IMG/VR virus record: IMGVR_UViG_3300000116_000056
Coordinates: 1-40,511 of that record
DNA length: 40,511 nucleotides
From: a virus
Reading direction: 5' to 3' (one strand)
Shown here: positions 1 to 40,511 of the stretch, one piece after another
Position numbering within the stretch: position 1 is the stretch's first letter
Layout of the letters: each line of letters opens with the position of its first letter
Made by a program: the position numbers and the translations under genes
The notes under the pieces: model-generated
Seen by the model: the letters and a program-made list of their open reading frames with translations, nothing else
What the model was told of the DNA's origin: nothing
The model's database searches: none

Positions 1-726
1 AGATCCAGGTTGGGTTCCAGTACCACCGTTAGCATTATATCTACCACCGCCACCAGATCCACCGTTGGATCCAGTATTCTGACCGTCAGCACCACCTCCG
101 CCACCACCAATAGCAGTGATAGTTGTAAATGATCCAGGACCAGTAATAGTAGTATCACCACCATTATTTCCAGGAACTCCAGTACCAGAACCGCCCCCAC
201 CAATAATTCCTACAGTAACAGTATGATTACCAGTGGTAGGAAAATGCTTTTCTGTACCAAGTCTTGGTTGCTCAGCACCATAATAGACGACTCCACCGCC
301 GCCTCCGCCGCCACCAGAGCGACCTCCGCCGCCTCCGCCGCCACCTACTAGCAGAACCTCAGCATATCCAGCAGAAGACACATTGAATGTACCGTTACTA
401 GTAAATGTATGAATGCGCCAACCGTCATAGTCGTAAATAAAATTGCCACCAGTTGCAACCATACCAGCAGCAAGTTCAGTCGATACACTAACAGCAATCC
501 AATTGGCACCATTGTATATCTCAGCTCTGTTTTGTTCAGTGTTATAACATAACTGACCTGCAACAGGATTGGTAGGTCTCTGAGCATTACTAATAGTAGG
601 GAGTTTCAAAGCACCATTACCACATCGAGCATCCAACTCGAAGTTGATCTTCATGGTGGTTCCTGCTTGAGTTCTTACAACACCAAGAATAGGACCTGCT
701 ATATCTCCAACGTATAATTTACTCAT
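1..726 (-). CDS. Tail fibre protein with glycine-rich tip, C-terminus outside window
   Basis: The frame is open from the ATG at 726 to the window edge (242 codons), so the C-terminus is missing. Residues about 42-80 form a module with an LPxxxxxQRP segment, a YNTEQNRAEIYNG stretch and an NW pair. The next two genes carry the same module. From about residue 120 the protein turns into glycine runs (several GGGG blocks separated by short beta-like segments), the composition of glycine-rich adhesin tips in T4-like phages. Such proteins usually sit at the distal end of a tail fibre and contact the host surface. That role is inferred from composition and from the neighbouring fibre genes. It starts 1 base after the stop of the downstream-listed fibre gene. 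The exact receptor and the relation to gp37 or gp38 cannot be read from the sequence. Confidence 0.75.
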   Translation of the reverse strand, partial: MSKLYVGDIAGPILGVVRTQAGTTMKINFELDARCGNGALKLPTISNAQRPTNPVAGQLCYNTEQNRAEIYNGANWIAVSVSTELAAGMVATGGNFIYDYDGWRIHTFTSNGTFNVSSAGYAEVLLVGGGGGGGGRSGGGGGGGGVVYYGAEQPRLGTEKHFPTTGNHTVTVGIIGGGGSGTGVPGNNGGDTTITGPGSFTTITAIGGGGGGADGQNTGSNGGSGGGGRYNANGGTGTQPGS

Positions 727-727
727 A

Positions 728-1654
728 TTATTTTACCCAGAACCATCCGTTTGCTTGACCTAAAGTATCCTGTCTCAGTCCACAGTTCGTTCCTTGCTCA
801 GGATGCCTGCCGTAAGCGAAATAAGTAGTCCCACCTGTATGGTGATCTCCCATACCGTGAGTACCCGTGTTTGGGTTTCTATCGTTGAATTGTCCTTCAT
901 ATTGCAAGGCAATGTTTGTACGAGCATTTTGATTACTTGCACTATTGGCTAGATCAATAGTCATAGCATATGGAAAGAACTGATTGATAGGACCATAGTT
1001 ACCAGTCCAATGACCAGACTCCAACCAATATGGTGTCTGCCCTCTATATAGACTACTATTCCTCAGGTTTTGAATAAAACTATCTGCCATCTTGATGGTA
1101 ACCTGAGCATCATAGATTGGACCCTGTAGATATCCATCAGTTCTAGTGAATGTACCATACTGATTGTTAGTTACATGAGATTGACAATCTTCTATTCTAA
1201 CAACAACAGCACAGACCCAACCGCCAGCATATCTACGATTGTCAACGTACATTCTGTATGCTGAACTTTCGTTATTAGGTTGAATATAGTAATACCCAGT
1301 CTCAAATCCAGCATAATTTAGATGCTGTCCGCTAGGAGCAGGATTAGAGGGAAGTCCTAATGTTGATGTAGAACTAGCACCAGTTCCAGATGCTACCCAA
1401 TTAGTGCCATCCCATGCCTCAACTCTGTTCTCAGTTTCATTATAAAATAACGAACCAACTCTTGTACCTTTGAGTGGTCTTTGATTTGCAGGTGCGTTAG
1501 GAATATTTAGAGTCTTCGCTCCAGATTCCATTTGTAATGTTCCATCAACACGCAATGGATCATTTACATGTACATTGAACTGGGGTACGGTAACGCCTTC
1601 AACTGTTACAGAAGTATCAAGTCCTGCTATATTTGTTACATTTAGGCGACCCAT
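728..1654 (-). CDS. Tail fibre protein with fibrinogen-like C-terminal domain
   Basis: 308 residues. Residues about 49-90 repeat the QRP...FYNETENRVEAWDG...W module of the two adjacent fibre genes. From about residue 110 the sequence changes to an aromatic- and glycine-rich domain. It contains GYYYIQPN, a YRMYVDNRRYAGGWV segment and the late motifs HGMGDHHTGG and CGLRQD, ending in WFWVK. The order G-x-Y-x-I-x-P, then Y-x-x-x-x-D...GGW resembles the entry to fibrinogen C-terminal or intelectin-like carbohydrate-binding domains. This is recognition by eye, not a search result. The start overlaps the upstream gene's stop by one base (TAATG), so the two are probably translationally coupled. A likely role is glycan binding at a fibre tip. 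Another aromatic-rich adhesin fold is possible. Confidence 0.7.
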   Translation of the reverse strand: MGRLNVTNIAGLDTSVTVEGVTVPQFNVHVNDPLRVDGTLQMESGAKTLNIPNAPANQRPLKGTRVGSLFYNETENRVEAWDGTNWVASGTGASSTSTLGLPSNPAPSGQHLNYAGFETGYYYIQPNNESSAYRMYVDNRRYAGGWVCAVVVRIEDCQSHVTNNQYGTFTRTDGYLQGPIYDAQVTIKMADSFIQNLRNSSLYRGQTPYWLESGHWTGNYGPINQFFPYAMTIDLANSASNQNARTNIALQYEGQFNDRNPNTGTHGMGDHHTGGTTYFAYGRHPEQGTNCGLRQDTLGQANGWFWVK

Positions 1655-2088
1655 TATCTAACGCTCCACGCTGCTCCTGACTGAACCGTAACCGTGAAAC
1701 CTTGTGAAATTGTAATTGGTCCTGCACTCAAACCATTGGCAAATTCAGGTCCATTGTTAGTACCTGTCGTTCCAACAGTCAAGTTTTCATCAATTGTAGC
1801 AGCATTAGTTCTAATAACACTTTTCTCACCAATGGAAGGACCACCACCAGCAAGAGGGAACCAATCCCTAGCACCAGATCCAGGTGCAGTTTCTCTATAA
1901 ATTTCTGCCCCGAGTTCTGTAGTATTGAAACGCAAAGTACCATCGTCAGGTGATCCTGGTCTTTGCAAAGTAGTTCCAATAGGTAACGTTAGAATTGCGT
2001 CACCATTAGTGTTCAGAAACCGTAAGGCAGAAATCGTGGCATCAGTTGCCTGAGATATATTATTGCCATTGATTTGAGTAAGTGCCAT
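1654..2088 (-). CDS. Short tail-fibre-like structural protein
   Basis: 144 residues, rich in Gly, Thr, Asn and Ser with no charged core, as in fibre proteins. Residues about 33-80 carry the module shared with the next two genes: LPIGTTLQRP, a G-T-L-R-F-N-T-T segment and a final DWFPLA. The C-terminal 60 residues are a short beta-rich tail without an obvious tip domain. The protein could be a connector, a short fibre or a remnant of a longer fibre. It is preceded by a late-type -10 box (2113-2120) that overlaps the stop region of the 1271-residue gene, and its stop overlaps the start of the fibrinogen-like gene. Family not recognised beyond tail-fibre-like. Confidence 0.65.
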   Translation of the reverse strand: MALTQINGNNISQATDATISALRFLNTNGDAILTLPIGTTLQRPGSPDDGTLRFNTTELGAEIYRETAPGSGARDWFPLAGGGPSIGEKSVIRTNAATIDENLTVGTTGTNNGPEFANGLSAGPITISQGFTVTVQSGAAWSVR

Positions 2089-2112
2089 TTCTCGTTCTTA
2101 TACCCTGTGTAC

Positions 2113-2120
2113 TATTTAGA
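2113..2120 (-). promoter_or_regulatory. T4-type late promoter -10 box (TCTAAATA)
   Basis: The minus strand reads TCTAAATA 25 bases upstream of the ATG at 2088. T4 late promoters consist of little more than a TATAAATA-like -10 box read by gp55 sigma with the sliding clamp. Cyanophages use CTAAATA-like versions. It overlaps the stop codon of the upstream 1271-residue gene and would drive the three fibre genes to its left. Confidence 0.55.
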
Positions 2121-5100
2121 TAGGCAGCTCAACAATATGAACTGTATCCCCTGCCTGTGGAATTGTGCCTGTATCAAACACAACGTTGGTGCCATTACTA
2201 TCAACGTTGAAGTTGACACCGCCAATTTGTGCAACACCATTGATGTATACAAGAACTGAACTTGCAGTATGAGTAAGACTGCTATAACCAGTAATTGCAA
2301 ATGTACTCTGTGCTACCGTTAGAACTGTAGATCTGGTAATATACTTAGCAGGAGAAACTGCGCCGCGGCCAGTAACAGTAAGATCACCATCGATGTAGGT
2401 GTTACCCTGCACCTCAAGTCTGTTATTAGCATCGTTAGATGCTGCAGTTCTACCAAGACCAACGTTACCACCAGCAGTCAGATCGATTGCACCAGTATTA
2501 GTTAGTCCAAACTCATACCAGTTTTGCTGCCAACGAATCCAACCAAGTGAATCGCCAAGTTCCCAGTTTTCATTATAAATGATATCACCATCATCTGGCG
2601 TATCATATGTTCCAGGACTAAATGCAGAGAAGTCAGGTAAACCGTTAGCATCTTTTGGTGCTAACAGCGTCTGCTTCAGGATTGTACCATCCTGGTTGTT
2701 GTATGTCAGTTTACGTGCAAGTATGTTACCCGTAGATGACAAAGTGTTCTGGAATGTGACTGGACCAGAGAATACTGATTCCAGTGCGTTGGAACCACCA
2801 CCGATAACAGTTAGTTTATCAGTAAGAACCAACTCAGAGAACGTTTGAATAGTTGTGTTTTCTTCACCAACAACATTCAATTGTGCAATATCTTCGTTAG
2901 TAATCTGACCCGTAACTGGGTTGATAACCTGGTTACCAATGAATAGGTCACCGTTAGAGTTTAGACCTGAGTAGAATGCAACACCTGCATCTTCCTTGAT
3001 TGACTGAGAGAACTTGATCTGATCATCAGTAAGTGTCTCAACCTGTGTCTGTGGGAATGCTGTGGAGTAGTTACCAGGACCGAAACCAGTATATTCAAAG
3101 GTGTGGTTACCAGAACGTAGAATAGAGTGTCTTCTCAGTTCTACAGGAATTGGTGCAAGGTTACCTTCGCCATCAACACGAATAGGAATCTTACGAGTTT
3201 CAGCATCACCTAAGCGTGCAGTCAGTGGAATACCCGACAACTGAACGTTTGCTGCATCCCAGTTAGGTGTAGTACCAGGTTGTGACCAACCACTATCAGC
3301 AACCAATTTCAGTGTTGCTTCCTTAGTGATAGAACGCTGAGGATCTTTGTTATTGATAGCAGGTGTAGAACCATTGGTAGAATATACCAAACCGATGATT
3401 CTCTTATCAGCAACAGAAACTGCTGCTTCGGGATCTGCTACAGGGTTGTCTCTATCGAATGATGGATAAACTTCATTGACATTCTGAGAGAATCTCTTAT
3501 CATCGTAGTTACCAACAGGAGATCCTGCTTCACCAGGAATAACAGATGCCCATAGAAGTGTCAAATAGTAAACACCATCGTTGACACCTCTTTCAAACTT
3601 AGTAACAGTTTCAATATCATACAGATAGAATGTTTGCGTAAGTTCGTATCTTGTGGTATCTGTGTTCAATGGTTGTAGAACAAAACCTGAGATAGGTGAA
3701 CGTGGCAATGGCAACTGCTGATCTTGTGGGATCACCATTCGTACACGATACGTTCTGTCAACCAGGTTTCTTGCGTCAGGGACACGAGAGATGAACGTAG
3801 TTGGTGTGAAGTTTACACTATCGTACTTAGTTCTACCCGTCTGGATAGAAGCATAGATCTGGTTATCAGTTGGATTTGTAGAAATATACCAACCAGCAGG
3901 ATTGTAGATTGGATTGCCATTTGCATCCGTACCAGTTTGTCCAAATGCACCACCATAGGTGCCTTCATCGTATTGGAATGGAGATCCTACTTCACCAGCA
4001 GTAGAAGTAGAAACAGTAGGACCGAATGGTGAGATTGCTGCAGATCTTACTGATGCAGTGGTTGCACTGTTATCAGCAAACAGGAGACATTTTACTTTAT
4101 CTGCAACTGCTGCAGCACCAGTGCCATCTTGTCTGGCACCTACCGCATAACCTTGAATGCGAGTCGGAGGAGCAGCATCTAATGCAGTATAACCATAAAG
4201 ATATAATCTACTACCAGCAGTCTGACCAATGTTATTCAACTGTCCATTCACTTGTCTAGTACGAGTGATGTCAATGTTTACCCAGTTGACTGATACTTCT
4301 TCCACGTCTGCAAGAGACTTAGGTGGAACGATGTGCGTAAGTTGTCCAGACTTATCTTTAGTAAATGATTTTAGTTTGAAACCTTTAGATCTAAGAGCTG
4401 TTGATCCAAAGTTAGAGTTTGAGTTCGTGATCGACATGTCAGCGCCACGGAAACCAGCGAAGTGGTCGCCGTAACCCACAGCAAACACAGAAACGACCTG
4501 ACAAAATGCGTCGTTAGAAGCCATGACGTGGGTGTGTATCCACCCCTTTCTATAACGTGCGAAACCATCTAAGTGAGCACCATCTCCAGATGTTGCTGCA
4601 AGATAGTTACCTGTAGATTCATCATATCGTACGAATGCTCTATCATCTTTCTGAAGACTCAATCCCGTGAATTGAGCCACAACCATTGATTTGAAACCAG
4701 TTGCTTTCGCACCATCAGCGTGCATTCCATTCATGCCCCAAACCGATCTCAAGGATAGGTTGAACATGTATGGTGATGCAGAGTCAACTGTATCAATCTC
4801 AACTTTGACCACAATGTTTGAACCAATTGCAGTACCAGTTGGTTCCTGAATCATCTGGTAAGTAAAGACATTACCTGATGCAGATGTAACTTGGAACGAA
4901 CCATTATACAATGATGCATCCACTTCACCAGATGTACCAGTAGATGATGTAACACCACTGATGTTGACGTTCACACCAACAGAGAAACCATGGTTTCGTG
5001 GGTTACCAAACTCATCAACAGTAACCGCTGTAGCAGTTTGACCGTTACGAGTAATTTGAGAAATACGATATTCATCAGAAATAGGACCAACGATCCTGTT

Positions 5101-5931
5101 TTCCTCAACCCTTGCCTGAATCTGGTCAGTCTCAGGATCTCCAGAAGTATCAGGAATTGTAGCAAATGCTTTCGATACTTTCTGATAGTAGATATCGAGG
5201 TCAGTTCTGTCAAGGATATTAGCAACAGCAGAGTAATCACTGTTAGGAACTCTGCCGTCTTCAATCAACTTGGAAAGACTGTTTAGACCATCAGCAAAAC
5301 CAAATGCTGTTACTTTATGGTGTGAATACGATGGAGGAATAGTTTCAGTAGAGTCTGGTCTAAAATATACACCAGTGTCATCACCATCGAAGAATGAGAA
5401 CTGCCAAAAATAGCAACCACCAGTTACGCTAAAGATATTTACGGGAGGAGGAACCTGGTCCTCAGTATTGATATTCTTTGCAGCGTAGATAGTAGGATAA
5501 GGAATGTACTTAGGAATAATCTTAGTACGACGAAGGTCAGAACCAACAATGGAACAACCTCTAGGAACAATAACACCACCCTCAACAGAGTTGTACTTAT
5601 ACAGTACATTATTAGGTGAGGTAACATCAAAGTTAGAGTTAGCGTCAAGTGGCGCTACATTAGTATAAAGAACATCACCAGGTCTGTTATCGATAACATA
5701 CTCAGAAGGATAGAGATAGATCGAAAATGCGTCAAATTCGTCGTTCGATAGACCAACACGATATGAGAAACGTGCCACCTCAAGAAATGCACGCTGCAGA
5801 CTCTTGAAAGGTCTCAATGAAGAGTTGCCTCTGTTGTCAATCGCATCCGAAGCATCGAAATCATCGGGGTTGACGTAGATAATACGTCCCGTACGGGACG
5901 TGATAATATTCTTGAGTCTTGTTAGTGACAT
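2116..5931 (-). CDS. Large virion structural protein, tail-fibre or baseplate associated (1271 aa)
   Basis: The N-terminus (about residues 17-57) has YVNPDDFDASDAIDNRG followed by RPFKSLQRAFLEVARFSY, the kind of segment that opens pectate-lyase-like beta-helix modules in phage tail proteins. The long middle is beta-rich with many D, G, N, S and T residues. Near the C-terminus there is a fibre-type repeat (NVGLGRTAASN, then a GNTYIDGDLTVTG segment), and the end is a small domain finishing in VHIVELPI. Proteins of this size and style in T4-like cyanophages are virion components of the distal tail. The exact T4 counterpart (gp10, gp12 or a fibre subunit) is not clear to me. A TATAAATA late box lies 25 bases upstream of the ATG, with an AAGGATAG ribosome-binding site close to it. 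Confidence 0.7.
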   Translation of the reverse strand: MSLTRLKNIITSRTGRIIYVNPDDFDASDAIDNRGNSSLRPFKSLQRAFLEVARFSYRVGLSNDEFDAFSIYLYPSEYVIDNRPGDVLYTNVAPLDANSNFDVTSPNNVLYKYNSVEGGVIVPRGCSIVGSDLRRTKIIPKYIPYPTIYAAKNINTEDQVPPPVNIFSVTGGCYFWQFSFFDGDDTGVYFRPDSTETIPPSYSHHKVTAFGFADGLNSLSKLIEDGRVPNSDYSAVANILDRTDLDIYYQKVSKAFATIPDTSGDPETDQIQARVEENRIVGPISDEYRISQITRNGQTATAVTVDEFGNPRNHGFSVGVNVNISGVTSSTGTSGEVDASLYNGSFQVTSASGNVFTYQMIQEPTGTAIGSNIVVKVEIDTVDSASPYMFNLSLRSVWGMNGMHADGAKATGFKSMVVAQFTGLSLQKDDRAFVRYDESTGNYLAATSGDGAHLDGFARYRKGWIHTHVMASNDAFCQVVSVFAVGYGDHFAGFRGADMSITNSNSNFGSTALRSKGFKLKSFTKDKSGQLTHIVPPKSLADVEEVSVNWVNIDITRTRQVNGQLNNIGQTAGSRLYLYGYTALDAAPPTRIQGYAVGARQDGTGAAAVADKVKCLLFADNSATTASVRSAAISPFGPTVSTSTAGEVGSPFQYDEGTYGGAFGQTGTDANGNPIYNPAGWYISTNPTDNQIYASIQTGRTKYDSVNFTPTTFISRVPDARNLVDRTYRVRMVIPQDQQLPLPRSPISGFVLQPLNTDTTRYELTQTFYLYDIETVTKFERGVNDGVYYLTLLWASVIPGEAGSPVGNYDDKRFSQNVNEVYPSFDRDNPVADPEAAVSVADKRIIGLVYSTNGSTPAINNKDPQRSITKEATLKLVADSGWSQPGTTPNWDAANVQLSGIPLTARLGDAETRKIPIRVDGEGNLAPIPVELRRHSILRSGNHTFEYTGFGPGNYSTAFPQTQVETLTDDQIKFSQSIKEDAGVAFYSGLNSNGDLFIGNQVINPVTGQITNEDIAQLNVVGEENTTIQTFSELVLTDKLTVIGGGSNALESVFSGPVTFQNTLSSTGNILARKLTYNNQDGTILKQTLLAPKDANGLPDFSAFSPGTYDTPDDGDIIYNENWELGDSLGWIRWQQNWYEFGLTNTGAIDLTAGGNVGLGRTAASNDANNRLEVQGNTYIDGDLTVTGRGAVSPAKYITRSTVLTVAQSTFAITGYSSLTHTASSVLVYINGVAQIGGVNFNVDSNGTNVVFDTGTIPQAGDTVHIVELPI

Positions 5932-5955
5932 TTGCTATCTACTATCCTTCTTTGT

Positions 5956-5963
5956 TATTTATA
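5956..5963 (-). promoter_or_regulatory. T4-type late promoter -10 box (TATAAATA)
   Basis: A perfect TATAAATA on the minus strand, 24 bases upstream of the ATG at 5931 and just after the stop of the 492-residue gene. Its position and exact match to the T4 late consensus make it the likely late promoter for the 1271-residue virion protein. Confidence 0.75.
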
Positions 5964-5971
5964 GACGGTCA

Positions 5972-7450
5972 TCAACCGCCACCAGATGCACCATCTGCAG
6001 CAATACTAGCATTGACATCAAAGGATCGTACAGTAAAGTCCGAAGAACTATCTTGGAATCCACTATAGTCAAAACTGATATTTTGCGTTGCGGCATATAC
6101 CATCAAGACTTGACCAGGACCAATAACTAGAGAAGTCAATCTTTCTGCAGCATCCACTGAATTATCAAACATGATCGTATCTACAGAATCAATAGCATTC
6201 GCTGCTGTAACAATGCTACTAATTGTTGCAAGAGATCTAGATGCAGTACCAATTTTAGGCACATCATAGAATGTGTCAGCACCTGCAAAGTCTGCTGATC
6301 CAAGACCCGTTACAATGTTGACTGATGTTCCATCAATCTCCTGAACGTAACCCCATTTAGATCCAGCATTAGATGTCAAGGTAAATGTGGTTTGACCCAA
6401 AGTGATAGCATCACTTGCATTAGTCAAAGTACCCTGAAGGTCATAGATGTAGATGGTGTCATAGGAATAATCAACTGACAATTGCAGTGATTGATCACCA
6501 CCACCTAGGGTGCCATCAAGAGTGTCAAAGTAATAGTAAGTGGCATCGCCACCACCATTAGCACTCATATCATACTGAACATATGCTCCACTAGAACCAG
6601 CAGTGCCGCTACTTGTCTTGCCAGTTGTATACTCAGTTCCATCATCAGATGTTCCTGCAGTTTGGTCAATACCAAATGTACCGTTGATGGTTGTGGATAA
6701 TCCAAAACCTACACCACTCATTGAAGAGTCTTCTACGAAGAACTTATAAGTTCTATCCAAGAACAATGTAAGTGTTGTTGATCTACGCAGACTATAGGTG
6801 CCGCCAGAACCATTATCCGAGAACACAAGTTCATCACGGGAAACACCAACACCACCAGCAGAGATATCGCCAGTTGCAGAAGATGTACCACCAGTTAGAG
6901 TTTCACCCTCAACAAAAGTGGTGCCTGTTACAGGACCGAGATAGAGAGTAGAACCACCAAGAGATCCATCAATAACATCATAAATGACTGCTGTACCACT
7001 TCCAGTACCACCAGTTACAGTCTCACCAACAGTGAAACTACCAGTTTGGTTTTCAATACTATATGAAAGAATACCAATCTTCTGTACATAAAAGTCAGTT
7101 GAGGGTGGAACATAATAGGATTCCCATTTGAATGTGGTTTCGCCATCATTCGTGGTTATCAACTGACCAGGAGTAAATGTATCCTGCTGATCAGTAATAA
7201 TAGGAATTGAAGTATCGAATGTTAGAGTTTTATTTGTAATCACATCTCCAGGGTGGAGAAGATAAGTAGCTGCATCCAGCGTTGCTGCGATGTCATACTT
7301 TTTCACACCAACACGAACATTAGCAGCAGTACCGTCGCTGACCATGTTTAGAACGCCACTCGCAGAAGAGTCGATAGGCGCTCTATACAGGGCAGTCCAT
7401 GTAGTTGCAGCTGGTTTCGCTGATGCTAGTTTTCCTGTTTGCGTTGCCAT
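5972..7450 (-). CDS. Virion structural protein rich in Gly/Ser/Thr (492 aa)
   Basis: 492 residues of low-charge, beta-prone sequence, starting MATQTGKLASAKP. Two related segments follow each other in the first half: FTVGETVTGGTGSG (about residue 138) and FVEGETLTGGTSSATG (about residue 173). Such VGExVTGGTS repeats are common in T4-like cyanophage virion proteins. The C-terminus is SDFTVRSFDVNASIA ending in glycines. It lies 6 bases after the stop of the 439-residue gene and probably shares its late transcript. A place in the tail or fibre assembly follows from the neighbours. I do not recognise a T4 equivalent. Confidence 0.6.
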   Translation of the reverse strand: MATQTGKLASAKPAATTWTALYRAPIDSSASGVLNMVSDGTAANVRVGVKKYDIAATLDAATYLLHPGDVITNKTLTFDTSIPIITDQQDTFTPGQLITTNDGETTFKWESYYVPPSTDFYVQKIGILSYSIENQTGSFTVGETVTGGTGSGTAVIYDVIDGSLGGSTLYLGPVTGTTFVEGETLTGGTSSATGDISAGGVGVSRDELVFSDNGSGGTYSLRRSTTLTLFLDRTYKFFVEDSSMSGVGFGLSTTINGTFGIDQTAGTSDDGTEYTTGKTSSGTAGSSGAYVQYDMSANGGGDATYYYFDTLDGTLGGGDQSLQLSVDYSYDTIYIYDLQGTLTNASDAITLGQTTFTLTSNAGSKWGYVQEIDGTSVNIVTGLGSADFAGADTFYDVPKIGTASRSLATISSIVTAANAIDSVDTIMFDNSVDAAERLTSLVIGPGQVLMVYAATQNISFDYSGFQDSSSDFTVRSFDVNASIAADGASGGG

Positions 7451-7456
7451 TTTTTA

Positions 7457-8776
7457 TTAGAATCCAGCGTAGAAGAATTGTTGTTGTCTTGTTCTACCCG
7501 TCAGGGTAGCAGCACCGATACCAGCACCGAAGGTAACGTCATCTAGCGTAACGTTATCTGTAGAAAGCAGAGTCGCATCTGCATCAGGGAACGAAATTGT
7601 TCTCGTTGCCTGTAGATTATCTAGGTTGAAGATAACCGCACCTGCTCCACCAAATGCAGGTCTAACAACAGGAGATAGTAGAGTTTTGTTTCTAAGATCC
7701 TGTGCTGCTCTTTCGGTAACAAGAATGTTATTACCACCTGCATTATTTAGTATTCCATTAGATGGGAACTGATAAGTCTCGTTTGTGTTCTCAAGCAGAT
7801 TATCAAGGTCAAAGTTGATCTTCTTAGAGATCGTTGTACCAGATGCAAAAATAGCATTGGAGTATACTTTGTTAGTAACAGTTTGAGTTGTATCTCTTCC
7901 CAAAAGTGTCAGACTCAGATCAGGAACCGTAATAATACGGTTAGCAGTCAATTCTGATGTATTGATATTAGCACTAAACTCAGAGTCAAATGTCTGCTGA
8001 AACTTGACAGAAACAAAAGTCTTATTTAGAGAAATTTGTTCCGTCTTAGTGTCTAACAGTGTGGAGTGGTTAGCATTTGCTTCTGCTGTAGTGGTAATTG
8101 CACCAGCATCAGGTAAGAAGTAAGAACGTCTAGCAGCAACTGTCTCATCCCAATCAATTTGAAAGACTGCTTCTTCATCGCCATCAACCAAAACAAAGTT
8201 ATCTTCATCAACCAAGATAGTTTTGTTTCTCAGTGTTTGCTGAGAGTCATCACCTACAAGAACTGTACCATTTCCAGCAGTAACTGGTGGGAGGTTGAAG
8301 ATTCTGATAGCAGTACCACTGCCAATACCAGAAATCTCAAATCGTGCTTTTTGACCTTGAGAATCCTCAAGAATCATTGCAGTATCGTCAATCCTAAACT
8401 GACCTGTAACTCGTACAGATCCAGTACCTTTGGGTGCAAGAACAAGGTCGGAGTTATCTACTAAATCATCTAGTGCAGTCAAATAGTTTGATGTACTACC
8501 ATCAGAGTTCAAGAGACGTGTGAAATACACTCCTCCAGGACCCCATGATAGACCAAGTTGGTCATATGCATTCTGGTATACTCCAGAATTACGGTCCAAA
8601 TCAAAGGCAATCCCAGGTTCTGCTTTAGACCCCGCACCCACGCCTTTGAATAACTGGTTGATCCTCGCTTTCCTGTTAGGAATAAGCGGGTCAGATACTA
8701 CGACAGGCAGAATTGCTTCACCCGATAAGGCAGCATCTGCAATGTCCTCTAATTGCGAAATCTTTTTGGTTCCCAC
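7457..8776 (-). CDS. Tail-fibre-type virion structural protein (439 aa)
   Basis: Begins MGTKKISQLEDIADAALSGE with a following LPVVVSDPLIPNRKARINQLF, a KISQL...LPVV-type N-terminal segment frequent at the attachment end of phage fibre proteins. The rest consists of repeated short beta segments with the pattern LRNKTIL / VTNKVYS / LRNKTLLSP, and paired FPDADATLL and VPDLSLTLLG motifs. These repeats suggest a fibrous trimer shaft. It is the first gene after the late box at 8805-8812 and is followed 6 bases later by the 492-residue structural gene. Function beyond virion fibre component is inference. Confidence 0.65.
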   Translation of the reverse strand: MGTKKISQLEDIADAALSGEAILPVVVSDPLIPNRKARINQLFKGVGAGSKAEPGIAFDLDRNSGVYQNAYDQLGLSWGPGGVYFTRLLNSDGSTSNYLTALDDLVDNSDLVLAPKGTGSVRVTGQFRIDDTAMILEDSQGQKARFEISGIGSGTAIRIFNLPPVTAGNGTVLVGDDSQQTLRNKTILVDEDNFVLVDGDEEAVFQIDWDETVAARRSYFLPDAGAITTTAEANANHSTLLDTKTEQISLNKTFVSVKFQQTFDSEFSANINTSELTANRIITVPDLSLTLLGRDTTQTVTNKVYSNAIFASGTTISKKINFDLDNLLENTNETYQFPSNGILNNAGGNNILVTERAAQDLRNKTLLSPVVRPAFGGAGAVIFNLDNLQATRTISFPDADATLLSTDNVTLDDVTFGAGIGAATLTGRTRQQQFFYAGF

Positions 8777-8804
8777 GGACTGACGATATAGTTCTTACAA
8801 AAGT

Positions 8805-8812
8805 TATTTATA
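8805..8812 (-). promoter_or_regulatory. T4-type late promoter -10 box (TATAAATA)
   Basis: A perfect TATAAATA on the minus strand, overlapping the last codons of the halogenase-like gene and 28 bases upstream of the ATG at 8776. It probably starts the late transcript of the structural genes to the left and separates them from the auxiliary block to the right. Confidence 0.75.
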
Positions 8813-9887
8813 CTGGTTTGTAGATGCGTCCTAGATTATCATACATGTTCATCACTGACTGAGATGTATGGAATCCGTAAGTAACCATGTTTGTACGGAT
8901 GTCACCATCAATTATGTTCTGAATAAATGAGTCGCTGAGTTCTAAACTCTTTGCATAATCCCAGAATGGAGTATCATACTTAGATCCAAACTTATAATGA
9001 TACAGGATAAAGTTAGCATTCTCTTTGATTGAGCGTTGCATGTCATACTCAATTTTCTGGATTGGTTTTTCTCCCCATATTGCCTCCATCGTAAGTTCAA
9101 TCCACTTCATATATCCAGCAACAGATGTTGCTTCCATAGGTTCGATAAAGAAGTATCTGTTCCCGTTCAGGAATACTCGGTTATCAATAATAGGACTTTT
9201 GGCATAATAGTTCCTGAATGGGAACGTTGCAGTAATATTATCTACACCAAATTGTTCTTTGAAATTTATCTCTGCTTCAGTGTCACTAGTAATATCACCA
9301 TTATATAAGTATCCATATTGCACACGATCCTGCAAATGGATTACAAATGTCCATCCATCTGGTGTTGTAACAGTCCTAGTCCATGGAACATTATCTGGAT
9401 TGGGCATGTTAGATAGCATTACCCGATTCAAAGGGTTGGTAATTATATTATAGTCTGTATAATCTGTAGGAAATCCTCTACAGTCATACACATAGTCTGC
9501 GTCACATTCATCATAGGTCTCAATATGCTTCTGAGTTACCTTGAAGATGCCTGTATCGCATATAAAATCTTGAAATAGATGAGGATCTAGGTGCATACCT
9601 ACCTCATCAAAGTTGAATGGATGAAACCATTCATTTTTATCTCCCCACCCCTCATATTTGATACCAAACTTAGGAGTTGCTTTCCAAGGATTATCGTGCC
9701 AGTTTAGACTCCATCCAAATGTATCTGCCAGAAAACCTGTCAGACCAGGAAAAGATCCCGACCCAACAGGTTCTGTATCAATCTCTTCATCATAATACAG
9801 TTCGACTTCAGTCTTAGGTGAGTAATGTCGCCAATATAATGCTGTAAGGACTCCCGCTAGACCTTTGCCAAGAACTGCAACTTTCAT
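8808..9887 (-). CDS. Tryptophan-halogenase-like FAD protein
   Basis: 359 residues from the ATG at 9887, whose ATGA overlaps the talC stop. An upstream in-frame start at 9911 would add eight residues but lies inside talC. The N-terminus has the FAD-binding GxGxxG motif as GKGLAG (residues 7-12). A PKFGIKYEGW segment (about residues 72-81) lines up with the region around the catalytic lysine of flavin-dependent halogenases. The hallmark WxWxIP motif is replaced by WTFVIH (residues 179-184), still followed by the typical xRxxxGYLYN stretch. Later RYFFIEPMEATSVAGYM matches the second FAD region. Known family members chlorinate or brominate indole substrates using reduced FAD. Given the altered motif this copy may not halogenate. 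Cyanophages often carry this gene beside host-metabolism genes, as here beside talC. Confidence 0.75.
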   Translation of the reverse strand: MKVAVLGKGLAGVLTALYWRHYSPKTEVELYYDEEIDTEPVGSGSFPGLTGFLADTFGWSLNWHDNPWKATPKFGIKYEGWGDKNEWFHPFNFDEVGMHLDPHLFQDFICDTGIFKVTQKHIETYDECDADYVYDCRGFPTDYTDYNIITNPLNRVMLSNMPNPDNVPWTRTVTTPDGWTFVIHLQDRVQYGYLYNGDITSDTEAEINFKEQFGVDNITATFPFRNYYAKSPIIDNRVFLNGNRYFFIEPMEATSVAGYMKWIELTMEAIWGEKPIQKIEYDMQRSIKENANFILYHYKFGSKYDTPFWDYAKSLELSDSFIQNIIDGDIRTNMVTYGFHTSQSVMNMYDNLGRIYKPV

Positions 9888-10546
9888 AGTTTTTCTTTGA
9901 GTGATTTCCAATCTTCTTTGAACTTTTCAAGACCAGCGTCTGTCAGTGCATGTTTATACATTTTCCAGAATAGTGCTGGTGGCATAGTAACCACATCAGC
10001 ACCATATAAGAATGCTTTCTCGATATGCTCTACAGATCTGGTTGATGCTGCCAACACCTCAGTATCGTGAACTGCATGAGTTTCAAACGTTCCTACAATA
10101 CCCTTGATAAGACCTAAAGCATCAAATCTTTGATCTTCTACTCTACCAATAAATGGGGATACAAAAGAAGCACCTGCTTTTGCTGCTAGAATTGCTTGTG
10201 AAATCGAGAATACCAGGGTTACGTTTACTCCAACTCCGAAGTCCGATAGATTCTTACATGCCAAAAGACCATCATAGTTACATGGCACTTTGATGGTAAT
10301 ATTTTGTGAAATATGATAGAAAGGTTCTGCTTCTACAAGCATATCCTCTACATTCTCTGAATTTACTTCTGCGCTAATACTAGCGTATTGTCCTTCAAAG
10401 ATATCTGCAATTTCTTTGATTACTTCTTTAGGTTCTTTACCTTGAGCAAGCATCAAAGATGGATTTGTGGTTACACCGTCAATCAATCCTGTTTTATATG
10501 CTGACCTAATAAGATCGGGATCAGAGGTATCTAAAAAGATTTTCAT
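9884..10546 (-). CDS. talC: Transaldolase-like protein TalC
   Basis: 220 residues, the length of the short TalC/fructose-6-phosphate-aldolase-type transaldolases. The N-terminus MKIFLDTSDPDLI carries the conserved Asp6. GVTTNPSLM holds the conserved TNPS motif (Asn28), and NITIKVP contains the Schiff-base lysine (Lys86). The barrel continues with VNVTLVFSISQA and ASFVSPFIGRVED. In cyanophages TalC is thought to push host carbon into the pentose phosphate pathway to supply NADPH and ribose for phage nucleotide synthesis. A GAGGA ribosome-binding site and a sigma70-type promoter (10574-10601) lie directly upstream, so it may be expressed early and independently. The halogenase-like gene overlaps its stop (ATGA) and is probably co-translated. 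Confidence 0.95.
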   Translation of the reverse strand: MKIFLDTSDPDLIRSAYKTGLIDGVTTNPSLMLAQGKEPKEVIKEIADIFEGQYASISAEVNSENVEDMLVEAEPFYHISQNITIKVPCNYDGLLACKNLSDFGVGVNVTLVFSISQAILAAKAGASFVSPFIGRVEDQRFDALGLIKGIVGTFETHAVHDTEVLAASTRSVEHIEKAFLYGADVVTMPPALFWKMYKHALTDAGLEKFKEDWKSLKEKL

Positions 10547-10573
10547 GGCATATCCTCATAGGTTTTTCTATGT

Positions 10574-10601
10574 ATCTTACTAGTGTAAGACCTAATGTCA
10601 A
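10574..10601 (-). promoter_or_regulatory. Sigma70-type promoter for talC, with inverted repeats
   Basis: The minus strand shows TTGACA (10596-10601), a 16-base spacer and TAAGAT (10574-10579), about 28 bases before the talC ATG. The -10 lies in a perfect inverted repeat (TCTTAC, four bases, GTAAGA), and a second hairpin (CATAG...CTATG) precedes the ribosome-binding site. The -35 is perfect and the -10 matches four of six bases. Confidence 0.55.
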
Positions 10602-10696
10602 CAAAGGTCAGGGTTCGGATATAAGGTATTGTATTTTGCAAACCTATTGACATTTGGTGTTACATCTAGAGACTCACAGGCAAACCTATAACTCAT
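10598..10696 (-). CDS. Possible 32-residue ORF, or frameshifted extension of the preceding gene
   Basis: A short frame starts MSYRFACESLDVTPNV at 10696, just after the stop of the 86-residue gene (10701), and runs to 10598. The same reading frame extends upstream through ...LLTEWMSYRFACESLD, which looks protein-like, so it may have been the C-terminus of the neighbouring gene before a frame change. There is no clear ribosome-binding site. The talC -35 box overlaps its end. Reported as doubtful. Confidence 0.25.
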   Translation of the reverse strand: MSYRFACESLDVTPNVNRFAKYNTLYPNPDLC

Positions 10697-10700
10697 CCAC

Positions 10701-10961
10701 TCAGTCAATAAAGTCGAGATTTGAGAGTGACTCTCCACGGTTTGGGTGGATGAGATCAAGGAACTGTTGTGCTTTTGTGAGTTGCTTTTGATGGTAGTCT
10801 CTCCAGTCGATCGCTTCCGAAAGTATTTCCTCGTATGCTTGCCTCGCTTCCACTTTATCATCATTTAGATAATCTCCGATAGCGTCACCCATTCTATCCT
10901 TACGCTGAACAGCGTATTGAGTTTGCCAAGTCTCCATTTCAGGGCGTCCTTCAATTGTCAT
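10701..10961 (-). CDS. Small hypothetical protein, charged and helical
   Basis: 86 residues from an ATG whose ATGA overlaps the stop of the 98-residue gene, so translation is probably coupled. The sequence is predicted helical and strongly charged (KDRMGDAIGDYLNDDKVEAR, then RDYHQKQLTKAQQFLDL), with no membrane segment or signal. It is the last clear gene of the small-gene cluster driven by the promoter at 12333-12361. I do not recognise a family. The reading frame may once have been longer (see the entry at 10598-10696). Cytoplasmic early protein is the likely class. Confidence 0.7.
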   Translation of the reverse strand: MTIEGRPEMETWQTQYAVQRKDRMGDAIGDYLNDDKVEARQAYEEILSEAIDWRDYHQKQLTKAQQFLDLIHPNRGESLSNLDFID

Positions 10962-11254
10962 AAAACTAACTTACCTGTGCTACGAGTTGGTTTGATAATT
11001 GTACTAAATGTACTAGTGTAGTAGTCATGAATATCATCATTGACTTCTCCACGGAAAACGATAAATCGTTTAGTTACTTCCAGTTTATCGGTAGACTCCT
11101 TTGCAAGAAAAGGTGCCCAAGAGACAAAACCGATTTTGTTACCTTCACCAGGAACGGCAACAATCGGGTTTGATACAGTAATGATGTCATCAGTTTCGTC
11201 GAGGATTTCGGTAATAACCTCTTCGCCCGACGCCATTCGCAATAGTTGGATCAT
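10958..11254 (-). CDS. Small beta-rich protein, possibly Sm-like
   Basis: 98 residues. The N-terminus MIQLLRMASGEEVITEIL, followed by DDIITVSNPIVAV, has the strand pattern of Sm-fold proteins: LxxGxxxxGxL, then a hydrophobic strand ending in N-P-x-x-x. Proteins opening with xxLxSGEEVIxEx occur in many T4-like cyanophages. Some have been labelled Sm-like, which would imply RNA binding, but the conserved RNA-contact residues cannot be confirmed by eye. No signal or membrane segment is seen. It overlaps the following gene by ATGA and lies in the sigma70-type small-gene cluster. The function is unproven and the fold call is inference. Confidence 0.65.
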   Translation of the reverse strand: MIQLLRMASGEEVITEILDETDDIITVSNPIVAVPGEGNKIGFVSWAPFLAKESTDKLEVTKRFIVFRGEVNDDIHDYYTSTFSTIIKPTRSTGKLVL

Positions 11255-11290
11255 GGTAATAAATAAATTTTTTCAAAAGGGGCGCTCTTT

Positions 11291-11503
11291 CTACTCAGAG
11301 TTCTTTTGTACTCCCCTTTGTTTTTCTTCTTTTAGAAGTTTGAAGTATAGTTTGTAATACGGTTTTTTCATTTGATCGAGGACTTTCATATCCTCTTCAA
11401 AACCCATATACTTACAAAGTTGATAGGACCCTTCTAACTCACTAATCAATCTTAGAATGTTAGCAGGATGTTTCTCAAGTCCTCCAAAATCATATTTGCT
11501 CAT
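11291..11503 (-). CDS. Small hypothetical protein, 70 aa
   Basis: I place the start at the ATG at 11503 (MSKYDFGGLEKHP), giving 70 residues and a 14-base overlap with the previous gene. An upstream in-frame start at 11539 would overlap by 50 bases. The protein is predicted helical (ILRLISELEGSYQLCKYMGFEEDMKVL, shown in parts), then very basic and aromatic (KKPYYKLYFKLLKEEK). It has no membrane segment. It is a cluster gene of unknown function. A small helical DNA- or RNAP-binding accessory protein is possible, but I see no motif that proves it. Confidence 0.65.
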   Translation of the reverse strand: MSKYDFGGLEKHPANILRLISELEGSYQLCKYMGFEEDMKVLDQMKKPYYKLYFKLLKEEKQRGVQKNSE

Positions 11504-11687
11504 CAATATATAGGACTCCAATTTGCTTGGTGTTACCAATTTCCCAGGTAGGTGGGTGAAAATTGCAGTATTCGTTGAAGGTAATTTTCATTTCCTTCTC
11601 AGTAAGATTAGCATGTTTTGCTGCTTTTGGCAAGTTCCACTTTGCGGACCAAAGATTTTCCATTGCTTCACGAGTTTTAGCTCTCAT
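11490..11687 (-). CDS. Small hypothetical protein, 65 aa
   Basis: 65 residues starting MRAKTREAMENLW, with ATGA overlap with the preceding membrane-protein gene. The first half looks like a helix-turn-helix-sized helical unit (NLPKAAKHANLTEKEMKITF, where A-A-K-H-A-N-L-T could be a turn), and the second half is NFHPPTWEIG. The pattern xxAAKHxxLTxxxMK is reminiscent of small DNA-binding proteins. This is only suggestive. It belongs to the early-type small-gene cluster and overlaps the next gene by 14 bases. Confidence 0.6.
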   Translation of the reverse strand: MRAKTREAMENLWSAKWNLPKAAKHANLTEKEMKITFNEYCNFHPPTWEIGNTKQIGVLYIDEQI

Positions 11688-11896
11688 GGATATAATTTAG
11701 ATAATGAAATGAACAATAAGAATGCTAGCATTATAACTACATCCCATGATTTTGTCTTTATGAAGTAAGGAATTGAAATGAGATCTGCAACGAAGTGTGC
11801 AGTCACACCAACTAATACATTTACATGAAGAACAATAAAGTAGGCAATGATAACGAGAGCACTACCTAAGACCCTTAGACGAATTAGATTTGCCAT
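11684..11896 (-). CDS. Small membrane protein, 70 aa
   Basis: 70 residues with two hydrophobic segments: about residues 8-33 (VLGSALVIIAYFIVLHVNVLV as the core) and about 50-68 (WDVVIMLAFLLFISLS). They are separated by a polar loop ADLISIPYFIKTKS. It is predicted to span the inner or thylakoid membrane twice. The start lies directly after the stop of the 74-residue gene, and its own stop overlaps the next start (ATGA). No family is recognised. Membrane proteins of this size are common in early regions of cyanophages, with unknown roles. Confidence 0.65.
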   Translation of the reverse strand: MANLIRLRVLGSALVIIAYFIVLHVNVLVGVTAHFVADLISIPYFIKTKSWDVVIMLAFLLFISLSKLYP

Positions 11897-12121
11897 TTAG
11901 TCACGGGTGTCATTACTTTGAATAAATTGGGATTTGAATTCATTCACCATGTCAAGGATATCGGGTTCGACAGGTGCAGCACGTTCAGCAACAGGAACAC
12001 ACATTACATACTTCCCACTTTCCAAACGTACTTTCCATACAATGTTTTCCCTACCAGTGAGTTCAATACAGAACTCTAGATTTTTCTCGAACTCTTCATA
12101 AGAGATTTCGTATTGGTTCAT
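11897..12121 (-). CDS. Small hypothetical protein, 74 aa
   Basis: 74 residues. The first half MNQYEISYEEFEKNLEFCIE, then VWKVRLESGKYVMCVPVAE, resembles in outline the N-terminal fold of Phd/YefM-type antitoxins (helix followed by a strand pair ending in VPVxE). The second half is an acidic helix (DILDMVNEFKSQF). No toxin partner is seen beside it, so the antitoxin idea is weak. It overlaps the upstream gene by ATGA and is directly followed by the small membrane protein gene. Probably an early cytoplasmic protein. Confidence 0.6.
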   Translation of the reverse strand: MNQYEISYEEFEKNLEFCIELTGRENIVWKVRLESGKYVMCVPVAERAAPVEPDILDMVNEFKSQFIQSNDTRD

Positions 12122-12309
12122 AGTCTTACAGAATACATTTCATCAGGGACAAATGCTTTGATCATGTTCCAGGTATCAGTGAATCCTTCACGTCCTTCCT
12201 CATCCCAAAGGAACTGAACTTCTTCGTAGTCACCACGATCAGAGGTCATCTCGATCTTGCGCTGCGCTACGTTTACTACCACATGCTCAAGGTACTGGGT
12301 GTCTTCCAT
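12118..12309 (-). CDS. Small acidic hypothetical protein, first gene of the cluster
   Basis: 63 residues, acidic, with two probable beta strands (YLEHVVVNVAQRKIEMTSD and YEEVQFLWDEEG) followed by a helix (FTDTWNMIKAF). No membrane segment or motif is recognised. It is the first of seven small genes that overlap or touch each other. The sigma70-type promoter at 12333-12361 lies 23-52 bases upstream of its ATG. Only a weak ribosome-binding site (GGGGG, about 16 bases upstream) is visible. Its position suggests early expression. Confidence 0.6.
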   Translation of the reverse strand: MEDTQYLEHVVVNVAQRKIEMTSDRGDYEEVQFLWDEEGREGFTDTWNMIKAFVPDEMYSVRL

Positions 12310-12332
12310 GGAGGTGTTTCGTTTACCCCCTG

Positions 12333-12361
12333 ATCATAGCACACCCAGAGAGCGTTGTCAA
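12333..12361 (-). promoter_or_regulatory. Sigma70-type promoter TTGACA-N17-TATGAT
   Basis: On the minus strand, TTGACA (12356-12361) and TATGAT (12333-12338) are separated by exactly 17 bases. The -35 box overlaps the stop codon of gp5. Transcription would start near 12326 and run into the small-gene cluster, perhaps on to talC. This is a near-consensus host-type promoter inside a late structural region. Confidence 0.8.
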
Positions 12362-14841
12362 TTCAGGTTGATGGCACCACCCAGGATATTTACAATTGCA
12401 CCCTTGATCGTAACAACTGCACCAGCAGTGATGTCCACTGCTGCACTTGCTTTCAATAGGACCGCACCTGCAGCAACACTAGCAACAAATGCACCAGCAC
12501 CAACCTTGAATAGAGCACCACCTGCTTTACATGTTACAAGGAATGGACCTGGTGTAACAACAGAGAACCTAGGAATAGGATCAAGTGATGGTGATGGACC
12601 TAGGATAATATCATAGGGTCCATTACACTGCCAAAATACACCTGATTTTGCCTTAGGCAATGGCGGTACGTTTACAAAGTGCCACTGAGCAGATGAATAT
12701 GTTGTCAATGTATTGTTAGCACTCATAACAATATCACCACCACGAATATTTACGGATGGAGCATTGATCTCAGTATTACCTGTTGGAGCACCAACAGTGG
12801 TGTTCATAGTATTGATATTACCATCAGTAGCATTCACTTTGAATGTACCACCAGATGAACTGATATCTACATCAGATTCAAATTTGATTTGGTGCTTTTG
12901 AATCTTATCTGTCTTACTGGGAGTTTTGCCATTGGCATCTTTCTGCTGTGGAGCACCAACAGCAGTAACCATCATGGCACCACCAACCTCAAGATGGAAG
13001 TTACCTGTCACTTTTAGGTGGTAATCACCATTGACAGTATGAACTTCATCGCCTCGGATATTATAACAAAGATCTTTAGCAACATCAACGGTATATGCGT
13101 TTGCATATTGACTATGGTCACCTGCTACTGGTTTCTTCTCAGTTTTACTTTTATCCCTAGAAAGTGCTTTCTTTTCATCTGCTCCTGCTTCTGTAGCAAG
13201 ATACTTCTTATATGCATTGTCATCAACATAAATTGATGTATGCACAGTACCAGAAGGAGTTCTTTCAGTCTGAGATTGTCTACCAGGAACACCTGTATGT
13301 TGTTTCCAACCACCACTCAAGAATGTTTCTGCTTGTGTCAGATATGGACTTGCATCGTTATAAATCTGAGATACAAAATCTGATGCAATATTACGACTAC
13401 CTTGAGAAAAACCACTTCCTAGGTCACCACATTTACGGTTCCCTAATTTAGATGCAAGTCCTTCTGCATCACAATAAGTAGTACCTAAGAATGGAATGAA
13501 TGCCTTTGTTCTAGTATCTTGTCTGGTTCTATCACACCCAAATTCAAAGAGGTTGAACAAGAACAAAACAATTTGTAGGAACCCTTCAAGACCAACTTGT
13601 TGAAGATCAAATCCTTCGGCAAAAATTGTAGATCCTTCTTTCCAAGTATCAATAATCTTCTTAGCAGCACCAATACCAGAAAGAATGCCCTCAGCAGCAG
13701 ATACAATATTCTTTACAGCACACAGAAGACTGTCCATTGCTGACAAAATACCTTGCCCAAGTTTATCAATACCTGCATTGATAAAATCCCCAGCAAAGTC
13801 CAATGCTTGATCAATGGCAGACTCAATAAATGAACTGAATGGTGACATCACCATGTCAATAAAACCACTGATCTGATCATCAAGAGTACAGATCTGAGAC
13901 AAAATCAACTGAATGCCAGTTTTCACAACTGCCATTGTTGCAGTTGGAATACCAGTAAATGATGCAATCATAGCACCACCAGAAGTTAGTTTTCCTGCAA
14001 GTTCTGTCAAAAACTCCCGCATAGCAGCAATTGCTTCAGCACCAATCGCCGCAATTGCGTTTTCTACAGATCCAATAATATTATCAAGTGCAACTGGAGC
14101 ACCTGTAGCAAGACTGACATATCCATTACCTTGAGACTTGATTCCAGACAGTTCTTTTGCTGCTGTATCAAGAACAGATTCTAGATGCACCGTAAGGGTC
14201 TTAGAAGGTCCACCAACGCCGTCTGCAGCAGCGACTGGGGGTCCAATACTCTTTGCAGCGCCTGCCGTACCAGTTTTGATACCAACGCCGCTAGGGTTCG
14301 CTGGTGCGCTTTGAGAGTCCTCTTTAGTTCCTGCAGTTTGAACAGAATTGTTTCTATTTGCGTTTTGCTCATCTCCTTCCATAGTTGCCGTATTATTGGC
14401 ACCTGAGGCAGTAGCATAATTGACCACTTTACGCATTTCGCCGCCAGTTAGGGCAAAAAGTGGTTCCGACCGAGATTCTCCGCCTTTGATAGTACGAAGA
14501 ACTCCCATAATACAAGGCATCTGTGCTTCTTCGCCGTCTAGAAAGAAACCTAGAACAATAGCACCAGATTGTAATTGACCAGAAGACTGTCCCTGACCAT
14601 CATTACCTGCTTGGTTTGTAGGTTGTAAAACCAATGCCCATGGCAAATCATCTGTTGGTAGTGTCTCCATAGAACCACCATCAGCATCTGTATACCAACC
14701 CAAAATTCTTACTTTGACACGGTTGATCTGCAGGGGATCTTGGTTATCTTCAACCTCTCCAATCCACCATTGCATTCCGTCCTTACCAAAGAAGTCATTC
14801 TGACGTTCTTTTACATATCCTTCAACTTGGGACGTTGCCAT
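12358..14841 (-). CDS. Baseplate central spike protein gp5-like, without lysozyme domain
   Basis: 827 residues. About residues 20-130 form the gp5 OB-fold region (MQWWIGEVEDNQDP, then RVKVRILGWYT and LPWALVLQP). About 220-480 is alanine-rich and helical (repeated IDQALDFAGDFINAG-like segments). About 590-827 is the beta-helical spike: AYTVDVAKDL, DVDISSSGGTFKVNA, then glycine- and alanine-rich strands ending VNILGGAINLN. T4 gp5 carries a T4-lysozyme domain between the OB-fold and the spike. I find no ExxxxxxxxD...T lysozyme motif here. The protein should form the membrane-piercing tip of the tail tube. It has its own late promoter (14864-14871) and a duplicated hairpin element upstream. Two giant hub proteins nearby carry the hydrolase domains instead. 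Confidence 0.85.
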   Translation of the reverse strand: MATSQVEGYVKERQNDFFGKDGMQWWIGEVEDNQDPLQINRVKVRILGWYTDADGGSMETLPTDDLPWALVLQPTNQAGNDGQGQSSGQLQSGAIVLGFFLDGEEAQMPCIMGVLRTIKGGESRSEPLFALTGGEMRKVVNYATASGANNTATMEGDEQNANRNNSVQTAGTKEDSQSAPANPSGVGIKTGTAGAAKSIGPPVAAADGVGGPSKTLTVHLESVLDTAAKELSGIKSQGNGYVSLATGAPVALDNIIGSVENAIAAIGAEAIAAMREFLTELAGKLTSGGAMIASFTGIPTATMAVVKTGIQLILSQICTLDDQISGFIDMVMSPFSSFIESAIDQALDFAGDFINAGIDKLGQGILSAMDSLLCAVKNIVSAAEGILSGIGAAKKIIDTWKEGSTIFAEGFDLQQVGLEGFLQIVLFLFNLFEFGCDRTRQDTRTKAFIPFLGTTYCDAEGLASKLGNRKCGDLGSGFSQGSRNIASDFVSQIYNDASPYLTQAETFLSGGWKQHTGVPGRQSQTERTPSGTVHTSIYVDDNAYKKYLATEAGADEKKALSRDKSKTEKKPVAGDHSQYANAYTVDVAKDLCYNIRGDEVHTVNGDYHLKVTGNFHLEVGGAMMVTAVGAPQQKDANGKTPSKTDKIQKHQIKFESDVDISSSGGTFKVNATDGNINTMNTTVGAPTGNTEINAPSVNIRGGDIVMSANNTLTTYSSAQWHFVNVPPLPKAKSGVFWQCNGPYDIILGPSPSLDPIPRFSVVTPGPFLVTCKAGGALFKVGAGAFVASVAAGAVLLKASAAVDITAGAVVTIKGAIVNILGGAINLN

Positions 14842-14863
14842 ATTATGAAATCAAATCGTACAT

Positions 14864-14871
14864 TATTTATG
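14864..14871 (-). promoter_or_regulatory. T4-type late promoter -10 box (CATAAATA)
   Basis: CATAAATA on the minus strand, 22 bases upstream of the gp5 ATG. It sits exactly 20 bases downstream of a 31-base hairpin element, the same arrangement as at 25245-25303. Confidence 0.65.
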
Positions 14872-14891
14872 GAAAAACCTTATAGGTCTCT

Positions 14892-14922
14892 TTTTTGGCG
14901 GAGTTTTTTTCCGCCCTTTTTT
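14892..14922. repeat. 31-base hairpin element, copy 1
   Basis: An identical 31-base block occurs here and at 25273-25303. It contains inverted arms GGCGGA and TCCGCC around a T-rich loop (plus-strand reading) and is flanked by T runs on the plus strand. Read on the plus strand it looks like an intrinsic terminator. On the minus (gene) strand the tract after the hairpin is poly-A. It begins 18 bases after the cpeT stop and ends 20 bases before the gp5 late box. Confidence 0.8.
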
Positions 14923-14940
14923 AGAATCGAAAGACCGTTT

Positions 14941-15387
14941 TTATTTACGCCTTTTGAATTCATAGAATTGGCAACCACCAAAGACGTACTCTCCATATTG
15001 ATCGGTGCCTCTATCATATACTCTATACAAATCAGGAAGTAATTCCATTTTTGTAGCGATTAGCGTACCATTCTTAGTTTTGCAATTACCATTATCTTGT
15101 CCAAACCACCCATTTCTACGTGGTGTCAAGAGAATAGCACATTCACCTTTTCTTGTCCAATCTGTGTTATAAGTTTCCATAACAACAGACCCATCATCAC
15201 ACTCTACAAATTTGTGTAGGGTATGGCGATAGGCATTTTCTTTGCCTTCTGGATGTTTCCATTGCCAAGATTCATATCCTTCTGGGATCTTGATCCATTC
15301 AACAATGATTCTAGAAAATTCTGTAGGATACATTGAACATTGCTCAATATTATCCCAAACACCTAGAACATAATCTTCAATCTTCAT
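14941..15387 (-). CDS. cpeT: CpeT-like phycobiliprotein lyase
   Basis: 148 residues. The N-terminus DYVLGVWDNIEQCSMYPTEF has the CpeT/CpcT opening (hydrophobic-G-x-W/Y-x-N-x-x-Q, then a conserved aromatic). WQWKHPEGKENAYRHTLHKF gives the AYRxxLxxF segment of the beta-barrel. The C-terminal half keeps a G-x-C-K segment with several acidic and aromatic residues (LYRVYDRGTDQYGEYVFGG). CpeT-type lyases attach or carry bilin chromophores for phycoerythrin. Phage versions are well known in cyanophages and are thought to tune light harvesting during infection. It overlaps the preceding 75-residue gene by 11 bases and shares its sigma70-type promoter. A diverged member with changed bilin handling cannot be excluded. 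Confidence 0.75.
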   Translation of the reverse strand: MKIEDYVLGVWDNIEQCSMYPTEFSRIIVEWIKIPEGYESWQWKHPEGKENAYRHTLHKFVECDDGSVVMETYNTDWTRKGECAILLTPRRNGWFGQDNGNCKTKNGTLIATKMELLPDLYRVYDRGTDQYGEYVFGGCQFYEFKRRK

Positions 15388-15604
15388 ATACTAAACATTC
15401 TGGTTCCGATGGGTTGGCATCACAGTATAATTCTAGTGGCGTAGGATCATGATGATCACCTGCTTCAATCTCTGACTTATGATGTTCTACATACTCTTCC
15501 AATTCATGTAATTCACCCTCAATGTGACGACGTTGATTAGGTGAAGTCAGAGGGTTATCAAGGATCTCCTTGTCCTTTTCGATATGCTTTTCAATTGATT
15601 CCAT
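15377..15604 (-). CDS. Small acidic helical protein encoded before cpeT
   Basis: 75 residues. Residues about 1-45 form a charged amphipathic helix or coiled coil (IEKHIEKDKEIL, then RRHIEGELHELEEYVEHHK). A His- and Asp-rich linker follows (EAGDHHDPTPLELY), then a short C-terminus with two cysteines (YCDANPSEPECLVYED). No known domain is recognised. The 11-base overlap with cpeT and the shared promoter suggest they are made together, but no functional link is known to me. The ATG at 15604 lies about 24 bases after the expected transcription start. Confidence 0.65.
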   Translation of the reverse strand: MESIEKHIEKDKEILDNPLTSPNQRRHIEGELHELEEYVEHHKSEIEAGDHHDPTPLELYCDANPSEPECLVYED

Positions 15605-15629
15605 AGAAATGAGTCTGAGGGAATGTACT

Positions 15630-15663
15630 TATTTAGTATAGTATTGATAGCCTCTAGTGTCAA
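15630..15663 (-). promoter_or_regulatory. Sigma70-type promoter TTGACA-N17-TATACT fused to a late box
   Basis: On the minus strand, TTGACA (15658-15663) and TATACT (15635-15640) are separated by 17 bases. The last bases of the -10 also form ACTAAATA (15630-15637), a T4-type late box. The -35 overlaps the stop codon of the gp27-like gene. It could give both early and late transcription of the 75-residue gene and cpeT. Confidence 0.8.
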
Positions 15664-17450
15664 CGGTTTTTGTTCTTACGCCGACGATTCCGTCTCTTGT
15701 TCTTCTTACTGTTCATCTTCTTAGTACGAGTTCCCCCAGAACCCTTACGGCCACCGCGATTTGCTCTCCGTGCCGTTCTCTCAGTCCGACGTATCGCCCT
15801 CCGTCCTGCTGTAGACCTCTTCTTATTACGCCGCTTTCTTCTTTCGAGATTGCTGACATTCTTACCACGTTTTTTTGATCTCCGCCTTCTCTTCTTCCTG
15901 CTACCCAGTCCACTTCCAACGATAGGACTTGCACCACGGCGTCTAAGTCCTCTACGCTTCTTACGAACGCGACCCTTACGTTTCCGTCTACCTGAAGCAT
16001 TGCCAGCAATAGTTGCTGTACTCTCATTATTCTTAGAACTTGCACCACCACTGTCAGGTGTAGAATCTCTAGTCAATAGAAGAATAGAAACCATCCTTCC
16101 ATCATGATACTTATGCTCGGTACTAGCAATGATCCAAAGACCACTCCAACGTTGATCTGTAGGAATGTTTGTACTATTTGGGTTATCTGGCAATGCTTTT
16201 GGAATCGTGATATGAATACCATGACCTGCCATCAAATCTAAGTTACCTGGTACACTAATTTGAAGTTGTTGATATAAAAGACTCTTTAGTCTTAGGAAAT
16301 TGTATGATGCTGCTTCAACAATAGACTTCACACTCTGTCCACCAATTGGAGCAGACTGTTTAGATTCTTTTTTCTCCATGTTGCCATAACCACGAGTCAT
16401 GACTGGTTTCAGTCTTACTCGTCTAGGAGTATCAACCATCGATGGTTCACCCTGAGGTGCCAACTTACTCATGTCAAATGGTGGTTTTCCCTTTGGATTG
16501 ACATGTGACATGTCTTTCCATTTTCCTCTAATAGTATACTCATCCAATGCTAATGGTAGGTCGCCTGATTGATCTCCACTAGAACTCTTAGCAAGATCAA
16601 CAGGATCAAATCCTTGTGTATATCCTGCCCATGTACCATGCCTAAGATTTTCTAGCAGATTATAAGACTTGGGAAATGAAATCGATTGGATGATAAAGTC
16701 TTTAGTTTCTTCTGCCATACTTGGCAGGTTTGCTTGACTATATCCATAGTAATACAGTTGTGGTAATGGTCTCTTACCAGTACCTTTCTTTTCGCCTTTT
16801 GGTGTCTGTTTATTTGCATCCTCAATCATCGCATCGATTGTAATGTAATGATATCCAGATAGGTTCTCGTAGAAAATATATCCACTCTGACGTAGTTTAC
16901 CTGTCTGCTTTTTGCGAAGAGACTTCTCTGCTAGGTAGTTGATAGCATTGAATGGTCTCCAGTTTGGACAAACATAGGAAAACTTTTCATCCGTTGCTTC
17001 TGCATACAACTCTTTATCAGTGTTGATATAGTCTGAACCTAGATACTCGCCAACATAATCATCAGTCTTTTTACCTTGGAATGAACCAAATACATTGACA
17101 AGTTCATTTCTCAGAAACTCTTCTGAACAGAGGTGTAAATTATATACGTTACGTTTTTCAAATCTAACACGATCAGTGATCTTATAAAGTTGAAGATTGT
17201 ATTCAACTTTCTTTCCACTAACATCGTTTTCTAATGTGAGGAAGAATGTTTCACCACCTGCTAGTCTACTGATGACATCACCAGAGTCATCAAATGCTAT
17301 AATTGCTCTGATAGCAGGGGAATCAATCCCCTCCATGATTCTAACTTCGTTTACATACTCATCAAATTTGTTAGTCTTGTTATCTGGTCCTGCAACACCT
17401 TCAATCTCAAGACTAAATCCTGTTGCGCCTTGTCCTCCTTTTACGTCCAT
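15660..17450 (-). CDS. Baseplate hub protein (gp27-like) with long Arg/Lys-rich tail
   Basis: 596 residues. About 10-210 resemble the first half of phage hub proteins (EVRIMEGIDSPAIRAIIAFDD, then ITDRVRFEKRNVYNLHLCSEEFLRN). Residues 160-175 (CPNWRPFNAINYLAEKS) match the hub pattern W-x-P-x-x-A-I-x-x-L. About 375-460 is the closing beta domain (LQISVPGNLDLMAGHGI, WSGLWIIASTEHKYHDG). From 488 to 596 the protein becomes extremely basic: by hand count about 57 of 109 residues are K or R, with only two acidic. T4 gp27 is about 390 residues and has no such tail. It overlaps the upstream giant gene by TGATG, and its place after the hub/tape genes fits a hub ring subunit. The gp27 equivalence is inferred from position and style. 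Confidence 0.65.
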   Translation of the reverse strand: MDVKGGQGATGFSLEIEGVAGPDNKTNKFDEYVNEVRIMEGIDSPAIRAIIAFDDSGDVISRLAGGETFFLTLENDVSGKKVEYNLQLYKITDRVRFEKRNVYNLHLCSEEFLRNELVNVFGSFQGKKTDDYVGEYLGSDYINTDKELYAEATDEKFSYVCPNWRPFNAINYLAEKSLRKKQTGKLRQSGYIFYENLSGYHYITIDAMIEDANKQTPKGEKKGTGKRPLPQLYYYGYSQANLPSMAEETKDFIIQSISFPKSYNLLENLRHGTWAGYTQGFDPVDLAKSSSGDQSGDLPLALDEYTIRGKWKDMSHVNPKGKPPFDMSKLAPQGEPSMVDTPRRVRLKPVMTRGYGNMEKKESKQSAPIGGQSVKSIVEAASYNFLRLKSLLYQQLQISVPGNLDLMAGHGIHITIPKALPDNPNSTNIPTDQRWSGLWIIASTEHKYHDGRMVSILLLTRDSTPDSGGASSKNNESTATIAGNASGRRKRKGRVRKKRRGLRRRGASPIVGSGLGSRKKRRRRSKKRGKNVSNLERRKRRNKKRSTAGRRAIRRTERTARRANRGGRKGSGGTRTKKMNSKKNKRRNRRRKNKNR

Positions 17451-20400
17451 CAGAAACCTCCAGCAAACAGACCAAATCCAGGACGATAATTGTATATATC
17501 GTCACTAGATAACCGACCACCGCCGCCACCTTTCGGAACAGGAACTTTGATTGGTTTATCTGGTATTGGTTGAGACATTGATGCTACTTGTTTTTGTGCC
17601 TGTTGATTCTGCTGTGTTGTTTGTGTGGCAACTGCAACTGCTCCTTGTTTTTGTTTTGATTTTATTGCATTCTTTGCCGTTGCAACATTAGTAGTTTGAA
17701 GTTTTACTTGCTGTGGTTTTACAACAGGAGGTTTGATACTTGCAGGTACTACCTCTCCTCTAAGTTCACGTTTCAGAGAGCGTTCTTTCAACTTGTAAGC
17801 TTGGACTTTCTGTTCTAACTTAGATGCGGTAATTAGACCACCAGTACGAGGATCCTTGAATATCCCTAATCCTTTTGGTCCTACTGGGGAGTTCCTCGCT
17901 GCTTGAAGGTAATCTCTTTGGTGCTTGAGCATCTCCATCTGTTTTCGGAATGCCGCCTTCTGCTCAATACCACCACCAGCAGATCTGAGTACCTTGATGG
18001 GTCCACCTTGTGATGCAAAAGAAATACCAGCACGCTTACTACTTCCAGTTTCCATCACACCTGCTTCATCATTACGACGCCAGTTATTGATACCACCGTT
18101 ATGACTTGCTAATCTACTACGATATGCAGAAATAACTGGAGCATAATTACCAGTGCTCAGTGACTGTTTCACAGTATCTTTTATACCAGCACCAGACAAA
18201 GATCCATAGTTGAAGACTACAGACTCTAGTCCTGCTTTTACTCTATTTGGTGCCTTATTATAGTCACTGCCAACCTCATCGGTGAGACGCTTGCGGTGCT
18301 CAATAATATGCTTAGACTTGATCCAATATGCTTCATCTTTAGTAATCGTGTCACCCTTCTGGACCTTACCAGACTTACGGAATCCCTTTGGATAGTAAGT
18401 TGCACCAATACCAATCGTAGGAATCTCCCACCCATAGTTAGCATCAGCATATGCCTTTAGTCTTAGACCTTCATAATTACCTAGCAGTGCTGCAAACTTC
18501 TTATCAAATCCACCACTGACTGATGCTGAACCACCTGCTAGTTCTCCCGTTGCAGATGCTGAACCACCTGCTAGTTCTCCCGTTGCAGAGTCCCTATTTC
18601 CAGCTTCACTACCAGGACCTGCAGTAGATGCATCTTCGGGATCCTTACCACCGAATGTAGCTGCATTGAGTTTTGCACCTCCATACGTTTTATCACCATC
18701 AATTGAATGAGCACCCTTTAGTAAGAGGTTACCCAGGTTGGCAATCATTGACCCAATACTCTCTTGTGGTTTTACATCAGCACCAGTAGAGTTTGTACCA
18801 CCACCTTGTGATGTTTCTCCTGTAGTTTGTACATCACTATTGATTGCTCCACCACCAGGAACACCACCTTTACCAGGAACAACAATCCTACCAGTACCAG
18901 GACCACGGTCAACCCAGATGCCATCCATCAATGACTTAGGATATACAACACCCCTACCTTTAGTATCTGATGCACTAGTGAGATTGCTTTGTGCCCATCC
19001 ACCCTTGGGAGTTGGGTTCAGTTTTCCATAGGGATCGTTTACAACGATGTCATTACCTCGGTAACCAATACCAGCAACCATGTGACCACTGCCACTGTTA
19101 TGTTGCAGACCTAGGATAACAGGTTTACCTGCATTGATTGCTGATTTATATGCATCATATGATCCAAAATCACCACCAGATGCAGGAACACCAAACTTTT
19201 TCATTGCTGGTGGGTGTGCTCCCATGCTAGTGGAAGCACCATACTGCGAACGAGTCTTATTATACTCGTCAGGTAAGATATTCTTTCCTAAGATTGCCGA
19301 GACAACCATTGCAGCAGAAGTGGAGAAACATTGTGAGTCTCCACCAGTACCTAGAGCATCAGTTTTGTTTGACCTCTGGTTGAAATATGGTACGCTTAGG
19401 ATTTTACCACCACCAGCAGGAGGTTCTTTTTCTCCAGCATTCTGTTTTTGACCCTCTGCAATCTTTTCTGCTGGAATATTGGCACCCCCAGATGCCTTCA
19501 GTGTTCTACCTAAAGAACCACCATTAGAAAAGAAACCTGCATGTTGTGCTTCAGAATTACGACGTGCTGTTAGACCTTTATTACCTCTAGTAGCAGGAGT
19601 GTCATATGGAACAACGAATGCAGACCCACCTGGTTTTGAGTACACCATCTCGGTGCCATGACCAATGAATGCTGTACTAGCACCACCATCCAGTGATACA
19701 GGATACCCTGTCTGTGGTCCTTGAATGATACCACCATTAGCAAACCCACGTAGAGATCCACCTGTTGCCATCTTAGGCATAGCAGTAGCTTGCTCTTCCT
19801 GGTCAAAGAAAGATTTACCACCCAGAATGTTTCCAAACCCTGCCTTAGCATAGTTGAAAGCACCAACAGCACCTTCTTTCAGGTTTGTTGCCGCTTGTCT
19901 AGGATCTTTTATAGCATCTGAAACGCCGCGGCCAATGTTTCCTACCTGTTGCCCTGCATATTCTTGCAGATTCTTAGGTGGTTCTGGAGCAGGTTGTGGT
20001 CCTCCTACATTCTGTCCTGTTGGTGCAGGTGCCTCTTGTGTAGTGCCAACACTTTCTGCTGGTCCACCTGCTTCTGTATCACCTGCTGCAGAAGTTGTAG
20101 CAATACCAAACGCTGCAGTCAGTTGATCTAATTGAGATTGAATCTTAGGAGTAAGACCTTCAATCTCAGCTTCCTGATCCTTTTCATCATCAGTTATATC
20201 TTCTTCTGCCTTTTGCAGATCCTTACCAGTGACACCATCATTATTCATGGCATCTAATGCCATGCCAGTACCAATAATAGCACCACTGAATAGCAATGCC
20301 TTACCAGCTTTGCTACCAAATAGTTTGCCCAATCCTCTTCTCAGTCCTTTAGAAGTAGCAAGTTTTAGTAACTTCTTACTAAACCACATCAAAGATTTGA

Positions 20401-21067
20401 AGAAACCTTTGAATACTTTGAAGACCATCTTGACGACGAACTTGATCGCCTTGCCGCCAAATAGTTTCTTGAATGCTAAGAATCCTGTTCCTAATGCAAT
20501 CAAGAACAATCCACCCTTCAGGATCTCCTTCCAGAAAGGCATTTCAGTAAACTTAGCAATCAAATCTAGGGTAGTCATTACGATACCCGAAGTCACATTG
20601 AATAGGAACTTACCTACACTAATGACACCTTCAATAATCTTTTGTAACTTCTCACGATTTTCTTCCTTGCTCATCCACTGCATGAGTGGAACTAGAACAA
20701 ATAATTTGAACATCCCACCAAGGAGATCTAAGATACTGCCAGCACCCTTTGCTACTAGTGCGGCAATACCACCGAGAACCATACCACCGAATGGATCTCT
20801 TTTCTTTTTCTGTAGTGCAGGTTTATCTCTTCTTTTATTATCCTTTTCAATTTTCTGCTCCGCTAGGAAGTTCTTTGCAGATAGATTTTTGAACTCCTCA
20901 AACTGTCTAGCAATACCATTGACAGAACTACCTAAATTATTGAGACCTTCAACAACTTTATCATTGCCTACCGAAACTATTCCAGGTTGACTCTCAACCT
21001 TCCCTACAAATTTGTAGAAATTTATCTTTTGCTTACGCTTTTCCTTATTGACTCTTTGATCTGCCAT
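17450..21067 (-). CDS. Giant hub/tape-measure-like protein with C39-type peptidase and GH24 lysozyme domains
   Basis: 1205 residues from the ATG at 21067 (TGATG overlap with the upstream gene; a TTG one codon earlier is less likely). Residues 35-165 resemble the N-terminus of the 1083-residue neighbour (VVEGLNNLG, then MQWMSKEENREKLQKI), followed by hydrophobic segments to about 270 and a Pro/Gly/Ala linker. Residues about 556-690 form a papain-like C39-type domain: VPYFNQ with Gln564, SQCFSTSAAM with Cys580, SGHMVAGIGY with His662, and VNDPYGK with Asp678. After a linker with a 33-base tandem repeat, residues 853-1008 are a GH24 lysozyme: YEGLRLKAYAD (Glu866, Asp875) and PTIGIG (Thr884). A Gln/Lys-rich tail follows. 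It probably lies in the tail and cuts peptide and glycan during DNA entry. Tape-measure function is inference. Confidence 0.8.
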   Translation of the reverse strand: MADQRVNKEKRKQKINFYKFVGKVESQPGIVSVGNDKVVEGLNNLGSSVNGIARQFEEFKNLSAKNFLAEQKIEKDNKRRDKPALQKKKRDPFGGMVLGGIAALVAKGAGSILDLLGGMFKLFVLVPLMQWMSKEENREKLQKIIEGVISVGKFLFNVTSGIVMTTLDLIAKFTEMPFWKEILKGGLFLIALGTGFLAFKKLFGGKAIKFVVKMVFKVFKGFFKSLMWFSKKLLKLATSKGLRRGLGKLFGSKAGKALLFSGAIIGTGMALDAMNNDGVTGKDLQKAEEDITDDEKDQEAEIEGLTPKIQSQLDQLTAAFGIATTSAAGDTEAGGPAESVGTTQEAPAPTGQNVGGPQPAPEPPKNLQEYAGQQVGNIGRGVSDAIKDPRQAATNLKEGAVGAFNYAKAGFGNILGGKSFFDQEEQATAMPKMATGGSLRGFANGGIIQGPQTGYPVSLDGGASTAFIGHGTEMVYSKPGGSAFVVPYDTPATRGNKGLTARRNSEAQHAGFFSNGGSLGRTLKASGGANIPAEKIAEGQKQNAGEKEPPAGGGKILSVPYFNQRSNKTDALGTGGDSQCFSTSAAMVVSAILGKNILPDEYNKTRSQYGASTSMGAHPPAMKKFGVPASGGDFGSYDAYKSAINAGKPVILGLQHNSGSGHMVAGIGYRGNDIVVNDPYGKLNPTPKGGWAQSNLTSASDTKGRGVVYPKSLMDGIWVDRGPGTGRIVVPGKGGVPGGGAINSDVQTTGETSQGGGTNSTGADVKPQESIGSMIANLGNLLLKGAHSIDGDKTYGGAKLNAATFGGKDPEDASTAGPGSEAGNRDSATGELAGGSASATGELAGGSASVSGGFDKKFAALLGNYEGLRLKAYADANYGWEIPTIGIGATYYPKGFRKSGKVQKGDTITKDEAYWIKSKHIIEHRKRLTDEVGSDYNKAPNRVKAGLESVVFNYGSLSGAGIKDTVKQSLSTGNYAPVISAYRSRLASHNGGINNWRRNDEAGVMETGSSKRAGISFASQGGPIKVLRSAGGGIEQKAAFRKQMEMLKHQRDYLQAARNSPVGPKGLGIFKDPRTGGLITASKLEQKVQAYKLKERSLKRELRGEVVPASIKPPVVKPQQVKLQTTNVATAKNAIKSKQKQGAVAVATQTTQQNQQAQKQVASMSQPIPDKPIKVPVPKGGGGGRLSSDDIYNYRPGFGLFAGGF
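18522..18587. repeat. 33-base perfect tandem repeat (two copies) in a linker
   Basis: Two identical adjacent 33-base units encode two copies of an 11-residue Gly/Ala/Ser/Thr segment (TGELAGGSASA in circular order) just before the GH24 domain of the 1205-residue protein. Perfect identity at DNA level points to a recent duplication or slippage that lengthens the linker in frame. Confidence 0.9.
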
Positions 21068-24000
21068 CAATAATTCTCAAACCTGATTGAGTGATCAGCC
21101 TTTCCAGTAACTGTAGTAATTACTTTAGTGCCCCGTGTTCTATTTATTGGCATTGGAATGACCTTTGGTATTGGAACGACTACCAATTCTTGCTCTTCCT
21201 GTTCATGAATAGCAGCAACAGACTGAGATGCTTTAGCAATACTATTTACTCTACCACCACCAGACATTTTCGCTAAGAAACTCTTAGCATATTTTATTCT
21301 AGGTCCATCATGTGCTACACCTGCACGTTCCCAGGTTTTACGGAAATCTACTGTGGCATTTGCAACATCAGTCTTTTGTTTGAACTCTCCCCATGATCCA
21401 GATGTTCCAGTACCTTTACGAATGAATCCGCCATTACCTGACATCAATTCAGACATTAGGAACTTATAGTTGTCTGAATTACTTGGGATCTTACTGTAGT
21501 CACCACCATAAGAAGCGATGAACTTATCATATCTATCACCAGGTGCAGAGTTAGTCCACTGTGCCCATCCATATCCCTTTCTAACTGTACCTTGAGGCCA
21601 TGGTTTACTATTCTTACCAAAAGGTCCACCTTCTCTGATACCAGGAATGAATCCAGCAGATTCATGTGCCATGTTACCAGAAATTGCCGCTGCTGCTTGT
21701 TTAGTAGCACCAGTATCGCTCATAATCTTTTTAGAAATGTCAACACCTTTTGCGGTAACACTACCAGAGACTGCTAATTTTCCAGGATCCCCTGTATATC
21801 CACCACCACTAGTAATACTATTGCTTGAATCACTGTCAGTAGTAGGAGAGGTTGATTTATCTTCTGCATCTGGTGGTGTAGGAGGTGTTATAGCATTGGG
21901 GAATAAGGATTTCATTACACCCAGTAATATACTTGCAGCACCACCAGTAGGATCTGCCGCTTTCAACACCTTCATACCAATTTCAGTTGGTGGTGGAGGA
22001 GATGCTTTTTTATCTAATTCTTTCTGCTTCTCAACTGTATCAGATGTTCTTTTATGTACTGGTTGCTGCTTTAGAAGTTCTGCTTCAGATGCAGCGACAA
22101 CTCTTTTTTCAACTTCCTCAGGGGTAAGACCTTCTGCCCTTGCTTCTGCCCTTGCTTTCTGTGCTGCTTGCCACACTGGTAAGTTTGAAGAACCAGTCTT
22201 TGTAGGATCAAGTACAGATCCACCCATAGACATCTTGATATTACGAACTAAACCACCTGCTGCTTTCTCTGGTAAATTTTCGTCTGGAGTTGCAGCATCC
22301 AATTTTTCCTTATCGAAGTTGAATGCATCCATGAATGATACATCCTTCTTAGGAAGACCAATAACATCAGCAAGTTTATCTGCTAACCATTCTCCACCCC
22401 ATTGTGTAGCACCAGTGACAACACCAGCAAGAATTGCAGCACCAATACCACCAGTACCAGCACCAATAGCACCCAAGATAGCAGTACCAGCAACCAAACC
22501 TGCGATAGAACCAGCAAGTTTTAGTGCCACACGACGAGGATCTTGACCTGCCTTCAGTTCCATTGCAGCAAACAATGTCTCAACAATAACGTCTAGAGGA
22601 CCAATCTTGAATGGCGCTGCAGCGAGAGCGTTCTTTGTACCCTGGACAGCAGGTTTCGCAATCTTTACAAACTTCTTGAAAAGACCTTCTCCACCTTCTT
22701 TTCCTGCCTTACCTTTGAACTTATCAATAAAGAACTTGGTAACAGGATTCCCTTCAATTAGATCTGAAGCGGTCGCCTTCAGTGGTGCCAAGAACTTATC
22801 GACAACAAAATCTTTACCTTTTGCAGCAAGGTTTGTAATATTATCGCTCAGTTTAGTCCAGTTACTAGAAACTGTTTGTGGGAGTTCCTGAACAGTTTTC
22901 AGGAAAATTTCTAGACCCTCCTTATATTGTTTGAATTTTGCAACGGCAAACTCACTAGTGATATCCCATGCACCTTTAGCAATATCAATACCCTGCCCAA
23001 CTTGCTTGCCGAACCTGGTATTAGAAAACCACTTTAGAAGATCACTACCACCTTGGGTAATAGGATCAATAAATCTTTTCTTTGCTGCATCTTTAGTTTC
23101 TGATAATGCCTGCCTAGGATCCGCTCTAAACCCTTCTACTATATCAAATGCCTTTTTACCAGCATTTTGTAGAGGTTTCGTTATCTCATCGGCACGTTGG
23201 AGTAATCCTTCGCCACCCGCTTTTATAGCATCCAATCCACCCGACAATCGTTTTAGTATACTGGGTGGCAGACTATTCTTGAATGCCTCAACTGCCCTTG
23301 CAACTGCCTTTGCAATCTTAGGTTTGACTACATTCTTGAAAAAGTTTGCACCCCATCTAGCAATCTTTGATGAAAGATCAGCAAGGAATACACCAATAAT
23401 AGAGAAGACACCTAAAACTTTCTTCAACCAGCGTCCTTTCAGACGCTTGTACATAATCCTAATTCTCTGCCTTAGTTTTCCCAACCAAGTCTTAGGTTTC
23501 TTTGTCTTGAGTTTATCTGGTCCATCTGGATCAGGTTTACTACGATCTAAACCACTATCATCATCCGATGACAACATTCCTAGAAGATCTAGGATACCAC
23601 CCATCATACTGAATGGGTTCAGGAACATCGCTAAACCCTTGAGAGCAAGCAATCCTACCAGGAGTTGACCGAATCCCATTATGGATTCCCAGACCCCTCC
23701 TAGGTCCCCCTTCATGATCTTACTGATACCACCAAACAGTCCTGCCAGACCGTCCATCAAATTAGTTACACCAAATGTTCCCCATTTCCATAGGAAATCA
23801 AAGATTACTTTGGTAAACTCTACAAGTTTTTTTACTTTTTCTACATTTTTTTCATCAGAAAACCATTTCATGATGCCAATAATGGCAGCAAACTGGATGA
23901 ATGGTTTTATCAAATTCCAGATAGGTGTCAGCAATTGCTGTAAAAAACTACCCTTCTTTTTTAGTTTCTTATCCTTCTTCCCTACTTCCTTACCAACTTT

Positions 24001-24318
24001 CTTTTCATCTATAGGTTTGACTGCAGCACCACGCTCTTGACTTGCTTCTTTCTGATCAAGTTGCCTGTCTCTATCTGCTCTACGTTCATCAACCTCTTTA
24101 TTTCTTAGAGATATTGCACGAACTTCCTCAATAGATTTCAGTCCTCGGATTGAGGTGTAAATACTATCCGTTGCTGCACCAAGTCTATTGATACCAAGAA
24201 CAATCTTACCACTAGGCAGTTTCTTAGCGTTTGGCGTTTTCACGCCACTAGATTTCAAGGTCTCCTTATCCTTGGAACTAAGACTTGGGTTTACAAATTT
24301 GTAACCTAGTTTTGCCAT
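21067..24318 (-). CDS. Giant hub/tape-measure-like protein with tail lysozyme domain
   Basis: 1083 residues. Residues 36-90 (KIVLGINRLGAATDSIYTSI and a charged helix) and 130-180 (LLTPIWNLIKPF, MKWFSDEKNVEKVKKL) match the order of segments in the 1205-residue neighbour, so the two look paralogous. The middle (180-690) is helical with several hydrophobic Gly/Ala-rich stretches (for example AGTAILGAIGAGTGGIGAAI). Residues about 860-1015 form a tail-lysozyme domain: TKQAAAAISGNMAHESAGF with catalytic-type Glu886, then KGYGWAQWTNS and RYDKFI, as in the phage tail lysozyme family. The C-terminal 50 residues are a beta-rich extension. Its position after the chaperone-like pair is where tape-measure genes sit in tailed phages. 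It probably travels in the tail tube and degrades peptidoglycan at entry. Confidence 0.8.
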   Translation of the reverse strand: MAKLGYKFVNPSLSSKDKETLKSSGVKTPNAKKLPSGKIVLGINRLGAATDSIYTSIRGLKSIEEVRAISLRNKEVDERRADRDRQLDQKEASQERGAAVKPIDEKKVGKEVGKKDKKLKKKGSFLQQLLTPIWNLIKPFIQFAAIIGIMKWFSDEKNVEKVKKLVEFTKVIFDFLWKWGTFGVTNLMDGLAGLFGGISKIMKGDLGGVWESIMGFGQLLVGLLALKGLAMFLNPFSMMGGILDLLGMLSSDDDSGLDRSKPDPDGPDKLKTKKPKTWLGKLRQRIRIMYKRLKGRWLKKVLGVFSIIGVFLADLSSKIARWGANFFKNVVKPKIAKAVARAVEAFKNSLPPSILKRLSGGLDAIKAGGEGLLQRADEITKPLQNAGKKAFDIVEGFRADPRQALSETKDAAKKRFIDPITQGGSDLLKWFSNTRFGKQVGQGIDIAKGAWDITSEFAVAKFKQYKEGLEIFLKTVQELPQTVSSNWTKLSDNITNLAAKGKDFVVDKFLAPLKATASDLIEGNPVTKFFIDKFKGKAGKEGGEGLFKKFVKIAKPAVQGTKNALAAAPFKIGPLDVIVETLFAAMELKAGQDPRRVALKLAGSIAGLVAGTAILGAIGAGTGGIGAAILAGVVTGATQWGGEWLADKLADVIGLPKKDVSFMDAFNFDKEKLDAATPDENLPEKAAGGLVRNIKMSMGGSVLDPTKTGSSNLPVWQAAQKARAEARAEGLTPEEVEKRVVAASEAELLKQQPVHKRTSDTVEKQKELDKKASPPPPTEIGMKVLKAADPTGGAASILLGVMKSLFPNAITPPTPPDAEDKSTSPTTDSDSSNSITSGGGYTGDPGKLAVSGSVTAKGVDISKKIMSDTGATKQAAAAISGNMAHESAGFIPGIREGGPFGKNSKPWPQGTVRKGYGWAQWTNSAPGDRYDKFIASYGGDYSKIPSNSDNYKFLMSELMSGNGGFIRKGTGTSGSWGEFKQKTDVANATVDFRKTWERAGVAHDGPRIKYAKSFLAKMSGGGRVNSIAKASQSVAAIHEQEEQELVVVPIPKVIPMPINRTRGTKVITTVTGKADHSIRFENY

Positions 24319-24500
24319 TATCGTTTGCGTGATTGTTCCTTATAACGACGTTCTTCCTCCTTCAAATATTCCATGAGCATCTGGATATAAATATCACGTT
24401 CCCATGGGATCATATTTTCGATGTTGTCAAGAGACCATTTATGATATTGCACTAGCGCGAAGTTAGTTTCATAATAGTTTTTTAGACTATTATGTAACAT
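24318..24500 (-). CDS. Tail/baseplate assembly chaperone-like small protein (gp51 position)
   Basis: 60 residues: NYYETNFALVQYHKW, then MIPWERDIYIQMLMEYLKEEE with a basic end. It lies between gp26 and the first giant hub gene, the place of gene 51 in T4 and of the downstream frame of lambda-type G/GT chaperones. The W-E-R-x-x-Y-x-x-x-L-x-x-x-L-x-x-E pattern recurs in small tail-assembly chaperone products. The ATG is 2 bases after the gp26 stop and has no good ribosome-binding site. However, this frame is exactly the -1 frame at the end of gp26, where a slippery heptamer sits (24509-24515). It may therefore be made mainly as a gp26 fusion. The stop overlaps the next start by one base (TAATG). 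Confidence 0.7.
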   Translation of the reverse strand: MLHNSLKNYYETNFALVQYHKWSLDNIENMIPWERDIYIQMLMEYLKEEERRYKEQSRKR

Positions 24501-24502
24501 CG

Positions 24503-25222
24503 CTACCCGAAAAAAGACGCTAGTCCCTCCAGGGTTACCGTAGAAGTCACATTAGTATTGGGATTGACAACTTCAACATCATGCATCAGTTTAGGCATGG
24601 TTTCAAAGAACTTTTGTACCATCTGAAACTGTTCCGAAGTCAGTTGCTCAAGAAACTCAATCTTTTCTTGCTTGCTAGAATCAGAACCAGGATAGACTTG
24701 ATTTTCATCATAAATGTTATCAATACAATCAGATGCAAGGTCAAATACTTGAGTGATCTCGTCTCGCTCATCATCACCAGTAATATTCATCTTGACAAAG
24801 GTATCCAAGGAAGGATACTTCATCACCATACCCATATTATCAGATAGTTTGATAGTCTTATCGTGCTCATCATCTTCTGAGATTTCAATTGCAGCAAGAT
24901 TGATTTCAACTGTTACCTCAGTTTCACCATCGTCAGGTGCAGTTAGAATAACTTTAGACGATTCACCAACAGACTTAGAACGAATCTTCAAGAAAATATA
25001 TTCAATGTCAAAGGTTGGCAGAGAATCAATAGGAACTGTGATATTAGTACAGTCTTTGATGATCTGTTTGATAGTTTCAATTGTACTATTTTCATCAGAT
25101 GTTTCCATTGCCATCAATAAGAGTTTCTCTTCTTTGACAAGAAATGGTCTAAACTTTATGTTTTTACCAGTCGAAGGAAGTTTCAAAGAATACTGCGGGG
25201 CAGCAATTTTTGGTAATGCCAT
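24503..25222 (-). CDS. Baseplate hub assembly protein gp26-like
   Basis: 239 residues. The opening LPKIAAPQYSLKLPSTGKNIKFRPFLVKEEKLLLMA matches the T4-like baseplate family (LPxxGxxxxFRPFLVKEEKxLLMA, written in parts). It continues with IKQIIKDCT, FDIEYIFLKIRSKSVGE and a central acidic part. The C-terminus is EQLTSEQFQMVQKFFETMPKL, then VTLEGLASFFG. In T4, gp26 helps to assemble the central hub. Related proteins in other myoviruses act as tail-tape chaperones. It has its own late promoter (25245-25252) and starts the transcript of the chaperone, two giant proteins and the hub protein. The last codons contain a -1 slippery sequence. The gp26 call rests on the N-terminal motif and gene order. 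Confidence 0.8.
   Translation of the reverse strand: MALPKIAAPQYSLKLPSTGKNIKFRPFLVKEEKLLLMAMETSDENSTIETIKQIIKDCTNITVPIDSLPTFDIEYIFLKIRSKSVGESSKVILTAPDDGETEVTVEINLAAIEISEDDEHDKTIKLSDNMGMVMKYPSLDTFVKMNITGDDERDEITQVFDLASDCIDNIYDENQVYPGSDSSKQEKIEFLEQLTSEQFQMVQKFFETMPKLMHDVEVVNPNTNVTSTVTLEGLASFFG
24509..24530 (-). promoter_or_regulatory. Probable programmed -1 ribosomal frameshift site
   Basis: On the minus strand, the heptamer T TTT TTC (24515-24509) is in the zero frame of gp26, three codons before its stop. A Shine-Dalgarno-like GGAGG (24530-24526) lies exactly 10 bases upstream, the spacing known to stimulate -1 shifting in bacterial dnaX. A -1 shift reads CGG GTA GCG ATG and enters the 60-residue frame directly. 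An AT-rich 8-bp hairpin begins 15 bases downstream. That is further than usual, so it may not matter. Confidence 0.75.
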
Positions 25223-25244
25223 AGTGTAATCAATTCAGTAATTG

Positions 25245-25252
25245 TATTTAGT
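25245..25252 (-). promoter_or_regulatory. T4-type late promoter -10 box (ACTAAATA)
   Basis: ACTAAATA on the minus strand, 22 bases upstream of the gp26 ATG and exactly 20 bases downstream of the second copy of the 31-base hairpin element. It probably drives the block from gp26 to the gp27-like gene. Confidence 0.65.
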
Positions 25253-25272
25253 AAAAATCTATAGGGGTCAAA

Positions 25273-25303
25273 TTTTTGGCGGAGTTTTTTTCCGCCCTTT
25301 TTT
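25273..25303. repeat. 31-base hairpin element, copy 2
   Basis: Identical over 31 bases to 14892-14922 (arms GGCGGA/TCCGCC, T-rich loop and flanking T runs on the plus strand). It again starts 18 bases after the stop of the upstream gene and lies 20 bases before a late box. A second short hairpin (CTTTTTT...AAAAAAG on the minus strand) adjoins it here. Confidence 0.8.
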
Positions 25304-25321
25304 GGAATAAAAAAGTGAATT

Positions 25322-26179
25322 TCAATCTCGGTTTTGTTTCTTTCTGTTCCTTCTATTCCTCTTAGACTTATTAGATCTAGGTCCTTTGTTTTTATTGTTT
25401 GTCTTACGTTGAGAACGCACTCGATCTTTTGCGTTTTTATTCTTGCGATTTGATCCTCCAAATTTAGGATCAGCATAGAATCTATAGCGTTCATATGCGA
25501 AGGTAACATCCAGTGTTACTAGTTCACCAGGGTTGTTAGTGAACTGTAAGGTCCCAACAGATTTAGGAAACACGTTATACATGTGCCACATACCTACAAC
25601 TCTGTTGTACTTAGGCCATGATCTATTTTTACCACCTGCATTCTCGTATACTTTGTAGTCTGCAGGAATAATATCTCTATTACTGCCACGTTCATACTTA
25701 TAGATGAAAAATAATGGAGCAACATACTCATTATAATAATCAACATACTGGTTAGCATCGTTTGCCATGATGGTCATCCATCTTTCAAACACTAGTAGAT
25801 TGACGTATGATCTAGGAATCAAAAACTGTACATTCATCTCAGAGAATGTACTACCAGTTGCATAACTAATCTCAGATCCGACTGCTCGGTATGAACCAGT
25901 CGTAACTTGTTTTGTTGGTGTATTGACTTCGTTTGCATACAGAGAAAAAATTCTCATGTGGTCAACATATTTTTGTTTGAATAAACCAGTATGCAGTCCT
26001 CCTTGACCAAGACCACCTGATAGTGCTCTAGGATAGGTCATTTGAAAATGCCAAAGTTGTGAAGTAGATACTCCATACTTCTCAGGTCCCATAACATGGG
26101 ACATAAAGTTCTGTAGAGACCCACCAAGTGTAGACTCTGCTGCTTCAGCTGATGATCTAAATCGATTTATCTGTGGCAT
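25322..26179 (-). CDS. Tail-tube-type protein (gp19/gp54 family), probable tube initiator, with basic tail
   Basis: 285 residues. Residues 70-235 have the tail-tube outline: VDHMRIFSLYANEVNTP, TFSEMNVQFLIPRSY, FERWMTIMANDAN, then the diagnostic late part NVFPKSVGTLQF...ELVTLDVTFAYERYRF, like the (F/Y)PxSIxxxxxxxx...VTFxYxxY end of gp19-type tube proteins. In T4 the relatives are gp19 (tube) and gp54 (baseplate tube initiator). The location among baseplate genes favours gp54. Residues 243-285 are a basic tail with about 20 K/R in 43 residues, not expected in gp19. It overlaps the gp4 stop by one base and is followed by the hairpin element. Whether it is gp54 or another tube-ring protein needs structure comparison. 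Confidence 0.65.
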   Translation of the reverse strand: MPQINRFRSSAEAAESTLGGSLQNFMSHVMGPEKYGVSTSQLWHFQMTYPRALSGGLGQGGLHTGLFKQKYVDHMRIFSLYANEVNTPTKQVTTGSYRAVGSEISYATGSTFSEMNVQFLIPRSYVNLLVFERWMTIMANDANQYVDYYNEYVAPLFFIYKYERGSNRDIIPADYKVYENAGGKNRSWPKYNRVVGMWHMYNVFPKSVGTLQFTNNPGELVTLDVTFAYERYRFYADPKFGGSNRKNKNAKDRVRSQRKTNNKNKGPRSNKSKRNRRNRKKQNRD

Positions 26180-26601
26180 TAGACTTTGAGCTCCTTCTCA
26201 GTTATCAACATAAACTCCATGGAATTGTCATTACAAAATTCTCGTGCTGCTTTCCACTTTGCTTGATTGACAGCGTAAGTTACAACTTCATTGATATATC
26301 TTTTGGTGTGTCGTTTTTGTGTCTTAGGTTCTTGCGTTTGATAAAACGGTTTTACCTCAACCACATACTTACCACGTCCTTTTATTTTCACATAAAAATC
26401 TGGAAAATATCTATGCTTCCTTCCATCAGCAGGTGATGTATATGGAATAAAAAACTCTTCACTGCCCCATTCTAGGACTGATGGTGTCATATCACACCAT
26501 TTCATAAACTTATATTCCCAAGATGATCTATAAACAATGTTTGTTGTATCACCCTTATACTTCATTGGAAAAGACGGGCGGTACTTTCCCTGGTATCTCA
26601 T
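26179..26601 (-). CDS. Head completion protein gp4-like (nuclease-like fold)
   Basis: 140 residues from the ATG at 26601 (MRYQGKYRPSFPMKYKGD). A start at 26616 would leave almost no leader after the predicted late start point. The sequence NIVYRSSWEYKFMKWCD, YTSPADGRKHRYFPDFYVKI and YVVEVKP is the conserved core of the T4 gp4/gp50 head completion family. It resembles PD-(D/E)XK-type endonuclease folds (Asp in the RYFPDF segment, then E-V-K). The protein acts at the portal vertex before tail joining. A late-type box (26627-26634) precedes it. The next gene overlaps its stop (TAATG). Confidence 0.85.
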   Translation of the reverse strand: MRYQGKYRPSFPMKYKGDTTNIVYRSSWEYKFMKWCDMTPSVLEWGSEEFFIPYTSPADGRKHRYFPDFYVKIKGRGKYVVEVKPFYQTQEPKTQKRHTKRYINEVVTYAVNQAKWKAAREFCNDNSMEFMLITEKELKV

Positions 26602-26602
26602 C

Positions 26603-26610
26603 ACTAAATA
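26603..26610 (+). promoter_or_regulatory. T4-type late promoter -10 box (ACTAAATA), plus strand
   Basis: ACTAAATA on the plus strand, 31 bases before the gp48-like ATG at 26642. It is the only plus-strand late box I see and fits the start of the plus-strand operon gp48-gp53-small gene. It lies just upstream of the gp4 start and faces the minus-strand box at 26627-26634. Confidence 0.65.
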
Positions 26611-26626
26611 GTACATAGACTGAAAG

Positions 26627-26634
26627 TATTTAGG
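26627..26634 (-). promoter_or_regulatory. T4-type late promoter -10 box (CCTAAATA), minus strand
   Basis: CCTAAATA on the minus strand, 25 bases upstream of the gp4 ATG at 26601. It faces the plus-strand box at 26603-26610 with only 16 bases between them, so the two transcripts would begin within a few bases of each other. Confidence 0.6.
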
Positions 26635-26641
26635 TTCTCAC

Positions 26642-27601
26642 ATGGCTAATCTAATATATCCTGTTGGCGTGCCTGTGCCTGGTGACTTTGATGATTACCA
26701 TGAAGATGGACCTACTGGTGCCGTCGATTACTTGAGGATTCGTAGATTTCGTGATAAGAAAGCAACCAATGCTAAGAACAAAGGTTTCTTTTACAACAGG
26801 GCAGGTGGTTATCAGGGAGGAAGAAAAAATAATGGAACTATTTGTTTCTTAGCATGTCCTCCTGACATCAAAACAAATTATATAACTAAGTATAGTGAGG
26901 TCAAGTTTGGTGCTGTTGGAATGGCTGCAGGTGGCATATTAGCAGAGGGTTCTGCCTTGACTACTGAGAGTGCTACAGCAACGTTACAAGAAATGGCAGG
27001 AGGACTAGTACCTTCGACTACACTAGATGCAATCGCAAAGCTCACTTCGGGTTTAGGCAATCAAGTTGGTTCATCCTCTGGTGCAACGGCAAGTGATTTA
27101 CTTGCAGTATCCCAAGGTAAAATCTTCAACCCATATGAAGAGAATATATTTCAAGGTATGGCATTTAGATCGCATACATTCTCATTCAAAATGGTAGCAC
27201 GAAGTGAAGCAGAGTCTGCCATCATCGGTCAGATTGTTTCATACCTAAAGGCAGGTTCATTAGCATCATTCAATCCGCAAGATGAGACATCTGGTGGTGG
27301 TTCTGCACTCCTCGGTGAAACTGATATTGAGGGACGTTATTTACATGTTCCTGATAAATTTGAACTTTCATTCAGAAGATTACTATCAAATGGTTCAGAA
27401 CTATCTGAGATACCTCACTATAAATTTGCACCATGCGTTTTAGAAAGTGTAGCAGTTAGTTATACACCTGATGGTCAGTATGTAGCATTGAAACATGCTG
27501 ATAATGAGGTAAATAAACTACACGTACCTGCTATCGCAATCAATTTGAACTTCAAAGAAGTTCAATACATCACAAAAGAAATGGCACTTCAAGGATTCTG
27601 A
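26642..27601 (+). CDS. Baseplate tail-tube cap protein gp48-like
   Basis: 319 residues. The N-terminus is MANLIYPVGVPVPGDFDDYH with a basic segment after it. A Gly/Ala/Ser-rich insert lies at about 95-160. The conserved C-terminal half has FRSHTFSFKMVARSEAE, IVSYLKAGSLASF, YLHVPDKFELSFRR and KFAPCVLESVAVSYTPDGQ, ending NLNFKEVQYITKEMAL. This is the gp48 pattern of T4-like phages (T4 gp48 is about 360 residues). gp48 sits on the baseplate hub and, with gp54, starts tail-tube growth. It is the first gene of the plus-strand unit and ends one base before gp53 starts. The plus-strand late box at 26603-26610 precedes it. Confidence 0.8.
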   Translation: MANLIYPVGVPVPGDFDDYHEDGPTGAVDYLRIRRFRDKKATNAKNKGFFYNRAGGYQGGRKNNGTICFLACPPDIKTNYITKYSEVKFGAVGMAAGGILAEGSALTTESATATLQEMAGGLVPSTTLDAIAKLTSGLGNQVGSSSGATASDLLAVSQGKIFNPYEENIFQGMAFRSHTFSFKMVARSEAESAIIGQIVSYLKAGSLASFNPQDETSGGGSALLGETDIEGRYLHVPDKFELSFRRLLSNGSELSEIPHYKFAPCVLESVAVSYTPDGQYVALKHADNEVNKLHVPAIAINLNFKEVQYITKEMALQGF

Positions 27602-27602
27602 T

Positions 27603-28571
27603 ATGGCAAACTTCTTCGACTACATACCAGACGTTTACTATGGTGTAGAAGTATCCAAGAACTACTTGGAAGAATCTTCTATGGAATATGTACTAGGGAA
27701 GAACTTCTTCCGTAGTGCAAGAATACGTGATGACTTTGAGCAGTATGCGACTCTATTCAAACCATACTATATTCAACCAGGTATGAGACCAGACATGGTT
27801 TCTTATGAAGTGTATGGTGATCCAGAACTAGACTGGATACTTCTAATCATCAATGATATCTTTGATGCCTATACAATGTGGCCTAAAGAACCTGTAGAAC
27901 TGACAAATTATGTCACTGAGATATATGGTGAAGGCAATGAGGTTGCTACACATCACTGGGAGACCAGAGAAGTAAAAGAAGGGGGTGAAATCATCCAACG
28001 TGGTGGTCTGACAGTAATGCCTAATTATACTGCAGTCAATTACATAACTGGTGAAGCAATCACAACACCAGCATATGAAATTACAAACTATGAGTATGAA
28101 GAAGATCTAAACGAAAAGAAAAGATTTATCTACATCATGGATCCAAATATCATTAGTCAGTTTGTTTCTGAATTTGAATCACTATGTGACTATGATGATA
28201 ATGAAGACCTTGAGGATGATGGAGCACCACTTACCGAGATCCTTGAGGTAGGTAAGTATCTGTCATCACAAAGTGGCGTTGCAATCTATCCAGTCTTTGG
28301 TAAATATAAAAACTTTGTTGCTGCTGCACAATCCATTAGAGCATCACTAGAACCTCAGCAAGTTACTACTTCTAATGGTGGTATAGCATCTCAAAGTAGT
28401 GTCACAGGTAGGTCTACAGGTTATACGACCACGACTACTACTACCACGACAACTACAAGCAGCAGCACTAGTAGTTCTTCTAGTAGTTCTAGCAGCAGTT
28501 CTTCTAGTAGTTCTAGCAGCAGTTCTTCTAGTAGTAGTTCTTCTTCTGGTGGTGGTTATGGAGGATACTAA
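27603..28571 (+). CDS. Baseplate wedge protein gp53 with Ser/Thr homopolymer tail
   Basis: 322 residues. Residues 1-120 match gp53: NFFDYIPDVYYGVEVSKNY, FFRSARIRDDF, then YYIQPGMRPDMVSYEVYGDPELDWILLIIND (in parts), the typical xxRPExVAxxxYGxPxLYWxLLxxND core. The middle (150-250) has the KKRFIYIMDPN segment common to longer gp53 forms. Residues 275-315 are 41 consecutive Ser or Thr (eleven Thr, then almost only Ser), ending GGGYGGY. T4 gp53 is about 196 residues and lacks this tail. gp53 ties the six baseplate wedges together. The tail is encoded by 24-base DNA repeats (28473 onward), so its length may vary. The last 14 bases overlap the next small gene. Confidence 0.85.
   Translation: MANFFDYIPDVYYGVEVSKNYLEESSMEYVLGKNFFRSARIRDDFEQYATLFKPYYIQPGMRPDMVSYEVYGDPELDWILLIINDIFDAYTMWPKEPVELTNYVTEIYGEGNEVATHHWETREVKEGGEIIQRGGLTVMPNYTAVNYITGEAITTPAYEITNYEYEEDLNEKKRFIYIMDPNIISQFVSEFESLCDYDDNEDLEDDGAPLTEILEVGKYLSSQSGVAIYPVFGKYKNFVAAAQSIRASLEPQQVTTSNGGIASQSSVTGRSTGYTTTTTTTTTTTSSSTSSSSSSSSSSSSSSSSSSSSSSSSSSGGGYGGY
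28473..28535. repeat. 24-base minisatellite coding the gp53 serine tail
   Basis: Two perfect adjacent 24-base units (28473-28496 and 28497-28520) and a partial third mix AGT, AGC, TCT and TCA-like serine codons in a fixed order. A preceding ACC/ACT/ACA/ACG run codes the threonines. A structure like this is prone to copy-number change by slippage. Confidence 0.85.
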
Positions 28572-28758
28572 TCCCGAAGATTCAATACTTATAGAAACAA
28601 GCAAAGACGGACTTGCACTAATGTACAAATCCGTCTGTTTTCACTTGGAAAAGTGGCCTGGTAATGAATTGAATCCTTATGAGCAGATAGATCTGGCTCA
28701 GTTGAAAGATAATTTACTTCGTATTATGTTAGAACAACAATTTAGAAATCAAATATAA
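28558..28758 (+). CDS. Small hypothetical protein after gp53, 66 aa
   Basis: 66 residues starting MEDTNPEDSILIETSKDG inside the last codons of gp53, in another frame. An acidic N-terminus is followed by LALMYKSVCFHLEKWPGN and a C-terminal helix LAQLKDNLLRIMLEQQ. No membrane segment or known motif is recognised. The 14-base overlap suggests coupled translation with gp53. Its end overlaps the end of the convergent His-rich gene by 17 bases. It may be a structural or assembly accessory, judged only from position. Confidence 0.65.
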   Translation: MEDTNPEDSILIETSKDGLALMYKSVCFHLEKWPGNELNPYEQIDLAQLKDNLLRIMLEQQFRNQI

Positions 28759-28981
28759 TTGATGGGGCAAAGTAATCCCGACGACGAAGTTGTCGTCCAT
28801 GTCCCCAATTAGTATGTCCATGACAGTGACGTATGTTACGTCTTAGATGATCGTGGCAGGTGAAATATCTTTCTACATTATTGTAGTGATGATGGTGATT
28901 ACGATGCTTGTGTGCTTGATGTGCTTGCACAGGTGCTGCAAAGAAAGCAGCACCTGCGATAAGAAGTAATACTTTCTTCAT
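28742..28981 (-). CDS. Small secreted histidine-rich protein
   Basis: 79 residues. A clear signal peptide (MKKVLLLIAGAAFFAAPVQA) ends in the A-x-A-like VQA, so the mature part starts near HQAHKHRN. The mature 59 residues contain 13 His (HHHH, CHDH, HCHGH, GHG) and two Cys. This looks like a periplasmic metal-binding or metal-buffering protein. The sequence does not prove the metal. It is encoded 3 bases after the gp32 stop with an AGAGGA ribosome-binding site, so it is probably co-expressed with replication genes. Its end overlaps the convergent gene from the plus strand by 17 bases. Family not recognised. Confidence 0.7.
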   Translation of the reverse strand: MKKVLLLIAGAAFFAAPVQAHQAHKHRNHHHHYNNVERYFTCHDHLRRNIRHCHGHTNWGHGRQLRRRDYFAPSIIFDF

Positions 28982-28984
28982 AAT

Positions 28985-29947
28985 TCAATCCTCTTCCGCC
29001 AGACGGGCGAAGTACGATAGTGTGTCGTCGGTGTCAGTAGTTGATGGTGCAACTGCTGTTGCCTTCTCTCGGAAAGTTGACACTTCTTCTGCCCAATTGG
29101 GTGCTTGGGTTTCAGCGGGTGTAGATGATCCGAATCGTTGTGCAGGAGATCCACCGAAGGATTGCTGCTCGTTCTCTTCAGTCTCTGCGTCAAATCGTGG
29201 ACGTGCTGGAGATGTAGAAAGTACACTAGCAAGACGCTGTTGAAGTTCTTCATAAGTCTTGAATGCACTAGGAGAAGTGAAGTCTGCCAATGCAAACTCT
29301 TGCTTCCAAACTTTCTCTAGATCATCATCACTGAGGTCACCAAGGGTGCTAGGATCAGAGAACTCAGACTTGTCATAGTTCCAGTAACCTTCGACCTGAC
29401 GGATCTTCAGTTTGAAGTCAGCACCTTTCCAGAGATCAAATGGATCGACTGGGGTCTCATCAGCAAACTGAGGTTGCATCGCTTCAACAATCTTGTCAAA
29501 GATCTTCTTACCAAACTTGTACAAGAAGACACGACCTTCGTTCTGAGGACGAGAGGGATCACTAACAACATAGATGTTAGCGTAGTAAGAGAGTTTACGC
29601 TTCTGCTTACGAGCAATTTCCTTGTCTGACTCTACGCCACTGTTCCACAGTTCACGGTTCAGTTCACCGACAGGATCTTTCTTACCAACAGTGGTAAGAC
29701 TGTTCTCGATGTACCAACCACCAGGTCCTTTGAATGCGTGGGACCACACTTTTGCAAAGGGCATATCCTCACCATCAGGTGCAGGGAGGAAACGGATAAC
29801 TGCATATGAGTTACCTGCCTTGTCCAGTTCAGGTTTCCAAAGGCGGTCGTCTGCACCGCTACCTTGAGGTTGATTGATCTTCTCAATCTCGGCAGTCAAC
29901 TTTGCAAAGTTGTTGCCACTGGACTTTTTCAGACTTGCGAAAGACAT
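28985..29947 (-). CDS. gp32: Single-stranded DNA-binding protein gp32
   Basis: 320 residues. The N-terminal basic region MSFASLKKSSG serves cooperative binding. The core matches T4 gp32: KPELDKAGNSYAVIRFLPAP, VWSHAFKGPGGWYIENS, KLSYYANIYVVSDPSRPQNEG, FLYKFGKKIFDKI and WKGADFKLKIRQVEGYWNYDKSEF. The C-terminal 100 residues are acidic and end FARLAEED, the tail that recruits other replication proteins. T4 gp32 holds zinc with one His and three Cys after WYIE. Here the whole protein has no cysteine, so the zinc site is absent. It coats single-stranded DNA in replication and recombination, next to its loader partner gp59. Confidence 0.95.
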   Translation of the reverse strand: MSFASLKKSSGNNFAKLTAEIEKINQPQGSGADDRLWKPELDKAGNSYAVIRFLPAPDGEDMPFAKVWSHAFKGPGGWYIENSLTTVGKKDPVGELNRELWNSGVESDKEIARKQKRKLSYYANIYVVSDPSRPQNEGRVFLYKFGKKIFDKIVEAMQPQFADETPVDPFDLWKGADFKLKIRQVEGYWNYDKSEFSDPSTLGDLSDDDLEKVWKQEFALADFTSPSAFKTYEELQQRLASVLSTSPARPRFDAETEENEQQSFGGSPAQRFGSSTPAETQAPNWAEEVSTFREKATAVAPSTTDTDDTLSYFARLAEED

Positions 29948-30001
29948 AAGATTTTCGTATTGAATGGATTGTGTTTGTGGTACTGGATGATCGTACCAAT
30001 A

Positions 30002-30337
30002 CTATGTATCGGTTTCCAGTTCTCGTTGTAGTGCATCGTTTAGGATAGCGAACATGCCATCCATGCACTCTGTTAGGTTAGCATACCCGAAGGCATTTGT
30101 CAAGGAATCGATCCTGACTTTCATGTCCTTTGCTTCCTCATCGGTCATGGAAGCAAGGACCAACCTAGTATAGAACACTTTCTGCTTTTCCACAAGCATC
30201 AGAGTGTCATTGATATGCTGTATTCTGCCATGCTTATCCATGTGTGGGAGTTCCGAACTCATGGCAGCAATACCTTTATAGGTTTCAAAGATATCTTGTA
30301 AGTTATCTTGTACTATTTCTGACTTGAAAAAACTCAT
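30002..30337 (-). CDS. DUF1825-like protein
   Basis: 111 residues, starting MSFFKSEIVQDNLQDIFETY, with an MDKHGRIQHIND segment and VEKQKVFYTRLVLAS. This is the layout of the cyanobacterial DUF1825 family (FFxSEIVQxExxxIFxxYQ, D-K-x-G-K/R). That family is small, helical and of unknown function. A phage copy between gp59 and gp32 suggests it was taken from a host and works during replication, but this is inference from position. The ATG overlaps the gp59 stop (ATGA). It is followed by a 64-base leader before gp32 in which I see no clear promoter. Confidence 0.7.
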   Translation of the reverse strand: MSFFKSEIVQDNLQDIFETYKGIAAMSSELPHMDKHGRIQHINDTLMLVEKQKVFYTRLVLASMTDEEAKDMKVRIDSLTNAFGYANLTECMDGMFAILNDALQRELETDT

Positions 30338-30933
30338 AGTTTTCTTTCTATAGTTTCAAGTATAACCTTTCTGTATTTGGAACACTCTATGTTTAGAAAA
30401 GGTATATACTTGATAATTTGCAGGCGAGTTTCTACCCACACTGGATCTGTAATTGTACTATCAAAATTTTTTACATAACCTAAGCAGTGCTCAAAGACTG
30501 CCATGGTTTCAAGGGAGATCTCGTTAGCGTAGAAGCTCTTTAGTAGGATAGGATGTCTACCAGGTTCTGTCCGAAACAATTTGTCAAAGTTATCTTCATA
30601 GGGTGCTTCGACTTCATCTAGTAGGTATTCAACATCCTGTTTGAATTTATATGTGAACGACTCTTGTTTGATCTTCCACTTTTTATATACATCATCGGAA
30701 AAATTCCGAACGTATCCACCAAAATCAGTAATGAAGTTAGACACAAGATACAAAAGCAACTCTTCCTTAGAATAACGAGTTGCTAGTTTCTTGAAAAAAT
30801 AAGAGTCTTTTCTTTTGAGAAAGGTTGTTTCCTTTGCTCTAGTTCTTCCGCCGTAGCGGAAGTAATCGTACTGTTCTCTGGTGAAGTGCTGCTTCAATGA
30901 AAGATACATTTGGTAGACTTCAAACCCATTCAC
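30334..30933 (-). CDS. gp59: gp59-like helicase loader
   Basis: 199 residues from a GTG at 30933 that overlaps the gp33 stop (GTGA). GFEVYQMYLSLKQHFTREQYDYFRY matches the T4 gp59 opening (VYKLYLMIKQHxxxxYDxxKY). RKDSYFFKKLATRYSKEELLLYLVSNF matches the RRDKYFFxKLxxKYxxxELxxxFISNL core (written in parts), and the C-terminus IIKYIPFLNIE keeps the helical second domain. gp59 binds fork DNA and gp32 and loads the gp41 helicase, coupling recombination to replication. The gene order gp33-gp59-(DUF1825)-gp32 parallels T4. The non-ATG start may lower expression relative to gp32. Confidence 0.9.
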   Translation of the reverse strand: MNGFEVYQMYLSLKQHFTREQYDYFRYGGRTRAKETTFLKRKDSYFFKKLATRYSKEELLLYLVSNFITDFGGYVRNFSDDVYKKWKIKQESFTYKFKQDVEYLLDEVEAPYEDNFDKLFRTEPGRHPILLKSFYANEISLETMAVFEHCLGYVKNFDSTITDPVWVETRLQIIKYIPFLNIECSKYRKVILETIERKL

Positions 30934-31181
30934 AATGGCAGCACTCCTCGTGATGTTTTCTTGATGTAGTTTAGTTTTTGTGCATCATACTGCAACTTTT
31001 GCTTCAGTGATTTGGAGATCAGTTTAGGTACAGTTTCCATTTCAATCTCTTGATCTTGACAGAAGCAGATGATTGCCTCAATATAGTTCACAAGACCATT
31101 GCCATTCTTGACAATGTTCTCGATCTCTTCTGAGAACTTAGCAGAAGTCATAAATTTCTTTTCGACTTCTTTCTTATTCAT
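30930..31181 (-). CDS. gp33: gp33-like late transcription co-activator
   Basis: 83 residues from the ATG at 31181 (MNKKEVEKKFMTSAKF). The core EEIENIVKNGNGLVNYIEAI, CQDQEIEMETVPKLISKSLKQKLQYDAQKL follows the T4 gp33 pattern (I-x-K-M-V-x-x-x-x-x-S-Y-x-E-A-x-x-x-F, then a helix binding the RNA polymerase flap). The C-terminus is short (TSRGVLPL), where gp33 carries the clamp-binding tail. gp33 links the late sigma gp55 and RNA polymerase to the sliding clamp. The late boxes across this window would depend on it. It overlaps the exonuclease gene by 8 bases and gp59 by 4. A longer reading frame upstream is unlikely to be used. Confidence 0.75.
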   Translation of the reverse strand: MNKKEVEKKFMTSAKFSEEIENIVKNGNGLVNYIEAIICFCQDQEIEMETVPKLISKSLKQKLQYDAQKLNYIKKTSRGVLPL

Positions 31182-31845
31182 GCTGACTCCTGGCAAATTC
31201 TTCAATGTATGACTTGAGTAGTTGTAGATAGTCATCAATATTGTACTTCTCAAAAATTTGTATAGAGTTGTCTTTTTCGACGGCGACCAGTGTGACAATT
31301 TTCTTTACCTCTAATCCTGTACGTTCTAAAAACATAGCAGCGTAGGCAGTCTCCTGAACGAAATAATTTTCAATCCATGATTCACGTTTAGGTTTTGTAG
31401 AAGTCTTGAAGTCAATGACTGCTAGTTCGCCATCAAATTCAGCAATACAATCAACTCTTCCTGCTAGACCAAGATAGTCGGACCACAGGGGAGTTTCTAA
31501 ACAATGAATATTATTGATACGATCAAGATGTGGCTTCGCTGAAGAGAACATGTACCAAGCAAGAGGATGATCCTTATCTTCTTTACAGAGTGTACTCTTT
31601 AGATACTTCTCTGAATAGTTGTGGAACGCATTACCGCGTGAGGTTGCTGCTGCAGATACTCTGTTTGCTTCTTTTTCACCGACACGTTTACGCCACTCAA
31701 GGATACCTTGTTTGGATTTGATGCCAGTTACTGAAGTAACACTCGGATAATATTTATCCTGATTAGGAAACTTATAAAATCGAACACCATTTTCCTCAGT
31801 AACTTTTGGTTCTAGGAAGTCGGTAGTATGGACAAAATTGAACAT
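31174..31845 (-). CDS. PD-(D/E)XK exonuclease (RecB/MGME1-like)
   Basis: 223 residues. YPSVTSVTG (residues 33-41) and SRGNAFHNYSEKYL (69-82) form the entry motifs of RecB-type nucleases (G-x-x-x-H). LAGRVDCIAEFDGELAVIDFKTS holds Asp132 and the catalytic Asp145-x-Lys147. VQETAYAAMFLE is the Q-x-x-x-Y helix motif. This matches the cyanophage exonucleases related to MGME1 and Cas4/RecB. They probably degrade host DNA or process recombination ends. It is encoded between phoH and gp33 with one-base and eight-base overlaps, so it belongs to the replication/recombination unit. Confidence 0.85.
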   Translation of the reverse strand: MFNFVHTTDFLEPKVTEENGVRFYKFPNQDKYYPSVTSVTGIKSKQGILEWRKRVGEKEANRVSAAATSRGNAFHNYSEKYLKSTLCKEDKDHPLAWYMFSSAKPHLDRINNIHCLETPLWSDYLGLAGRVDCIAEFDGELAVIDFKTSTKPKRESWIENYFVQETAYAAMFLERTGLEVKKIVTLVAVEKDNSIQIFEKYNIDDYLQLLKSYIEEFARSQHE

Positions 31846-32612
31846 TAGAATCCTAATTCGTACTTCGCAAGTAGATAGTTTTTGACTAGACCAGAGCGTA
31901 CAATATCATTGATTCCAAATTCAATGCATGTAAAATCATCCATAGATTGAATGATCCTCATGAAGTCTGAGATACCAGACTTCTCACTCTCTTTGGCAAG
32001 ATCGCTTTGAGCAATATCACCACAGAACATAATCTTACTATCCTCACCAATTCTGGTAATGATAGAGTCAAGTTCGTGGAAGTTTAGGTTAGAAAACTCA
32101 TCCACGATTACAATACAGTTATCTAAAGTCACACCGCGAAGGAATGATGTGGACCAGAAACTGATTGTTTCCTGTGCTCTCAGGTTATCATAGAGCATTT
32201 CAAACGAATTGTCATCAGGCATAGAGAACATATATCTAACCATGTTCTTGTATGGAATCTGATACAAAGCAGCCTTGTCTTCATGATCACCAGGAAGGAA
32301 ACCAATTTCCCTAGTAGGTACTAATGACCTGACAATATAGATCTTATCGTACGGTGAGTTCTCATCAAGAACTTCAGTCAACGCATTATACAGTGTGATG
32401 AAAGTCTTACCTGTACCTGCTACTCCATGCAGTAAAAGATTCTTACCCGTAGCATACTCTTTGAACATCCACTCCTGATTCTCCGTAGCAGGTTCGATAG
32501 GAACCATGTAAGAAGCATCAATAGGGCGTCTACGTTTGATCTGTTTAGCAGTCATGCCAGGTGGGACGGGAGGTGAACCATTAGCAGAGCGAGACTTTCT
32601 TGATCTAGGCAT
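31845..32612 (-). CDS. phoH: PhoH-like ATPase
   Basis: 255 residues. A basic N-terminus is followed by the PhoH core. NQEWMFKEYATGKNLLLHG leads into the Walker A GVAGTGKT (63-70). IVRSLVPTREIGFLPGDHEDK is the PhoH signature after the P-loop. IVIVDEFSNL (167-176) is Walker B, and KIMFCGDIAQSDL is the sensor region. PhoH is carried by most T4-like cyanophages. It was named from the phosphate regulon, but its role in infection is unsettled (RNA metabolism has been suggested). The stop overlaps the exonuclease start by one base. No Pho-box-like repeat is seen upstream. Confidence 0.95.
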   Translation of the reverse strand: MPRSRKSRSANGSPPVPPGMTAKQIKRRRPIDASYMVPIEPATENQEWMFKEYATGKNLLLHGVAGTGKTFITLYNALTEVLDENSPYDKIYIVRSLVPTREIGFLPGDHEDKAALYQIPYKNMVRYMFSMPDDNSFEMLYDNLRAQETISFWSTSFLRGVTLDNCIVIVDEFSNLNFHELDSIITRIGEDSKIMFCGDIAQSDLAKESEKSGISDFMRIIQSMDDFTCIEFGINDIVRSGLVKNYLLAKYELGF

Positions 32613-32613
32613 A

Positions 32614-32844
32614 TCAAATAAAACGACTTAGGTTGGCACCAGGGTGCTTTCTTTGGACTTTAGACATAACTTCTTTGAAACCTTGATCGGGTTTGGGTTT
32701 GCCATACATATGACCACCGATACCTTCTGACCAGTCTTTATCCCAGTCAGGGTTAGCATCTTTCCATTCGCAGTAATCTGTCATGCTCATCTGGAGAGTT
32801 TGTTTTTCTCCAGTAGTCTTATTTATTACAGGGTAAGTTGGCAT
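32614..32844 (-). CDS. Small hypothetical protein between thyX and phoH
   Basis: 76 residues starting MPTYPVINKTTGEKQTLQM, then YCEWKDANPDWDKDWSEG and a basic end. The MPTY opening and the W-rich D-W-x-x-x-W segment are typical of a small protein found with phoH in cyanophages. It resembles the N-terminus of FmdB-type regulators, but it has only one cysteine and no zinc ribbon. Function unknown. It starts 2 bases after the thyX stop and ends one base before phoH, so all three are probably on one transcript. Confidence 0.7.
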   Translation of the reverse strand: MPTYPVINKTTGEKQTLQMSMTDYCEWKDANPDWDKDWSEGIGGHMYGKPKPDQGFKEVMSKVQRKHPGANLSRFI

Positions 32845-32846
32845 TG

Positions 32847-33548
32847 TTAGTCAATCCTAATTGCTGGTTGTACGGATTCGATTTCGTCGCATTTGCAGTC
32901 GTCATTAGGACAAGACCAGTCCAATGCAGCAGCGACGGTTGGGAATGTGCAAGTAAAGATCCTCTTAGCACCCAGTGCAATATCCATGTGTTCTTTTTGG
33001 GTTCCATTGGCAGAGCGAAGATCGATATAATGGATCCATGACCGAACTGATCCTGTCATGTAGATTTTTGTGGGTACGGCGAGGGGGAGTACAAAACGAG
33101 CACACTCCTTTGCAATACCAGAGTCTAGCATATCTTGATACAAACTCATCGCCTCCTTGAAGTGATGCTGCATCAAGATCTCATACTTCTGTCTGATAAA
33201 TGGGTTGACATCATCAATAGAATTCTGACGATTCTTTGTGTCTTGCCTACGAAGTTCTGGAAGTGGAATAGTTTCTGCCAACATAGAACTATCAGCATAC
33301 CTTTGAGAAAACTCTTGATATGTGAATGATCTATGGCGAAGAATTTGAGCCGCAATTCCCCTTGTAGTTTCAATCTCAAGAGTCATTGTTGCCTGCTCAA
33401 ACACAGACCAATGCCCATGCTTGATACAATATGATAAAAGTCCTGCAACATTTGGATTAGTCTGGTTCTTAGGGTTGCTCACACGAGCAACATATCCCAT
33501 AATCTTTTCTGCGTCAGGTGTAACTGTTACCAGTTTTACACTATTCAT
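32847..33548 (-). CDS. thyX: Flavin-dependent thymidylate synthase ThyX
   Basis: 233 residues. The ThyX signature RHR-x7-S is present as RHRSFTYQEFSQRY (Arg71 to Tyr84). LSYCIKHGHWSVFEQATMTLEI precedes it, as in the family. The C-terminal AVPTKIYMTGSVRSWIHYIDLR gives the N/S-R-x-x-x-H/D-x-I-x-x-R segment that binds dUMP and FAD. ThyX makes dTMP from dUMP with methylene-tetrahydrofolate, FAD and NADPH, supplying thymidine for phage DNA. It overlaps the upstream membrane-protein gene by 8 bases and precedes the small gene and phoH. Confidence 0.95.
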   Translation of the reverse strand: MNSVKLVTVTPDAEKIMGYVARVSNPKNQTNPNVAGLLSYCIKHGHWSVFEQATMTLEIETTRGIAAQILRHRSFTYQEFSQRYADSSMLAETIPLPELRRQDTKNRQNSIDDVNPFIRQKYEILMQHHFKEAMSLYQDMLDSGIAKECARFVLPLAVPTKIYMTGSVRSWIHYIDLRSANGTQKEHMDIALGAKRIFTCTFPTVAAALDWSCPNDDCKCDEIESVQPAIRID

Positions 33549-33801
33549 TCTTTGAACCTCTAAGCAAATGTGCCATGAATAAAATTCCTAAGGATTTTAG
33601 ATAACCTATCTTAGCAAGACCGAACAGGGATGTCAAGATAGAATTCCATAACAAAAAGAAAACAACAGGAGCAATAAGGAGATGCCAAAAGATCTTAGCA
33701 GTTAGTTCTGCTGCATCTTTTTGTCTCTCAAGTTGCTCCTGTTGTTCTGTAATCTCCCGTTCTTCCTCTTCAACCGATCGGTTATCAAGGTAAACAGTCA
33801 T
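33541..33801 (-). CDS. Small membrane protein with charged N-terminal helix
   Basis: 86 residues from the ATG at 33801, chosen because it overlaps the upstream stop (ATGA). An in-frame ATG at 33840 would add 13 residues. The first 40 residues are very charged (SVEEEEREITEQQEQLERQK), likely a coiled coil. Hydrophobic segments follow at about 46-64 (IFWHLLIAPVVFFLLW) and 68-80. Predicted as a one- or two-span membrane protein with a cytoplasmic coiled coil. Function unknown. The short overlap with thyX suggests co-translation only. Confidence 0.65.
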   Translation of the reverse strand: MTVYLDNRSVEEEEREITEQQEQLERQKDAAELTAKIFWHLLIAPVVFFLLWNSILTSLFGLAKIGYLKSLGILFMAHLLRGSKNE

Positions 33802-34055
33802 TTTGTTTTGGTCGGTTTTTTCTTGCTTGGATCTTGCCATAATTTAGGATTCATTCTACCGTCAGATTGGACCCAACCAATAAAATCTTTTTTGTACAGG
33901 TCCCAGTAATAATCAAACATCTCTACTTGTTTAGAAGAGAGTGCAAGATCATATGTTTCTTTTCCATCTACAGTATACGTTACAAGGTAACAAGTATATG
34001 GTAGTGTCTTGTCACTTGCTTCTTCTTTAGAACAGTTCTGTTTGAGTACCCTCAA
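33798..34055 (-). CDS. Small hypothetical protein with TTG start
   Basis: 85 residues if the TTG at 34055 is used. It overlaps the stop of the DUF6433-like gene (TTGA), and a GGGGCGG sequence lies a few bases upstream. The first in-frame ATG comes only at residue 46, which would leave a 40-residue product. TCYLVTYTVDGKETYDLAL looks like two beta strands, followed by an aromatic helix (FDYYWDLYKKDF) and a Lys-rich end. No family recognised. Confidence 0.6.
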   Translation of the reverse strand: MRVLKQNCSKEEASDKTLPYTCYLVTYTVDGKETYDLALSSKQVEMFDYYWDLYKKDFIGWVQSDGRMNPKLWQDPSKKKPTKTK

Positions 34056-34516
34056 GATCTACCGCCCCATTCAATAGTAGGAAATGCTTCCTTTACTACT
34101 GCAAATGTAATACGAAACTTTTTAGTAAGATTGTGGTCCTTGATCAGACAAAGCATTTCTGCTTCAGACTGATGCAGTCCTTCCAAAAGTTGAATGAACA
34201 TAGTCTCACGTTTTAGTGAAGGCAGTTTATCTGCTCCACCCTTACAGAAGCGATAGAGTCCTCTATATTCTGACTCAAGTCTGGTGTGATCAGTACCAGC
34301 AGGGGCATCATTTGCTTTATAGGGGACATCACCAGCTGGAATCATACTGACCACAGTGGTATCATAATTCCAAATCAAAAGTTGGCGAAGAGCAACAGAA
34401 TCATACTGCCTCAGTAGAATGATCTTTTCCCTTTTTGTTTTAGCGTTGTGAACCTTTTGTAGGACCTCGCTAATCAGCAGTCTATTACTGCTATTCACCA
34501 TCATTGTTTTTGCCAT
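34052..34516 (-). CDS. DUF6433-like conserved phage protein
   Basis: 154 residues with a GAGG ribosome-binding site 6 bases before the ATG at 34516 (an internal ATG six codons in is possible). The sequence LISEVLQKVHNAKTKREKI, LRQYDSVALRQLLIWNYD, then a mid-part with PAGDVPYKANDAPAGTDHT and LESEYRGLYRFCKGG is typical of a family present in most T4-like cyanophages. It is listed in my memory as DUF6433. The function is unknown. It is helical, without membrane segments. It is followed by the TTG-started gene and lies upstream of thyX in the same orientation. Confidence 0.75.
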   Translation of the reverse strand: MAKTMMVNSSNRLLISEVLQKVHNAKTKREKIILLRQYDSVALRQLLIWNYDTTVVSMIPAGDVPYKANDAPAGTDHTRLESEYRGLYRFCKGGADKLPSLKRETMFIQLLEGLHQSEAEMLCLIKDHNLTKKFRITFAVVKEAFPTIEWGGRS

Positions 34517-34528
34517 AATTTACCTCAA

Positions 34529-34771
34529 TTACTCATCGTCATCTTCATCAATGTCTTCTGGTTCATCCAAGAAATCATTGTCTCTAGTTATGTATATGAG
34601 CTCATCCCGTAGGATATTCCCATTATCATCTAGCATTTCTGGATGTATAATTGCTTTAGCATAGGCTGCATTGTCAACGTATGCATCGATGTGTGGTTTG
34701 ATACTCCAGGTTACAAATGAACCTAGAATAAATGCACCAATAACAACTAAAACAACTAGTGCTACTAACAT
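34529..34771 (-). CDS. Small membrane-anchored protein with acidic tail
   Basis: 80 residues. Residues 1-25 (MLVALVVLVVIGAFILGSFV as core) form an uncleaved signal anchor. The rest is polar and ends in an extremely acidic tail (DEPEDIDEDDDE). A GGAGAGG ribosome-binding site lies 6 bases before the ATG. A late-type box is found 67 bases upstream, within the glutaredoxin gene end. No family is recognised. The protein would expose an acidic domain on one side of the inner or thylakoid membrane. Confidence 0.7.
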   Translation of the reverse strand: MLVALVVLVVIGAFILGSFVTWSIKPHIDAYVDNAAYAKAIIHPEMLDDNGNILRDELIYITRDNDFLDEPEDIDEDDDE

Positions 34772-34838
34772 GGGTTCCTCTCCTTACTACCTAAAAAAAT
34801 TTCTGGAACCACCAACCTCCAATTGGATATACTATGAG

Positions 34839-34846
34839 TATTTAGA
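34839..34846 (-). promoter_or_regulatory. Possible T4-type late -10 box (TCTAAATA)
   Basis: TCTAAATA on the minus strand at the very end of the glutaredoxin gene, about 67 bases before the small membrane-protein gene. It overlaps glutaredoxin codons, so it could be chance, but its distance from the next start leaves room for a leader. Confidence 0.4.
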
Positions 34847-35078
34847 TCAGTTTTTGTTCTCTGAGATATTGTACTGTCTCAGTGCATCCACCAATATTCT
34901 TACCATCCATAACCACTTGTGGAAATGTAGATCCATTCCCAAATTGCTTGTAAAAATCTTCTCGTTGAAAATTTACGTTGAGGATATACTCATTGTAATT
35001 CAAACCTTTACCTGAGAGAACTTGCTTTACCTTTGTACAAAAGGGGCACCCAGGACGTGTGTAAACTGCAAAATTCAT
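34842..35078 (-). CDS. Glutaredoxin
   Basis: 78 residues, the normal length for a phage glutaredoxin. The dithiol active site CPFC (Cys11, Cys14) follows the first strand (VYTRPG). The cis-proline segment GSTFPQVVMDG and the IGGCTET glutathione-binding loop are present. It would reduce ribonucleotide reductase or other targets during deoxynucleotide synthesis, in line with thyX nearby. The ATG lies 14 bases after a strong terminator and lacks a visible ribosome-binding site. Expression may therefore depend on readthrough from the outer-membrane-like gene or on an unseen start point. Confidence 0.95.
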   Translation of the reverse strand: MNFAVYTRPGCPFCTKVKQVLSGKGLNYNEYILNVNFQREDFYKQFGNGSTFPQVVMDGKNIGGCTETVQYLREQKLI

Positions 35079-35091
35079 AAGTATGAGAAAT

Positions 35092-35116
35092 AAAAAAAGG
35101 GCACCCGAAGGTGCCC
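35092..35116 (-). terminator. Intrinsic terminator with UUCG loop
   Basis: On the minus strand, GGGCACC-TTCG-GGTGCCC forms a perfect 7-bp stem with a C(UUCG)G tetraloop, followed at once by seven T. It lies 17 bases after the stop of the outer-membrane-like gene and 14 bases before the glutaredoxin ATG. Confidence 0.95.
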
Positions 35117-35132
35117 CGTGTTATCTTGAAGA

Positions 35133-35504
35133 TCAGAAGGAATACTTCACACCCAACTTAGCGCCGTATCCACGGTCAAGATCCTCATCGCCACTACCAA
35201 CGAAGGAGACTTCACCATAGGCACCCAGAGCATCGGTGAGGGAGACGCCAACGCCTGCCTTACCAGAAGGAACGGTATCGGTCTCGCCGCCGTCAGGAGA
35301 CACCAGGGTAGCGCCGCCTTGGACGTAGTAAGAAGCACTCTCGCCCAGAGCACCTTCATACCCCAGGTGAAGGTCCGTTGCAGCGCCGTTGTACTCGGAT
35401 CCCGTCCAACCAGCGTTGGTTTCCACGTTGACGTAGGGTCCAGCGAAAGCGGCACCAGCAGAGACAGAAAGAGCAGCGGTTGCTGCGAATACAGATTTGA
35501 TCAT
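35133..35504 (-). CDS. Secreted outer-membrane beta-barrel-like protein
   Basis: 123 residues. A signal peptide (MIKSVFAATAALSVSAGAAFA) ends in A-F-A. The mature part alternates polar and hydrophobic residues with many Gly (YVNVETNAGW, DLHLGYEGAL, YYVQGGATL, GVGVSLTDALGAYGEVSF). It ends GAKLGVKYSF with the C-terminal Phe that outer-membrane barrels need for insertion. This indicates an export to the outer membrane as a small porin-like barrel. Base composition is about 60% GC by sampling several lines, against roughly 40% around it, suggesting recent host origin or strong codon selection. It has its own sigma70-type promoter, a structured leader and a strong terminator, so it is a single, highly expressed unit. 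Function during infection unknown. Confidence 0.75.
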   Translation of the reverse strand: MIKSVFAATAALSVSAGAAFAGPYVNVETNAGWTGSEYNGAATDLHLGYEGALGESASYYVQGGATLVSPDGGETDTVPSGKAGVGVSLTDALGAYGEVSFVGSGDEDLDRGYGAKLGVKYSF

Positions 35505-35620
35505 TTGAAAAATTACCTTTAGTTACTTGCGGAATGGATACCCGCAGATGAATAGGGACTCGACTGTCCCGTGTTGTAAAACTTTACACTTTCGTGCAAG
35601 TCCTAATATGTATAAGAGTT

Positions 35621-35992
35621 TTATCTCTCATCCTGGTCAGTATAGGACGGATCACCGTCTTTGTCAAGTGCTTTCTGTTTCCTGACTGCTCTACCGCTCC
35701 AAAATGCCAAGAGGATGATAGCAGCATAGGCAAGAGTGTCGTCAAGCATTACGAGAAAGAAGATGACTGATCCTCCTAGACGAACCCACTCAGGTAGGAA
35801 CTGTGTACATTTAGTAAATGCTTTGCGGAAAGGTTGTTCAAACTTGAAGTATAGCAACGCTAATGCGGTAACAACGAACTCGCTGTATGGAACAACAAAG
35901 TATAATGACAAAAAGATAAAGATAGGCCAGTATTGCCTCTCTGGAATCTTCGCTAAGAGATGAATGTATCTCTTGATAAAATTTTTGATCAT
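35621..35992 (-). CDS. Small membrane protein, 123 aa
   Basis: 123 residues. Hydrophobic segments lie at about 22-47 (YWPIFIFLSLYFVVPY, then FVVTALALLYF) and 72-100 (LGGSVIFFLVMLDDTLAYAAIILLAF). An amphipathic basic N-terminus (MIKNFIKRYIHLLAKIPER) and a charged C-terminus complete it. Predicted to span the membrane three or four times. No family recognised. The ATG overlaps the upstream stop (ATGA). The last codons hold the sigma70-type promoter of the next gene (35639-35667), so the coding end is constrained twice. Confidence 0.7.
   Translation of the reverse strand: MIKNFIKRYIHLLAKIPERQYWPIFIFLSLYFVVPYSEFVVTALALLYFKFEQPFRKAFTKCTQFLPEWVRLGGSVIFFLVMLDDTLAYAAIILLAFWSGRAVRKQKALDKDGDPSYTDQDER
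35639..35667 (-). promoter_or_regulatory. Sigma70-type promoter TTGACA-N17-TATACT
   Basis: On the minus strand, TTGACA (35662-35667) and TATACT (35639-35644) are separated by exactly 17 bases, inside the last codons of the 123-residue membrane-protein gene. Transcription would begin near 35632 and give a leader of about 125 bases with three possible hairpins before the outer-membrane-like gene. Confidence 0.8.
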
Positions 35993-36249
35993 AATTTATT
36001 CAGTTCATCAATAACAGAATGAAATTTCTTTTTAGTTTTTGGTTTAGGTTTATGAGGAACCATTTGTTGTACAGCTTTCTTCAGAGCATATTCAACCTTG
36101 AGTTGATTCATATCCCTCTCAATGGGATTGCCAAGAGCATCTATCAATGCAGCATCTTGGTCTGCATAGAATGTATCTAGGACAACATCATCATCAAACA
36201 TCTCACGAAGATGTTTTGGAAGCATGTCCTTATCAATCTGAATATCCAT
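35989..36249 (-). CDS. Small hypothetical protein with basic C-terminus, 86 aa
   Basis: 86 residues. MDIQIDKDMLPKHLREMF is followed by an acidic part (DDDVVLDTFYADQDAALIDALG), a helix (MNQLKVEYALKKAVQQM) and a lysine-rich segment (KPKPKTKKKFHSV). No membrane segment, no recognised family. It starts 7 bases after the stop of the 915-residue structural gene and overlaps the next gene (ATGA), so these three genes probably form one unit. It could be a structural accessory or a scaffold-like factor. This is only from position. Confidence 0.65.
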   Translation of the reverse strand: MDIQIDKDMLPKHLREMFDDDVVLDTFYADQDAALIDALGNPIERDMNQLKVEYALKKAVQQMVPHKPKPKTKKKFHSVIDELNKL

Positions 36250-36256
36250 TGATTAG

Positions 36257-39004
36257 TCAGGGGAATGGAGTGAAGGACTCGTCATAACCAACAGCATTAT
36301 TTGTTGTTGACCAGACTAAATTGCCAACGGTAGCACGACCCTTACGAGTGGAGAAGATCTTGACCTTCGCACTAGTGGTGCCACCAGTAGCAGAGTTAGT
36401 ATAGGACACATTCCACGTATCGTCAACCGAATAACCGACACCATAGTTTATGATTTGTTTTACTGCCCAGTCAGTAGAGATAGTATAGTTGTTTCCATCG
36501 TACCTATTCCTAGGAATGATACCGATCTGTACTTGCATACCCTTAGAAGAATCTGTAGCATTGAATAAGATCTCTGTGCCTACATCAGACTGCTGCCATA
36601 CACTACTATCATCCTTGAATCCTTCAATAAAATCATTGGTGTATCCTCGTGTGCCTGTAATTACAAGATTGCCATTACTATCAAAAGATGAAAATACACT
36701 TGATCCTGTTGCACTAATTTGTTCGCATGTTAGACGACCGTTTTCATCTGATCCACCACCATCATACAAAACAATATACGAATCATTCTGGGTAGTCCCA
36801 GGGTTCTGTACGAGGTAACCACCTGCATTATCTACTAGGTTCATCGTATAGGTTCCCGATAATAAATCTTTTCTTACAGTTCTAGATCCAGATTCTTTAT
36901 TGGTATCCCTAACAAGAGTGATATCCTCATCACCAGACCAAGTAACACTGCTTAGGCACAGTCCTTGTGTAGTTGGATTATCATCATATCTTAGACCAAG
37001 TTCTACCTCTGCAACTGTGCCACAAGTAAACGTTACACCCTCACCTGCTGAAGTAGAATCTAAAGTTGTAAGTCTTAGTAATGCATTGCAGTCCTGTGCA
37101 TCACCATCAAAGAAACAAATTTCAGTATTGTTATTTTGAAGCACAAAACCAGCAGAGTTTGCATTAGATAAAGACACTTGATATGTTCCTTGTGCAACTC
37201 TTCTAGTTTCTCTAGCAGATCCTGTGGAGGTTTGGGTATCTTGAGTAAAGGAAATGTTTAGAGCACTGTACGATACTGTACCCAAAGCAGTGCCATAAGT
37301 ATCTGGATTGTCATCATAAGAAAAATCAAACTGTACTCTACATTGTCCTGTGACAATTATATTTCCATTACTATCGAAGGATGCACCACCAGGTATATTA
37401 GATTCAATTATACCTACATCACATGGTATTTGACCAGTGACAATAGAAAAATCTCCCTGATATACCTCAATAGCACATGCTGCAGGAGAATCTTTCCAGA
37501 GTGATTGTGGAGTTCCTATTGCATAGTTTTCTATGAACGTAGTAAGGTCGTATTCCCCTGCTTCAATCTCTCTACTAACAACATCGTATTCATCTCCAGA
37601 AAAACTAGCACTACCCTCTGCCTCACTAACTAATTCGATAGTAGTTTTATTTGGATCGAAATAATCTAAAAATATCTCACCACGTTTGAAAAACTTATAC
37701 CTAATTTTGTACGTGTCGGTATCAGGAATAGTAATAGTTGATGTAAAGTATGCTGCGTCACCAGCCTCTCTAGTCTTACCTTCAAAACTACAGATACCTT
37801 GAGAGATCCATGCAGATTTTTGAGCAAACTCTTCAGGAAAATTTTCATGACTTACCTGATAAGTTCTAGGAAAGGAACGCACCTGACGATAGACAACGTT
37901 ACCATCGGTATCAGTGTATGGATCTAATACCTGATCTCCCCATGGTTCTTCACAATAGCTATCTGGTTGAAAAACTTCCCTGTCTCCATCAGGGATTTCA
38001 ACATCATTATCTGCTGCATCAATTAGTTCTCCATATAAACCAGCACCTGTGAGACCATTGAATGTATCTGTTTCATCCCATTCAAAGAACTTACCATTGA
38101 AATAATAGTGACTCCAGTTCCAGTCACCTTTATCAGGTTCTGGATCATCGAATGAAAATGAAGCAGGAATATTATTGATATTACTAGTATCAAAAAATGG
38201 AATGTATGATACTGCAACACCAGCAACACTAGGTGCATCAATACCATCTTCAAATTCATCTGTTGAAGGAAGACCTATAGTTGGTGGAGAATCAGGAAGG
38301 TTGGTCCAATTAGGTAATGCAGCAGGGAAATTTACAATGTCTGGATATATATCATCTGGATTTAGATCATCTGGATTGCCATCACCTATCGCATTATCGC
38401 CAGCAGTGGCAGTAAGCAACGGATCTAGGGTAGGGTCACAAACAGGACCGAAAGGACCGTCAGGGCGATAGTCAGGTGGTTCTACAATCGATACAGGAAC
38501 CGAAGATGGTCTCTTAGGATCTTGGACTCTAGGATCTGGATATGTTTCCCCGTCATCATCATCGGCGGCAGGTCCATCTAGATCTTGCCTAGGTGTTACG
38601 ACTTCTGGATTTAGATTTACTGGGACAAAAGGATCACACACAGGACCCATGTCACCAAGAGGACGATATGGTTCTGTTGGACCACTGTATGCAGGTCCAC
38701 CACCTTCTGGTGGTGCCTGAGGATCTACAACTCTAGGGTCTGATTCTCCAATAGAATCTTCTGGTCCATAAGGACTAGTAGGATCACACACAGGTCCCAT
38801 AGATCCATTAGGACGATAGTCACCAGGATCATTCCATACAGGAACGTTTACTACTGTCTGACCCTCTAGGTCTACAAGTACCCTTTGAGGAGAAGGAAAA
38901 GCAAGTACAAGAGGGTCTGCAAGTATGGGTAATGAGAAGTCGGTAGGCTCTTCAAACGGGTCGCAGACTGGTCCGAAGTCACCGTTTGGACGGTACAACG
39001 TCAT
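36257..39004 (-). CDS. Large repeat protein with four YRPxGxxGPVCDP motifs, probable virion component
   Basis: 915 residues. The N-terminal 195 residues hold four copies of YRPxGxxGPVCDP at 4-16, 63-75, 113-125 and 179-191, separated by Pro/Asp-rich acidic linkers of 37-53 residues. A middle region (about 230-530) is rich in aromatic and acidic residues, with DTDTYKIRYKFFKRGEIFLD recalling a beta-sandwich. Two homologous domains follow, about 555-655 and 664-765, both with YDDNPxTxG...SGxRxxRxxxxxGTYxxxL. The last 140 residues form a further beta domain opening with SSFDSNGNLVITG. I do not recognise a T4 equivalent. Size, repeats and lack of enzyme motifs suggest a fibre or capsid-surface protein. 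No signal peptide is seen. It begins 37 bases after the 2OG oxygenase gene. Confidence 0.65.
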   Translation of the reverse strand: MTLYRPNGDFGPVCDPFEEPTDFSLPILADPLVLAFPSPQRVLVDLEGQTVVNVPVWNDPGDYRPNGSMGPVCDPTSPYGPEDSIGESDPRVVDPQAPPEGGGPAYSGPTEPYRPLGDMGPVCDPFVPVNLNPEVVTPRQDLDGPAADDDDGETYPDPRVQDPKRPSSVPVSIVEPPDYRPDGPFGPVCDPTLDPLLTATAGDNAIGDGNPDDLNPDDIYPDIVNFPAALPNWTNLPDSPPTIGLPSTDEFEDGIDAPSVAGVAVSYIPFFDTSNINNIPASFSFDDPEPDKGDWNWSHYYFNGKFFEWDETDTFNGLTGAGLYGELIDAADNDVEIPDGDREVFQPDSYCEEPWGDQVLDPYTDTDGNVVYRQVRSFPRTYQVSHENFPEEFAQKSAWISQGICSFEGKTREAGDAAYFTSTITIPDTDTYKIRYKFFKRGEIFLDYFDPNKTTIELVSEAEGSASFSGDEYDVVSREIEAGEYDLTTFIENYAIGTPQSLWKDSPAACAIEVYQGDFSIVTGQIPCDVGIIESNIPGGASFDSNGNIIVTGQCRVQFDFSYDDNPDTYGTALGTVSYSALNISFTQDTQTSTGSARETRRVAQGTYQVSLSNANSAGFVLQNNNTEICFFDGDAQDCNALLRLTTLDSTSAGEGVTFTCGTVAEVELGLRYDDNPTTQGLCLSSVTWSGDEDITLVRDTNKESGSRTVRKDLLSGTYTMNLVDNAGGYLVQNPGTTQNDSYIVLYDGGGSDENGRLTCEQISATGSSVFSSFDSNGNLVITGTRGYTNDFIEGFKDDSSVWQQSDVGTEILFNATDSSKGMQVQIGIIPRNRYDGNNYTISTDWAVKQIINYGVGYSVDDTWNVSYTNSATGGTTSAKVKIFSTRKGRATVGNLVWSTTNNAVGYDESFTPFP

Positions 39005-39041
39005 CTAGAGTTGAGTTATCATATGTCTATACTATATGTAT

Positions 39042-39707
39042 TCACATACCAATACGAAGGTCAAATGCCAATGATACTCTAGGGAGTTTAGAGTTATTAG
39101 TTCCAACCCTGTGACGGATCATTGGATGAAAAATAACACATTCTCCATTGCGAGGTTTGTGCTCATAGAAAGTGCTAACATTCATCTTTTCGTTGTCAAC
39201 AACATCTTCTGCTTGGAATCCACACGTAGGCATGATCTCCATGTCAACATCTTCAAAATATAAATTACCTGAATCCTCTGGTACATCAATAAAGAATGCT
39301 CCAGTCAATTGTGATGTAGAACCATGAACATGTCCGATTGCATATCCATGAGGTTCTGTCCAGTTCATCCACTGACAATAGACTGAGATTCCAATGTTCA
39401 AATAGATTCCATATGACTCATGACAAGTACGAATAATTTGTTCTTGTACTCTAGCTAGGTGTGGCATCTCTGCACGACCATCACCACATGTGTCACATGA
39501 TGCTGGCATTGCATTTACTCCTAGACACCATCCTCCATCGAATGCATTGGGAGGAAGAATCTTATCATTTTCATTCTGACCATGGTAGACTTGATTTCTA
39601 CCATACTCTACGATGTCTTTCTGACATTCTTCTACAAAAGTAGGATCAAAACTACTAGCAATTAGTTTAGGGAAGATATATTTCTGATCTAGTTCGTATG
39701 CAATCAT
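39042..39707 (-). CDS. 2OG-Fe(II) oxygenase-like protein
   Basis: 221 residues. The iron-binding pattern is H-x-H in GHVHGSTSQLTGAFFI (His126, His128), then VPEDSGNLYFED. The distal His199 in MIRHRVGTNN and Arg210 in LPRVSLAFDL fit the 2-oxoglutarate site. This matches the putative 2OG oxygenase family common in T4-like cyanophages (HxH...SGxLxFxD...HxVxxxxxxRxSxxF). A CDTCGDG segment (Cys71, Cys74) is unusual. The substrate is unknown, and a possible influence on host nitrogen/carbon signalling through 2OG has been proposed for the family. The ATG directly abuts the T-run of a terminator, leaving no normal ribosome-binding site. Confidence 0.85.
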   Translation of the reverse strand: MIAYELDQKYIFPKLIASSFDPTFVEECQKDIVEYGRNQVYHGQNENDKILPPNAFDGGWCLGVNAMPASCDTCGDGRAEMPHLARVQEQIIRTCHESYGIYLNIGISVYCQWMNWTEPHGYAIGHVHGSTSQLTGAFFIDVPEDSGNLYFEDVDMEIMPTCGFQAEDVVDNEKMNVSTFYEHKPRNGECVIFHPMIRHRVGTNNSKLPRVSLAFDLRIGM

Positions 39708-39731
39708 AAAAAAAGAGGTCCGAAGACCCCT
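39708..39731 (-). terminator. Intrinsic terminator with UUCG loop, abutting the next start codon
   Basis: On the minus strand, GGGGTC-TTCG-GACCTC forms a 6-bp stem (one G-U pair) with a C(UUCG)G loop, followed by seven T. The last T is directly adjacent to the ATG of the 2OG oxygenase gene. It ends the psbD-small gene transcript. Confidence 0.85.
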
Positions 39732-39737
39732 AGTATA

Positions 39738-39959
39738 TCAATCTTTGTCCTGTTTGTAAAGGTCTTCTAGTCTTTCTCTACTGAGATCGACATACATAAC
39801 TTCTTCACCTGGTTCAGGTGCTTCAGGATGTTTGGGTTTGGGTTTGGGTGGTTCTGGTGTCATGTTTAGAGACATGATGTTAGACCACATCATTGCAAAC
39901 GCCGCTCCTCCAATCAGAGAGAAGCATACTCCATAAACAAACAGAAGGTAATGATTCAT
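39738..39959 (-). CDS. Small membrane-anchored protein with Pro/Lys-rich linker
   Basis: 73 residues from the ATG at 39959, which overlaps the stop of the preceding 53-residue gene (ATGA). Residues about 3-28 ([22 protein letters not shown] as core) form one transmembrane segment. [20 protein letters not shown] is a proline-rich linker, and the end is charged ([17 protein letters not shown]). No family recognised. It is placed between psbD and the terminator, so it is probably co-transcribed with the photosynthesis gene. A thylakoid membrane location is possible but not shown. Confidence 0.7.
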
Positions 39960-40117
39960 GTTTCGTCTCCTGTATCTTCTGATCGATTCATAACACGATG
40001 AAGGTGCCACTCATACATTTCTTGGGCACGATTCTTATTCCTGCCAATAGATCCTTTGATCCTTTCTTTCCAGATACGCATCATAGTTTCCGAATGAGGC
40101 ATTTGATTTTCAGACAT
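39956..40117 (-). CDS. Small basic hypothetical protein, 53 aa
   Basis: 53 residues: [20 protein letters not shown], a basic middle ([19 protein letters not shown]) and an acidic end. It is a continuous frame from the ATG at 40117 to a TGA that overlaps the start of the following membrane-protein gene. It begins 31 bases after the psbD stop. There is no strong ribosome-binding site and no known domain. The overlap with the next gene supports that it is real. Confidence 0.6.
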
Positions 40118-40148
40118 TTTCACAGAGCGAGATCTCTATATGTATGGA

Positions 40149-40511
40149 TCACAGTGCGTTACCTCTCGGAAGAACTTCTTCTGGGAAGATGAAGTTTTCA
40201 TGTGGTTGATCAGCAGGTGCCAACCATGCACGAAGTCCTTCATTCAATAGGATGTTTTTGGTGTAGAAGGTCTCAAATTCTGGATCTTCTGCTGCTCTGA
40301 TCTCCTGACTCACGAAATCGTAAGCACGAAGATTGAGAGCAAGGCCAATAATGCCAATAGAGGATGTCCAAAGACCCATAACAGGCACAAACAACATGAA
40401 AAAATGAAGCCAACGCTTGTTAGAAAACGCAATACCGAAGATCTGCGACCAGAAGCGGTTTGCAGTGACCATAGAATAAGTCTCTTCTTCCTGTGTCGAA
40501 TCAAACGCCTT
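40149..40511 (-). CDS. psbD: Photosystem II D2 protein PsbD, C-terminal part
   Basis: The last 120 residues of D2 are in the window and the frame is open to the edge. The part runs from [20 protein letters not shown] through [16 protein letters not shown] (with the His that binds the non-haem iron) and [19 protein letters not shown]. It ends [11 protein letters not shown], the almost invariant D2 C-terminus. D2 pairs with D1 in the photosystem II reaction centre. Phage copies keep electron transport running during infection. The D1 gene psbA would be expected outside the window. The two small genes and a terminator follow it. Confidence 0.98.

Follow-up and report, generated by a model that had tools for sequence, protein, structure and literature searches.

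A polybasic tail on the gp27-like baseplate hub of one marine cyanophage lineage suggests a change of polarity in its contractile tail

Why should the baseplate hub of a marine cyanobacterial virus end in a long stretch made up mostly of arginine and lysine? The question is raised by a 40,511-nucleotide stretch of viral DNA (IMG/VR record IMGVR_UViG_3300000116_000056, positions 1 to 40,511; hereafter the window), which is 99.6-100% identical across 8.8 kb to the isolates S-ShM2, S-SSM2 and S-RIM14 of the genus Ahtivirus. A sequence-only reading had described a gp27-like hub with a protamine-like tail of 109 residues, counted by hand as about 57 Lys or Arg and two acidic residues. This count proved exact. 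The hub gene and its parts are as follows.

15660..17450, minus strand: gp27-like baseplate hub protein (T4-GC15, PHROG 350), 596 aa with the lineage-specific tail, identified from an AlphaFold2 model compared with T4 gp27
16056..17450, minus strand: hub core, residues 1-465, delimited by alignment and by the C-termini of IMG/VR relatives
15990..16055, minus strand: hub linker, residues 466-487 (22 aa), Ser/Asn/Gly-rich and predicted to be disordered (pLDDT < 50; dN/dS 0.27-0.30)
15663..15989, minus strand: polybasic tail, residues 488-596 (109 aa; 37 R, 20 K, 2 E), marked by its composition, AlphaFold2 model and charge-conserving purifying selection

The protein is a gp27-like hub by fold, profile and gene neighbourhood. 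It matches the PHROG 350 'tail protein' profile with an E-value of 9e-130, its copy in S-ShM2 is T4-GC15, and GC15 has been found in S-SM1 virions (PMC3037559). T4 gp27 was the top match of the hub model (Foldseek E 7e-18; VIA-align), with a Z-score of 26.4 and an rmsd of 3.3 over 338 aligned residues for 1wth_D (model residues 6-466) and a Z-score of 26.2 for 1k28_D, which bears out the identity proposed from the sequence. The kinship to gp27 is seen by fold comparison only, a sequence search of the hub against the PDB having returned no relative. In the model the core is predicted well and the tail is mostly disordered, with one possible basic helix at residues 534-562. Tape-like/lysozyme genes lie upstream of the hub gene and CP12 and gp5 lie downstream, an order that is kept in relatives. 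In all relatives examined outside the lineage, the hub ends about where the core of the window hub ends, as judged by alignment and IMG/VR C-termini.

The basicity of the tail is far above chance expectation. Indeed, in an ORF scan of S-ShM2, which is 99.9% identical to the window over this region, the most basic 40-residue segment of the genome was the hub tail and the runner-up was the C-terminus of GC334. Sequence searches of the tail against the PDB gave no match and the whole protein gave no Pfam family, although low-complexity sequences are hard to match; a tblastn search of the tail against phages, with the low-complexity filter on, returned nothing. Codon use in the tail differs from that in the rest of the window, CGG making up 8 of the 37 Arg codons against a background of 2%, and AAG:AAA standing at 16:4 against about 1:1, a possible sign that the tail is young or came from elsewhere. 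Duplication of DNA as the source of the tail was rejected, as there is no tandem array and no strong direct repeat in it. The sole tRNA gene of S-ShM2 is a tRNA-Arg(tct) (L120:29009-29081). An antisense ORF of 145 aa (15670-16107, plus strand) overlaps the tail; it is probably a by-product of the Lys and Arg codons, because dS in the tail (0.22) is not reduced relative to the core (0.16-0.18), and an overlapping antisense gene or DNA-level signal was rejected on the same grounds.

We examined whether the tail could be an artefact and where else it occurs. Its open reading frame is intact in 12 isolate phage records (S-ShM2/S-SSM2/S-RIM14) and in six IMG/VR loci (L001-L006) on close metagenomic contigs of 93-95% identity, with changes between them. 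It is also present in a diverged sister (L218) that shares 383 of 465 core residues (82%) and carries a tail of 112 aa with 62 K/R. A frameshift or sequencing error, named in the sequence-only reading as something that would refute it, was rejected on the basis of these records and of dN/dS values below 1. The nearest outgroup (L219; 230 of 450 core residues identical) has no tail and ends in RDSSPK. It should be noted that the genes of the outgroup and of the sister sit on separate contigs of one sample each (3300009124; 3300017903), and that each set is assumed to come from one virus. Further out, the tail was absent from 77 complete IMG/VR contig hubs among the matches listed (79 were read, two of which run off the contig) and from 17 phage records outside the lineage, examined among 434 with a hub match, many of them near-copies, so that a rare tail of independent origin may have escaped detection. 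The comparison across relatives thus showed the tail in the close ones, L001-L006 and L218, and in none of the others examined. In a tree of 64 hubs built with the tails left out, the four tailed rows form one clade (100/100) with L219 adjoining. The tail was therefore gained once, on one branch, by a single change on the tree in the ancestor of the S-ShM2/Ahtivirus lineage.

Since its gain, the tail has been under purifying selection that preserves charge, its basicity being conserved more than its exact sequence. This view is supported by dN/dS values of 0.22-0.57 among close relatives and 0.27-0.32 to L218, compared with 0.10-0.20 in the core. Between the window and L218, 48 of the 57 K/R columns of the tail are still K/R, and 18 of the 52 other columns are identical. 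In neutral simulations the expected net charge was +47 for L003, where the actual value is +61 (0 of 5000 simulations), and +45 for L001, where it is +53 (P 0.014).

The hub is not the only protein of the tube family that is basic in this lineage, as can be seen in GC334 and in the tail tube protein gp19, which is encoded outside the window.

25322..26179, minus strand: tube-fold protein GC334 (PHROG 45; tube-initiator candidate), 285 aa, from a model compared with tail-tube/Hcp folds
25325..25456, minus strand: second basic tail, GC334 residues 242-285 (44 aa), from the net charge of C-termini compared with relatives

GC334 matches the tail-tube profile PHROG 45 (E 1.2e-50) and is predicted to have a tail-tube/Hcp beta-barrel fold. 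Its model, of moderate confidence (mean pLDDT 63.5), gave best Z-scores of 10.4 (Lilla1) and 10.3 (T4 baseplate-tube chain 5iv5_BG), and many Hcp/tube chains scored 8-9. A comparable tail occurs in every lineage member seen: the last 45 residues of GC334 carry a net charge of +17 to +23 in the four others tested, whereas the figure does not exceed +2 among 47 relatives outside the lineage, and the outgroup protein has no basic tail. From the outgroup to the lineage, the net charge changed on the same branch from -5 to +22/+28 in GC334, from -11 to +9/+11 in gp19 and from +5 to +52/+66 in the hub; gp19 ranges from -11 to +2 in 76 others. In the lineage, gp19 (L119:27613-28320) has a basic C-terminus, PKERRGARRGGRARN, a basic internal loop that is RGG-like, and NRRD/NRKD before GYFADM at the site of an acidic loop in others. 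In the S-ShM2 record NC_015281 the GC334 gene (L105:4731-5589) is split into two annotated ORFs by a single base that the window lacks, where the ORF is intact; gp17 and gp18 are likewise annotated as two ORFs each in that record.

Proteins surrounding the tube have changed in the other direction. The sheath protein gp18 is also encoded outside the window. Its net charge lies between -33 and -39 in three members of the lineage, compared with -12 to -27 in all others and -22 in the outgroup. The changes include a K/R that is invariant elsewhere and has become D, another K/R that has become Q, an invariant R that has become P, and extra acidic residues. By analogy with residues 459-477 of P1 gp22, the changed residues would lie in the helix preceding the tube-contacting one. 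A direct charge swap on the tube-contacting helix of the sheath is not supported, because that helix is unchanged. In T4 the hub is encircled by gp6-gp25-gp53 (PMC3004832), and the gp53 family is at its most acidic in the lineage.

27603..28571, plus strand: baseplate wedge protein gp53, more acidic in this lineage than elsewhere in its family
28188..28226, plus strand: lineage-specific acidic stretch DYDDNEDLEDDGA in gp53, found by comparison with relatives and a candidate partner of the basic tails

The net charge of gp53 is -27/-33 in the lineage, compared with -13 to -23 in others, and most relatives have a KK(T/S) motif at the site of the acidic stretch. The end of gp53 is a long Ser/Thr-rich run (SSSS...GGYGGY), and the sister copy (L134/L348) ends Ser/Gly-rich. 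For gp6 (-37 in the lineage, compared with -17 to -36) and for gp3 (-12/-18, compared with -7 to +5 in few sequences) the case is weak. The charges of the head proteins gp21, gp22 and gp23, which served as controls, fall inside the range seen elsewhere or near it, and that of gp20 lies at the acidic edge. Net charge is a crude measure for all these comparisons, and some extremes are expected by chance since several proteins were compared.

Taken together, these shifts suggest that a repolarisation of tail electrostatics is the simplest common cause of a basic tube family and a more acidic shell. We tentatively favour the hub tail as an electrostatic anchor into the inner baseplate that holds hub and tube in the newly acidic baseplate and sheath. 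An anchor is preferred over a DNA-binding, protamine-like role because of the joint shifts: GC334 and gp19 have turned basic and gp18 and gp53 acidic, with gp21 to gp23 unshifted. The contractile tail would have been repolarised a single time, in the virus from which the S-ShM2 (Ahtivirus) lineage descends. Hub, GC334 and gp19, which belong to the tube-fold proteins, would have turned basic through C-terminal tails and surface loops, and the proteins around the tube, namely gp18, inner-baseplate gp53 and possibly gp6 and gp3, would have become more acidic. If the hub is trimeric as in T4, with the same copy number, it would bear a disordered polycationic anchor of 3 x about +55. VgrG/eCIS hubs extend past the stretch over which they align with the window hub, so the tail probably leaves the core at the end that faces the spike, presumably pointing outward. 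It would most likely hold on to acidic surfaces in the inner baseplate, for instance DYDDNEDLEDDGA in gp53; we infer both this placement and this partner. Hub and tube may then be held until contraction breaks the contacts. The wider picture of a contractile tail with reversed polarity, in which a polycationic tube, initiator and hub act through disordered tails on a more anionic sheath and inner baseplate and the hub tail is the strongest anchor, is possible but doubtful.

Several observations count against the anchor. One concerns the spike protein, which is expected to lie closest to the C-terminus of the hub.

12358..14841, minus strand: gp5 spike protein, its charge not shifted in the lineage

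As gp5 has not become more acidic, an acidic partner of the tail in gp5 was rejected. In addition, the gp18 changes lie off the helix thought to contact the tube, gp6 and gp3 are weak cases, and gp20 is likewise at the acidic edge.

Other explanations must be weighed against this one, and the first of them involves the tape-like protein.

17450..21070, minus strand: tape-like protein with C39-peptidase and lysozyme domains (domain matches), pI 9.7
20030..20209, minus strand: acidic linker of the tape-like protein, residues 288-347, a rival partner defined by charge per 60 aa

The tail may sit inside the hub channel or at its opening, where it would bind this linker and retain the tape protein until release. 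The linker carries -13 per 60 aa in the window and -16 in L218, without an equal in six other cyanophages (-3 to -8), and in Mu the C-terminal domain of the hub touches both spike and tape protein (PMC11915804). Binding to the acidic tape linker, one of the options of the sequence-only reading, may still apply, but the tail-less L219 has an equally acidic linker (-15), so that the linker predates the hub tail. The tape-like protein is moreover very basic overall: it and a second long tape-like protein at 21067-24318, both with murein-hydrolase domains, have net charges of +50 and +52, and their relatives are also basic (+7 to +59). As a tether in the lumen would also leave the basic tails of gp19 and GC334 and the acidic sheath unexplained, we regard it as unlikely. 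Contact with the host envelope seems similarly improbable. Here, the basic tails at the tip and surface of the tube, once exposed by contraction, would attach to anionic targets (lipopolysaccharide, peptidoglycan or lipids of the inner membrane), aiding penetration or docking, and it is no more probable that the acidic sheath is a compensation that keeps a basic tube clamped before contraction. The hub C-terminus would, to judge from the fold, lie at the distal tip, the hub, gp19 and GC334 have all turned basic, and murein hydrolases are encoded beside the hub gene. However, there is no host-specific evidence, the same picture can be explained without the host, and no amphipathic membrane helix was predicted with confidence in the AlphaFold2 model.

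A protamine-like role, with the tail gripping the front end of the DNA or condensing the DNA on its way out of the tube, is the least supported functional reading, and we consider it very unlikely. It has in its favour the Arg-rich, protamine-like composition and the RGG-like motifs in the gp19 loops. Nevertheless, tube lumens are usually negative, which lets DNA slide (PMC8718954), in T4 the tape protein is the likelier occupant of the channel (PMC3004832), Pfam and PDB searches gave no match to a DNA-binding family, and the acidification of sheath and gp53 would be left unexplained. No test pointed specifically to DNA, and a function modelled on protamine or H1 is not supported. That the tail is a biased low-complexity extension drifting without a role is scarcely credible. 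Its low complexity, its confinement to one lineage and its deviant CGG use would fit such an appendage, but the charge-conserving purifying selection speaks against it, as does the retention of the tail from relatives of 93-95% identity to the sister at 82% core identity.

The holding and release of tube by sheath, and of hub by baseplate, are usually explained by the complementary charges that structures reveal. A lineage with a joint charge change in several interacting proteins, together with a known tail-less relative, makes this idea testable. Our findings suggest a rewiring of the injection machine's electrical polarity in one marine cyanobacterial virus lineage; if this is true, nature has performed a charge swap that bears on how tube and shell hold on and let go. 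The conserved core of an injection machine can acquire long disordered tails, which tend to be missed by structure maps.

Compared with known systems, T4 gp27 and cyanophage T4-GC15 (PHROG 350) have the same fold as the window hub (residues 6-466) and the same place before gp5, the 22-aa linker and the 109-aa polybasic tail being the extra part of the window hub. The VgrG and eCIS hub-spike proteins also have the gp27-like fold, with a chain that extends beyond the end of the window core (4mtk_A aligned over 5-350 of 627). In VgrG a folded gp5-like spike follows the gp27-like part, whereas in the window hub the basic tail that follows is disordered and gp5 has a gene of its own. The likeness to protamines and histone H1 tails drawn earlier holds for a K+R content above 50%, the near absence of acidic residues and disorder, and the excess of R over K is protamine-like. 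The tail is, however, without a detected sequence relationship to either in Pfam or PDB searches, and with 37 R, 20 K, 5 A and 1 P it is not Ala/Pro/Lys-rich as H1 is. Lastly, sheath-tube contacts rest on opposite charges in R-pyocin, P1 and Milano (PMC6088184, PMC10304247, PMC10811340), and reversed charges have been suggested, with doubts, for a model of the C. difficile diffocin (PMC6088184). The sheath patch of R-pyocin is positive and the tube exterior of Milano negative, whereas in the present lineage the tube family is basic, the sheath is unusually acidic and the tails are disordered.

Follow-up and report, generated by a model that had tools for sequence, protein, structure and literature searches.

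The question raised by this locus is whether a 60-residue open reading frame at the 3' end of gp26 is a separate gene or is reached by ribosomes that change frame within gp26. The window analysed, meaning the whole stretch of DNA under study, is a 40,511-base virus record from a marine cyanophage, and the junction lies on its minus strand. Our analysis makes it highly likely that ribosomes reading the 3' end of gp26 undergo programmed −1 frameshifting. The first-pass annotation had proposed the same from the window alone, and the proposal gained support from relatives, from the loss of start codons and from a stem-loop that it had not noted. The best reading of the locus, by analogy with lambda G/GT, is that it would give tail-assembly chaperones of two lengths, the short TAC-N and the long TAC-NC.

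Layout of the junction and predicted products

The gene order is tail tube (25322-26179, phrog_45), gp26, the 60-aa frame and a giant gene; a two-ORF arrangement with the second ORF in the −1 frame is present between tail tube and giant gene. The zero-frame product, gp26 (239 aa; 24503..25222, minus strand), is the proposed short chaperone TAC-N. Its 3' end reads CTG GAG GGA CTA GCG TCT TTT TTC GGG TAG, the TAG stop being at 24505-24503 (−). The features read from the window by the first-pass annotation were found as described: the slippery heptamer T TTT TTC is in the zero frame of the last gp26 codons (24515-24509, minus strand; codons TCT TTT TTC), GGAGG stands exactly 10 nt upstream of it, an ATG (24500) follows 2 nt past the gp26 stop, and the −1 path from the heptamer into the 60-residue frame is free of stops as far as the TAA at 24320-24318. 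The −1 frame is open for 15 codons before the gp26 stop and for 62 codons after it.

The Shine-Dalgarno (SD)-like element GGAGGG (24530-24525, minus strand), 9-10 nt upstream of the heptamer, is the proposed 5' stimulator. On the other side a 5-nt spacer, GGGUA (24504..24508, minus strand), separates the heptamer from a stem-loop found by folding (17 bp with bulges; 24457..24503, minus strand), the proposed 3' stimulator, which covers the final base (G) of the gp26 stop codon as well as the ATG that opens the 60-aa frame. The 60-aa −1 frame (24318..24500, minus strand) would supply the C-terminal domain of the proposed TAC-NC fusion. In the Synechococcus phages S-ShM2, S-SSM2 and S-RIM14, 1,023 nt across the junction region are identical.

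With a frameshift at this site, the majority of ribosomes would read TTT TTC GGG TAG and release the 239-aa TAC-N. On slipping, the P- and A-site tRNA-Phe pair would re-pair one base back on TTT TTT, and reading would go on as CGG GTA GCG ATG ... into the 60-residue frame. The predicted TAC-NC has 301 aa (gp26 residues 1-238, RVA and the 60 aa), with the fusion junction ...ASFF-RVA-MLHNSLKNYY... and the junction-crossing peptide ...EGLASFFRVAMLHNSLK. Four things are inferred here: slippage by the ribosome, the efficiency of that slippage, production of the fusion and chaperone roles for the proteins.

Conservation of the heptamer and its flanking elements

Scans of viral contigs and named phages gave a total of 343 usable loci, at each of which a C-domain profile was scored in the −1, zero and +1 frames; 176 non-redundant loci with the heptamer served as the subset for codon, start and SD counts. 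An all-family alignment was too divergent for scanning the collection. The C-domain scored best in the −1 frame at 343/343 loci (weakly, with 1.9 bits, at L089), and a zero-frame T TTT TTN was found within the last codons of the gene at 341/343, counts which are not probabilities, the loci being related and phylogenetically non-independent. The alignment check across relatives that had been proposed was thus run, and both the heptamer and the −1 relation are kept, in relatives whose gp26 identities reach down to about 25-40%. At the level of sequence, these comparisons show the cassette and its conservation, and that the C-domain depends on the −1 frame.

Four variants of the heptamer occur among the 176 non-redundant loci, namely TTTTTTC (105), TTTTTTT (63), TTTTTTA (7) and TTTTTTG (1). 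Named phages with T TTT TTC are KVP40, XZ1, AS-zj, Milchi, S-CRM01 and P-HM1, while pf16 has T TTT TTT and Rhizobium P10VF has T TTT TTG. The codon before the two phenylalanine codons of the heptamer ends in T in every non-redundant locus (n=176). The first junction phenylalanine is TTT in 175 of the 176 versus TTC in none, and the second is TTT in 63 versus TTC in 105. Five other conserved phenylalanine columns have TTT:TTC ratios of 101:67, 142:20, 96:71, 76:96 and 126:28, and other conserved two-fold codons have T in about 60-80%. This codon control, taken from the same sequences, answers most of the phylogenetic objection.

At 2 of the 343 loci, both in Ackermannviridae-type phages, the canonical heptamer is missing and the −1 C-domain is retained. 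A −1 C-domain with a heptamer other than T TTT TTN was noted for L089, L090, L362, L363 and L366-L368 (Ackermannviridae and related Vibrio phages), where Serratia phage phiMAM1 has G GTT TTC and the remaining exceptions have ATT TTC or CTT TTC/TTT. In several of these exception phages the C-domain lacks a start codon of its own, and often it carries no gene annotation. In one T4-type phage, gene 51 lies in two frames that change at about residue 120 (L377:1501-2258), by sequencing error or by a real frame change.

Analysis of the upstream element gave an anti-SD pairing energy of −9.8 kcal/mol for GGAGGG, which beats every sampled gp26 position. In 141/176 relatives an AGG precedes the heptamer by 9-10 nt, and the median anti-SD energy of the relatives is −6.1 at the site versus −1.0 elsewhere in gp26. 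Under a synonymous shuffle over the relatives the signal has a z of −0.85 ± 0.12. GAG is used at the site in 74/118 cases versus about 27% elsewhere. A conserved Glu-Gly pair accounts for part of the SD-like signal, and the rest survives the synonymous shuffle.

The stem-loop of the window begins 5 nt past the heptamer and has a folding energy of −17.1 kcal/mol (z −5.3, reached in 0/200 shuffles; z −4.1 against a synonymous null). In the relatives the folding signal peaks (mean z −1.79) at +12 nt, counted from the first base of the heptamer, and is near zero across most of the ±240 nt scanned; against a null preserving the fusion peptide, z is −1.94 ± 0.13, with 51% at p ≤ 0.05. A global RNA consensus of 151 relatives held no shared helix. 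Since the structures are lineage-specific, covariation was counted in clade alignments only: clade A6 shows clear compensatory changes (6 pairs, 0/500 shuffles), clade A4 shows some, and covariation is weak in the clade of the window itself. The position of the stem-loop is kept while its pairing partners change between lineages. Lineage-specific stem-loops at one fixed position may offer a natural series for following the turnover of frameshift stimulators. Overall, the cassette is dnaX-like, with a putative SD-like stimulator, the heptamer and a putative stem-loop stimulator.

Alternative routes into the 60-residue frame

The alternative named by the first-pass annotation is reinitiation, in which translation ends at the TAG (24505-24503) and resumes from the ATG 2 nt on, giving a separate 60-aa gp51. 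The ATG of the window is placed so that reinitiation could use it, although it is buried in the stem, and 64/176 relatives also have an ATG 2-10 codons past the heptamer. However, 85/176 relatives have no ATG, GTG or TTG in the −1 frame between the point where it opens and the tenth codon beyond the heptamer, and a −1-frame stop stands directly 5' of the heptamer in 34/176, so that the frame can be entered only there (in L061, for example, it opens TTT TTT CGG ATA AGC). Reinitiation therefore cannot be the conserved mechanism, and in that capacity the alternative was not borne out. Furthermore, it has no need of the synonymous invariance of the heptamer, and T4 carries the C-domain in fused form only. 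We consider it improbable as the explanation of the locus, while the ATG of the window could allow some reinitiation besides frameshifting. The claim that the 60-aa frame has no good ribosome-binding site proved uninformative and was dropped as evidence: many genes in the window, gp26 itself included, have no SD, and for this reason SD absence is no evidence against a start.

Transcriptional slippage would place the change of frame in the mRNA, some of which would be in the −1 frame after RNA polymerase had slipped on the T run. The run has six T or more and is longer in some relatives, as this explanation would like, but most runs are only six T followed by C (TTTTTTC in 105/176), and polymerase slippage typically needs longer ones. 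Nor does it need the T TTT TTN phase, which is kept, and an SD-like element and a stem-loop at ribosomal distances argue against it; we regard it as very improbable. That two unrelated genes overlap here and the heptamer arose by chance is conceivable in that the 12,179 codons of the window contain 3 in-frame copies of T TTT TTC. Against this stand the retention of the heptamer at 341/343 loci at the low gp26 identities given above, the 60 open −1 codons (P about 2.6e-5 from the internal stop density of gp26) and the in-frame fusion of both domains in T4, and chance can practically be dismissed. The stem-loop, the loss of start codons and the codon control are the evidence for programmed −1 frameshifting that comes from the present analysis.

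Protein families, known systems and the next gene

In profile searches gp26 matched PF12322 (E 4.5e-72, columns 2-218/219) and phrog_150 'baseplate hub' (E 9.7e-83), and its AlphaFold model has a pLDDT of 89. The 60-aa frame matched phrog_634 (gp51; E 1.1e-27, positions 60-118 of 121) as well as the end of phrog_150 (columns 240-281 of 282, E 3.8e-5). As it matches the last columns of phrog_150, some members of that family are already fused. T4 gp26 (208 aa) has the first domain only, and T4 gp51 (249 aa), the product of a separate, divergent gene, has the PF12322 and phrog_634 domains in one frame, matching phrog_150 (13-280/282) and phrog_634. Taken alone, the pairwise similarity between the 60 aa and the T4 gp51 C-terminus is weak (E 0.003); the KVP40 record remarks on the same likeness. 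With a T4-type gp51 modelled as stand-in for the fusion protein, the predicted order of elements is that of the window gp26 followed by C-terminal helices.

PMC3004832 lists T4 gp26 and gp51 as chaperones of hub assembly, with gp51 missing from the final particle. The HK97 TAC came up as a weak fold match (2ob9_B; probability 0.82, E 0.63, TM 0.41 on the target, 63 columns), the sole PDB match with probability above 0.5 among the matches listed; the HK97 TAC was not among the matches listed for the T4-type gp51 model. A PDB sequence search using the gp26 profile and an NCBIfam search gave no match. Homology to T4 gp26/gp51, synteny and the weak HK97 TAC fold match, this last only suggestive, point to a putative chaperone role.

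In RefSeq S-ShM2, gp51 ('baseplate hub assembly catalyst') is entered apart from gp26 with no join, and a join annotation is absent from all public phage records examined; in some cyanophage genomes the 60-aa frame is left unannotated. Most likely the cyanophage 60-aa 'gp51' is no separate gene but the C-terminal section of a fusion chaperone, and hence annotations should carry a join.

A frameshift of this type, very probable here, is already known in phages, and hundreds of relatives keep the arrangement. Vladimirov et al. reportedly found frameshifting to be conserved in several T4-like groups, T4 using genes 26 and 51, and these two genes suggest a route by which a gene copy could replace a frameshift. 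As in lambda G/GT, a −1 shift near the 3' end of the short chaperone gene would add a C-domain, with the tape-measure gene, in the window a candidate, downstream; unlike in the cyanophage, the lambda heptamer is G GGA AAG, and the lambda sequences are unrelated to cyanophage gp26. Judging from lambda gpG/gpGT, the short form may coat the tape-measure protein and the C-domain may recruit tail-tube subunits, which would bring marine T4-like phages under lambda's tail-length logic. Neither the G nor the GT product is in the lambda virion, and a 2016 review kept T4 as an exception (PMC5009743). The closest earlier work, Vladimirov, Gautam & Davidson 2022 (Virology 566:9-15, doi 10.1016/j.virol.2021.11.003), reportedly assigns T4-like phage TAC genes; passages citing that study mention poly-T −1 signals in T4-like TAC-N genes (PMC12846349) and separate short and fused long copies in some T4-like phages (PMC10885494).

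Likeness to E. coli dnaX comprises an internal SD-like element, an X XXY YYZ heptamer, a 5-nt linker and a downstream stem-loop, and in the window the SD-like element about 10 nt upstream and the stem-loop at 5 nt are both present. The internal SD of dnaX is described in PMC5600365; its heptamer is A AAA AAG (50-80%), its linker AGUGA has 5 nt like the cyanophage spacer, and the geometry is 11-12 nt (PMC7282821). In contrast to dnaX, where the shift leads to a truncated product, U UUU UUC in the cyanophage would lead to an extended one. A conserved poly-T −1 site at the TAC-N end, as in the cyanophage, is found in phage Adele and in the TACs of Vandenendeviridae/Andersonviridae, where the C-domain is usually annotated as a separate gene (PMC12846349); there, however, the motif is GTTTTT and the phage families are others.

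The next gene (1083 aa; 21067..24318, minus strand) had been called tape-measure-like. Its giant size and its position stand, and it is a tape-measure candidate on these two grounds, whereas its profile matches are to 'endolysin', to a profile of unknown function and to Phage_lysozyme2. At 76/176 non-redundant loci the start that follows overlaps the C-domain stop or adjoins it directly, and at most others it lies within 30 nt. It is possible, though rather unlikely, that frameshifting also sets the amount of the next protein; if so, frame-shifted ribosomes would reach the 1083-aa start, and a single slippery site would have the tape-measure candidate and the long chaperone made at a fixed ratio. 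In the window, TAATG (24316-24320) holds both the C-domain stop and the overlapping start codon of the 1083-aa gene, a gene with no SD. Two consecutive giant genes lie behind the junction (21067-24318 and 17450-21070) and differ in their cell-wall domains, the 1083-aa protein having Phage_lysozyme2 and the 1206-aa protein Peptidase_C39-like and T4-type phage lysozyme domains.
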